From Halichondria panicea (taxonomy: Eukaryota; Porifera; Demospongiae; Suberitida; Halichondriidae), in contig NC_087386.1 of NCBI RefSeq assembly GCF_963675165.1, positions 6,139,566 through 6,203,565 on the forward strand: 64,000 bases of DNA, given 5' to 3'. This document shows, in pieces, positions 1 through 64,000 of this stretch; positions within the stretch are counted from its first letter, which is position 1, and each line of letters begins with the position of its first letter. Under the pieces are notes generated by a model, which saw nothing but the letters and a program-made list of their open reading frames with translations, had not been told where the DNA came from and searched no databases. A program made the translations under genes and the position numbers.

Positions 1-254
1 ATCGCTAAGCGATTGTCCACTATTTGTTGTTCTATAAACCACCACATACCCACCACCTTTGGTTGCCATGGATATATGTTTTAGATAGTTCTTTTACCTA
101 CACAATGGTATCAGCAGAATTTCTTTAAAATGTTACAATCACAAAATATTCACATTTATGTACCAGTAGTAGAAAATGTACGTGTGTTTTTTTACTCTCT
201 AGACTAAAGGCGCTGTATACAGTGTTTTTAGCAAAATAAATCATATGTCACTGA

Positions 255-1239
255 TTAGTTCATCAATGGTGTCACTTCTGAAGGCTCAGCTGTGCTTGGG
301 CTCAGGAAGTTGGGAGCATGATCGGCTGTGTCCGTAGGTAGGCTGACTCTAGTGGAGGGTGGAGCAGTTCGTAGTCCTGGACCAGCCGTCTCAATATCTG
401 CTCTGTTGGCAAACCTCACATGTCTTGTTCTGCTACGAAAACTGTAGCACATGTAGCCAAAAACTAGCAATGGGAAACACGATAGAGGAGAAGATAGAAC
501 TGTCTGTGTTATCGCTATTTCAGACATAAAAACCCCCAAAAGAATACAAATATACAATCCAAACATGAATAGAATAAAGAAAAATAGAGCAAAAAATATT
601 CCTATTTCTTTCAGTACATCTCTTCTCCTTGCAATTTGCCTTCTCCATAGAGTACAAAACCATATAGTTAAAGCAACATTTCCTATGAAGCTTATTAGTA
701 CTAGTGCAGGTGGTATGACTAAATTGAGGTACAGAGCAATAGTGTTGATAGATAAATATCCCAGCACACTAACCACCGACCCGGCAAGCAATGTTATCAT
801 GACAAATATAAATTCAATAGAAAACGTGATCGATCACTCCAAGGACGCCTTCTTGAGAAACAACCACACAGTTTTGTTACCAGGGTAAAGTAGATAGAGC
901 AGACCAGTATAGCTATAATCCACAGTAAACCGCCATATGCCACATGATGTACACAAGTCTAACTTTGTTGCAAAAGTTGAACATTGACTCGTTTGGTTTG
1001 AATGCAGGAATGCTCCAAAGCCATAATGCTCCAAGCTGTAATGTAGTGATGACAGTCATGTAGACTATCCTTCTTACAAGAAAGTTAGTCTTCTTTCGAC
1101 AGATAAAGACAATATTTAAGACCATCCCAACAAAGCTCAGTGGAAACACCACTGAGAGAACTTGAACAATGAAGGCATCTGGCAGGGTTGTGTTGATGTA
1201 CCACAAATCAGGATCAAGATAGTTGCACTCCATTCTCAC
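255..1239 (-). pseudogene. 7TM receptor copy 1, two frameshifts
   Basis: This is a broken member of the intronless 7TM family that recurs through the window. The start (MRMEC at 1239), the N-glycosylation site NTT, TM1-TM2 and the loop motif VRRIVYMTVITT are intact. Comparison with the intact copies shows a single-base deletion near 944, in the sequence before TM3, and another near 815, before TM4. The reading frame is therefore split into three pieces. The C-terminal piece (255-800) still encodes TM4-TM7 and the family tail with TRHVRFANRADIETAG. I infer a recent pseudogene, because the rest of the sequence is almost unchanged. Assembly errors are the alternative. Confidence 0.85.
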
Positions 1240-3603
1240 AAACTTTCAAGTCAGCTTAGCTGTGTAAGTGATATCAGTCAAAGTATCAGTCACCTCGCTA
1301 ATTAGATTCATAAACGCGTGGGCGAAACACAGGAAGTCGTGTGCCAAATAAGTCCTTAGCAACAGAGAATCATTGTAAAGTGTGCACAGCAAAGCAAAAC
1401 AAAAGTACACAGCCAATGTTCCACGGGGCGTTTCATGCCTGCTATATGGGCCCGTTTTAATTTACAGCCTGAAATCCAACTGTTTGGTTAGATACTGCAT
1501 ATAGAAGTGCGGTAGAAAGGTGAAAATGAGCGTGGGCATGCTGAGCTAGAGATGTTGGACTGCCCATGCACGCAAAGATCTACGATTGCCTAGTCACATG
1601 ATCGAACTGGAAATTTGCAAGCAGTCTAGCTAGCTATCTTAGCTAGCTGGTCTAGATTGTGTGTTTAGATTCAGAATATTAATGTGTTTTTCTAAATGTT
1701 AGATCTAAAGTCATCAATATCATCTAGCAGGTAGCTCTGCCACCAGAGCTGGCCACGCTGGTTCCCTGACTTGCAGTAGCTTGGTGGCCAAGCTACACCT
1801 TGGCAGTGTCTCGGCATAGTCCTCAGTATAGTACAGTACAGTTGATCTGTAATTATTAACTCCGAATGCGTGGGAGAATACCTTACGTCACGATTGTGGG
1901 CTACATATCGCCCATGTTCATAAAAATCCTTGTGGATCACGCAATTTCCCGAACCAGGCCTTACTTTTTCTTAACTGTACGCCCATTTCTTTTTTTGCTG
2001 CCTCATTTTGTCTATTCTTTTTTGCCTACCTTCTATTTATACATGAACAATGACAACAGCAAGAAAAAGTAAGGCCTGGGAACTTTCAAGTCAGCTTAGC
2101 TGTGTAGTATAATTTTGATATCTATCTCAAAGTATCAGGCACCTCGCTAATTAGATTCATAAAAACATGTGGCCGGAACACGCACAGGAAGTCATGTGCA
2201 AGTAAGTCCTTATAAACAACAGAGAATCAATGTAAAGCACAGCAAAGCAAAACAAAAAGTAAACAACCAGTAATGTGTTTGGTTATAGATACTGCACATA
2301 TGGCAGCCAGCTGTCTGTAATCAGTGGGCTGGACTAGAATGGACTGCTGAAATGACCTTTTGACTTTTCTGCGTATGCGCTGTACGTGATTGTATTTACT
2401 ATTTATTATGCCTCGTGGCATAGCCGAATGAGGGATACGGTAAAGCTGACTGTGTGTCTTTTTATGGGATAGGAAACGCACACTGAATTTATGTAGTGTC
2501 ATCATATTCCATCCTCGTTATGCCCCGCCCACTAGCATCATGCACAGACACAGTATAGCAGCTACATTAGTTTTGTAGGCAGAAATTCCACTGTATAGTC
2601 TGCGTACTAAAAGTATAGGTGAGACTATAAAGAGTTGTTTACAAAGTATAGAGGATTTTATAGAATAATAATTATAATCATGAATAATGTCATTTTAGTT
2701 CGATAACTGTAAACTTTTTTTATTGTGATTACAAATTCCATAGAGCACTCACAACGGTGCATTAACTGGTTTGTAGTTTGTAGCTACCAATAGCTATCGC
2801 TCTAGTGTAGAGCTGACTACTACTAAGTAGAATAGCAACTTTCTACGAACAGATTTTGCTATTCCTGATTCTGGAGAGACTGCATTGGCCTTCAATTGGT
2901 AAGCAAAACTAGCCTTTACTCGAGAACAAAGCCTTTGTTTGCAAGTTAGCATTGCTAGAAGTAATAATAGGTGAGTGAGTAGTTGTACTATCAAGCCATT
3001 TGCACAATACCATTGTATAGCTAGGTGAATGAATAAGCTACAAATATTATTCACAAATATTTCCCCAAAAGTTGTTGTAGTGGGAAATCATTTTAGATGA
3101 AAATGGGGTGATCGTAAAAAAAATGTGTGTAATATCAAATATCTCTGGAACTAAATCTGAACAAATTTATTTATTTAATAATTCATGTGTGAAAAAATTA
3201 GACCTTAGCCGACAAGTTTGTTTGAGTTCCATCGCTAACAAAAAGGTACCCAACAAACCTGATGCTTGAGTAATAATTGCTGTGTGTACTTATGTTAGCT
3301 AAACTATTCAGGAATGTTGTGCCAGAAGTTCCCTTACCTTAGATTACAGCAAGTCTTTTCCATCGCTAAGCGATTGTCCACTATTGAAAAATCTTGCTGT
3401 TTTATAAACCACCACATACCCACCATCTTTGGTTGCCATGGATATATGTTTTAGATCGTTCTTTTACCTACACAATGGTATCAGCAGAATTTCTTTAATC
3501 ACAAAATATTCACATTTATGTATATACATCAGTAGAAGAAAATTTACATGTGTTTTTTTACTCTCTAGACTAAAGGCACTGTATACAGTGTTCTTAGCAT
3601 ATA
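1240..3603. other. Spacer between receptor copies 1 and 2
   Basis: No convincing gene. The part next to copy 1 repeats the 5' flank seen upstream of the other receptor copies. It contains the dispersed motif with GAGGGATACGGTAAAGCTGA (around 2430). The part from about 3060 repeats the 3' flank that follows each copy (for example the block with GGTTGCCATGGATATATG). The spacers were thus duplicated together with the receptors. Confidence 0.6.
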
Positions 3604-4617
3604 TCACTGATTAGTCAACGGCGTCACTTCTGAAGGCTCAGCTGTGCTTGGGCTCAGGAAGTTGGGAGCATGATCGGCTGTGTCCGTAGGTAGGCTGACT
3701 CTAGTGGAGGGTGGAGCAGTTCGTAGTCCTAGACCAGCCGTCTCGATATCTGCTCTGTTGGCAAACCTCACATGTCTTGTTTTGCTACGAAAACTGTAGC
3801 ACAAGTAGCCAAAAACTAGCAATGGAAAACACGATAGAAAAGAACATATGACTATCTGTGTTATCACTATGTCAGGCGTAATATAATAATTAAACCCACT
3901 ACAAATATCCATTCCAATTACAAACAGAGTAAAGAAAAATAGAGCAAAAAATATTCCTATTTCTTTCAGTACATCTCTTCTCCTTGCAATTTGCCTTCTC
4001 CATAAACAAAACCATGTAATTAAAATAACATTTCCTAAGAAGCTTATTAGTACTAGTGCAGGTGGTATGACTGCAATAGATAGAGCGAGGTACAGAGAGG
4101 AGTTGCTATTGATATCTAAACAATATACCAGCACACTTAACACAATCCCGGCAAGCAATGTCGTCATGACAAATATACATTCCAATAGCAAACGCGATCG
4201 ATCACTCCAAGGAAGCCTTCTTGAGAAACAACCGCCCAGTTTTGTTACCAGGGTAAAGTAGATAGAGCAGACTTGTATAGCCGTAATCAACATTCCACCG
4301 CCATATGCCACACTGATATACACATCTTTAACTTCGTCACAAAAGTTGAACATTGACTCATCTGGTTTGAATGCAGGAATGCTCCAAAGCCAAAATGCTC
4401 CAAGCTGTAGTGTAGTGATGACAGTCAAGTAGACTATCCTTCTTACTAGAAAGTTAGTCTTCCTTCGACAGAGAAACACAATATTCAACACCGTCCCAAC
4501 AAAGCTCAGTGGAAACACCACCGAGAGAACTACTGCTTGAGCAATGAAGACATCTGGCAAGGTTGTGTTGATATTTGGAGGATATGAATACCTTGAATCA
4601 AGATATCTGCAATCCAT
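3604..4617 (-). CDS. Intact intronless 7TM receptor, copy 2
   Basis: A 337-residue single-exon protein. Seven hydrophobic segments are visible at roughly residues 25-52, 63-85, 95-127, 146-169, 178-208, 225-247 and 254-280. The outer N-terminus is short and has an N-glycosylation site (NINTT). Basic loops (CRRKTN, FSRRLPWSDRSR, WRRQIARRRD) fit a cytoplasmic side, as expected for a G-protein-coupled receptor-like topology. The C-terminal tail of about 57 residues is the most conserved part of the family (TRHVRFANRADIETAG, then a Ser/Thr/Pro-rich stretch ending EVTPL). I do not recognise a DRY or NPxxY motif, so the assignment to a named GPCR class is open. Ligand and function are unknown. Neighbouring copies show tandem duplication. 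The start is the first ATG and aligns with the other copies. Confidence 0.8.
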   Translation of the reverse strand: MDCRYLDSRYSYPPNINTTLPDVFIAQAVVLSVVFPLSFVGTVLNIVFLCRRKTNFLVRRIVYLTVITTLQLGAFWLWSIPAFKPDESMFNFCDEVKDVYISVAYGGGMLITAIQVCSIYFTLVTKLGGCFSRRLPWSDRSRLLLECIFVMTTLLAGIVLSVLVYCLDINSNSSLYLALSIAVIPPALVLISFLGNVILITWFCLWRRQIARRRDVLKEIGIFFALFFFTLFVIGMDICSGFNYYITPDIVITQIVICSFLSCFPLLVFGYLCYSFRSKTRHVRFANRADIETAGLGLRTAPPSTRVSLPTDTADHAPNFLSPSTAEPSEVTPLTNQ

Positions 4618-5458
4618 TCTACAAACTTTAAAGTCAGCTTAGCTGTGTAGATATAATTTGATATCAGTCAAAGTATCAGGCACCTCGCTAATTAGATTCA
4701 TAAACATGTGGGCTGAACACAGGTCATGTGCAAATAAGTCCTTAGCAACAGAGAATCACTGTAAATTAAAGCACAGCAAAGCAAAACAAAAATACACAGC
4801 TAATAATCCACGGAGCATTTTATGCCTCTTACAGGCCCATTACAGCCCAAAATCCATGTGCATGGTGTATTCAATTGTTTGGTTAGATACTGCATAGCAG
4901 CCGGCTTTCTGTAATCGGTGGACTGGACTACTTAGAATGGACTACCGAAATGACCTTTTGACCTTTCTGTGTATGCGCAGTACGTGATTGTACTTTGCTA
5001 TTTATAAGCGTAGCCGCACGAGGGATACTGTATATAAAGCTGTCTGTCTGTCTTTTTATAGGATAGGAAACGCTAATGTAGTGTCGTCATGTTCCATCCT
5101 CGTTATGCCCCGCCCACTAGCATCATGCACAGACACAGTACAGAGGAGGTACGACAGGCGCGGTGCAGCTCAGGCAATTAACAATAATTATCCGCCCACG
5201 CCCCGCCCACCACGTATGTTTTTGCTGAGAGTAATCAGAGGCTAATTGCTTGAGCTGCACCGCGCCTATCGGACCTCCTCTGGACACAGTAAAATCGTAG
5301 TTTTTGCAAAAAAATGAATAGACAAACAGAAACTAAAAGTACCTGAGTATAACTTGTTTAAGGTTACGGTCAACCGTTTGCTCATTAATTATTCATGAGC
5401 TAGATCTAGTGATCTTTTCCAGCTAGAATGAGCTGGAAGTCCAGCTGAAACGCAGTAG
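4618..5458. other. Spacer with duplicated receptor 5' flank
   Basis: No gene seen. It holds the family 5' flank (the block around CACCTCGCTAATTAGATTCA) and a 142 bp inverted-repeat transposon at 5141-5282, listed separately. Confidence 0.55.
5141..5282. mobile_element. 142 bp MITE, CAGAGGAGG family
   Basis: The ends are inverted repeats (CAGAGGAGGTACGACAGGCG against its near reverse complement at the right). The element is flanked by a perfect 9 bp duplication GACACAGTA at 5132-5140 and 5283-5291. A second member lies at 62274-62436. A 9 bp target duplication is typical of Mutator-like elements, so a non-autonomous MULE is the likely class (inference). Confidence 0.8.
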
Positions 5459-6052
5459 TCATTTCATGGCTCGAATAGACATTTTTATTAGTGCAGATGG
5501 TATGACTATAATAATTAGAAAGAAGTACAGAGCGAAGTTTTTTACTCCGATATATAAACAATATGCCACCACACTAAACACCAACCCGGCAAGCAATGTT
5601 ATCATGACAAATATACATTCCAATAGCAAACGCGATCGATCACTCCAAGGACGCCTTCTTGAGAAACAACCGCCCAGTTTTGTTACCAGAGTAAAGTAGA
5701 TAGAGCAGACCAGTAGAGCTGTAATCCACATTTCACCACTACTTGCCACACTGACGTACACATCTCTAACTTGGTAACAAAAGTTGAACATTGACTCATC
5801 TGGTTTGAATGCAGGAATGCTCCAAAGCCATAATGCTCCAAGCTGTAGTGTAGTGATGACAGTCGTATGTAGACTATCTAGAAAGTTAGTCTTCCTTCGA
5901 CAGATAAACACAATATTCAACACCATCCCAACAAAGCTCAATGGAAACACCACTGAGAGAACTACTGCTTGAGCAATGAAGACACCTGGCAGGGTTGTGT
6001 TGATATTTGGATAGCTCGAATTAGAATCAAGATAGCTGCACTCCATTCTCAC
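5459..6052 (-). pseudogene. 7TM receptor copy 3, 3'-truncated
   Basis: The N-terminus, TM1 and TM2-TM5 of the family are present, starting with MRMEC at 6052. Two defects are visible. A short deletion removes the VRRIVYM residues before TM2. After TM5 (IIIVIPSAL) the sequence leaves the family and stops within ten codons, so TM6, TM7 and the conserved tail are missing. The product could not form a seven-helix receptor. Confidence 0.8.
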
Positions 6053-7835
6053 AAATTTTGAAGTAAGCTTTGCTGTGTAGCTATAGGTTGATATCAGTCA
6101 AAGTGATCAGGCACCTCGCTAATAAACATGTGGGCTGAACACAGGTCATGTGCAAGTAATTTGTATAAGTCCTTAACAACAGAGTAAATTAAAGCACAGC
6201 AAAGCAAAACTAAAATACATGCACATGCAGCCAATAATCCACAGGGCGTTTCATGCCTGTTACGTGCCCGTTACAGACCAAAATCTACGTACACGGTGTA
6301 TTCAACTCTTTAGTTATATAGATACTGCATAGCAGCCGGCTGTCTGTAATCGGTGGACTGGACTACTTAGAATGGACTATTGGAATGACCCTTTGACCTT
6401 TCTGTGTATGCGCATGCAGTACGTTATTGTACTTTGCTATTTATTATGTCTCGAGGCGTAGCCGCATGAGGTATACGGTAAAGCTGACTGTATGTCTTTT
6501 TATAGGATAGGAAACGCACACTGAGTTTATGTAGTGTCGTCATTATTCCATTCTCGTTATGCCCCGCCCACTAGCATCATGCACAGACACAGTATAGCAG
6601 CTACATTAGTTGTCCTGGCAGAAATTCCACTGTAGTCTGTATACTAAAAGTAACTATAGGTGAGACTATAAAGAGTTGTTTCCAATTAATGTTACAAACT
6701 ATAGAGGATTTTATATATCTGCAAGAATATGAATAAAGTCATTAACAAGACTAATTTAATAACGTACAGCTGGTAATTTTCGTGGGGCAAAATATTCGTG
6801 GTTTTTGTGGTTCTAATAATCTCAATTATCTGGCCCTCCATTTTCTGCAACCTCGGCTTGGCAATTTTCACTTCAGAAAATGGGTGTGTCCCTTAAATGC
6901 GCATGCGCATTGCAGCTGTTACTATGGAAACAATCCTGATTATCTTCTGAGCATGTGCAGGCGGTTATCACTTAAATTGGTGGATCAAGGCGTGGTTTAT
7001 CCATTCAATTATCCGGCGGCCTGCCTCTGGAACCCAGGTGTCCGGATAATCAAGGTTCTACTGTACCAAACTGTTCCGAAAATGCCAACGACAGAATATA
7101 AGCACAGGCTGTGGTTACTACAGTTGTAGATCCTAGTCAGCATATTGTTTTTCCGCTTTCGGTCTACAATAATTATTAAATGACAGCTGGTGTACAGTGC
7201 GTCCAGTCTAGAGAGTAAAATACCACAATAGGGTGAGTAGTTGTACTTAAATGTATCTCAAGATTTGCACAATACCATTGTATATAGGTGAATGAATAAG
7301 CAGATACAACATTATTCAAAAATATTTCCCCAAAAGTTGTTGTAGTGGGAAATCATTTTAGGTGAAAATGAGAGTGATTTCATATCACAAGTTTGACATT
7401 TTATTTAACAATTCATGTGTAGACTTTAGCCGACAAATTTGCTTGAGTTCCATCGCTATAAGCAAAAAGTTATCCAAATAATAATTGATTAGTAATCAGT
7501 TTATGTACTTATGTTAGCTAAACTATTCAGGAATGTTGTGTCAAAGTTCCCTTACCTTAGCCGACAACAAGTCTTTTCCATCGCTATATATATAAGCGAT
7601 TGTTCACTATTGAAAAATCTTGTTTTATAAACCACCATATACCCACCACATTTGGTTGCCATGGATATATGTTTGGATATGTTTTAGATTGTTCTTTTAC
7701 CTACACAATGGTATCAGCAAAATTTCTTTAAAATGTTACATCACAAAATATTCACATTTATATATACCAGTGGAAACAAATTTACGTTTTTTTGCTCTCT
7801 AGACTGTATAATTATAGCATATTATATGTCACTGA
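6053..7835. other. Spacer with receptor flanks and dispersed repeats
   Basis: No gene seen. It carries the duplicated 5' flank, a pogo-like repeat at about 6815-7065, and the 3' flank block that precedes each receptor tail. Confidence 0.5.
6815..7065. repeat. Pogo-like non-autonomous repeat, copy A
   Basis: The right end reads, in reverse complement, CAGTAGAACCTTGATTATC preceded by TA. This is the type of terminus and target (TA) found on pogo/Tigger-like elements. Related copies occur near 8430-8693, 28235-28508 and 31050-31316, sharing the inner part with CCTTAAATGCGCATG. The left boundary is approximate. Confidence 0.5.
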
Positions 7836-8027
7836 TTAGTTTATCAATGGTGTCACTTCTGAAGGCTCAGCTGTGCTAGGGCTCAGGAAGTTGGGAGCAT
7901 GATCGGCTGTGTCCGTAGGTAGGCTGACTCTAGTGGAGGGTGGAGCAGTTCGTAGTCCTGGACCAGCCGTCTCGATATCTGCTCTGTTGGCAAACCTCAC
8001 ATGTCTCGTTATGAAAACCAGTAAATC
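7836..8027 (-). pseudogene. 7TM receptor copy 4, C-tail remnant only
   Basis: Only the last ~55 codons of the receptor family remain (from TRHVRFANRADIETAG to EVTPL and stop). Upstream the sequence has no relation to the receptor. All membrane segments are missing. It shows how often the 3' end has been copied without the rest. Confidence 0.8.
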
Positions 8028-8429
8028 ATGAATTATAGATACTGTGAACATATTTAAGACCCATAAATGGATGGTCAGGATACCTAAACCATTGAACAAT
8101 TATGTGATGAAGTCTAGGACCTTAGCTGTACAAGATTACTGTTTTATTACTCTAACCGATTACCCACTATAACAATTTGCTGTTGTTCTATTAATCATCA
8201 CAAACCCACCACCTTATGTTTCCATGGAAAAATTTTTGGGTATGTTGTAGCTTGGTCATTCACCTACACATTAGTGTCAACACCATTTCTTAGAAATGTT
8301 CCACTCGAAAGATATTTACATTTAAGTACAGCTACTCACAAATTTGTGGTATACTCGCATCACCATGGAGCAGTTGTAGTTATAAAATTCTATGGCTTAA
8401 AAATGAATTATTTTGACCACCAACCGCAT

Positions 8430-8693
8430 TCAATCATCTGGCCCTCCATTATTTGGAACGTTGATTATCAGGCTTGGCAACTTTCTTTCATTTTAATAAT
8501 TCAGAAAATGGGCGTATCCTTTAAATGTGCATGCGCAATACAGCTGTTACTATGGAGACAAGCCTGCTTATCTTTTGAGCATGCGCGGGCAACCATGCTG
8601 TTCATCACTTAAGTGGGTGCGGTTTATCCATTCAATTATCCGGTTATCCAGCAATCTGAACCAAGGTTTCCGGATAATCGAGGTTCTACTGTA
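8430..8693. repeat. Pogo-like non-autonomous repeat, copy B
   Basis: Same family as at 6815. The right terminus (reverse complement CAGTAGAACCTCGATTATC) is followed by TA. The left end is approximate. No coding capacity. Confidence 0.5.
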
Positions 8694-8911
8694 CCAAACT
8701 GTTCCAAAAATTCCAACCACAGAATATTAGAGCAGGGCTGTGGTTGTCTATAAGGGAAGGCTATGGTTTACTACATGCAGTTGTAGATTTTCATTTGATC
8801 TCTATGGCTTTCATTCTACAATATTATTTCAGTAAAATGACAGCTGATTATACATAATGTACATTGTACATATTTTTAGCAAAATAAATGTGTCCTATTA
8901 TATGTCACTGA

Positions 8912-9940
8912 TTAGTTTATCAATGGTGTCACTTCTGAAGGCTCAGCTGTACTTGGGCTCAGGAAGTTGGGAGCATGATCGGCTGTGTCCGTAGGTAGAC
9001 TGACTCTAGTGGAGGGTGGAGCAGTTCGTAGTCCTGGACCAGCCGTCTCGATATCTGCTCTGTTGGCAAACCTCACATGTCTTGTTCTGCTACGAAAACT
9101 GTAGCACATGTAGCCAAAAACTAGCAATGGGAAACACGATAGAGGAGGAGATAGAACTATCTGTGTTATTACTAAGGCAGGCGTAAAAAAATGAAACAAC
9201 ACACTGCAAAGATCCAATCCAAACACAAACAGAGTAAAGAAAAATAGAGCAAAGAATATTCCTATTTCTTTCAGTACATCTCTTCTCCTTGCAATTTGCC
9301 TTCTCCATAGAGTACAAAACCATATAGTTAAAATAACATTTCCTATGAAGCTTATTAGTACTATTGCAGGTGGTATGACTATAATAATTATTTGCAGAGG
9401 AAAGTTGTCAAATTCGTTCAAATATAAATATGCCAGCACATTTAACACCGACCCGGCAAGCAATGTTATCATGACAAATGTAAATTCCAATAGCAAACGT
9501 GATCGATCACTCCAAGGACGCCTTCTTGAGAAACAACCACACAGTTTTGTTACTAGGGTAAAGTAGATAGAGCAGACCAGTATAGCCGTAATCCACACTA
9601 AACCGATATCTGCCGCACTGGTGTACACTTGTTCAACTTCGTCACAAAAGTTGAACATTGACTCATCTCGTTTGAATGCAGGAATGCTCCAAAGCCATAA
9701 TGCTCCAAGCTGTAGTGTAGTGATGACAGTCACGTAGACTATCCTTCTTACTAGAAAGTTAGTCTTCCTTCGACAGACAAACACAATGTTTAAGACCATC
9801 CCAACAAAGCTCAATGGAAACACCACTGAGAGAACTACTGCTTGAACAATGAAGACATCTGGCAGGGTTATGTTGATAGTTGGAAGAAATGGATACCACG
9901 GATTAGGATCAGGATTAAGATAGCTGCACTCCATTCTCAC
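8912..9940 (-). CDS. Intact intronless 7TM receptor, copy 5
   Basis: A 342-residue single-exon receptor with the same layout as copy 2: glycosylated short N-terminus (NITLPD), seven membrane segments, basic inner loops (WRRQIARRRDVLKEIG) and the conserved tail. The extracellular N-terminus and the loop after TM6 (LDLCSVLFHFFTPALV) differ most from the other intact copies, while the tail is nearly identical. That pattern would fit a receptor family whose outer parts diversify while the cytoplasmic coupling part is conserved (inference). No intron is seen, and the start aligns with the other copies. Confidence 0.8.
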   Translation of the reverse strand: MRMECSYLNPDPNPWYPFLPTINITLPDVFIVQAVVLSVVFPLSFVGMVLNIVFVCRRKTNFLVRRIVYVTVITTLQLGALWLWSIPAFKRDESMFNFCDEVEQVYTSAADIGLVWITAILVCSIYFTLVTKLCGCFSRRRPWSDRSRLLLEFTFVMITLLAGSVLNVLAYLYLNEFDNFPLQIIIIVIPPAIVLISFIGNVILTIWFCTLWRRQIARRRDVLKEIGIFFALFFFTLFVFGLDLCSVLFHFFTPALVITQIVLSPPLSCFPLLVFGYMCYSFRSRTRHVRFANRADIETAGPGLRTAPPSTRVSLPTDTADHAPNFLSPSTAEPSEVTPLIN

Positions 9941-10707
9941 AAACTTTCAAGTCAGCTTAGCTGTGTAGATATAATTTTGATATCAGTCAAAGTTCAAGGA
10001 TCAGGCACCTCGCTAATTAGATTCATAAACATGTGGTGTGGGCTAAACACAGGTCATGTGTAAGTCATTTGTAAGTCCTTAGCAACAGAGAATCAATGTA
10101 AATGTAAATTAAAGCACAGCAAAGCAAAACAAAAATACACAGCCGATAATCCACGAGGCGTTTCATGTCTGTTACGGGCCCGTTTTACAGTCTAAAATCC
10201 ACGTGGTATATTCAATTGTTTGGTTAGATACTGCATATATAATTATAGCAGCCGGCTGTCTGTAATTGGTGGACTGGACTGCTGAAATGACCTTTTGACC
10301 TTTCTGCGTATGCGCAGTACGTGATTTTACTTTGCTATTTATTACGCTTGAGTTCCATCGCTAAGCAAAAAGTTATCCAAAAAACCTGATAATTGATTAG
10401 TAATCGCTGTGTGTACTTATGTTAGCTAAACTATTCAGGAATGTTGTGCCAAAGTTCCCTTACCTTAGCCGACAACAAGTCTTTCCATCGCTATATATAT
10501 AAGCGATTGTCCACTATTGAAAAATCTTGTTTTATAAACCACCATATACCCACCACCTTTGGTTGCCATGGATATATGTTTGGATATGTTTTAGATTGTT
10601 ATCAGCAAAACTTCTTTAAATGTTACATCACAAAATATTCACATTTATATACCAGTGGAAGCAAATTTACGTTTTTTTTACTCTCTAGACTGTATAATTA
10701 TAGCATA
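9941..10707. other. Spacer between receptor copies 5 and 6
   Basis: No gene seen. The duplicated receptor 5' flank is followed directly by a duplicated 3' flank, so a whole receptor body appears to have been lost here, leaving the tail at 10708. Confidence 0.5.
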
Positions 10708-10938
10708 TTATATGTCACTGATTAGTTTATCAATGGTGTCACTTCTGAACTCAGCTGTGCTTGGGCTCAGGAAGTTGGGAGCATGATCTGCTGTGTCTGT
10801 AGGTAGGCTGACTCTAGTGGAGGGTGGAGCAGTTCGTAGTCCTGGACCAGCCGTCTCGATATCTGCTCTGTTGGCAAACCTCACATGTCTTGTTCTCCTA
10901 CGAAAACTGTAGCACATGTATAGCCAAAAACTAGCCAT
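10708..10938 (-). pseudogene. 7TM receptor copy 6, C-tail remnant
   Basis: It keeps only the end of TM7 (CYSF) and the conserved tail. A 4-base deletion near 10749 shifts the last codons (the normal ending EPSEVTPL is replaced by FRSDTIDKL). TM1-TM6 are absent. Confidence 0.8.
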
Positions 10939-11838
10939 GGAGTAATTCAGTAATTCCACTGTAGTCGACCTATATACTAAAAGTAACTAGGTGAGGAACT
11001 CACAGTGTTTTATAAAGAGTTGTTTCCAATGTTGATTTTTTATATCTGCAAGTATAATATAATCATGAATAATGTCACATTACAAGCCTAGTTAGTTCAA
11101 TAACTGTAAACTTTTTTGTTTTTTACAATCTACAGCTAATTTATATAAGCTTGTTATTATAGAATGAGAATATCTACGATAGTCTAAGACTTGTTAAAGG
11201 ATTATTTTGTTTTTTTGTCGTAGTTTTTGGAGAAAAATGAATAGACAAACAGAAACTAAAAGTACCTGAGTATAACTTGTTTAAGGAAATGATGTGAGTT
11301 TTACCCCACCCAGTTGCTATGATACAGACCCCAATCTGGTTAATATTAATTTTGAGTTGAATGATTATCTTATCTGATTGGGCGGGTACTTTAGCTAATT
11401 AAGGTCACTAATTGGAATTTTTCTTGTAGCCTAGTTTTTAGTTTCTGTAAGCTTAAAAAGTTATATTTCAGGGGTGTAAACATTTTATTTTCGCCAATTT
11501 TGCTCAGAAGCAGAGATACAGGCCTCGAGACCAGCTTTGCATTGGTGTATTCCCCGGCCACCTGGCCAGGCCACACCCAGCTAATGGGCCCCATTCATTT
11601 GGGAGGAGGGCGCCAACGTCATCCAGATACTCATGCAGTGGTTCAAGTGAGCCAGTTAATTGTAAAGGCACAGGATTCAGCAACTGTCTTAGCACGTGTA
11701 GAATTAAAAGTACAACATGGTAAAAATAAAAAGTATACAGCACAATATATTTAAAATGAACATATACATGCAGCTCTAGATGCATTGTACAGTTAAAATG
11801 TGCTAAATTAATGTGTCCAATCATAATTACGTCACTAA
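10939..11838. other. Spacer, no gene seen
   Basis: AT-rich sequence. I see no coding exon with support and no strong repeat apart from pieces of the receptor flanks at its left end. Confidence 0.4.
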
Positions 11839-13405
11839 TTAGTTTATCAATAGCGTCACTTCTGAAAGCTCAGCTGTACTTGGACTCAGGAAGTTGGGAG
11901 CATGATCGGCTGTGTCCGTAGGTAGGCTGACTCTAGTGGAGGGTGGAGCAGTTCGTAGTCCTGGACCAGCCGTCTCAATATCTGCTCTGTTGGCAAACCT
12001 CACATGTCTTGTTCTGCTATGAAAACTGTAGCACATGTAGCCAAAAACTACCAATGGGAAACACGATAGAAGAGGAGATATGACTGTCTGTGTTATCACG
12101 ACAGGCGTAACAGGAAAGATAGTACAATGAAAGCACCGCAGGTGCTGATGCCTCGGTGGAGGTGCCAAAGCTACATAACATAAAACTACTAATAGCTAGC
12201 TTTTATATTATACACACATTGATTATAATTATCATGATGAATTTTGCTGCATGCAATCAACCGAATAGAGTGGGTAATGATCGACCATGATTGTTGTTAA
12301 AAACGATCGATGCCAAAAGTTCAAGTCTAAAATTAATGGCTGAAAGTCAGCAGAGCCTTGCAGCTCTCTGCTCACTCTTGCAGCTACCAATAGCTAGCGT
12401 TCTAATGCAGAGCTAACTACTAAGTAGAGTAGTAACACTCGGTGAATAAGTTTTGCTACGGACTCTTCTGAAAAGGCTGCAATAGCATTCCAAGTAAGCA
12501 AAACTAGGCATAACTTGAGAACGAAGCATTATTTTGCAAATCCACGAATTAAAATCCAAGTAAACATGACTAGAAGCCTATAGAAACTCTTACTTGCACT
12601 TGATTCATCCTTGAGCAGCTGTAGCGGTCTACACAGACACACACACAGACACACAAACACACTACCGTATACCTCGCTTGCGCATGCGCACCGAGGCATA
12701 AATATCCATTCCCAACACAAACAGAGTAAAAAAAAATAGAGCAAAAAATATTCCTATTTCTTTCAGTACATCTCTTCTCCGTGCAATTTGCCTTCTCCAT
12801 AGAGTACAAAACCATATAGTTAAAACAACATTTCCTATGAAGCTTATTAGTACTAGTACAGGTGGTATGACTAAAATAATCATTTGCTGAGTGAGGTACA
12901 GAGCGAAGTTTGTCAGCACACTAAACACCAACCCGACAAGCAATGTTATCATGACAAATATAAATTCCAATAGAAAACGCGATCGATCACTACAAGGACG
13001 CCTTCTTGAGAAACTTACTAGGGTAAAGTAGATAGAGCAGACCAGTATAGCCGTAATCCACAGTAAACCGCTCTTTGCCACACTGAAGTACACACGTCTA
13101 ACTTGGTAACAAAAGTGGAACATTGACTCATCTCGTTTGAATGCTGGAATGCTCCAAAGCCATAATGCTCCAAGCTGTAGTGTAGTGATGACAGTCATGT
13201 AGACTATCCTTCTTACTAGAAAGTTAGTCTTCCTTCGACAGATAAACACAATGTTTAAGACCATCCCAACAAAACTCAATGGAAACACCACTGAGAGAAC
13301 TGCTGCTTGAGCAATGTAGACATCTGGCAGGGTTGTGTTGATATTTGTAGAATATGGATACCACGAATCAGGATCAGGATCAAGATAGCTGCAGTCCATT
13401 CTCAC
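11839..13405 (-). pseudogene. 7TM receptor copy 7, split by a transposon
   Basis: The 5' part (13405-12701) encodes the N-terminus, TM1-TM5 and TM6 up to GMDIY. The 3' part (12127-11839) continues with TM7 and the tail. Between them lies a ~570 bp element (about 12128-12700). The 5' part also lacks the usual KLCGC residues after TM3, so the copy was already diverging. The reading frame now ends soon after entering the element. Confidence 0.85.
12128..12700. mobile_element. Non-autonomous element inside receptor copy 7
   Basis: It is bounded by CAATGAAAGCACCGCAGG on the left and CGCACCGAGGCA on the right, with TA next to both ends. The same element occurs inverted at 31553-32678. It interrupts the receptor reading frame and has no coding capacity that I can support. 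The boundaries were set by comparison with uninterrupted receptor copies and with the second copy. Confidence 0.7.
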
Positions 13406-13686
13406 AAACTTTCAAATCAGCTTAGCAGTGTAGATGTGATTTTGATATCAGTCCATCAGGCGCCTTGCTAATTAGATTCATAAACGCATGGGCGAAACAC
13501 AGGAAGTTCTTAGCAACAGAGAATCAATGTAAAGCACAGCAAAACAAAACAAAAATACACAGCCAATAATACACAGGGCGTTTCATGCCTGTTACGGGCC
13601 CGTTACAGCCCAAAATCCACGTGGTGTATTCAACTGTTTGGTTAGATACTGCATAGCAGCCGGCTGTCTGTAATCAGTGGACTGGA

Positions 13687-14788
13687 TAGCCTCGATCCCA
13701 GGCCGAGTTTTCGCTTTTATAACGGTTAGGCGAACAACTGGGCCTGGTACTAGTTGTCTGCGCATGCGTCAGTCGTTCGTCAGATTCTGACGAATGGATA
13801 TTCTCGTTCACTTTCGTGACATTTATATTCGTGTACTATCGTGTACTAGAAGTCAGTTCCCGTTTTATCATTATTGGAATCGATTGGAATGGCTCTTAGC
13901 TGAAGCTTCTCTCTTCTCTGAAGCTTATTCTGAAGACTGAACAACAAGGGAAGAGGTATAAAGCTTTGTCAAGCTTGTTAAGGTCAGATATTTTTGTGTG
14001 GGCCCTATGGCTATGCTATTAAGTCTTGTTCATGTTTGGCAAGATCTACCGGTACGTAGGTAGACTATAGTTTCATCATTAATATAATGGATCAAGTGAA
14101 GAGTGTGAGCTAGAGAACTTGGTGCTGCCATCATCAGCTCGTCGACAATGACACTATAACCGAGAAATTTAATATGTATAGATCTACACGTATTTAAAAT
14201 GTCTACTTCTCTGTACAGGATCTAGGAGCAATGGCTAATATCCAGCTATCCCAACAGTGCTCCTCTTGGCTATACTAACGGACGAGACTGGACAGTTTGA
14301 GGTAAGGGTTTAACCGTCTTTGGTTTCTTTTAATATTGTCCTATACTCACAGGACTGGAGTATGACCTGCTCATTCGAGCGTTGCTGGGTAGCTCAGAGA
14401 CATCAAGAGAATCTACGTTTTCTCAAGCAAAATTTAACTGAGTTACGAGTTGGGGCCTAGAATCACAGAAGTCCAGCAGCCTGCTAAATCTTTTTGAAAC
14501 GTAATTTGAAGGCATTCAATCATCCTGAAGTTTCCCTGGGTCACTGTAATTGTGCTGCAGCACAACTGGCAACTCCCCAGGCCTTTGTGAAGCAGCTCCC
14601 TATGTGCATCTTTTGTGTACTCACTCTGTGCATTTTCTGTGTACAAATTTCGATTATTGATTTATTAAATATTTTTGCCAACCACAAATATACAATGAAA
14701 ATTTGACGCATGCGCAGACAACTAGTACCAGGCCCAGTTGTTCGCCTAACCGTTATAAAAGCGAAAACTCGGCCTGGGATCGAGGCTA
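13687..14788. mobile_element. 1.1 kb inverted-repeat element, TAGCCTCGA family
   Basis: The element is 1102 bp. Its ~85 bp terminal inverted repeats (starting TAGCCTCGATCCCAGGCC) appear identical along their length. It is flanked by a 9 bp duplication TGGACTGGA (13678-13686 and 14789-14797). The interior has no convincing coding exon. Two smaller relatives lie at 14799-15035 and 34403-34448, also with 9 bp duplications. Mutator-like is the most likely class. Confidence 0.85.
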
Positions 14789-14798
14789 TGGACTGGAC

Positions 14799-15035
14799 TA
14801 GCCTCGAGACCAGCCGTTCGTTATCTGAAAGAACGCCTGGTCAAGTTCCAATGTAGCACTCGTTCTATGGTCCAGGAATTTCTTGGACCGGTAATTGCCC
14901 GCAAAGGTCCGCCCAAGGTGTATTACCAATGAATATCATTATGATGCTATAAAATGCTGACTCAGCTAGAACGAGTGCTACATTGGAACTTGACCAGGCG
15001 TTCTTTCAGATAACGAACGGCTGGTCTCGAGGCTA
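14799..15035. mobile_element. 237 bp MITE, TAGCCTCGA family
   Basis: Terminal inverted repeats of over 60 bp (starting TAGCCTCGAGACCAGCCG) and a 9 bp duplication GGACTGGAC at 14790-14798 and 15036-15044. Its left target copy overlaps the right target copy of the preceding element, so the two were inserted in the same spot one after the other. Confidence 0.85.
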
Positions 15036-15182
15036 GGACTGGACTACTTAGAATGGACTACTGGAATGACCTTTCTGTGTATGCACAGTGCATGATTTGT
15101 GAGAGCAGTGCAGGATTGGCTATTTATACTTTAGGATATTATACACATATAGATAGTTCTATATATACACATTATATACGCC

Positions 15183-15423
15183 AGGAGCCCATAAAGAGAA
15201 GGAGTGGCTAACTTCAACGTATACTCGGGGATCACGTTTCGTAATTGCCCGTGAAACCGCACTTCGAAGCGACTAAGTGCTTGCAAACCGCAGCCCTGCA
15301 TTGCGTATAACACGTGTAGGGATTCAATCACTTAAGTGACTCTGCATAATATGGAAATGCGGTCATAGCCATTTACGAAACGTGATCCCCGTAGTCAGCT
15401 GCTCCTTCTCTTTATGGGCTCCT
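15183..15423. mobile_element. ~240 bp MITE with AGGAGCCC ends
   Basis: The ends are inverted repeats of 22 bp (AGGAGCCCATAAAGAGAAGG and its reverse complement), followed by a partly matching inner part (GGGGATCACGTTTCGTAA). The target duplication is not clear. Confidence 0.65.
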
Positions 15424-15655
15424 TTATACACATATGTTATATTGCATAGAGTGATGTATAAAGTCACAAATTACCACCGTAAAGTAGTATAATATGACTC
15501 AGTTTCGTGCATTGTCTAGTATTTCAGTTATGATGTTATTCTTTTGATAGTTAGTATTCCATTCAATACCAGTATATAATGTGCATAACATGCATATAAT
15601 TATAGTTATGCACATGTTATACACACATGTTAGACATAAAGTCAACGTGATAATA

Positions 15656-15702
15656 ATTATGTCACACTTACGCATAACTGTTATGCGTAAGTGTGACATA
15701 AT
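15656..15702. repeat. Perfect 23 bp palindrome
   Basis: Two 23-base arms (core GTCACACTTACGCATAAC) are perfect inverted copies separated by a single base. The surrounding DNA holds further partial inverted copies (ATGTTATACACATGTTAGAC near 15610 and 15728). It may be a tiny palindromic transposon or a replication hairpin. Confidence 0.8.
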
Positions 15703-16057
15703 ACCAGTATAATTATACCACGTTATGCAAATGTTATACACATGTTAGACATTAGGGATACAGTAAGCTGACTGTATATGTGTGTGTGTGTGTGCGTGTA
15801 TTCCAGCTGTAACTGCTCAGCAATTGCAATGTGACATAAAATATAATTGTCAACGCACCAGTCGCTACTTTTAGAGGTCAGAAAATTGCCTAATAGATCC
15901 CATAATTGGAGGGTCACCTTAGTACGGTTATGAACTTTTGACCTCTTGTAGACACTTTTTTGGATTATTTTTCATGCAGTTTTAAATTTTCGAATTAATA
16001 CATGTACGAAAAGTATGAAAATGCCCACTACACTGTACTCTGTATTAATTGCCTCAG

Positions 16058-16817
16058 GCTGCTCCTAAGAACGTGATGCTGGTTCATGGGGAGGCGTCCA
16101 AAATGGAATTCCTCAAACAAAAAGTGATGAAAGAATTTGGTGTCAACTGCTACATGCCGGCCAACGGGGAAACGGTTACCATTAAGACTCCGCCCACAAT
16201 ACCAGCTGACATGTCCCGCCTCCTCTTCAAGAAAACTCTGGAATCTTGTTATAGTAAGCGAACATTGCCTCCTCCCTAATTTAAATGACACGTAATATTT
16301 GGATATTATTAAGGAGCTGTATCTAATTAATGGTTGCCTTGTATACATGCAGGTCCGGATGCTAAGAGAATTTGTCCCTCCCCCAGCGTTGCCCCGGTAA
16401 CAGGTCTGTTAGTGATGAAGAATGATGTAAGTCTATAGTGATCGATTATGTTCACAATTTATATTTTTTTCTCACGCCCTCCAGTCTATCCGAATGTTGG
16501 ATAGCTCTGAGTCAATGTCTGAGGTTGGCCTCACTGCCCACACCCTCACAATCTCCACCACCCTCACAGTCGAGGACCATGCCCACACACCTGCACACTT
16601 TGTCGATCAACTCGCTCAAGTGACGGCCAAATTGCTACCTGACCATGTCATCAGTTGTCATGACAACACTGTGGCTCTCTCGGGAACGTCTGTTACCATC
16701 GAAGTTGTGAACTTTGAACCCAACCCTGAGATGCTCGTTAATTGGAATATAGAGGATGATAGCCTCGGAGAGTTCGTATGCTCCTCTCTACGCAGAAACT
16801 TGTCTCGACTATTATGA
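16058..16817 (+). CDS. INTS11: INTS11 3' end (left copy), three exons
   Basis: Three exons (16058-16253, 16353-16426, 16485-16817) encode the C-terminal part of Integrator subunit 11, the beta-CASP metallo-endonuclease that cuts snRNA 3' ends. The diagnostic stretch [19 protein letters not shown] is followed by [14 protein letters not shown], then the C-terminal domain ending LRRNLSRLL. All splice sites (A|GTAAGC, T|GTAAGT, CAG acceptors) and frames are intact. The metallo-beta-lactamase exons are not upstream here, where receptor copies lie instead. They may be beyond the left edge. The same exons recur at 38390-39149 with only a few changes. It could be the living gene end or a duplicate. 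The sequence alone cannot decide. Confidence 0.85.
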
Positions 16818-17047
16818 ACACTTAATTAATTCTGCTAGTGTAATAATCTTATAATTATATACATGTACATGTATCGATATTTATCAATTATTTTTCAACA
16901 TCAATAATGGAATTTTAATGGGGTTGACACAATAATTATTACCTGAATATACCAGCTAGAGTGTGCATGAAGTGAGATATAATATAAAACAGAGGGAGGT
17001 GGCTCTAAAAGTGCATAATTATGCTACTGACACAACTAGTCGAGTCT

Positions 17048-17188
17048 CTATGGTTCCTGATGTACAAGCAGCTCCACCTCTTCCTGCACCGTCAGCTGTG
17101 CCTTGGTGGGGTCATCCTCTACACCCAGCCCTCTGTCACCCGCACCACCTAGCATGAGCCGGCGCTGGGCATGGGGCTGCAGACGACC
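17048..17188 (-). pseudogene. Last exon of duplicated bHLH gene, cut by transposon
   Basis: It encodes RLMLGGAGDRGLGVEDD and ends LLVHQEP plus stop, matching the final exon of the bHLH gene at 39448-39587. The match ends at GCAGACGACC, where the transposon starts. The beginning of this exon reappears at 26315 on the far side of the element. Confidence 0.85.
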
Positions 17189-17296
17189 CAACTTATACTC
17201 TTTGTGAATATAGACTAATAGTATTATTATAATAGAAAAGATGCCATTATTGACCATTGATCTATATAGGTGTGGCCATCATTATAGATGAATAGC
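17189..17296 (+). repeat. Left terminal inverted repeat of KDZ element
   Basis: Starts CAACTTATACTC and ends near TATAGATGAATAGC. It pairs with 26206-26313. Confidence 0.9.
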
Positions 17297-19688
17297 GTAA
17301 ATGGTTCCGGTGATCCGAGCACTGCACGTACCTCCAGGGAAGCAGCTCTGCCTAGCTAGCCCAATTGAAGTGGACTCTGCTGTGTGGGTAGTGTGCATGT
17401 AGATCTAAACATGGATAAAGATATTGAACACACTGAAGGTCAGTGGATCTCAGGTACTTGTATACACTTGACTCCAGTACTGAGTCCCAGACATCTGCAT
17501 GGGTGAGAGAAAAAATCTCGTCACCTGCACTTGTCGTCTGCTGGGCTAGTACACAATTCATAGCTGCATGTTCCCTCGTGTATATCCGAGACCACTGAAA
17601 TGTCTTAGTATCGTGATTATAATTACAGCCCCAGCCGGGAAAAATGAATTAGAATAATTATGAGCATGGCCGCCTCTATATATATGGTTGGGGATGGGGG
17701 ATGGGCGAGGCACGTCTATCTACACTATTAGAACCCCCAAATTGTGCTCGATCCAAGCTGGTGTTTATGGGCTACAGTTAGTCGTCTATAGTGTCAAGTG
17801 CAATCTCTAGTACACAGGTGGATGTACGGTTTGATTTTTGGCCTCTGTATTTTACTGCTGCATCTTATTGTAGAACTATTCATCATCAAAAAATGTTATG
17901 GGTCAAAAAAGTAAAGCCGGCTGCCTTGGTAGCACAAACACGCCTTTTTATAAGCGCCAATTAAAGTAACCGTTGGCGCTTTTCAGCGTTTAGGTCCTAA
18001 AAATTGCGTCAAGTCTGAGCTTATAATTATGGTGGCGCTGTATCAACTACGGTAGATGGACATCAGTTTGTAGCATTTGCAGAGGGAAACAAAAATCTGA
18101 TGTTTGCAATTTCAATTTAGTATTTTTGATGTTGTTTTGGAACATTGACCTTTTCGTTGCATCACTGATTCAGTTGACGTGTGCACTTCTAGCATGTACA
18201 TAGATGTATACCAAGTTTAATTATACACTGCAGTCCAACCTCGAAGGGGAAACCTAATCAACCTTGAACGTTGAATAAACCAGACTACCCTCCTAACTAC
18301 TGTCCATAGCAGCTAGGAAATGTTCGAGGCGCTTAAGTATGTCATGAACTGAATTGTAATTGAATTTCCTTGTTCGTGATTAGTCTGTATACCTTTATAA
18401 TTATATAGCTAACTCTAATATTAAGTGTGTACTATATTTATTTGTAGAACTACCAGTACTCAAAAGTTTGTATGCCCACTGCAGTGCTTTTTTTACATGT
18501 TGGTAAAGGGTCTCATGCATCTAGCCCATTCGCCTTCCACCCGCCTTTGTATTATTGATACAGACAGTATACCCAGGGCTTCATAGAGGTGGGACGCTCA
18601 CCCCCTGGCTACAATTTTCCCCCCCTGGCAATTGTAAAAGAAAATATAGGCCATAACACACAGTGTTACGGCCTGTGACACACCAACCAAACAAAAAACT
18701 CTGCCTAATTATTCAATATTGAGTTTTTTACGAAGCTCTGCTATTCTACTACTCTTTCTGTTCATACGTTCACAATTTATTCTTCTAAGTCACTTTCTGT
18801 AAGTACAGAGGGAGCGACTTTCATTAACTAATATAAGTGAGAAAGGCTTGTGTTGCTCAGGCTATGGCTTTTATCTAGTACCATTCAGCCTAGGCAACTG
18901 CATTTTTATTACATTCCCCAATGCTATTATAACAATAACCCTGACACTGACACCACAGTTCCTAAAAATGCACCAGATGCGATATACGACAGTCTAAACA
19001 CAAAACTTTCCTTGGGGCATGCCCCCAGACTCCCCCCTAGATGGCCATGTGCTAACACACACAGATAATCGCCTCGCCGCTCATTTTTCTAAAATGTTGA
19101 TTTTGCCCCCCCCCCCCCCCCCTGTCATTTTTCTGTATGAAGGCCTGATACCTAAAACTTTATCATAAAGCCTTATAAGTATCCAAATTACCCATCCCAT
19201 TGACAAATTGGGGGAGCAGAAAATTGTTGCCGTATAGCGCGATATTTTCGAAGCACTTATATTTCGTGGAATGGCCTCTAAAAGCATTCGTTGCACAATG
19301 TTCGCGGAATGACAGCTTATATATACCGGAATAATTATATATAGCAGATAATTCTAATTAAAGAACAATTTTCGTGGACTTAATGTTCGTGTAGGATTGC
19401 TAACCCACGAAATCCGCGAAAATTTCGCGCTATACGGTATACATAATTATGGCTACAATAATTATATGCAGCAATAATTGCTTTTGCGACGCTGCCCAAC
19501 TCAGTATTATGAATGTGGTCCACTAGTGGTTACAACCGCTGAAGGGTGACAACCTGCATGGGCCCTTTTAGTGGGTTGCAACTATAGTCGATCAGTTACA
19601 GTGAGTGTATCCATTGTTAATTAACAGCCTGAATTTCATTATTGTTGTCTTTTACCCTGTTTAAAGTGTCGTTAAAATTATTTTGTAG
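17297..19688. other. KDZ element left interior, no gene assigned
   Basis: I see no exon with support. It may hold the promoter or 5' exons of the plus-strand protein. A Cys-containing stretch after an acceptor at about 19465 (NNCFCDA) hints at a decayed exon. It also holds a C-homopolymer at 19107-19122 and the MITE at 19230-19437. Confidence 0.4.
19230..19437. mobile_element. 208 bp MITE with CCGTATAGC ends
   Basis: Inverted ends CCGTATAGCGCGATATTTTCG and its near reverse complement, with TA on the right and TG on the left. It is related to the element at 28595-29078 and is inserted inside the KDZ transposon. Confidence 0.7.
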
Positions 19689-20369
19689 AAATCCATGCCA
19701 CCCCAAGACGACGGTGTCAATGTGGAGAATACTGTCATATTCGTTGTAATAAATTTCCCTCCTGTAAGGCCGTTTTTCCACCTTCCCATAAGAAACTGGC
19801 TGTAGGAGAGCCAAGAAAGTATCCTGCGGATCTATTGGCACAACTTCACAAAAAGGTTGAGTGGAATTACATTGGAATTGTTGCCGGACTTTAAACAATA
19901 ATTATAACCAGTTATCAGCACATTGATTATAATTACATAGTGATAATTATACTACTTGCATGTATGATTGTTGCACACTTATGCAAGTTAATTGCATGGC
20001 TGAAGTGATGTATCATGCTTATAGCTACCAACATAATTATGATCAGAGACAAAATCTACAACTGATGCACAGTATGCATGCGTTCGATACTTTCTTCTCT
20101 CTTTTATTATGGACTCTTTCTATAATTGTGATGTCTCACACATGGTACATTTATTTATGAATGTTAACTTTGTTTTTGTGTTCCTCCAGGCAAACCAGTT
20201 GCACCAACTTGGATATGATGTCTTTATCGTTACGCATAGGTATTCCAAAGTACACACTTATCAAAGAATCACTACACCTGGTGCAGCTAAGGAGTTCAGT
20301 CATAAATATGAAAACGTTTTTCAATTGTGGAAGTCTTACATGAATGTGAAACCCAATACTACCCTAACT

Positions 20370-21272
20370 AACAGTTCCACCCTCTCTACTAGCCCTACCA
20401 GTCAACCTGCTGCCGACTCTAACAGTGCCCCGACACAGGAAAATGTTCCCATCAACACTAACAGTTCCACCCTCTCTACTAGCCCTACCAGTCAGCCTGC
20501 TGCCGTCTCTAACAGTGCCCCGACACAGGAAAATGTTCCCATCAACACTAACAGTTCCACCCTCTCTACTAGCCCTACCAGTCAGCCTGCTGCCGTCTCT
20601 AACAGTGCCCCGACACAGGAAAATGTTTCCATCAACACTAACAGTTCCACCCTCTCTACTAGCCCTACCAGTCAGCCTGCTGCCGTCTCTAACAGTGCCC
20701 CGACACAGGAAAATGTTTCCATCAACACTAACAGTTCCACCCTCTCTACTAGCCCTACCAATCAGCCTGCTGCCGACTCTAACAGTGCCCCGACACAGGA
20801 AAATGTTTCCATCAACACTAACAGTTCCACCCTCTCTACTAGCCCTACCAGTCAGCCTGCTGCCGACTCTAACAGTGCCCCGACACAGGAAAATGTTCCC
20901 ATCAACACTAACAGTTCCACCCTCTCTACTAGCCCTACCAGTCAGCCTGCTGCCGTCTCTAACAGTGCCCCGACACAGGAAAACGTTCCCATCAACACTA
21001 ACAGTTCCACCCTCTCTACTAGCCCTACCAGTCAGCCTGCTGCCGACTCTAACAGTGCCCCGACACAGGAAAATGTTCCCATCAACACTAACAGTTCCAC
21101 CCTCTCTACTAGCCCTACCAGTCAGCCTGCTGCCGACTCTAACAGTGCCCCGACACAGGAAAATGTTCCCATCAACACTAACAGTTCCACCCTCTCTACT
21201 AGCCCTACCAGTCAGCCTGCTGCTGCTGTCTCTAACAGTGCCCCGACACAGGAAAATGTTCCCATCAACACT
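20370..21272 (+). repeat. 90 bp coding minisatellite, ten copies
   Basis: Ten tandem 90 bp units (starts at 20370, 20460, 20550 and so on) are nearly identical and are followed by a partial unit. Each encodes 30 residues rich in Ser, Thr, Pro and Asn. The few differences (Asp/Val in one position, Pro/Ser in another) point to recent amplification. Confidence 0.95.
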
Positions 21273-21399
21273 AACAGTTCCACCCTCTCTATACTAGCCC
21301 TACCAGTCAGCCTGCTGCTGCTGTCTCTAACAGTGCCCCGACACCGGCAACAGTTACTGTCTTCACTACCACCCTAACTGATAGAAAGAAACGTCGTCG

Positions 21400-21496
21400 T
21401 TGCGGTGTCTGCGATGGGTGCCGACATCCTAATTGTGGTACATGCCCGACATGCTTAAATCAGAAATGGAAAAAGGCATGTTTAAAAAGACATTGC
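21400..21496 (+). other. CXXC-type zinc-finger coding segment
   Basis: Eight cysteines with spacing C-x2-C-x2-C-x4-C-x2-C-x2-C-x8-C-x4-C, flanked by basic residues (RKKRRR before, KRHCHNK at the end). It is in frame with its own stop but out of frame with the preceding repeats because of the TA insertion. Confidence 0.8.
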
Positions 21497-21621
21497 CATA
21501 ATAAGAATTAATTTGTGAATTGAACTGATAATATATAGTGTATTGCTATATAGCTCATAGTAATTATTATTCATTAATTTAGTATCATAATTTCATGCAG
21601 TCAGTTGGTTACTCAAACTAT

Positions 21622-24600
21622 CAATATTCATAATCATCACTATCGTTCTCTGAGTCATTATCTTCCACTATCATGAGATATGCAAGCTGGTCATTTTCGC
21701 TGAACGTAGGTTCATTCTTAAACTCTTGAACAGCACAATTGAGGTGCTTAGCAGCATCACTGAGGCCACTCCTCTTAATAGCCAAAAGTCCATCCAAAGT
21801 TCGTTTGTTCTTGGTTAGGACTGCATATTTCTGCATGTACATACGCATATGCATAATATCAATAGGTTATATAGTTTACGTTTGAACAAGCTGAAGGTGT
21901 TGTACTAGTGACACTAGAAGACAGGCCATCATCGCTGGATATATCTAAAGACTGAATATCAGCTGTAATACCTGCATGTGTATACAATAATATTACTGTT
22001 ATAGTGTGATAATTATATCTATGAATCTGATTGAATTATGCTACGCTGAGCATCTACCCCCTACCAATGGTAACTCACTTTCAAACTAGTACTTTTTAGC
22101 AAGCCAGACAAAATTATCTACAAAATCTTTAGTTTCCCAAACATGCATGTCTGGGGAAATATCAAAGGGAATTATCATAGTTAAGTTATACCCTGGACAT
22201 AATTTAAGGCTATCCCAGCTGTTAGGACCTAAGTGGTTGCTAAGTGGTTTGTGGCCTAGATGTTTACCTTAGATGACCCTAATCTGGAAAAGATTGTGAT
22301 ATTGAAATCTATAATACATGCAGTACATACACATGTTAATACGTATACACAATCGTTTACCACTTGTACTATCAAGCATAGCTATAGAGAGATGTAGGAA
22401 CAACAACTACAGGTACGTTCGTAACATACCTTGAATATCACATTCAAGCTTATTTGGTACAGAACTTTTAAAGTACATCAAGTACTGGGTCATCTCCAAC
22501 AGTAGCAGTGATTCTTCTTCTTTCAGTCGCTGAATTTGGTTGTACACAGTAGAAATTTTGTGCTTTTCTTGTACTGACACACAATAGCGACCTGATCGAA
22601 AGAGTTCAAGCCGGTCACAGTGTATACCTATATGCTGGACTATAACTAGCTTACTTGAAAGGGATGACCAAGGAAAGTTCCCTGATAAAATGTCTTCGTC
22701 TATGGCTTGAGGCAGTTCCATGTTGTATTGCTGTATGAGATCATTGTACTGCTTTGCCAATTTCTTGAGTTTTTTGTGGTCATTTGATATTGCTTTCCTG
22801 AGTTTTGCCCGTTGTTTGCTAGTAGCTGCACAATTTCATGCTCATAAAACACAACCATGCACATTTAATAAACATACTGGACAGCTTTTGAATGTTGGCA
22901 TGCCTCCTTTGAGCTGTTAAGTACCCTAATTCTATACGTTCCTTAAACTTGCATGTGGCTGCTCTTGCTGCAGCTAGTTCACACTCGGTATCAACTTGAT
23001 CCGGAGAAATGGCATTTGATTGCACTATCGTACTCTTTAATTCAGACATCCGTCGCTGGTGGTGAGAGTCACATGAAAGAGAAAAGTTTTTCAGCCTCAG
23101 CATACAGCTGTTCATTGCCTATAATATTATTATTATTATATTATTATTATAGATAAAGGCTATAGCTGCATATACCTGTTAAAATACTCATTGCTGAATT
23201 AGATCCTCTAACCAGTGGCTGCAACTGTATTGCAGTGTCGTTCGACATCTTCAGTTGGAAGTAGTCAACTCTTTGCTGTTCGCAATCAATTATATCACCA
23301 CCTGAACATTCTCCTAAAAATTAATGTTAACCACAAATGAAGCTATTTACCAGACAGAAATTATAATTACATATTCCTTGCGATTTCTTGCACCTCTTGA
23401 CGGCATTGTTCGCAATATTCAGGGGTCAGATCCTTACTAACTTTATCTTGAAGGAGAAGCAATTCTTTTTTGAGTTCACCCAGATCACGTCGAGTCTACA
23501 GTAGTTAATAAACACACAAAATAGCGTATATGCAAACAAGTAACACACCTTGTTTAAGCGACACTTCAAGTAGCTTGGAAGACTACTGATCTTTCTATCA
23601 TTCCAAAACATTGCTGCTTCTGTTAGCTGTTCTTCTCGGCCTAATAGATAACCACTAATTATTTAGCAAAAATATAATCACACACCAGCTGCATTCATGT
23701 ACTTTGTTGTTAAGTTGAAACGACTGAGATAGCTAAAGAGCTGCTCCATTTCTTCCCCAGCTCCAGCTGCTGAATTTGGCTGCCACCTTCCACCCCATAA
23801 TACCTGTACATTACAATGTGTTATGAGAACTTTACAATAGTTAAAAATAACCTACCTGACAATGCCATGAGTGAGCTTTAGCGTGCATCACAGACAAACA
23901 TGGTTGGGAAGACATTGCGTCTTTAGTCTCGGGACAGGAGTTCACCTTTGATTTGGCCCAGGGCCAATACTGACACATAACGTCGGCCCAAACACACTTC
24001 GCTTTAGAAAAGTACTTTGTGTGGAGGTAATGAGGATATCCAAATCTACAAGGAAGGTTAATTTTTCCATCTAGCATTATTACTATAAGAATCTACCACT
24101 TACATCTCTCCTCGAAAGCTTTCAAAGCTAAGGCATGCCTGCATCCTGCCACCTCCAAGCCAGTCTCATCAAGATTGGCCATTGTCTTCGAGACAGCTTT
24201 GGCAGCTCCAGCGAGTAGTTCCACACAATCCAGAACTTTCTATTGTCTTCTTGATTCAAGATAAATTATATAATAGTGGAAAATGCAAAGTGAATAGATT
24301 GAAACTTACCTCATCAAAGTATCCCAGCACATCTATATGCGTATCTACCTCTTCGTTTTGCACAATGAATCCTCCATCGTAATACTGAGTGTTCGAGCCT
24401 CTACAATTAAATGGAAACCGTATCACATATTGCACGTAAGTTGATCTAGTACTTACCTGGGGACTTTGCTATATCTGTAGTTTTTTGTTACCATCAAAAT
24501 GAACAGAATGCTGTTCTGGTGTGCAGCACGGACATTCAAATAGTGGAGAATGCTTTAGTTCACCAATAGAGAACTTGCTGTAGCGCCACTCCCGGAAAGC

Positions 24601-26095
24601 CTTTCCAAATGTTGCAGGATTTAGTGATCCGACCTGTAAAACATATAATTAGAAGGCCATGAGACAGCATGATGAGCACTTACTCGTCCTTTCGACAAAG
24701 AAAATTGCTCTAGTGTTCTCAGAAAACCCACTTCAGACAAACCAGGATTATGTTTCTTCAACAGATTGTAAAAGAGGAACAAATCAGTATCAAAGATGTG
24801 TGCGGATTTTCGTGCAGGATTACCAGGCCAATATTGCTCTCTTATTACATCATGGGGCGTTTCTAAGTGGATTTCTTGTCCACAGTTGTCACAAATCGGA
24901 AGAACATCATTCAAGTCATAGCGTCCTAACTTGTATTTATAATAACACTGAAGATTGAACACTTTTTACAGTACCTCTTAAATTCACTACAATCCTTTTT
25001 GACTCTCTGGGACAAACCGTCACTGTTCCGATACTACAAAGAGGATATCTCCATGGAATGCTGAACGGAATGCATACCCCTGCATGTAACAACAAAAATT
25101 GTCATCTAAATTGTTGTGAAAGTGAACTGTCCATACTTTGAGTAGAAAGTAGAGTTGAGTCAGCTTCACAGCCAATAGTTGTTGGTGGTATTGCCCTAAA
25201 TATACCATCATACCACACTTCACGATCATGCAAAGGCTGGTGCTTATGAGCTACGACATCACAGATATTGCACATGTACTGTGAAGCGCCGCACTGATGA
25301 CATCGAATTTGAGGACTTTCGTCACCACACATAAAACAAGCCTATAGTAGAGTATACATGGAAATAAGTCTTTATGGTCATCATAACTTACAGAATCAGC
25401 AGGCATTGAAGAGTACATGACTACTTCTTCAAACAATTTGCTGCGGAATGCTTCCCAGTTCTCCTCGCGGGTATCCATACGTTTTCGCCAATCTGATTTT
25501 GGGTGGTTATCTGCTATGGACACATCAATGCTCTGGAGCAGGTCATCTAGCCTCATCTGATTATCTGATACTATAACAGAATGTAAATACATATACCATA
25601 ATTATAATTATTTCCGACAGACTCTACTCGTACTCGTAACGCCAGAACAGTCGCAACATAAGTATAATTGTACTGGCAAAGTCAATACTAACCTGAATCC
25701 TCTGTCTCTGACAGCTGAACATCACCAAACTCAAAGCCAGGGTCAACACATTGGTCTTCTAAAAACAGATATCAAAATAAATATAATTATTGTGCCAGCT
25801 CAGTGCTCATACCAGTGGCCGACGTGTGAAGAGGTACTGTGTCACGAGGCGGTGGTACTCTACCCCGCTTTCTTTTAGTTTTAGACACAGTTGTGTTAAA
25901 CTTAGCCGTTTTGCTTGTTGTTCTCACACTTGTGTCGTGGGTATATACTCTTTGAGCTTGATTTCCTCTCTTGTTGGGTCTCAGTAGTAGCAGTTCAGAA
26001 TCTAGGTCATTTTCAAGGGCTACACTGTCCTGCTTTTGCCTGTGCTTTTTTCTTTGCTGCCTCAACTTGGACACTTCAGCTTCTAGAGGATCCAT
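21622..26095 (-). pseudogene. KDZ-family transposase, ~18 exons, frameshifted
   Basis: Starts at 26095 (MDPLEAEVSKLRQQRKKHRQ) and ends at 21622 (DDYEY). Order of parts: basic coiled N-terminus; CxC-type zinc cluster at 25343-25120 (ACFMCG, RCHQCG, YMCNICDVVAHKHQPLHDRE); REQYWPGNPARKSAHIFDTD segment (24940-24640); catalytic-core landmarks HFDGN (24500), LDETGLEVAGCRHALALKA (24180), FRGE, VMCQYWPW and MHAKAHSWHCQ (23990-23860), GEEMEQLFSYLSRF (23760), AAMFWNDRK; then a helical C-terminus. These match the KDZ (Kyakuja-Dileera-Zisupton) transposases, an RNase H-fold superfamily. Comparing motifs shows frame breaks near 24487 (loss of TA), near 24116 (one base, just before FRGE) and near 23070 (one extra base). 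A fourth doubtful join lies at 24965-24985. Introns are short with normal GT-AG ends. The element is therefore probably inactive. Confidence 0.85.
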
Positions 26096-26205
26096 TTCAG
26101 CTTAGTTGTTGCAGTTGGTGAGAGAGTTGTTGGAGGAGGTTGGATCGAGTCTCTTGCTGTAATAATCGGACCATGCGCTTTGCTGTACTGTGTGCTTCGC
26201 ATATT

Positions 26206-26313
26206 GGCTATTCATCTATAATGCATGATGGCCACACCTATATAGATCAATGTCAATAATGGCATCTTTTCTATTATATACTATTAGTCTATATTCATAA
26301 AGAGTATAAGTTG
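26206..26313 (-). repeat. Right terminal inverted repeat of KDZ element
   Basis: Reverse complement of the left terminal repeat, ending GAGTATAAGTTG. It is followed by C and the target copy ACGACC. Confidence 0.9.
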
Positions 26314-26314
26314 C

Positions 26315-26476
26315 ACGACCACATCTGACCGGGCCTGAGGGGGGGGGGGGGGAAGGGGGTATAAGAGACTTGCTGTTGGAGGTGTTGCAAGATGGCTGTC
26401 TGATCATGAGCGGAGACAGTCTGCTGTCTGAGTATTAATTAAAAGCATCCTCCTTATTATTAGAGTTGGTCGGCTG
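26315..26476 (-). pseudogene. Rest of the transposon-split bHLH copy
   Basis: Begins with the start of the last bHLH exon (ACGACCACATCTGACC), passes a G-rich intron remnant, and reaches the first ~110 bases of the Gln-rich exon (matching 40395-40483). The glutamine-coding part is deleted. An extra ATCAT near 26403 and an insertion near 26435 break the frame. Similarity ends abruptly at GAGTTGGTC (26476). This is taken as the duplication breakpoint. Confidence 0.8.
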
Positions 26477-26586
26477 TACTACTGACTTCCTGACTGAAGA
26501 AGATAAAAGAATGTTTGGAGAGAAATGGAAAGGTATTCAACACTTTTAATGCTCATTGCTTACACAACATTGTAGATACCTGTTAG

Positions 26587-27204
26587 GTTCTCATTCCCGT
26601 GTTTGCTCTTGGTAGAGCTCAGGAGTTGTGCATACTGCTCCGGGAAACTTTCTGGTGCCCATACATTCTAGAATGTAACTTCCATTCGTCACAAATGTTT
26701 CCAGGGACAAATGAAACATCCTATTTACTTTCCAAGCCTTTGGCAGAGAAGGTAAACTTTAATTATATCTATCTATACTCAATGTCTTCAGAACTTCTTC
26801 TCTCTCAACAGGCCAATCATTACTACAAGTTGTTCATCACATGGACAAACCAGAAAATACAAAACCGTACAGCGAAACCGTACAGCGAGTTCAAGCACAT
26901 CAAAGTGAGATTATTACCCCACCTAGTGCTGTTTCCTTAATTGGTAGACCCCCCACAGCCATTTGATAGGTCCTATATTGACCAGCCCGGACCCATGGTG
27001 GTGTTTGCTACCCCAGGCATGCTGCACGCTGGTCTCTCACTGCAAATCTTCAAAAGATGGGCCGATGACGAGAAAAACATGGCAAGTCAATAATTATAAT
27101 ACCATATTCTTCGTGTAGACTATTGTATGCTATTCACATTACCTACTCTCTACTGTAATTATGCCTCGAGGCGTATAGCCGCACGAGGGATACGGTAAAG
27201 CTGA

Positions 27205-27240
<36 letters not shown>

Positions 27241-27625
27241 GTCTGTTCTTACTGTAAGGTCTTGTAGCTTCTGTAATATGAGACCCGTACATTGTGATTT
27301 ATCTCCTCTCATGTTAGTGTAATTGAGTTTTAATTAGTTTCCTGTCCAAACCCCCCCCCCCTGCAGCTTATCATGCCCGGGTACTGTGTAGCAGGCACTA
27401 TAGGGCACAAGGTTCTCTCTGGGGCTAAGAAGATTGAGATAGACAAGAAGATGGTCAACGTCAGGCTCTCTGTGCATGCAGTACCTGTCCTTTAGGTGAG
27501 TTGCTATGGGAACACATGTGTACAGTATACTAATTTCATAAAAGGACCTTTTAATATTGTAGACTTGTGTGTATTTCTCCAGTGCCCATGCCGATGCCAA
27601 GGGAATTATGCAGCTGTTGCGACAG
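26587..27625 (+). pseudogene. INTS11: INTS11 middle exons with frameshifts
   Basis: Five exons of Integrator subunit 11 are recognisable: 26587-26751 ([18 protein letters not shown]), 26812-26904 ([17 protein letters not shown]), 26959-27081 ([15 protein letters not shown]), 27367-27495 (IMPGYCVAGTIGHKVLSG) and 27583-27625 (SAHADAKGIMQLL). These are beta-CASP domain parts around the active site. Two lesions are visible: loss of one base near 26731, and a 4-base insertion near 27475. A 12-base direct duplication lies at 26868-26890 and one donor is GC (27082). The last exon ends in phase with the exon at 38390 (and with 16058), which is the next piece of INTS11. It is probably a decayed copy. 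The start of the block (26477-26586) was not recognised. Confidence 0.8.
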
Positions 27626-28234
27626 GTGAATTATTATACCTCGAGGTATAGCCGCATGTGGGATACGGTAAAGCTTACTGTGTGTGTGTATATAGCCTAA
27701 TTTAATACCATATAGCTGGTAATTTTCGTGGGGCAAAATATTCGTGGTTTTTGTGGTTGAAGCTCTGACCACGAATATTTTACCCGCGACTTTGCCTACC
27801 TTTACCTGCAGCAAGCAGCAACCACGAAAATATTATCCACAAAGTGACTAAATACTGCTCAACCAATGTTTTGCCCCCTGATAGTAAGCTCGATAACTGT
27901 AAACTTTGTTGTTTTCTTGTTGATTGTGATTATAATATCCATGGAGCACTCGCAACGTGCATTAACTGGTTTGTAGTTTGCAGCTACCAATAGCTAGTAT
28001 CGCTCTAGTGTAGAGCTAACAGAATAGCAACCTTCTCTGAACAGATTTTGCCATTCCTGATTCTGGAGAGACTGCAATGGTCTTCAATGTATTGCTCTAG
28101 AATAAAGCCTTATAATTTGTTTGCAAGATAGCATTGCTAGAAGCTTATAGAATCACTTAGCTGTACTCGCATTGCAACCGTGGAGCAGTTGTAGCAAAAT
28201 TCTATGGCTTAAAAATGAATTATTTTGACCACCA

Positions 28235-28508
28235 ACCGTGTTCTAACAATCTTAATTATCCGGCCCTCCATTATTTGGAACCTCGATTATCCGGCTTGGC
28301 AACTTTCATTTTAATAATTCAGAAAATGGGCGTATCCCTTAAACGCTCATGCGCATTGCAGCTGTTATGGAGACAATCCTGCTTATCTTCTGAGCATGCG
28401 CAGCTGTTATCACTTAAGTGGGTGGATCAAGGCGTGGTTTAACCATTCGCTTATCCGGCGACCTGCCTCTGGAACCAAGATGTTCGGATAATCGAGGTTC
28501 TACTGTAC
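28235..28508. repeat. Pogo-like non-autonomous repeat, copy C
   Basis: Right terminus in reverse complement CAGTAGAACCTCGATTATC followed by TA. The interior matches the copies at 8430 and 31050. The left end is approximate. Confidence 0.5.
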
Positions 28509-28594
28509 CAAACTGCCAACCAGAGCAGAGCTGTGGTTTACTATACAGTTGTATACAAGGGAAGGCTGTGGTTTACTATATACATGCAGTTGTA

Positions 28595-29078
28595 TACCGT
28601 ATAGTGGGTATATTTCGAGGGTATAAATTTTTGCGGATGGACCTCTACAAAGGATTTCGCGGATTTTATTTTCGTGGTCTGCATGAGTTCCAGCCTTTTG
28701 GCGCATGCGCACATCAACATGCAGCTGTACCTCCACACCGTTAGCCTCGAATCCAGGCCTAGCTTGTATGAATCGGTGAGGCACTATGTCCTCCACCTCT
28801 AGCAGAACGTTTGCTGTGCAGGCCATGGTCAGGGGATACCACCAGTACAAAACAATCTGGGCGTAGACGTAGAGCAAGCTAGCTGGCTATACCGGTGTCC
28901 TTGTCTCTAGATTCCTTTTTCTTTCCTCTTATTATCGATAGGTGTGGTCAATAATACTGAACACGCCTACTATTCAATAAGATATAAAATTTCGTGGGTA
29001 TACATTTTTGCGGTACAGGCTCAATCCGCGAACACTGCAAACATTTTTATACCCTCGAAATATACCCGCTATACGGTA
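28595..29078. mobile_element. 484 bp MITE with CCGTATAG ends
   Basis: Terminal inverted repeats of about 40 bp (CCGTATAGTGGGTATATTTC at the left, near-perfect reverse complement at the right), with TA on both sides. TA targets suggest a Tc1/mariner-type non-autonomous element. Confidence 0.75.
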
Positions 29079-29259
29079 CAAGTGAAGGCTGTGGTTTACT
29101 ACATTGTAGATCCTAGTCTATGGAATTTGTCAGCAGTAGTTTTCCCTTTGATATCTATGGCTTTTGTTCTACAAAAAATGACAGCTGATTATAATACATA
29201 CATGTAATTATTTTTAGCAAAATAAATGTGTTCAATCATAATTATGTCACTGATAATAG

Positions 29260-30296
29260 TTAGTTTATCAATGGTGTCACTTCTGAAAGCTCAGTTGTAC
29301 TTGGGCTCAGGAAGTTGGGAGCATGATCAGCTGTGTCCGTAGGTAGGCTGACTCTAGTGGAGGGTGGAGCAGTTCGTAGTCCTGGACCAGCCGTCTCGAT
29401 ATCTGCTCTGTTGGCAAACCTCACATGTCTTGTTCTGCTACGAAAACTGTAGCACATGTAACCAAAAACTAGCAATGGGAAACACGATAGAGGAGAAGAT
29501 AGTACTGTCTGTGCTATCACTACAGGAGGCGTAATAATAAAAAACCCATTACAAACATTCAATCCAAACACAAACAGAGTAAAGAAAAACAGAGCAAAGA
29601 ATATTCCTATTTCTTTCAGTACATCTCTTCTCCTTGCAATTTGCCTTCTCCATAGAGTACAAAACCACATAGTAAAACAACATTTCCTATAAAGCTTATT
29701 AGTACTAGTGCAGATGGTATGACTAAAATAATTAGAGTGAAATACAAAGTGAAGTTTATTACTCCAATATATAAACAATATCCCAGCACACTAAACACAA
29801 ACCCGACAAGCAATGTTATCATGACAAATATACATTCCAATAGCAAACGTGATCGATCACTCCAAGGACGCCTTCTTGAGAAACAACCACACAGTTTTGT
29901 TACTAGGGTAAAGTAGATAGAGCAGACTAGTATAGCTATAATCCACATTAAACCGCCATATGCCAGACTGATGTACACAAGTTTAACTTCGTTACAAAAG
30001 TTGAGCATTGACTCATCTGGTTTGAATGCAGGAATGCTCCAAAGCCATAATGCTCCAAGCTGTAATGTAGTGACGACAGTCATGTAGACTATCCTTCTTA
30101 CTAGAAAGTTAGTCTTCCTTAGACAGATAAACACAATATTCAACACCATCCCAACAAAGCTCAATGGAAACACCACTGAGAGAACTACTGCTTGAGCAAT
30201 GTAGACATCTGGCAGGGTTGTGTTGATGTTTGTAGGATATGGATACCATGGATCAGGACCAGGATCAGGATCAAGATAGCTGCACTCCATTCTCAC
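29260..30296 (-). pseudogene. 7TM receptor copy 8, one frameshift
   Basis: Full length otherwise. The 5' frame starts at 30296 (MRMEC) and runs through TM5. A single T is missing near 29673 compared with intact copies, so TM6-TM7 and the conserved tail (29260-29672) are in another frame. Near the 3' end it keeps the family ending (EVTPL, stop). All other segments match intact copies, so the break is recent or an assembly error. Confidence 0.85.
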
Positions 30297-31049
30297 AAAC
30301 TGTCAAGTCAGCTTAATTAGCTGTGTAGTATAATTTCCAAGTTAGGCACCTCGTTAATTAGATTCATGGCCGGAACACAGGAAGTCTTGTGGTAAGTCTA
30401 CAGAGAATGTAATGTAAAGCACAGCAGTGTAAAACAATCCTTAGCAACAGAGAATCAATATACACAGCCAATAATCATGGGACGTTTCATACCTGTTACG
30501 GGCCCGTTTTAATTTACAGCCCAAAATCCACGTGCATGGTGTATTCAACTCTTTGGTTAGATACTGCGTAGCAGCCGGCTTTCTGTATTTGGTGGACTGG
30601 ACTAGAATGGAGTACTGAAATGACCTTTTGACCTTTCTGCGTATGCGCAGTACGTGATTATACTTTGCTATTTATTATATCTCGAGGCGTAGCCGCATGA
30701 GGGATACAGTAAAACTGACTGTGTGTCTTTTTATAGGATAGGAAACGCACACTGAGTTTATGTAGTGTGTCGTCACATTCCATCCTCGTTATGCCCCGCC
30801 CACTGGCATCATGCACAGACACAGTATAGTATAGCAGCTACATTAGTTGTGCAGGCAGAAATTCCACTGTAGTCTGTGTACTAAAAGTAGCTAGGTGAGA
30901 GTTGTTTCCAATGTTACAAACTATAGAGGATTTTATATATCTGCAAGAATAATTATTATCACGAATAAAGTCATTTAACAAGCCTATAATTTAATAACGT
31001 ATACAGCTGGTAATTTTCGTGGGGCAATATGTTGGTGGTTTTTGTGGTT

Positions 31050-31316
31050 CTAACAATCTCAATTATCTGGCCCTCCATTTTCTGGAACCTCGATTATCCG
31101 GCTTGGCAACTTTCACTTCAGAAAATGGGCGTATCCCTTAAATGCGCATGTGCATTGCAGCTGTTACTATGGAGACAGGCCTGCTTATGTTCTGAGCATG
31201 CGCAGGCAACCATGCTGTTATTATTTAAGTGGGTGGATCAAGGGGTGGTTTATCTATTCAATTATCCGGCGACCTGCCTCTGGAACCAAGGTGTCCAGAT
31301 AATCGAGGTTCTGTTG
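31050..31316. repeat. Pogo-like non-autonomous repeat, copy D
   Basis: Same family as at 6815, 8430 and 28235. The right end shows CAGAACCTCGATTATC (reverse complement) with slight decay. Confidence 0.45.
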
Positions 31317-31552
31317 TACCAAACTGTTCCAAGAATGCCAACGACAGAATATAAGCACATGCACAGCTGTGGTTACTACAGTTGTAGCTCCTAGTCAGCA
31401 TATTGTTTTTCCGCTTTCAGTCTACAATAATTATTTTAAATGACAGCTGGTGCACAGTGCATCCAGTCTAGAGAGTAAAGTACCACAATAGGGTGAGTAG
31501 TTGTACTTAAATGTATCTCAAGATTTGCACAATACCGTTGTAGAGGTGATTA

Positions 31553-32678
31553 TGCCTCGGTGCGCATGCGCAAGCGAGGTATACGGTAGTGTGTTTGTGT
31601 GTCTGTGTGTGTGTAGATTGCTACAGTTGCTCAAGGATGAATCAAGTGCAAGTAAGAGTTTCTATAGGCTTCTAGTCATGTTTTCTTGGATTTTAATTCG
31701 TGGATTTGCAAAATAATGCTTCGTTCTCAAAACTAGTTTTGCTTGCTTGGAATGCCATTGCAGCCTTTTCAGAAGAGCACGTACCCAAACTTGTTTACCG
31801 AGTGTTACTACTCTACTTAGTAGTTAGCTCTGCACTAGAACGCTAGTTATTGGTAGCTGCAAGAGTGAGAAGAGAGTTGCAAGGCTCTGCTGATGGCAGC
31901 CATTAATTTCAGACTTGAACTTTTGGCATCGATCGTTTTTAACAACAATCATGGTCGATCATTACCCACTCTTTGAGTTTACATGCAGTAAAATATTGCA
32001 AAAATAAGCACTTTATGTTATCAAGGGCGTATACAGAGAAGAGGGCATGCAACTCACTATGTATCCTACGTACTCATCCGACTTCGTATCAGAGACCGGA
32101 TATGCTAAAAATAGAATCCAGTATACGGACGTGAACAAGTGGGCGATGTTGTTTACGGAGTTATAATTATGGGCGTGTACATCAGAGCTGCCTAGCTAGC
32201 TAGCTAACAGTGCAGTATTATTTTAGAGAAGTGTCATGACCAGTCCTAGTCCAGCCAGGTCCAAGACAACCCCTTCGAGCATGAAGTTGAGTGCTGGCCG
32301 CATTGTTAAGAAGTACCAGAGACTCAGGAAGACAGATTATTGTACCTAGGTTTCATCTTCTTGGAGTTGCAACTGTTGGATGGTTTGCCTTTGCCTTTGA
32401 CACTGCTAGTACAAGCCATACTGCTGCTGAGAACTAGTTTTACTATGCTGCAATCGAGCTAGCTAGCTGGCACAGATATAAAAAATACTTTGATTTACCT
32501 TGTGCGGTCAAAGGTTACGCGTAGGCGTTTTTGTGGGCAGTTCTAAAAATAGCTCAATACGAAGTCGGATGATTCTGAGAATGGGGCGAGTTGCATGCCC
32601 TCTTCTCTGTATACGCCCTTGATGTTATGTAGCTTTGGTATCTCCACCGAGGCATCAGCACCTGCGGTGCTTTCATTG
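31553..32678. mobile_element. Second copy of the receptor-splitting element, nested
   Basis: Starts TGCCTCGGTGCGCATGCG and ends GTGCTTTCATTG, the reverse orientation of the element at 12128-12700. It is longer only because a 600 bp element sits inside it. Confidence 0.75.
32022..32621. mobile_element. 600 bp nested element with CAAGGGCG ends
   Basis: Inverted ends of at least 34 bp (CAAGGGCGTATACAGAGAAG). Flanked by ATGTTAT at 32015-32021 and 32622-32628, which occurs once in the uninterrupted copy near 12178. Inside, a short reading frame at 32237-32350 begins MTSPSPARSKTTPSSMKL and looks like coding sequence of unknown origin, perhaps a captured exon. Confidence 0.75.
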
Positions 32679-34028
32679 AATAAAGCTACAACATTATATT
32701 TTCCCAAAAGTTGTTGTAGTAGGAAATCATTTTAGGTGAAAATGACAGTGATCGTATTTCTGGACAAATTTTTCATATCATGTGTGAAAAAATTAGACCT
32801 TAGCCGACAAATTTGTTTGAGTTCCATCGCTAAACAAAAAGGTACCCAAAAAACCTGATAATTGAGTAGTAATCAGTTTGTGTATTAAATTATTCAGGAA
32901 TGTTGTGCCATGCAGAGTTCCCTTACCTTAGCCAACAACGAGTCTTTTCCATCGCTAAGTGATTTCCACAAACGTTGTTTTATAAACCACCACATGCAAC
33001 CACGAAAATATTATCCATAAAATGATTAATACTGCTCAACCACGAATGTTTTGCCCCCCCCCCCCCCCCCAAAATAGTAACCGAATGCTACATTCAAGTG
33101 TACAATCCACCCACCTACATGTACCAGAAAACTCAAAATATTCATAGCGCAGTACACACACACACACACTGCATGTCTTTTACCTTCAGTACCCGCGTTA
33201 CTTTGATAACTGTAAAATTTCTTGTACAATATAGTAATAATTATCTGGCATATTCAGTTGTCTGGTTCTACTGTACCAAACTGTTCCAAGAATGCCAACC
33301 ACAGAATATTAGATAGAGCACAGCTGTGGGTTACTACAGTTGTAGGTCCTATATAGTCAGCGTAGTTTTTCCTTTGATCTCTGTGGTACAATAATTATTT
33401 TAAATGACAGCTGGTGCACAGTGCATCCAGTCTAGAGAGTAAAATACCACAATAGGGTGAGTAGTTGTACTTAAATGTATCTCAAGATTTGCACTATACC
33501 ATTGTATAGGTGAATGAATAAGCTACAACATTATTCAAAAGTATTTCCCCAAAAGTTGTTGTAGTGGGAAATCATTTTAGGTGAAAATGAGAGTGATCGT
33601 ATTTCTGGACAAATTTTTCATATCATGTGTGAAAAAATTAGACCTTAGCCGACAAATTTGCTTGAGTTCCATCGCTAAACAAAAAGTTATCTAAAAAACC
33701 TGGTAGTAATCACTGTATGTACATGCATTATTTAGGAATTTTGTGCCAGAGTTCCCTTACCTTAGCCGACAACGAATCTTTTCTATCGCTAAGCGAGTCC
33801 ATATTTTAGTTTTATAAACCACCACATACCCACCACCTTCGGTTGCCATGGATATATGTTTTAGATCGTTCTTTTACCTACACAATGGTATCAGCAGAAT
33901 TTCTTAAAAATGTTACAATCACAAATTATTCATATTTATGTACCAGTAGAAGTAAATTACTCTCTATTAAACTAAAGGCGCTGTATATACAGTGTTTTTG
34001 TTTTTAGCAAAATAAATCATGTCACTGA

Positions 34029-35118
34029 TTAGTTTATCAATGGTGTCACTTCTGAAGGCTCAGCTGTACTTGGGCTCAGGAAGTTGGGAGCATGATCGGC
34101 TGTGTCTGTAGGTAGGCTGACTCTAGTGGAGGGTGGAGCAGTTCGTAGTCCTGGACCAGCTGTCTCGATATCTGCTCTGTTGGCAAACCTCACATGTCTT
34201 GTTCTACTACGAAAACTGTAGCACATGTAGCCAAAAACTAGCAAAGGGAAACACGATAGAAGAGAAGATATTACTGTCTGTACTATCGCTGTGGCAGGCT
34301 TAGTAAATTCAAAATGAGTATAAATATCCATTCCCAACACAAGCAGAGTAAAGAAAAATAGAGCAAAAAATATTCCTATTTCTTTCAGTACATCTCTTCT
34401 CCTAGCCTCGATTCCAGGCCGCTCTCAGAGGGCCTGGGATCGAGGCTACTCTTCTCCTTGCAATTTTCCTTCTCCATAGAGCACAAAACCATAAAGTTAA
34501 AACAACGTTTCCTATGAAGCTTATTAGTACTATTGCAGGTGGTGGTATGACTACAATAATTCGAGCGAAGTACCCTTCAAAGTTTGGTGTGATATAATAT
34601 ATTATAATACGCCAGCACACTAAACACCAACCCGGCAAGCAATGTTATCATGACAAATATATGTTCCAATAGAAAACACCATCGATCAATCCAAGGACGC
34701 CTTCTTGAGAAACAACCACACAGTTTTGTTACTAGGGTAAAGTAGATAGAGCAGACCAGTATAGCTATATAATCCATATTAAACCGCCATATGCCAGACT
34801 GATGTACACACGTTGAAATTTGTAACAAAAGTAGAACATTGACTCATCTTGTTTGAATGCAGGAATGCTCCAAAGCCATAATGCTCCAAGCTGTAGTGTA
34901 GTGATGACAGTCATGTAGACTATCCTTCTTACTAGAAAGTTAGTCTTCCTTCGACAGATAAACACAATATTCAACACCATCCCAACAAAGCTCAGTGGAA
35001 ACACCACTGAGAGAACTACTGCTTGAGCAATGAAGACATCTGGCAGGGTTGTGTTGATATTGGGAGGATATGGATACCACGAATAAGGATCAGGAACAAG
35101 GTTGCAGTCCATTCTCAA
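34029..35118 (-). pseudogene. 7TM receptor copy 9, disrupted by a 46 bp MITE
   Basis: The 5' frame starts at 35118 (MRMDC) and covers TM1-TM2. A TA insertion near 34769 shifts the frame inside TM3. Further on, a 46 bp hairpin transposon plus its 9 bp duplication (55 bp in all) sits in the WRRxIARRRD loop (34403-34457). TM6, TM7 and the conserved tail follow in another frame (34340-34029). Three separate pieces of the receptor remain readable. Confidence 0.85.
34403..34448. mobile_element. 46 bp hairpin MITE, TAGCCTCGA family
   Basis: Consists almost only of two inverted ends (TAGCCTCGATTCCAGGCC and its near reverse complement) around a short centre. Flanked by the 9 bp duplication CTCTTCTCC at 34394-34402 and 34449-34457. 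The uninterrupted receptor sequence in other copies has CTCTTCTCC once. It is the smallest member of the family at 13687 and 14799. Confidence 0.9.
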
Positions 35119-36462
35119 GTCTAGTCAGCTTAGCTGTGTAGAATATCAGGCACCTCGCTAATTAACATGTGGGCGGAACACAGGAAGTCATGTGCAAGTA
35201 AGTCCTTAGCAACAGAGAGAATCATTGTAAAGCAAAAACAAAAATACACGCGTGCGTGCGCGCATTCCAGCTGTATTGACGGTTGCAATGCGACGAAACT
35301 AACAAACTAAAGCTTTTCGAGTTATGACACAGTGAAGGCTGTTGGGGAGTTTCTACAGAATCTTTCATAGCATCATCTGTTCACACAAACTGTCTATTCA
35401 ACTTATGAGTTAGCCTCGCACTATAAGTAGCTACAACAGTGAAAAGAGCAAGCTAGCTATTCCTATAGTACCGTATTTAAAGCGACACTTTTAAATCATT
35501 ACGAAGCGAAGCCAGAGTTTTGTAGGTTGAAAATTATGTTGAGCGGAAGCAAATCATGGCAAGAGGCATTAGCACAGTGCAGCTTGAAACGCTTGTTAAT
35601 ATAATAACTACCTCTGTAACTGCCTCTACCGGATAATCAAGGTTCTACTGTACCAAACTGTTCTAAAAATGCCAACCACAGAATAATAGAGCACATGCTG
35701 TATAGTTTACTACAGTTGTAGATCCTAGTCAGCATAGTTTTTCCTTTGCCGGATCTCTGTGACTTTCGTTCTACAATAATTATTTTAAATGACAGCTAAT
35801 ACTTGGTGTACATGCAGTGCTTGCAGCCTAGAGAGTAAAGTACCACAATAGGGTGAGTAGTTGTACTTAAATGTATCTCAAGATTTGCACAATACCATTG
35901 TATAGGTGAATGAATAATCTACAACATTATCAAAAATATTTCCCCAAAAGTTGTGTAGTGGGAAATCATTTTAGGTGAAATGAGAGTGATTGTATTTCTG
36001 GACAAATTTTTCCCATCAAAATTTAAGCAATTTATTTCATGTGTGACCTTAGCCGACAAGTTTGCTTGAGTTCCATCGCTAACAAAAATGTACCTAAAAA
36101 CCTGATAATCGAGTAGTAATCGCTGTGTGTACTTATGTAAACTTTACGAAACCATGATAATGTTGTGCCAAAGTTCCATACCTTAGCCGACAACGAGTCT
36201 TTTCCATCGCTATAAAAGATTGTCCACTATATTGAAAAATCTTGTTGTTTTTATAAACCACCACATACCCACCATGCACCTTTAGTTGCCATGGATATAT
36301 GTTTGGACAGATCATTCTTTTACCTACACACAGTATAAGCAAAATTTTAAAAATGTTACAATCATAAAATATTCACATTTATACCAATAGAAGCAAATTT
36401 TCCGTTTTTTACTCTCTACACTGTATACAGTGTTTTTAGCAAAATAAATCATATGTCACTGA
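35119..36462. other. Spacer between receptor copies 9 and 10
   Basis: No gene seen. Receptor 5' flank on the left, a truncated pogo-like end near 35630-35655, receptor 3'-flank block from about 35820. Confidence 0.5.
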
Positions 36463-37494
36463 TTAGTTCATCAATGGCGTCACTTCTGAAGGCTCAGCTG
36501 TGCTTGGGCTCAGGAAGTTGGGAGCATGATCTGCTGTGTCTGTAGGTAGGCTGACTCTAGTGGAGGGTGGAGCAGTTCGTAGTCCTAGACCACCCGTCTC
36601 GATACCTGCTCTGTTGGCAAACCTCACATGTCTTGTTCTGCTACGAAAACTGTAGCACATGTAGCCAAAAACTAGCAAAGGGAAACACGATAGAGGAGAA
36701 GACATGACTATCTGTGCTATCACTACGGGAGGTGTAATAATAAAAAACACATTACAAACATCCAATCCAAACACAAACAGAGTAAAGAAAAATAGAGCAA
36801 AAAATATTCCTATTTCTTTCAGTACATCTCTTCTCCTTGCAATTTGCCTTCTCCATAAAGTACAAAACCATATAGTTAAAACAACATTTCCTATGAAGCT
36901 TATTACTACTAGTGCAGGTGGTATGAATATAATAATTTGACGAAAGTACTGAGCGAAGTTTATTACTGCGATATATGTATAATATCCCAGCACACTTAAC
37001 ACCAACCCGGGAAGCAAAGTTATCATGACAAATATAAATTCCAATAGAAAACGCGATCGATCACTCCAAGGACGCCTTCTTGAGAAACAACCACACAGTT
37101 TTGTTACCAGGGTAAAGTAGATAGAGCAGACTAGTATAGTCGTAACCCACATTAAACCGCTATTTGCCACACTGATGTACACACATTTAACTTTGTTGCA
37201 AAAGTTGAACATTGACTCATCTTGTTTGAATGCAGGAATGCTCCAAAGCCATAATGCTCCAAGCTGTAGTGTAGTGATGACAGTCATGTAGACTATCCTT
37301 CTTACTAGAAAGTTAGTCTTCCTTCGACAGATAAACACAATATTCAACACCATCCCAACAAAACTCGATGGAAACACCACTGAGAGAACTACTGCTTGAG
37401 CAATGAAGACATCTGGTAGGGTTGTGTTGATGTTGGGATATGGATAACTCCACGGATAAGAACCAGGATCAAGATAGCTGCACTCCATTCTCAC
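36463..37494 (-). CDS. Intact intronless 7TM receptor, copy 10
   Basis: A 343-residue single-exon receptor. Layout as in copies 2 and 5: short glycosylated N-terminus (NINTTLPD), seven membrane segments, basic loops (FSRRRPWSDRSR, WRRQIARRRDVLKEIG) and the conserved tail ending EVTPLMN. Relative to other copies the tail has AGIETGGLGL instead of ADIETAGPGL. The remaining differences lie mainly in the N-terminus and TM4-TM5. Function and ligand are unknown. The GPCR-like topology is an inference from hydrophobicity and loop charge. Confidence 0.8.
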   Translation of the reverse strand: MRMECSYLDPGSYPWSYPYPNINTTLPDVFIAQAVVLSVVFPSSFVGMVLNIVFICRRKTNFLVRRIVYMTVITTLQLGALWLWSIPAFKQDESMFNFCNKVKCVYISVANSGLMWVTTILVCSIYFTLVTKLCGCFSRRRPWSDRSRFLLEFIFVMITLLPGLVLSVLGYYTYIAVINFAQYFRQIIIFIPPALVVISFIGNVVLTIWFCTLWRRQIARRRDVLKEIGIFFALFFFTLFVFGLDVCNVFFIITPPVVIAQIVMSSPLSCFPLLVFGYMCYSFRSRTRHVRFANRAGIETGGLGLRTAPPSTRVSLPTDTADHAPNFLSPSTAEPSEVTPLMN

Positions 37495-38389
37495 AAACTT
37501 TCAAGTCAGCTTACATGTAGCTGTGTATAGTATAGATTCCAAGTATTATAGGCACCTCGCTAATTAGATTCATAGCCGGAACACAGGAAGTCATAAATTA
37601 TGTACATTCTCTGTTGCTTAGGAGCACAACAAAGCAAACAAAAATACACAACCAAGGCGTTTCATGCCTGTTTCGTGGGGCTCGTTTTACAGCCCGAAAT
37701 CCACGTGGTGTATTTAATAGATACTGCATAGCAGCCGGTTGTCTGTAATCAGTGGACTAGACTAGAATGGATTGCTGGAATGACTTTTTGATCGTTCTGC
37801 GTATGCACAGTATGTGATTGTATTTTGCTATTTATAAGCGTAGCCACATGAGAGATACGGTAAAGAGCTGGCTGTGTGGTCGCTATACTTTTAGAGGTTA
37901 GAATAGATCCCATAATTGAGGGTCGCTTTAAATCGAATAAGTATACAGTAGCCATTTCTTAACCTCTTGTAGACACACCCCTTATTCCTGTATATCTACT
38001 GCGCATGCGCACTCAACCCCATATGTGGTATTTCCTTTCATAAGGTCCTGGTAATCCACGATGCTACCATACATAAGTCTTACAAACTGATTTTCTACAT
38101 TATTGTTATACTAAACCACTAATACTTTTTGAACGATAGCAAATCATGGCGAGAGGCATTAGCACAGCGTAGCTTGCTACTCTCGTTAATAATAATAACT
38201 GCATGTGTCCATTAAGTTCATGTTTACTTGTACTTCCTATTATAATAGCGTACGTCAGTTACCACAATTTTCATTGGTGCACATTTTCATATGAAATTTC
38301 AGAATAGTGACGTAAAACCTATTGCATATAATAATTTATTTTCAGTATGAAAATGCCCACTACACGTTACTCTGTATTAATTGCCTCAG
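37495..38389. other. Receptor 5' flank and INTS11 intron end
   Basis: No gene. The left two thirds repeat the 5' flank of the receptor family. From about 38340 the sequence matches the start of the left INTS11 block (ATGAAAATGCCCACTACAC; compare 16013). Confidence 0.5.
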
Positions 38390-39149
38390 GCTGCTCCTAA
38401 GAACGTGATGCTGGTTCATGGAGAGGCGTCCAAAATGGAATTCCTCAAACAAAAAGTGATGAAGGAATTTGGTGTTAACTGCTTCATGCCGGCCAACGGG
38501 GAAACAGTGACCATTAAGACTCCGCCCACAATACCGGCTGACATGTCACGCCTCCTCTTCAAGAAAACTCTAGAATCTTGTTATAGTAAGTGAACATTAT
38601 TTTGTTGCCCCTCCCCCTGAATTTTGATGACGCGTAATAATTGGGTAAGGAGCTGTATCTAATTAATGGTATGTCTTATGTACAGGTCCGGATGCTAAGA
38701 GAATTTGTCCCTCCCCCAGCGTTGCCCCAGTAACAGGCCTGTTGGTGATGAAAAATGATGTAAGTTTTTAGTGATTGATCATTCAATTAATTATATATTT
38801 TTCTCACACCCTCCAGTCTATCCGAATGTTGGATAGCTCTGAGTCAATGTCTGAGGTTGGCCTCACTGCCCACACCCTCACAATCTCCACCACCCTCACA
38901 GTCGAGGACCACGCCCACACACCTGCTCACTTTGTCGATCAACTCGCTCAAGTGACGGCCAAATTGCTACCTGACCATGTCATCAGTTGTCATGACAACA
39001 CTGTGGCTCTCTCGGGAACGTCTGTTACCATCGAAGTTGTGAATTTTGAACCCAACCCTGAGATGCTCGCTAATTGGAATATAGAGGATGATAGCCTCGG
39101 AGAGTTCGTATGCTCCTCTCTACGCAGGAACTTGCCTCGACTATTATGA
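38390..39149 (+). CDS. INTS11: INTS11 3' end (right copy), three exons
   Basis: Exons 38390-38585, 38686-38759 and 38817-39149 encode the C-terminal part of Integrator subunit 11, with splice phases identical to the left copy at 16058-16817. Protein differences are few (for example CFMPANG for CYMPANG, NLPRLL for NLSRLL). All frames are open. The preceding INTS11 exons are found at 26587-27625, in matching phase but damaged. If transcribed as one gene, the intervening intron would be 10.8 kb long and contain three receptor copies on the other strand. The convergent bHLH gene ends 298 bases downstream. Confidence 0.85.
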
Positions 39150-39447
39150 ACATTTAATTAATTCTGCATGCTAGCTAGTGTAATAATCTTATTATACATA
39201 ATTACATAATTATAATTATATACTAATAATATACATTTATCAAAAATTAATCAATTATTTTTTTCAACATCAACAATGGAATTTTAATGGGGTTGACACA
39301 GTTAGTTGACACAATTAATATAATAATTATTATATAATACATAAAACAGTCCGCTGTATACCAGCTGGAGTGTGCATGAAGTGAGATATAAAACAGAGGG
39401 AGGATGCTCTAAAAGTGCATATGCTACTGACACAACTAGTCGAGTCT

Positions 39448-41901
39448 CTATGGTTCCTGATGTACGAGCAGCTCCACCTCTTCCTGCACGGTCAGCTGTC
39501 CCTTGGTGGGGTCATCCTCCACACCCAGCCCTCTGTCACCACCACCTAGCATGAGCCGTTGGGCACCTGCAGACGACCACATCTGACCTGAAGGGGGTGG
39601 GGGGCAGGTATAAGATAATATAGAAAAGGGGAGACACATGTTATAAGAGTGAATTGTGTACATGTATATAGAAACGCAGCAGATGTTGTGTACAGTCTGT
39701 TTTAATGTTATGTGAAAAGTAAAAGTAAACGATGTCACCACGCAAGCATAACACAACGTTCAATTTCTAACAAGAATGCAACCAAACAATAACAGAAAGC
39801 GCACATCAGCTGGGTATTTGTATGTGTTTAAGCCAGTATGACCACTTTTGTAGCATTAGCACATTTATCTACAAAGAAATAACCACCCCCTAGTTTCAGT
39901 TGTCTACAAGGAAATGACCACACCCCCTACCTGCACTGTTATGGTCCTGCTGTGTGGACTGAGCGCTCACGCTGACTTGTAGCAGGCTATCCCCCAGGGC
40001 ACTCGTGTATACCGTCTCCTCCGTGCTCACAGACCCAGCCAGTTCATCTGCTCTCGCTAGCTCAACTGTCGGATGGTTCGCAGGCGACTGGTTTTCCACA
40101 TTTGTTGTCCCCATAGTAATGGACTCTGACCTTTGCTCGTCCGATTTATCGAGCGTAGTGTCGGCACTACTCGGGTTGGTTTCGTTTGCAATATGTTGGA
40201 GCAGGAGGGCTTGTAGTTGCTGTAGCTGTTGCAACTGTTGCAAATGGGATTGCTGTGACTGAGTATCGGTCTCTTGGGCTTGTTGCTGACTCAGCAGTTG
40301 TTGCTGCTGCTGTAGAAGTAGTAGAGCTTGCAGCTGTGTGAGCTGGGCCTGCTGTAGTTGCTGCTGGGTGGAGTTGTTGTCCTTGGTGGGGGAGACTTGC
40401 TGTTGGAGGTGTTGCAAGATGGCCGTCTGAGCGGAGACAGTCTGCTGTCTGAGTAAAGCATCCTCCTCATTATTAGAGTTGGTCTGTATGCAGGGAGGGA
40501 TAGTGACCACAAAGTACAGGAACAATTCGTAAATTATTAGCAAAATATGCACATGGAAAGCTGCCAAAATGTACACAGTGGTTTAATCATAACTATTGTT
40601 ATGTGTCGTGCTAATAGGGTAAAGGACACGTACGTACGTACAAACAAAGTACATTGATCACAGAGATAGTGTACCAGCTAGTATACCAGCTAGTGTACCA
40701 GCTACATGTGTATTATACCAGCTAGTATACCAGCTAGTGTACCTGGTTGAGCAGCATGCTTGTGGCTGAGGCCAGGGCGTTACCAGAGCCCATTCCCTGC
40801 AAGTGGAGCAACAGAGCCTGACAGAACTGGTCCAACGAGTTAGGCCCATCGTAGAGCATCTTGTTATGGATGGCCCACGTGGTGAGGTCGTTGGCCCATT
40901 CCCGTTTGCCCATGTTCATATCTAGGTTCCCCGTACTTCTGTTCATACCACCCTGAGTCTGAAATCTTTGCACGTAGTCAATTGTCATTTCAAGTATTTC
41001 GGCTTTGTCAAGTTTTTTCGAGCCATATTGACGACAATCTGGTACGAGGGTCTTCAAGGTTTCCAAACAAGAGTTGATACGATCACGACGTTTCTTCTCA
41101 ATGGTCTTGTGGGAATCGAGGTAGTTCTAATACAATGAAAAATAAGTAATATTGAAACATACACACACACTCTCCGTATAATACATATCATGTTGTGTGT
41201 GCTGTTGTACACGTATTATTGTATCTTAGCAACAATGGGGAGGTAACTCATGAATAATGTTACTGTGAGACAATAAATATAAGTAGCCATGTTTTCATAA
41301 TGATAATCACATACACATGTATATACCCTGGATTTTTTCCGAGGGAGGTCCATAAGAGAATCAGACATTGCATTGAGAATAGGAGATCCTGCGGCGGACT
41401 GAAGCAGCTGCTCTGCCGTAGCTCTGAACAGATGAATACAAAAACAATTATGAGGAAAGTTTTAGGAATTAAACTGTGTGTTGAAGAATGAGTGGTACTT
41501 ACACAGTGAGTTCAGCTTGTGTGTGAGAGCGTTTCATACCCATACCCACTGATGTCCCGCCAGGTGAGGGTGGTCCCACGGGAATAGTGATGAGGGTACC
41601 TGAGTGCATCGAGGCAAGCGCGACCGGGTCAATCGACTGTGTCTCGATCTGCACCTAGAGTAGGGAAGAGAGCCTGATCACAATATGCAACGACACAATA
41701 ATTACGTAACGAACGAACGAACGGACGGATGGATCTACTTGCCTCAGTGGAAGGAACGAGAACGTCTTGTGCATGTGTGACCATCAGGTGTGTGTCCCCA
41801 GCCAGTAGGCTAGCTACAGAAGAATTGACCCTGAGGCTCTCGACAACTTCGACAGTTTCATCGACAACATTGTCGGGGCTGACTTCCACACTGATATCCA
41901 T
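39448..41901 (-). CDS. bHLH transcription factor with Gln-rich tail
   Basis: Six exons (41901-41743, 41654-41503, 41423-41327, 41126-40743, 40483-39931, 39587-39448) join in frame into 494 residues. The bHLH spans exons 3-4: basic region KTIEKKRRDRINSCLETLK, loop, then KLDKAEILEMTIDYVQRF. The basic region resembles the HES/HEY/DEC group, whose members bind E- or N-box DNA as dimers. A conserved-looking middle (KREWANDLTTWAIHNKML) could correspond to an Orange-type segment, but I am not sure. Exon 5 is very rich in glutamine (QLLSQQQ, HLQQLQQLQQLQ), as in activation or interaction domains. Intron 1 uses a GC donor (GAG|GCAAGT). Intron 4 starts with a 12 bp minisatellite. The gene is head-to-head with the SYCE2-like gene. 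Confidence 0.8.
40669..40742 (-). repeat. 12 bp minisatellite at bHLH splice donor
   Basis: Read on the gene strand, the intron begins with GTACACTAGCTG, GTATACTAGCTG, one longer unit, and then again GTACACTAGCTG and GTATACTAGCTG. Each unit starts with GT, and the first GT is the splice donor after AACCAG. Confidence 0.8.
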
Positions 41902-42304
41902 GTAGGGGTCAGGTATTTATACAAAAGGGTTGTGATCCAAACACCAGGAGGTGCTGGGCTTCAGTAGCCCCTGAAATGGAGTTGTCTACACCAATTAACC
42001 AAAATTAGCTCTAAGGTACGTCTATCTTCAAGAATATTTGCCGCCACAGACTTAAACGGTATCTTGTCTCCTGATCTCACGTGTACTCATGTGCAGAAAG
42101 AAAGCAGCCATCTTGATCTTGTCTCTTTGAACTGTGAAAGAGAACCACGCCCATCAAATTTAACACCTCAAGAATCCGGAAATCTGCCACGCCCAGCAAA
42201 TTTCACTCCGAATACGGAAATATCAAGAATACGGAAATCTGATATTATTGTGTAATGATCATTTCCTTATCAGCTCCACCCATTCATGCAAGACCAGAGC
42301 TGCT
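41902..42304. promoter_or_regulatory. Shared promoter region, bHLH / SYCE2-like
   Basis: About 400 bases separate two divergent start codons. A CACGTG E-box lies at 42078-42083, a binding site of bHLH dimers. The right half repeats CGGAAAT-like words three times. Confidence 0.4.
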
Positions 42305-42885
42305 ATGGAGACTTCCCAGCCAAATGAAGACTCTCAGGCTGCTCCCAATGAAGTGGAGGAGCCACCAAAGCATGGGGAGCAAGCAAAGTAGGTGATGGGG
42401 TGGGTAACTGTAAGGGAGTTCTCTTGATACAAGTAAATTATTTGTTCTTGCAGAGTGATGAATCCTCTTCCCTCCTCTCAAGCTGCATTCTTGAATAGCA
42501 ATATAGAAAACATCATCAGTGCCATCAATGACAAGAGAAAGAGAGATATTTCTCTTCTTGCAGGTGAAATACCCCCCCCCCATGCCCACACACACACACA
42601 CTTTTATGGCCACACAGATTTCAAAAGTGACCTAGAGATGCAGTGTGCAGCTGCTTATTCCTTGATGGAGAGCACAATATACAGTACCTATGAGCAGACA
42701 AACACAGTGATGGAGGGCAAGCTGCAGGAGCTACTTCAAGTCATAGAGAGAATCAGTGCGTCCATGAGAATCATACAAGCTGCCTTTATATTTATTATCC
42801 TCTCTCCTTCCCAGATCTGTTGGAGTCTGAGCTGACAGAGTTCAAGTCTGCGTTCTCTGCACTATACTCCGATATTCATGCATAA
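42305..42885 (+). CDS. SYCE2: SYCE2-like synaptonemal complex protein
   Basis: Four short exons (42305-42387, 42454-42563, 42618-42755, 42815-42885) give an exact frame of 133 residues. After an acidic, low-complexity start, the rest is helical coiled coil. The string INDKRKRDISLLAGDFKSDL, then STIYSTYEQTNTVMEGKLQE and INLLESELTEFKSAFSALY, resembles the core of SYCE2, a central-element protein of the meiotic synaptonemal complex (IYxxYxxxxxxxxEKLQE and the LExEL heptads). It is shorter than vertebrate SYCE2 because the N-terminal extension is brief. Identification is by motif recall, not by search. An unrelated coiled-coil protein is the alternative. It shares its promoter with the bHLH gene. 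Confidence 0.65.
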
Positions 42886-43192
42886 CTCAAGAACATTGAT
42901 TATTGCTATCAATTTTATTGCTATTATTTATCTTGTTACTATAATTATACCCACCAATTAGCAATAATAATTGATGTTGCAGACAGCTCAATTACAGTAC
43001 AATGCATATTTATATAACATTTTACCAAGATGGCATGATTGTAGGTATGTAAATTTTATGCTCAAAAGACATGCAACAATCTATATCACACTGGTGCAGG
43101 AATTAAGTCATATTTCAAAACCGTGAGCAGTGCTGTAATGAATGACGTTATACAAATTAATTATAGAAACATGAACAATTGAATAACAACAT

Positions 43193-44593
43193 TTAAATGC
43201 GTGGTTGATAAAAGTTTAAGTGTCCTTCTTTATCGCCTACAGTTAGGATCATGTCCGTAGCAGACAGTTTAGCGCATGACACTTGTCCGTCCACTTTGAT
43301 AGTAGCCACTTCAGTCAGGCTCTTATGTAGCGTGGTGGCAGATCCAGACCCCATTAACATACTAGTGAAAGGCTCAGATCTTTTCTTGACACAAGTGAAG
43401 GGATCTTTCAGCTCATCACAAAACGCCAAAAGGCTCACATGTGATTTCCCGGGAGAGGAAAACAATCTTCCACAACTACTAAAAGAATATTTTTTGTCCA
43501 TAAATCCGGATTTTTCTTCTGGTCTTGCATACATCAAAGTTTCCTCCATAACTTCAGATCCGAAACTGTTTATGGTTAGCCATGATTTATCAAACGAGGA
43601 CTGCTGCTGCTGAAGGTTCACGCCACAAGACCATTCGGTTGATTTCAGTCCAAAAGTATGCGAAGCTCCGACTCTCATCATCAAGAAGCAGTGCTGTGGA
43701 TGGAAATGAATGCCACGCACTTTGTTGACCACCCCCTGTCCCGGTGGTGTGTACTCATCAGAGGCTAATACTCGAATCCTGTTTTTCTTCGAGAGAGAAC
43801 AGTTTGGATTAAACCAAGCCAACTGCATCACAAGTCCTTCATCCAGGCGCATAACTTTCATGGTTTTACACAGTCGCATGACGTCCAAGTTGTAGACAAC
43901 GTATATGGTCCCTTGTAAGTTGACAACGGTCAACCATTCGTTGTTGGGGCTCACACTAAAATGGCTCAGGCTTGGGCAGTTCATTAGGACGCCTCTATAC
44001 TGTTCGTTTTCGTCATTGTCCGCAATAAGAGCTTCGTTTGCAGATTGAAAGGATGGGAGGTGCCAATATCGAATATTGTTGTCTATTGAAGATGACAGTA
44101 GTATCCCTCCGCCATGTTTATTGTACATGAGTTCTCGGACACATGAACTATGACCTTGGAGAACGTTGACAGCTGCGGTTGATTTTCTAATGTCCCAAAG
44201 TGCAATTGTTGAATCTTCAGATCCGGAAACAAATTGGTTGTTTCCAACATAACATATACAGTTTACTGCCCCGTTGTGAGCTTGGTTTATTGAGCGTATT
44301 TCTTTGCCAGTGTTTGGGTTGAAGATGTGCACATTTCGATTGTTCGAGCCAGCGAATAAAAACTTGCCGTCAGTAGAATATGAGAGACACAGAATCGAAC
44401 AGTTTTCTTCACGTTCACGTCTAGGACTGGCAATATCTACAACACTCATCCAACTTTGCCATAAAGATAATTTACTGTAGAGCATCTTTGAAAGGGTGAG
44501 GTCTAAAGTGGTAGAATACTTGTTGTCCGATCCATGGCCGATCCATCTGTGAGGAGTATCCCTACACACATTGTAGAGAGAATTGTACGCCAT
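43193..44593 (-). CDS. DCAF10: DCAF10-like WD40 CUL4 substrate receptor
   Basis: A single-exon 466-residue WD40 protein. The first blades contain INQAHNGAVNCICYVGNNQF and SEDSTIALWDIRK. The WDIR within it is a DWD box, the contact to DDB1 in CUL4 E3 ligases. The order of landmarks (AHxxxVNxI, TIALWDxRK, GHSSCVRELMY, then GRLFSSP and a final FYQPRI) follows DCAF10/WDR32, in which the family also ends with YQP plus two residues. A middle insert without clear repeats (about residues 200-330) also fits DCAF10. The absence of introns, in a window of intron-rich genes, suggests an old retrocopy or intron loss. The gene is head-to-head with ATG16L1, 96 bases apart. Confidence 0.8.
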   Translation of the reverse strand: MAYNSLYNVCRDTPHRWIGHGSDNKYSTTLDLTLSKMLYSKLSLWQSWMSVVDIASPRREREENCSILCLSYSTDGKFLFAGSNNRNVHIFNPNTGKEIRSINQAHNGAVNCICYVGNNQFVSGSEDSTIALWDIRKSTAAVNVLQGHSSCVRELMYNKHGGGILLSSSIDNNIRYWHLPSFQSANEALIADNDENEQYRGVLMNCPSLSHFSVSPNNEWLTVVNLQGTIYVVYNLDVMRLCKTMKVMRLDEGLVMQLAWFNPNCSLSKKNRIRVLASDEYTPPGQGVVNKVRGIHFHPQHCFLMMRVGASHTFGLKSTEWSCGVNLQQQQSSFDKSWLTINSFGSEVMEETLMYARPEEKSGFMDKKYSFSSCGRLFSSPGKSHVSLLAFCDELKDPFTCVKKRSEPFTSMLMGSGSATTLHKSLTEVATIKVDGQVSCAKLSATDMILTVGDKEGHLNFYQPRI

Positions 44594-44689
44594 TGTAGCT
44601 GGAACAAAGCGTACATTTATAGACTTAGCAAATTTATAGTAGCTAGCTAGTAGCTAGCTAGTAGCTTAGCTAGCCGGCCAGACGATCAG
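44594..44689. promoter_or_regulatory. 96 bp bidirectional promoter, DCAF10 / ATG16L1
   Basis: Two start codons face away from each other across 96 bases, rich in repeated TAGCTAGC words (44638-44675). Confidence 0.45.
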
Positions 44690-50054
<5,365 letters not shown>

Positions 50055-50271
50055 CTTGAACCCCGCTTAGTTAGAATGTTTGGACAGAATGGTTGTGTTT
50101 TGTGTGTGTATAAATGCGGAGTTTATTTTTGAGTTTGTAAAATTATAAACATTTTGATGGGTAAAAAAAAATCTTTGCAAATTGGATTTTGCTTGCGAGC
50201 AATAATATATGCAGATACAGGGGAAAGTGTATAATATATACACACAATATAATTATCAATATCTATAATCA

Positions 50272-53200
50272 TCAGTTTATTCTGGTTTCTGGTGCAGTGT
50301 ATGAGGTAGCTGCCACTCCAGACTCGTTGTACACCATCCCGTTCTCAGGGGTCACAAAGGTCACACCCACCACCCCCGGCATAGCCTCAAGAGTATCATC
50401 CAGTTTAGCAGTACTCTGCCTCTTTTTAATACTGGTTCTCCATCGCCTTGTTTTCTCAAAACTGTCTCTCAATCGAGAATTACGAGCGGACGAATTCATC
50501 GATATGGTTTGGCTGCTATAGAAACTGTCTAGCAACGGTTCTCTATACGTTGTAGCGTCTATTGTGTTCTGTTTAGGCATGAGAGTGGAGAGATTTGATT
50601 GGCTGGATTCCTCCAATTCTTGTTCATCTCTCAGTGACCTTTTGGGCATACGCAGTTCTTGTATGAAGTTCTTAAGACTTAAAAATATCGAAATAAACCA
50701 TTCCTCAATTGAGAGGTCGAAAAATTGCAGCACAACCTCCAAAACGATCAGAATTAGACCGATAAAAACAGTATTGACAACAGCTGTCATAGAAATGGCT
50801 CGGCTAATATCGACGAGCAAGTAGAGAGCTGGTTGCGAAATTAAACCGACAAACAATAGAACCCACCCGATAATAAATCCGAAATAATTATCGAGAGCTT
50901 TCTTGTACGGCCACGTTAGAACGTAGAACACTTGAATCAAACCCAGAGACAAGAATAGTCCGAAATGCCTCCAGGTGTAATCTTGAATAAAGACTCCAAC
51001 TAGTACTAGTAGCAGCCTCCTAGCGATGCTGACCACCACCCACCATCGACGTGTGTCTTTATACGAGGCACAGTAGATGTCCGTCAATGGCTTGAGCCTC
51101 GAGTGCCACATACCGAGGTACACGTACAACGGTAGAGGAAGAACGAATAGACCTACTAAAACAGATGCTAAAATTCCAACGGGAAGATGTGAGCCGGAGA
51201 AGCATTTAACCGAAGCGTCATGTGATAGTAGGTATTCAGAAGCACTACCCTCTGCTGAGCTGATGAAGCGGCAATTGAGTAACTCGAAGGAAGTCGTACC
51301 GATATTAAAATAAGAGATCAAGAATAGCAACCACAGACCTTGAAGAAACGAATGCTTGCCAAAAAATCGAGACAATCTTGTGTACTTGGTGAGTATGAGA
51401 ATAATGCAGAGTAAGAGGAGGATATAGACTGGGGTCACGTATTGGAGGAGGAGGCGGCCGAATGCTGTGAGATCAGAGGATATGCACTGGTTGAATGTGA
51501 AGTCTGGGTTGAAGAAGGGCAACCAGTAGGTGTAGATTGAGTAGTCCGTGCGCCCAGAGAGGAGGATCAGTACAGACTGCAGGGGAAGAGAGGAGTAATT
51601 ATATTACAGACAGAAGCATCCATAGTCAGGCCAGTATACATGTACAAACAAATACCATGCATGCATGGTGGATGCATGGTATGTCAATACATCGCTATAC
51701 GAACCTCAGTCCCCTTTTAGTACAGCATTATTGAAGCGAACAAATTACACACAATGTACAAAATATGCTACTCTAAAATGAATGTCTGCCGAGATGTTTG
51801 CCCATGCACCTGTATAAAGAAGAGTGTTGAGTCTATGGTTGGAGAGAGTCCCAGCTTGAAGCCAATGGCCAGTAGTACCAGCACCAGGCCTCCTATGAGA
51901 GTAGTGAACAGAGCTATCACTCCCTGCCACACCTTGTCACGGCAGTCGTAGCATGTCTGCATCAGAGGGGGAGAGGATGCATGGGGCAGATAAAAATTAG
52001 TCCATACGTATTCTACATAAATTATTCAATACAGTGGAACCCATTTTAGGCCAACTGGGATATACAGGCCATGCAAGCAACCAGGCCCAAAATTAACGGT
52101 TTGTGTACAAATTTCACAGGTTCCTAAAAATTAAGGAGTTTAACTATTCCACTTGGTACTGCATATAGCTATATCATCTACAGACAATGTGTGCATTGCA
52201 ATTAACTCACTGTAGTATAAATGGTGACGGCAAACCCTGGCTTGCACTGACCACAGAGCACCCCCTCTCGGTTATCAATGCACGGGTAGTCCACATCTGA
52301 CAGGAACCACACAGAATCGGCATCGCCACGGCAATAACCACGAGTGCATATATCCACAGTAAATTCTCCTGTAGATGGTCGGTACTCCACTAGTTCTGAC
52401 ACATTTCTCGTATTAAAACAAATGACAGGAGCATCCCCTCCTGGAGTAGCCCCATTCTGGTAGGGGACCACGTCCACCGGGTCAAATCCAGCACTAATCC
52501 CATTGGCCGCGTCAATTTTCCGGCTTTCACGAACCCAAATTGTGTAATTGCTATCGTCGATGGGTGTGGGGTCAATTGGAGGTTCTGGACACGGCTCAAT
52601 AAGTGATGGGGAGGGGTCTGTTTCCATGGGAATGTAGCCAGCCCAATAGAGACTGCTGAGCTCGACAGTGTAGCCTTGTATGCAGGTGGTATCGTCAAGG
52701 AAGTTACTTCTGTAGCGTTGCTCTACGATATCGTTGAGGGTGAAGCATTGACAAGCAAGTGGTTGGTCGAATGGTATCCTCTGTGTCACGCTGAAGTTGG
52801 TCAGTATCAACTCGTTCACCTAAAAGAGAGATTATTATTGAGAAGACCTATACTCTAGTGTACACACATTTTTCGCTATATAATTATGTACCTAACAGTT
52901 GAAGTACATCATACTGGCATTAGTAACTCCGTACGTCTTTATCAGACTCGCAATAAAAACCATAGCTCCAATAATATTGAGAACCCACCTCCTCTAGAGT
53001 GAGGGCTCCGGGAGGTGTGAAGTAGCCGAGGGGACATTGGGAGAGCTGGAAGGGGATGACTAGCTGCACTGTCCCCCCTAACACCTGCGAGTCTGCCATC
53101 ACTCGTAGCTTGCCAGCTGTCCCCGGCAGACCCACGATCGCCAGACCGGAGAGGGCGCGGTTAGGAGTGAAGTACACTCTGCACAAGAAGAAGATATGCA

Positions 53201-56200
53201 GTATATTAATTCATAGTAATATTATTTTTTAGCTGAGAGAAATGAATTCAATTTTATGAGCTGAGTCAGTGTGTGTGTGTGTACTAAAACACCAATAGCA
53301 ACAAATGTACATATATAGCTGGCTATCTTTGTGGGCCAACAATTTGCAATTGTTGAAGAAAATTAAATTTCTGTTAGGAGGTTACTATTGTAATGCAAAT
53401 GTGTATGAAGGATGCAATCTACAAACTGAGGGAAATAATCGCTATACCTGTCGTTGTAGGCGTATTGTATCCCATTCAGCTGCAGTAGTACGCCAGGAGA
53501 CGAGTCCACTTCGTGAAGCACATCCAGGAAGATGGTTGATGACACATAATTCAACAGCTGATCTGCCAGCTGTATCGTCATGTCAAATTCCTCCCCTGGG
53601 GCTGGACTCAGAACTAGATTACTCGGGTTGGTCTCCTCGCATTTAGAACGGGAAAAACCCGGTTCCAATGTCCATGTTGCTTCGACGCTCGCCCACGGTG
53701 TGTATAGTTTGTTGAGTGGTGGGCGGAGTCCAGTGCCGGGGGTATATATGGACCCAAGGTCGTATGAGAACAGAGATTTAAGGCCACATTGGAGATCAGG
53801 CTGATAGAAAAAGCTGAACGAAAGGGTACAATGAATTTTAAAATTGTTGCATATTATGATGATTATGACTATTTGTCGGCATTGATATTATATTTGTGAT
53901 TGCCTAGCTAGCTATACAGCAATAATAATGGAAGGGATAGAGTGAGTAAGAAAGGAGAAACTGTACTGGAAAATTTGGCGGGTACGTATCATCTTTGGTG
54001 AATGGGCCGTTTGAACCAACTTGGCGTTTTTTTATTTGGCGTCTCAGGCACGGCTACTACAGCAATGACGTTGTGTCCACTAATTAATTTGGTGATCTTC
54101 AGTAAAATTCACCAAATTTTCAGTTATTCGGTAAACAAAGGGCACATGGATAGTTAACATCATAGCAATAATAGAATCAACTCACGTTTCATTGAGTAGG
54201 CTATGCGAGCAGTTGGGGAGGAGGTAGGTTGTGTTGGCAACTGTCTTGTAGCACTTAGTGGAGGCTCCGTAAAAGAACAGGTTGCTAGGGCCGGTTGAGG
54301 TGTTGTCAAGGATACTCTGATCTTCGTAACCAACTGTTCCGTCTGAGTTAACGAGGAGGTAGTTGGCCGTGATCGTGGGTACAAAGTTCGCGAGGACGCA
54401 CCCCCTGAGGGAATATGAGTGGATGGACTGACCCTGGCTGACCGCTCTGTTGCCAACAAATGTGAATCGTCGAGGTACCTACGTTAAGAAGTAGTACAGA
54501 ATATATATAGCTGCTAAGCAACTGCATGTTGCCATGGTATCAGTGTATACCTGATCTGGAGTTGATTGGATAGGCTCATTCCCAAACATTATGAAACAAG
54601 CTCCAAACAGTCCCTGAGCGAGAGTGTGGTTGTACTCCACCGCCAGTCTAGCAGTGCTGGCTCTATCGGCGTAGATAGCTCCTCCAGCAAACACAGCTTT
54701 GTTGTGAGCAAACACTCCGCTGGTCATTCTTGAGAAGTCAACCTAAAGGAGGATCGGAGGGGGAAATTAACAGTATAATACGTTGATTTAATCCAAATCC
54801 TAACTCAAGTTCTGAGCAGTAAAAGTTACCTCCTGAAAACAGGCTAATTTCGGAGAAAACACATTAAAATAAATTTGCTAACATGTTCAAGCTTGTATAT
54901 TCATGCCTCGGGGAAATTGCACATGTGATGCAACATTCTCCAATCTAACACAATGAATATTGCTACTAGGCAGCTGAGGCAACAAATGAGGTAGTGAATA
55001 TTGTTAGTATCGCAGAAGGTCACACACTTTAGCATCACATGAGGCTCTAGATCTAGACATAACCAATCATTATTACTACTGCAAGTGTATACATTACATT
55101 CCCCATACCCACTTACACCCATACCCTCACCACATACCCCAGGTCTCCACTCATACCCTCACCACATACCCCAGGTCTCCACTCACCCTACTCCCTTGCA
55201 GTATACTGAGAGCTCCTCCAGTGTCAGCTTTGTTACCAGTGAAGTTAAAACGCCCACTGAAATAGCCCAAAGACAATCTCAGAGTCACTGCACTACCAGT
55301 GTTGTTCAAGAACTTACTGCAAAGACGAAAGTGTACGTATAAATGAATAGCAATTAGCGATAAAAATTGTGTAATGCTACTGATAAAGTTATCACATGCA
55401 GTCTTTATTAGGAGTACCTATTCTGTCAGCTGACAATGGTGTATGCAAACAATGACTATTAATGAGGTGGAAAACTTACAAGATAATAATTTAATTGATA
55501 CGTACACTGTGCCAAAGTGTAAAGCTACAAAGTAAACGACATGCTTATTTTGCATGCAGAACGTACCTCTCTCCATCCACATACAGTTCCATTCTGAGCA
55601 GATTGAGCACTCCCTCTTTAAGGTCCGCCCTGTTTTCCGTGAAGGAACAGTCGCTGATATTAGCAGTGATGAGCGGGGGAGAGACAGGATCAAACAATCC
55701 ACGCTGCGAGAACCAGACCGGGTTATTCAACAAAAACAGAGCAGCTCCGACTATTGCAGTGTTACGTCTAAACACACTCCGATTTATTTGTAAGAAATTA
55801 CTCGCATCACTGCCCAGGAATACGACAAACAAACCACCACCTTCGAATGCAGCTTCATTGTCCTCAAAGATGCAATCATCGATGGAAAGACGACCAAACT
55901 GGGGACCGGAGAAAAAATATGAAGCCACGCCCCCTCCATATCGGACACGGTTGCGGCTGAACTTTGACCGTGTTATCGAGACTGTATTTGTATCGGAGCC
56001 GGTGTCAAAATCAATCAGGACAGCGCTTCCAGCCATACTGATGGTGTTGGTGACTGTGATATTATCAATGGATACTCTGTTATTAGCAGAGTCTTGCAGG
56101 AACCGAACACGCAGGGCAGTACCTGTTGAGCGAGTTGACGCATAATTATCGTCTGATCCACTTCCGGACGTGAGTGAGGTGAAGTCAGAGTCTGTTATTG

Positions 56201-56888
56201 ACAGCTGCAACGGTTGGGGCTCTCCAATACATTGTGGATTGAATTCACGACCGTGGACAACACTCAAACCAATTACAACGTTATCTGATCGAGATGCAAG
56301 TTCTGGATCGCCTACGAATGTTGACCGTGTGACAGAAATGTCCCCTGAACATTGAATCATTTCGACGCCACGTGTGTTGGCCGTTTCCACAGAGAAAGCG
56401 CAATCAGTGACTGTTATACCTCTTGAGTTGCAAAAATGGAGTGTGGATCGGCCAATAAAGGCTGCCCCAAAAACAATATTGGAAATTGTTATACCAGTGC
56501 AACTCGTGAAACTAAAGAGACCACTTATTCCTCCAATCCTAGTTGTCACGAAGACACTCCCCTTCGGGCCGAGACCGATAGCACTCAGATTATCCCAATT
56601 AGTCAGGCATACTGGATCCATGTTGTGCGTGCCCTCGAGAAAATATAACGTAGTCGATGATCTACCATCTTCGTCTCCATTGGATATTCTGCATGAGCTT
56701 GTACCATTTTCAAAAAGCTGGCTATCTTGGAGAATCACTGTGAGGCTGATGCAAGGTGTTGCAATGGACCTTCCACAGGTAGAGATATCAGCAGAGCCAT
56801 TGCGGCTGCCAATGTACCAGACAACATCTTGAGCTGCAGATAGTTGATACCCGGCTATCAGCAGTAATGCATGTAGCACTAGTCGCAT
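50272..56888 (-). CDS. Beta-helix ectodomain, CGQC, multi-pass membrane protein
   Basis: Nine exons (56888-55567, 55316-55187, 54742-54551, 54478-54186, 53813-53448, 53178-52989, 52819-52211, 51956-51810, 51576-50272) join in frame to 1517 residues. Signal peptide MRLVLHALLLIAGYQLSAAQ. Exon 1 encodes many short repeats of right-handed beta-helix type (ITISNIVF, SITRSKFSRN, SIDDCIFEDNEA, NISDCSFTENRA), so the ectodomain is pectin-lyase-like. Exons 2-6 carry on the ectodomain with many NxT/S sites. Exon 7 ends with the motif NREGVLCGQCKPGFAV followed by CYDC, which introduces the membrane part. Exons 8-9 contain about eight hydrophobic segments and a cytoplasmic tail of ~110 residues rich in Ser, Arg and Lys. 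I recall this architecture as a large uncharacterised family in sponges and cnidarians. The function is unknown. Adhesion or surface sensing is a guess. Intron 2 starts with a minisatellite. Confidence 0.8.
53969..54121. repeat. Short repeat with AAATTTGGCG ends, copy 1
   Basis: Shares the inner block CTACTACAGCAATGACGTTG and similar ends with 61754-61914. It lies in intron 4 of the beta-helix gene. Confidence 0.65.
55121..55186 (-). repeat. 32 bp minisatellite at a splice donor
   Basis: On the gene strand, the unit GAGTGGAGACCTGGGGTATG plus TGGTGAGGGTAT occurs twice in a row. The first copy starts with the donor GTGAGT that follows exon 2. Confidence 0.75.
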
Positions 56889-57047
56889 CTTGTTGTACTT
56901 AGCTTGTTGTACTTTCTTGTACTTCGCTTGTATTTAGCTTGTACTTGCTAAGCTATTGTTGTTACAAGGTCAAAAATATTACCACAGGAACTCATTTGGA
57001 TAACCAACATCCGCATCCGGCCCATGCTGACGTGACTGGATGCAAGC
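56889..57047. promoter_or_regulatory. 159 bp bidirectional promoter, beta-helix gene / PSMD5
   Basis: Divergent start codons 159 bases apart. The left part repeats GCTTGTACTT-like words four times (56889-56950). Confidence 0.45.
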
Positions 57048-59032
57048 ATGGCTGGGCTGGAGGACATCTCAAGCTCACTTCAACAAGGAGAGAATGTCAC
57101 TGTTGCTCTGAGGGACCTCAATATTCTCCTGGAGGCCAATGATACACCACTATATATTCAAACTGTGCTTGCTAGTGTGCCTCTAACACTTGTATTTGGC
57201 TACTTGCAATCAGGACCACCTGCGCAGATCGGACTGGCGTGTAATGTGCTAGAAAAGTTGCTATCGAAAATGCCGGCGACAGAGCTGGTGAAAATCTCCA
57301 CTTACATCGAACTCGGTTTGCAATTCACGGATCCTGCGATTAAACGAGCGTGTCTTGTTGCCCTCGATGCTAACTGCAACAAAATCACCCCCACCATTAC
57401 GGCCCCTACAATGTTTCATCTCATCACTCAAATATTAGGCGATGAGAGCCTGGAATGTGCTAAACTAGCCTCCAAAATCCTCCTACAATTTCTCTCTCAT
57501 CCTGCGCAACTGCCGACCCCAGTTAAAGACGCACTCATGATCGATCTCTCTGGAATAATGCTGGTCAGCTCAACTGTTCGTTATAGAGTATACGAACTTG
57601 GTGTAATGGCTATAGTGAATGGAAACTCTGAATCTTTTGAGCTCATCTCTGCCAGTGGTTTGCTCACGGGGCTGTTGAAGGAGCTAGAGCACAACGACAT
57701 CCTCGCTCAGTTAAACTGTGTTGAATTGTTGCTGGAGTTGTTGGAATGTCCGGAGGGGGTCTCATTTCTGGAAGGACAGGGAGTCATGGAGAAGCTGCAC
57801 ACTTTGTTGATAAAGGCACAGCAGGACCCGTTTGGTGAGGCCATCTTACCAGGCGAGTGCAAAACGTATTCTATTGTTTTAGAGTACCATCTTATGTACA
57901 GTCTATATGCTATGTTTGCGCAGAAATAATTTTGGTTTTATACGTTTCCCTATGCAATCACTCACTGCATATCATGCCCTTAGGCGGAGAAATTATTTAA
58001 CGCTGGGTCCCTTCATTTTGAGAGTATACTAGAGTTGTCTGAAAGCTTAGAAGAAAAGCTCTTAGCATGGTTGCTCAAATCACAAATTTGGAACAAGCCA
58101 TAACTTCTTATTTTCGGAAAAAGACCATGGTATTTTCTCAGAAACAGAAAGGCCTAAAAATAGACTTCTGATTTTAAGACACTATCTTAACGGCTCATTG
58201 TAAGCTTTAAGAAAATCATAAATTAGTATTGATTAGACCAACGAAACAAAAGTCAAATATGTTTTCTGTACAGACAAATTAAGATACAGTGTGTATGTAT
58301 GTTATCTCTTCATTCCATCATGCAGGTCTAATCAAGTTCTTTGGTCATGTTGCCATGTCCAGTACAGATGTCCTCTCTCTGGTCCGAGGGTACCCTCACT
58401 TTCTCCCCCTTGTACTACAGGCCCTGCCCACCCCCCACGACTCCACTCTGTGGGGTATCGCTGTCGATACGTTTGCACTACTGGCGTCAAAGCCCAACAG
58501 TCGGGTAGTCCTTCTGGAGCAGTCTGCAAATACCAAAGAATGTATCAAAGCACTCGGGAGCTTCATTATAAACGGGCCGACAGAAGTACGCATTCGATCG
58601 CTTGAAGCTGTGTCTCAGATACTATCATGCCCTGAGCAAGTTGACTCTGAGGAGAGTGTTGGTTGGAAATGGTTCTCTATGTTAGGGCCGAAACTATTCT
58701 CTGCTTTAATGTCACTCGTTAAACAACCGTTCCCAGTAATTCGTCACAGTGCCCTGAAGGTCTTCCTAGCCATGGCCGATCATGAGTGGGGTCAGAAGAT
58801 AATGAATTCTAATGGCGGCTTCCTCGAGTTCTTGTTAGACAGGAGTACGGAATCAGACAAGTTAGGACGAGAGTTGAAGTACGAGATTGTGTGTGTAATG
58901 GCTGCCTCGTCGTGTGCTGAGAGTGTGTGGGGAAATGTGGATCTCTTGAAACTAAAGAAATACGAAAAAGAAGGAGCATTTTATGCACTAGCACAATCAG
59001 AGGTCATCGTAGCCACTGATGGATCAGCCTAA
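57048..59032 (+). CDS. PSMD5: PSMD5, 26S proteasome assembly chaperone
   Basis: Two exons (57048-57852, 58326-59032) give 503 residues, close to the 504 of the human protein. The protein is built of ARM/HEAT-type helical repeats. Recognisable stretches are LPGLIKFFGHVA across the splice junction, HSALKVFLAMADHEWGQK and the C-terminal LLDRSTESDKLGRELKYEI. PSMD5 (S5b) is a chaperone that binds PSMC2 during assembly of the proteasome base and is absent from the mature 26S particle. The intron donor is GC (CAG|GCGAGT). The next GT would break the frame. The ATG at 57048 was chosen because it gives family length. Head-to-head with the beta-helix gene. Confidence 0.9.
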
Positions 59033-59339
59033 TTTGAATTTAACTGACATTGTTCGTTTGTACATGCATGCTATACTTGTTAACACAATGTCTTCTATCA
59101 AGAGTAGTCTTGCTTCTATATAATTATGTATAGCCATTTTATTATGACAGCTAGTATTCGTGTGTTATCACACAGAGCAGACACTCTTTATGTGTGATTG
59201 TAATACTAAAAGTGTCATTTGATTCATTCTTGACAGTGACAATTAACTGTACTATTGATAAAGTTGTAGTTTGCAAATGGTATACAGAATGGCCGCGTGG
59301 ATTAAAGACAATAATGAATAAATTAATATATACAATTAG

Positions 59340-60487
59340 CTATGACGACGAGGCCTCCCCCTCTTCTACTTTAGTACTAACTTCTGAAAATTTCACTCTT
59401 CTGTTTCTCTCTGCCAAAACTTCCGAGTGATCTCCCCTGTAGTGTGTGTGTGTGTGGTGTGTGGGTGTTGTGTGTGTGTGAGAAGTGTACAGTTTATACA
59501 CAGTAGGTACAGAGACGCAAAATAACATAGCGTATAATCATAATTAGGCACGCAAAATTCTTAATTACAACAATAGGTTAGGTACCCTTAATATTTTAAA
59601 TTGCCTAAATCATATCACATATCACACAAAATAAACAGTAGTTAGTGAGGGCCCTAACAAACCCAGTGCTAACTTACTTTGTTCCTATGACAAGCATGAA
59701 GTTGATCATCCCTGCAGCAAACATAACGCCCAATCCAATGATAGTAGAGATGGACATGCACCACAGCATCAGAGGAATGAGCGCAAACCTGAGAGAGAGG
59801 AGACAGATACACAATACATGTAGTGCAAGATTGGTCTTCCCTACAAATATTTCGATTTCTTTCTACAAAATAATATACAGGAGCAATCATCTTTTAGATC
59901 TTTTAGGGCCAATATTTCAACAGCTTACAAAGGAGAATGCATTTTAAAAAGAAAACTACGTCTTAGAGGGAGGGGAGAGTGTATATTTGTGATGGACCCA
60001 ACTCCATTGTAGCTCACAATATGTAGAGTGCCGATCTCATCCAGTGTTTCAGATATTTGTTGATAGCCAGCAGAAATTCCAGTCTCGGTACTATGTTACC
60101 TAGGAACGTGGCTTCAAGGAAAAACACCACTACAGCGGCTACACTGTAGAGGAAGTAACAACACATTCATCTTATTATAGCTATGCTAGCATTGTTACTC
60201 ACATCATGATTAGGCCGACTGCCAAGCAACGAGTGTAGCTAGTCCCTGGGGCAATGGAGGGTCCGGGTATGAGAGCTCCAAATCCACAAAGGAGGTACAC
60301 TGAGTAGGAAATGAAGATGATATAGTCACGGTTTTGGTGTGCATGGAGCAGCAACAGTACTTGTTCGACTTAGAGAGTTAGTACATACAAACTTACACAT
60401 AGCCGCAAATATTCCACACAAGCGGGAACAGAATATGCACACTTTTCCATAGTTTTTCTCTTCATGAAGTTCACCACTTTCAGCCAT
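59340..60487 (-). CDS. CACFD1: Flower / CACFD1 four-TM protein
   Basis: Five exons (60487-60397, 60299-60203, 60143-60018, 59788-59678, 59436-59340) join to 173 residues, against 172 in human. Four hydrophobic segments are seen. The family signature is the glutamate-containing EATFLGNIVPRLEFL (EAPF in vertebrates), then KHWMRSALYILFALIP, and the turn GTKGD before a charged tail. Flower proteins sit in synaptic vesicle or plasma membranes, were proposed as Ca2+ channels coupling exo- and endocytosis, and mark cell fitness in flies. The acidic residue in the second segment is the proposed filter residue. Shares a 151 bp promoter with PRPF4. All splice phases agree, including TG|GTAAGT-type donors. 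Confidence 0.85.
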
Positions 60488-60638
60488 CTTTAGTTACTAC
60501 AGTGCTAGAGTATAAGTTTCTTGTGTATCACCTTGTTCACCAATAAAAGATTATAAAGTGCTGAACATTATCGACAATAGATCTAAGGTCAATTTCTATT
60601 TGATGCCCACCGCGCTCTTTTCCAGTTAGAGTGCAGCA
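60488..60638. promoter_or_regulatory. 151 bp bidirectional promoter, Flower / PRPF4
   Basis: Divergent start codons 151 bases apart, no TATA box seen at the expected distance. Confidence 0.45.
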
Positions 60639-62731
60639 ATGGAGGAGCCACCAGCAAAGAAAGTCCGGGTCCATTTCGGGAGCCTGGAAGAGCAAGAGAA
60701 GAAGCGACTAGCCGAAGAAGCTGTTACAAAAAGCGAAGAATCTGATGCAACCAATAAAATAATTTCAGCAGCCGTACGGGCTGGAATTGAGGCTGGCAAT
60801 ATCAATATCGACATTGCAGAAGGTGAGAACCTTGTAGTAACGTCGTTGAGACTAGCTACTCTAATTGCAGCCCATGCACTCACTTTACATTCATTTTTAT
60901 AAGGGGTAGAGAAAAATTCCTGTTGCATGTGGGTTTGAACTATGGACCTCCCACGCTGTTTGTCAATACCTTCACCATTAGTCCAATCGAAACCTGTACA
61001 CATGTTCGTCCAATTATAAATGCTGATGAAGCTTAGTGGATGTATTTCTCACTATAAAACTTGTGGAGCAGATAGTATGGAATGTGTTATTGTCATTAGT
61101 TGTTTGCATGTGTGAGCGTCCTTCCAGTGGAAATTAGACAGCTCACGGTTTCAAAAATTATGCTTCCGAAATCTCTTGATTGTGATTCCGCAGAGGAGGA
61201 CCCTGTGCCATTAATAGCAAAAGCCCTTTTGTAATGAAACTGCTCTGTATGCCAGCTTTTATAGCAAGTCCTCTTGTCATGTATTTGTGGTATTGAGCTA
61301 TGAATATCGTCACTTTGATATCACAGATGAAGCCATGGAAGTGGCCACCATGCCTGACACTCGGCATCACGAGTTGATCGCTGAGTTTGAGCGAAGGAAG
61401 CAGGTATCACTATTACTGTCTAGTTAGATAATTATATGGAATACCTGAATTCAAATGAAATGCTCCAACCTTATTGCGTTGTTATGCGTGGTATAATTAT
61501 AGCTCTTATAATAATATCTCACTGCAACTGTGAAAATGTTCACCACAATACTAATTGTTATTGTCAATCAACCTGCAATGAAGCGCTCAATTGTATTGCA
61601 TTGTAATAGTTGCCATGGTGGCTGTCACTCACTGTCATCGTTTCCTCTCACAGGTGAAGACTATCGTGGTGCCTACAGACGATGCCAAGGTCAAGGCCAT
61701 TCTACGAGAGTACAGAGAGCCTATCTGTAAGTACAACACATACCGTGTAACTCGAAAATTTGGCGGGTATTATAATTATTTGGCGAATGAGCCATTTGAA
61801 TCGACACAACGTTTTAATCTGGTGTTTCAGGCGTGGCTACTACAGCAATGACGTTGTGTCCACTGGAAAATCGACGGTTTTATTTGGCGATTTTCAGTAA
61901 AATTCGGCAAATTTAAACACCCACCAACTGTTATAGTTATACAGTATATATGTACGTAAATAACTGATGCATTTCCATGCCAACAGGTTTATTTGGCGAG
62001 GGCCCAGCGAACAGACGACTCCGACTGAGAGCCCTGCTCAGTGAGCACGGTGAAGGGGGTGTGATCAGAGAAGAGCCTCCCCCGCAACCCTCCGCCCCCG
62101 AACCAGGCTCCAACAAGGTGTGGTATCACGAGGGACCAGCAGAGCTGATGGCTGCACGATACGCTGTGGCTGAATACTCAGTGGCAAGGTGTGTGCTATT
62201 ACCCTCATAACAACGTATCATAATTATAACTAATTTCATGCAATCTCATCTCCTTGGAGTAAACCTCTTGATCTAGAGGAGGTCTGACAGAGAGGCGTGA
62301 TGCAGCTCAAGCCATTAGCCTCTGATTACACTCAGCAATAATTGACGGCATAGGCGTAGTATAGTATGGGCGGATAATTAGTGTTCAATAAAAGACAAAT
62401 TACTAGAATTGCACCGCACCTGTCGTACATCCTCTACTCTTGATCTAGATGATACATGTGCGTCCAATTAAGTTTACATACAATTGAATGCATGCTAACT
62501 GCCAGGCATCCAAGCCAACAAAAGCCACTTCTCTACACTATTGTCCAATTAAGTTTGCATACAATTGAATCCCTTTACTGCATGATAACGGCCAGGTCCC
62601 AAATAACCTAACCTCCAACAAAAGCCACTTCTCTACACTATATAGTCAAAACGAAATTTATGAGTGTTCCACTGTAACATACCCACACACACATACATGC
62701 CCACACACACACACATACGTCCACCCACACA

Positions 62732-62762
<31 letters not shown>

Positions 62763-63951
62763 TACACACACACACACACACACTACACACACACACACAC
62801 ACACACATATAGCATATACAGTACATTACACACACTGGGTACAGGGCTGAGCAGAGACTGAAAGCTGCTCGAGCTGAAGCTATAAAGCCAGGTCCAGAGA
62901 AGGCTGCCAAGAAAATGGAGCTGCACAAAGGACTTCGAGTGAGGCCATAATTATACAGACTGTTTGTTTAGGGTTAAGATTTAGGCTTTATTTATACTTT
63001 TAATAATAATTATCTCAGAATGGTAATTTTGGTGGCGGTTTTACTGTAGTTCTTACGGCACTGCCAGTGTTAGTTGTCGGTTGTGGAGCAAATTCTTACA
63101 CATTAATGGTATCTCTGCATATCTTCCTTTTGACAATTTAACAGTATCCGTTCTGTTTACAAATTTGTCTCACACAAATCACTCTAACACATTCCGTAAA
63201 ATTAAATGCATACGTACTGTGTTCATGACAATCTCCCATAGAAATTGGCCAACTCTTGCAGTCAGATTGGAGATGACCGACCTATTTCTTATTGTAACTT
63301 CTCACCGAACTCAAAACTACTGGCCACAGCTTCATGGTACAGAGATGTATAGTCCTCATGGTACAGAGATGTATATATTCATGGTACAGAGATGTATAGT
63401 CCTTCATGGTACAGAGATGTATAGTCCTCATGGTACAGAGATGTATAGTCCTCATGGTACAGAGATGTATAGTCCTTCATGGTACAGATCTAATACCTCC
63501 TCTCTTTATCCATGGTGTGAGATCAACCGCTTGTATGTACACATGCATACTAACGCAGACTCAGTGATTGGTGGCTTTTGCAACCCTCAATCTCACAAAT
63601 TTGCCTATTTTATAGCCTAAGAGGTGGTTATTTTGTCTAGGTGGTTGAGTACCAGTGTTGGCACGTCCCTGCAGACTGAATTGTACAGGGGAATGTATAA
63701 ATGTATTTCTGTACAAGTAACTACAGTCATAATTATTTCTATTACTGTCACTATTTTGATGGCTGCAGGAGTGGTCTCTGTAAGCTGTGGTCTGTACCGG
63801 ACTGTGAGCTGGTCCGTGTGTTGAGGGGGCATCAGGAACGAGCAGGGGCTATTGTATTTCACCCCCAGGCCACCATCTCCCTACCCCCCACAGCTCTGGC
63901 AATGGCCTCCTGTGCAGCAGATGGATCTGTGTGTCTATGGAACTTGGAGAG
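60639..63951 (+). CDS. PRPF4: PRPF4 U4/U6 snRNP protein, 5' part (runs off edge)
   Basis: Seven exons are in the window: 60639-60822, 61327-61403, 61654-61726, 61987-62188, 62845-62938, 63242-63336, 63769-63951. Landmarks of the splicing factor Prp4: [43 protein letters not shown] (PRP4/SFM motif), [35 protein letters not shown], then the first WD40 blades [15 protein letters not shown] and [14 protein letters not shown]. With PRPF3 and PPIH it forms part of the U4/U6 particle of the tri-snRNP. The rest of the WD40 domain lies beyond 64000. Intron 6 starts with a minisatellite made of copies of its donor. The seventh exon ends with donor GTTAGT. Confidence 0.9.
60917..60993 (-). repeat. tRNA-like (SINE-type) fragment in PRPF4 intron 1
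   Basis: On the minus strand a box A-like TGGACTAATGGTGAAGG is followed ~30 bases later by a box B-like AGTTCAAACCC. The arms do not pair into a good tRNA, so a tRNA-derived SINE piece or tRNA relic is more likely than a working tRNA. Confidence 0.4.
61754..61914. repeat. Short repeat with AAATTTGGCG ends, copy 2
   Basis: Matches 53969-54121 over most of its length, in PRPF4 intron 3. Confidence 0.65.
62274..62436. mobile_element. 163 bp MITE, (C/T)AGAGGAGG family
   Basis: Ends TAGAGGAGGT and ACATCCTCTA. A 9 bp duplication CTCTTGATC lies at 62265-62273 and 62437-62445. Related to 5141-5282 (shared GATGCAGCTCAAGC-type interior). Lies in PRPF4 intron 4. Confidence 0.8.
62690..62818. repeat. 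CA microsatellite in PRPF4 intron 4
   Basis: CA repeats broken by ACTACAC words, ending about 27 bases before the acceptor of exon 5. Confidence 0.9.
63332..63488 (+). repeat. 24-25 bp minisatellite at PRPF4 splice donor
   Basis: Seven units of TCATGGTACAGAGATGTATA plus GTCC (small variations). The first unit contains the end of exon 6 and its donor (TCATG|GTACAG), so seven copies of the same 5' splice site lie in a row. Confidence 0.9.
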
Positions 63952-64000
63952 GTTAGTTTTATCGTAAACACCATCACGAAGCTCAACACACAGTGTTTTA

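Follow-up and report, generated by a model that had tools for sequence, protein, structure and literature searches.

A KDZ transposon in the genome of the sponge Halichondria panicea carries, convergent to its transposase gene, a second gene that ends in a CXXC-type zinc finger, and this pairing was found in all four coding copies of the element in the genome. The element spans 9.1 kb (positions 17189-26313) of the window, the 64,000-nucleotide stretch that was analysed, and represents a family of cut-and-paste KDZ transposons of low copy number which is now decayed. Judged from its sequence, the product of the second gene stands about an even chance of having served the element as an accessory protein that binds DNA in the nucleus.

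The terminal inverted repeats (TIRs) were around 115 bp long, with the left one at 17189..17303 (plus strand) and the right one at 26200..26313 (minus strand); they paired through four ungapped arms of 36, 27, 28, and 24 nt (97, 100, 100, and 88%, respectively), the outermost bases being 17189 and 26313. The left end recurred in the copies designated C7 and C4 whereas the right end recurred in C7 and was missing from C4. An 8-bp target-site duplication, known for Zisupton (PMC12730594), was not visible at the window copy or at C7, which alone among the copies have both ends; the flanks of the window copy displayed a 6-bp match at an offset. The left non-coding part contained a nested multicopy repeat (18619..19148), matching many other places in the genome, and a nested MITE-like repeat (19226..19443) with inverted repeats of its own (19230-19250 and 19417-19437). 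Between the TIRs lay the two convergent genes, the CXXC gene on the plus strand and the KDZ gene on the minus strand, each beginning inside one TIR. The CpG observed to expected ratio was 0.53 in the element, whereas 52 overlapping 2-kb segments taken from outside it had a median of 0.59; over the whole window the ratio was 0.57, a CpG depletion. The initial annotation had described a complete element with TIRs; this was right as to both ends, which are present, but not as to the coding content, with the KDZ frame broken in exon 7 and the plus frame shifting before the finger.

The transposase gene (21621..26095, minus strand) was read as about 13 exons and further open stretches, separated by short introns. 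Twelve of the 13 exons were located by sequence, exon 10 was read from the sequence and is open, and the 3' ends of exons 4, 9, and 13 are approximate. Its designation as a KDZ transposase was borne out by the KDZ domain PF18758 (28.7 bits when the genome was scanned, reading across one stop) and by the CxC3 domain PF18804 (55.6 bits), both over their cut-off of 26.6; on single exons PF18758 reached 22.5 and 13.2 bits, under that cut-off. The CxC3 cysteine cluster occupied exon 6 (24684..24947), and another cysteine cluster, recognised by sequence in exon 4 (25137..25341, 3' end approximate), gave no Pfam match above cut-off in the profile search. The motifs HFDGN in exon 7 (24457..24633, frame interrupted near the 3' end in the window copy), ADVMCQYW in exon 10 (23863..24045), and GEEMEQ in exon 11 (23686..23803), picked out by eye, are presumably the first Asp, the second Asp, and the Glu of the catalytic DDE triad. 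The KDZ gene of the window copy differed from that of C7 by 6 synonymous and 11 non-synonymous changes (ratio 0.49), from that of C10b by 5 and 14 (0.77; for one exon, part of this count comes from short chance alignments in place of the missing sequence), and from that of C4 by 7 and 8 (0.29; dependent in part on chance alignments of the same kind where an exon is absent).

On the plus strand, a candidate exon 1 (17411..17438, MDKDIEHTE) was inferred from an ATG just inside the left TIR followed by a donor site whose phase fits exon 2; C7 and C4 retained its sequence apart from a 6-nt difference that leaves the frame intact, C7 having lost the start codon. Exon 2 (19689..19855) encodes a Cys-ribbon and was open in the window copy and in C4, one Cys of C7 and C4 being Phe in the window copy. 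Profile searches with the Cys-ribbon returned no family above cut-off and no convincing solved relative, and no enzyme domain of the plus gene was recognised over cut-off in such searches. Exon 3 (20190..21511; acceptor, phase 0) included a coding tandem array (20367..21344) of 10.8 copies of a 90-bp unit, corresponding to 30-residue repeats rich in Ser, Thr, Pro, and Asn, and in the window copy the finger lay in a different frame from this array upstream.

The finger itself (21383..21496, plus strand) presented eight cysteines in CXXC spacing and matched zf-CXXC PF02008 at 27.5 bits (E 3.2e-6; 27.3 in the genome scan), a marginal score against the cut-off of 26.5. The initial annotation, which had placed an eight-cysteine CXXC finger at the end of the convergent gene, thus held for the window copy, just above threshold. 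The closest solved relatives by phmmer were the CXXC domains of TET3 (E 9.3e-7) and DNMT1 (E 4e-5), and 12 and 14 of 31 non-Cys residues were identical to TET and DNMT1, respectively, so that either may be the source of the finger. With 22 of 39 aligned residues identical, the type-1 finger of DNMT1 (3pt6) was the nearest among 11 fingers compared, but its KFGG segment and Gln are missing from the element finger, whose C6-C7 linker is truncated, being 7 residues shorter than that of DNMT1. In the shortened linker, equal in length to that of TET3, and in the absence of KFGG the finger resembled the type-3 CXXC domains (TET1, TET3, CXXC4, and CXXC5); unlike these it lacks the HQ dipeptide, having Lys-Lys at that position. 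Compared with that of the finger found beside the TET matches of this genome, the linker was short by one residue.

The pairing proved real in the window copy, C7, C4, and C10b, and it withstood the two findings named in the initial annotation as refuting it, other copies without the plus-strand gene and a Cys cluster under the zf-CXXC threshold. The order left TIR, plus gene, and KDZ gene was kept at C7 and C4 and in pieces at C10b; a further locus (C14), matching the left non-coding part only, was left out of this count. The plus frame was interrupted in all four copies, and the lesions seen differed between them, which would be the outcome if the plus gene of the parent element had been open. 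Only the window copy had all eight finger cysteines, the finger being damaged in C7 and C4 and its end lost in C10b; PF02008 scored 30.7 bits on the truncated finger of C10b and 17.5 on C7 (cut-off 26.5), and C4 was not listed. Comparisons of the plus gene of the window copy with C7, C4, and C10b gave 1, 1, and 2 synonymous and 6, 4, and 4 non-synonymous differences (rate ratios 1.65, 1.11, and 0.58, respectively); there is no clear constraint in these differences, although the counts are very small and decay of the copies may have followed insertion. Among 30 KDZ loci detected in the genome (E up to 0.01, matches within 3 kb merged; C4 and C10b not among them), 28 had no CXXC match (E up to 1) within 42 kb, and the other two were the window copy and C7, both of the element's family. 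This rules out a general partnership of the plus gene with KDZ elements and, together with its presence in all coding copies, indicated that the pairing is a property of this family and not of KDZ elements generally.

In the plus gene, exons 2 and 3 matched 18 and 5 places, respectively, in a gene cluster on contig C1, those of exon 2 at 41-57% identity; this membership in a clustered family had been overlooked in the initial annotation. All 18 exon-2 matches fell within one stretch of C1 and none at detected KDZ loci. One member of this cluster (L079) agrees with the plus gene in the place and phase of the intron, and its last exon has no finger. When the element (exon 2 of C4 and exon 3 of the window copy) was compared with this member, 43 of 101 codons differed at position 1, 39 at position 2, and 65 at position 3, a position-3 excess of 0.238 (bootstrap 95% interval 0.119 to 0.351), which indicates constraint on the protein along some or all of the path between the two; the excess may come from the C1 branch alone. 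In the main stretch of the cluster (C1:1.18-2.93 Mb) no CXXC match was obtained at E up to 1, and a weak one (21.8 bits, under cut-off) was located at C1:3400244, within a wider stretch of 1.18-4.85 Mb. The plus gene and the C1 family share ancestry; the C1 family was taken to be host genes, and capture by the element seems the likelier direction. Because exons 2 and 3 belong to a wider family, the view that the plus gene encodes nothing more than a CXXC protein was ruled out.

The initial annotation had further suggested a reader of unmethylated CpG, which could target or protect such DNA; that the finger binds unmethylated CpG and directs the element to it or protects the element there found no support at residue level, and we consider it unlikely. 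By PMC3685328, KFGG and a KQ or RQ dipeptide mark the type-1 CXXC domains that bind CpG, and the KQ, RQ, or HQ dipeptide makes the contact with CpG; in the element finger both KFGG and the dipeptide are absent, Gln being replaced by Lys. In PMC3032784, the CXXC of mouse Tet1, without KFGG, displayed no specific DNA binding, and the same is stated there for CXXC1/2 of MBD1, also without KFGG; nor is the element rich in CpG. On the other side stand the kinship of the finger with TET3 and DNMT1, the binding of unmethylated cytosine by Xenopus TET3 CXXC despite its lack of KFGG (PMC3685328), and the finger beside the genome's TET matches, also without HQ, so that conservation of the dipeptide may be looser in this genome. 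The genome, in agreement with an animal, has DNMT1-like, second DNMT-like, and TET matches, which along with the CpG depletion would also suit a CpG reader. No TET/JBP match lay near the element, the three PF12851 matches of the genome being together on contig C15.

For the accessory protein to which we give roughly even chances, the Cys-ribbon exons would have been captured from the C1-type family; after them come the repeat array and then the C-terminal finger. This finger would contact DNA, and as it has lost the dipeptide that reads CpG, its preference for particular sequences would probably be relaxed or altered. The Cys-ribbon would offer a binding surface, and the protein might assist the transposase, either at the termini of the element or on target chromatin, or else act against silencing by the host. 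The convergent placement of both genes between the TIRs, their joint presence in every coding copy, the above-threshold fingers of the window copy and C10b, the position-3 excess and shared intron with the C1 family, and the differing lesions all argue for it; the broken plus gene in every copy, the full cysteine set in one copy only, the lack of clear constraint among copies, and the marginal score argue against. The interruptions, and equally the lack of clear constraint, would suit a gene captured by transduplication and carried along without ever functioning for the element, a possibility that we hold with less confidence but take seriously. The homologous cluster on C1 and the restriction of CXXC matches to two of the 30 KDZ loci are in line with such a passenger, which fits less well with the plus-gene exons and finger sequence kept in all coding copies, with a convergent layout that puts the candidate start immediately within the TIR, as a mirror image of the KDZ gene, or with the eight cysteines retained in the window copy though the C1 member read has no finger.

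Homology with a shared intron is by itself directionless, so that the transposon gene might instead have seeded the C1 family by domestication and tandem growth, the finger then being lost. The weak CXXC match on C1 would agree with this, but the confinement of the exon-2 matches to one stretch, as in an ordinary clustered family, and the lack of CXXC matches in the main stretch make it improbable. That a host gene or another repeat came to lie inside or beside the element by chance, as the nested repeats of the left part might suggest, is contradicted by the other copies, with the same gene order at C7 and C4 and pieces at C10b, and is hardly credible.

In the literature searched, no description of a KDZ transposon with CXXC was found among the matches listed (titles and abstract starts), in keeping with the initial annotation, whose author was not aware of a description of this pairing; the available parts of PMC12730594 and PMC12062965 do not mention CXXC, and that of PMC12460157 does not mention KDZ. 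A SWIM-containing MULE-like repeat of the same genome (loci L041 and L044) also bears CXXC fingers, with KFGG and KQ, and for a SWIM/MULE transposase with CXXC no related paper was found, judged by title. The occurrence of CXXC in both repeats indicates that transposons took up this domain at least twice. It is doubtful, yet conceivable, that both types gained it independently and used it to steer insertion to unmethylated CpG DNA, or to shield such DNA from methyltransferase; if so, they would be to animals what the TET-carrying transposons are to fungi, except that methylation would be read instead of erased. These observations suggest that animal DNA transposons too take up chromatin and methylation modules, and they provide a concrete protein domain for assay; the effect is lessened in that the KDZ copy has lost the residues that read CpG and the copies are decayed.

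With the known KDZ (Kyakuja-Dileera-Zisupton) transposons the element shares the KDZ domain, the CxC3 cluster, and TIRs, and it differs from them in bearing a CXXC-finger gene; an 8-bp duplication was not seen at the two copies examined for it. The MULE-like repeat likewise represents a transposon-borne CXXC, but in an unrelated repeat and with a type-1 finger. The fungal precedent invoked in the initial annotation, KDZ elements expanded alongside TET/JBP genes, is real: as reported in PMC12730594, fungal KDZ and other transposons carry TET/JBP enzymes and are thought to escape methylation-based silencing. The sponge element does not count as TET+ KDZ, having no TET/JBP gene between its TIRs. 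What it has in common with the fungal elements is that a KDZ transposon bears, as a second gene, one with kinship to DNA-methylation proteins; in the fungal elements (PMC12730594) this gene is a TET/JBP dioxygenase, whereas here it joins a CXXC-type finger to a Cys-ribbon protein.

The initial annotation, which had claimed a complete KDZ element bounded by terminal inverted repeats (TIRs) and carrying a CXXC partner gene, was largely right: the plus-strand gene with finger sequence was present in the four coding copies of the element, the window copy and three additional ones obtained by DNA search of the same genome, and its zf-CXXC finger scored 27.5 bits in the window copy (Pfam cut-off 26.5). 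No report of the pairing was found in the partial texts of the literature searched. Copy C7 (C7:4560108-4569382) displayed both TIRs; copy C4 (C4:2741203-2749800) kept only the left one, having lost everything to the right of KDZ exon 3 as well as around 1 kb of internal sequence, and copy C10b (C10:3653319-3659168) appeared as pieces in both orientations. Another stretch (C14:5076590-5077989) was similar only to the left non-coding part of the element. Gene order was alike in C7 and C4 (left TIR, plus-strand gene, KDZ gene), and therefore the plus-strand gene belongs to the mobile unit.

The window copy (the window being C10:6139566-6203565 within a 131-Mb genome of 39 contigs) was bounded by TIR arms starting at 17189 and ending at 26313. 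Its spliced KDZ gene was read on the minus strand as about 13 exons, from 26095 to 23377 (exons 4, 9, and 13 with provisional 3' ends); 12 of the 13 were placed by location in the sequence, exon 10 was read separately and found open, and more open stretches continued on that strand to 21621. CxC3 reached 55.6 bits with Pfam and the KDZ domain was below threshold on two single exons; in the genome scan this domain scored 28.7 bits at the same place (cut-off 26.6), reading through one stop, and the frame was broken in exon 7. With a CpG observed/expected ratio of 0.53 (0.57 for the window), the element was not CpG-island-like. A MITE-like repeat with its own inverted repeats, present at many genomic places, was nested inside it (19226-19443). 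Elsewhere in the window, a U11 minor-spliceosome snRNA gene (61112-61231, minus strand, 86.2 bits) and a G-rich tandem repeat (45076-45315, 63-bp unit, 3.8 copies), in a stretch of strongly positive GC skew, were observed.

Judged by splice sites and phase, the plus-strand gene has a candidate for its first exon at 17411-17438, immediately within the left TIR. A Cys-ribbon exon follows at 19689-19855, and the last exon, a long one (20190-21511), carries 10.8 copies of a 90-bp coding repeat upstream of the finger. Exons 2 and 3 as protein query obtained 35 matches in the genome, 12 of them in the four element copies. Between 1.18 and 4.85 Mb of contig C1, exon 2 matched 18 places (41-57% identity) and exon 3 five (38% identity); this clustered family, with at least 18 exon-2 places, encodes an unnamed Cys-ribbon protein, and its members, all lying within a single stretch, were for that reason taken to be host genes. 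In one member, L079, the intron stands at the identical position in the same phase, and the final exon terminates without a finger; the L079 ribbon pattern was C-x2-C-x3-C-x3-C-x2-C-x2-C, with no Pfam match above cut-off. The PF02008 genome scan (37 matches, E up to 1) gave no zf-CXXC match in the main cluster stretch (1.18-2.93 Mb), and a weak one, under cut-off, at C1:3400244. Differences between the element and L079 over 101 codons (43, 39, and 65 at codon positions 1, 2, and 3) show that constraint acted at the protein level during at least some of the divergence between them.

None of the four coding copies held an intact plus-strand gene. Finger and repeat array were in different frames in the window copy, the only one keeping all eight finger cysteines; the gene was broken by other small length changes in the remaining three, with an additional insertion inside the repeat array in C7 and loss of the finger end in C10b. 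As these lesions vary from copy to copy, they point to a parent element with an open plus-strand gene. Our best guess is that its product would serve as an accessory DNA-binding protein of the element, the main rival being that the gene is a passenger. Substitutions among copies showed no clear constraint on it: synonymous to non-synonymous changes of the window copy were 1:6 with C7, 1:4 with C4, and 2:4 with C10b (91 to 125 synonymous sites; rate ratios 1.65, 1.11, and 0.58, respectively), counts that are tiny and may include assembly errors. The corresponding ratios for the KDZ gene, likewise from counts too small to be decisive, were 0.49, 0.29 (unreliable), and 0.77.

The KDZ domain (PF18758) gave 59 matches in 30 loci (genome scan, E up to 0.01), among which only the window copy and C7 had a PF02008 match within 42 kb; the pairing is restricted to one low-copy family. 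Another multicopy repeat, unrelated to KDZ, also bears a CXXC finger, of type 1, so that transposons in this genome probably took up CXXC at least twice. We read it as MULE-like from its SWIM finger and sequence; it was represented by L044 (C1:10399500), L040 (C8:3789326; 91% identical to L044 across about 2 kb), and L041 (C6:1542454). L044 displayed SWIM at 26.2 bits (cut-off 19.6), OTU at 21.8 bits, under its cut-off of 23.3, and a type-1 CXXC at 44.3 bits; L041 had SWIM at a sub-threshold 15.8 bits and CXXC at 57.6 bits, KFGG and KQ being present in both. Eight CXXC matches shared a score of 23.3 bits (C1:10370176, C1:17056227, C5:4806080, C17:3903883, and C11:6223541, 6260975, 6319067, and 6389111); the one examined, L092, was degenerate and 83% identical to the L044 finger, so the eight may be a non-autonomous set. 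Three stretches near-identical in their overlap (L084, C10:3567916; L088, C28:72015; L090, C1:11422041) showed KNGG instead of KFGG and are possibly a further repeat-borne finger. Beside a CXXC repeat at C5:3665395, an open frame resembled by eye a reverse-transcriptase fragment.

The genome also contained a DNMT1-like gene with its own CXXC (C1:18.04 Mb), a second DNMT-like gene on contig C12, and TET_JBP matches on contig C15, preceded at a distance of around 6 kb by a short-linker CXXC in the same orientation. According to PMC3685328, KQ or RQ contacts CpG in type-1 CXXC, type-3 has HQ there, and the TET3 CXXC, without KFGG, binds unmethylated cytosine; in PMC3032784, specific DNA binding was not observed for CXXC domains without KFGG (Tet1, MBD1 CXXC1/2). 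Given the TET3 binding, and since the finger adjoining this genome's own TET matches is likewise without HQ, DNA binding by the KDZ-element finger is possible. CpG specificity, by contrast, is not supported, and the proposed reader of unmethylated CpG finds no backing in the finger residues, where KFGG is missing and Lys-Lys replaces Lys-Gln. The closest solved relatives were TET3 (E 9.3e-7) and DNMT1 (E 4e-5); cysteines 6 and 7 are joined by a linker as long as that of TET3 and 7 residues shorter than that of DNMT1.
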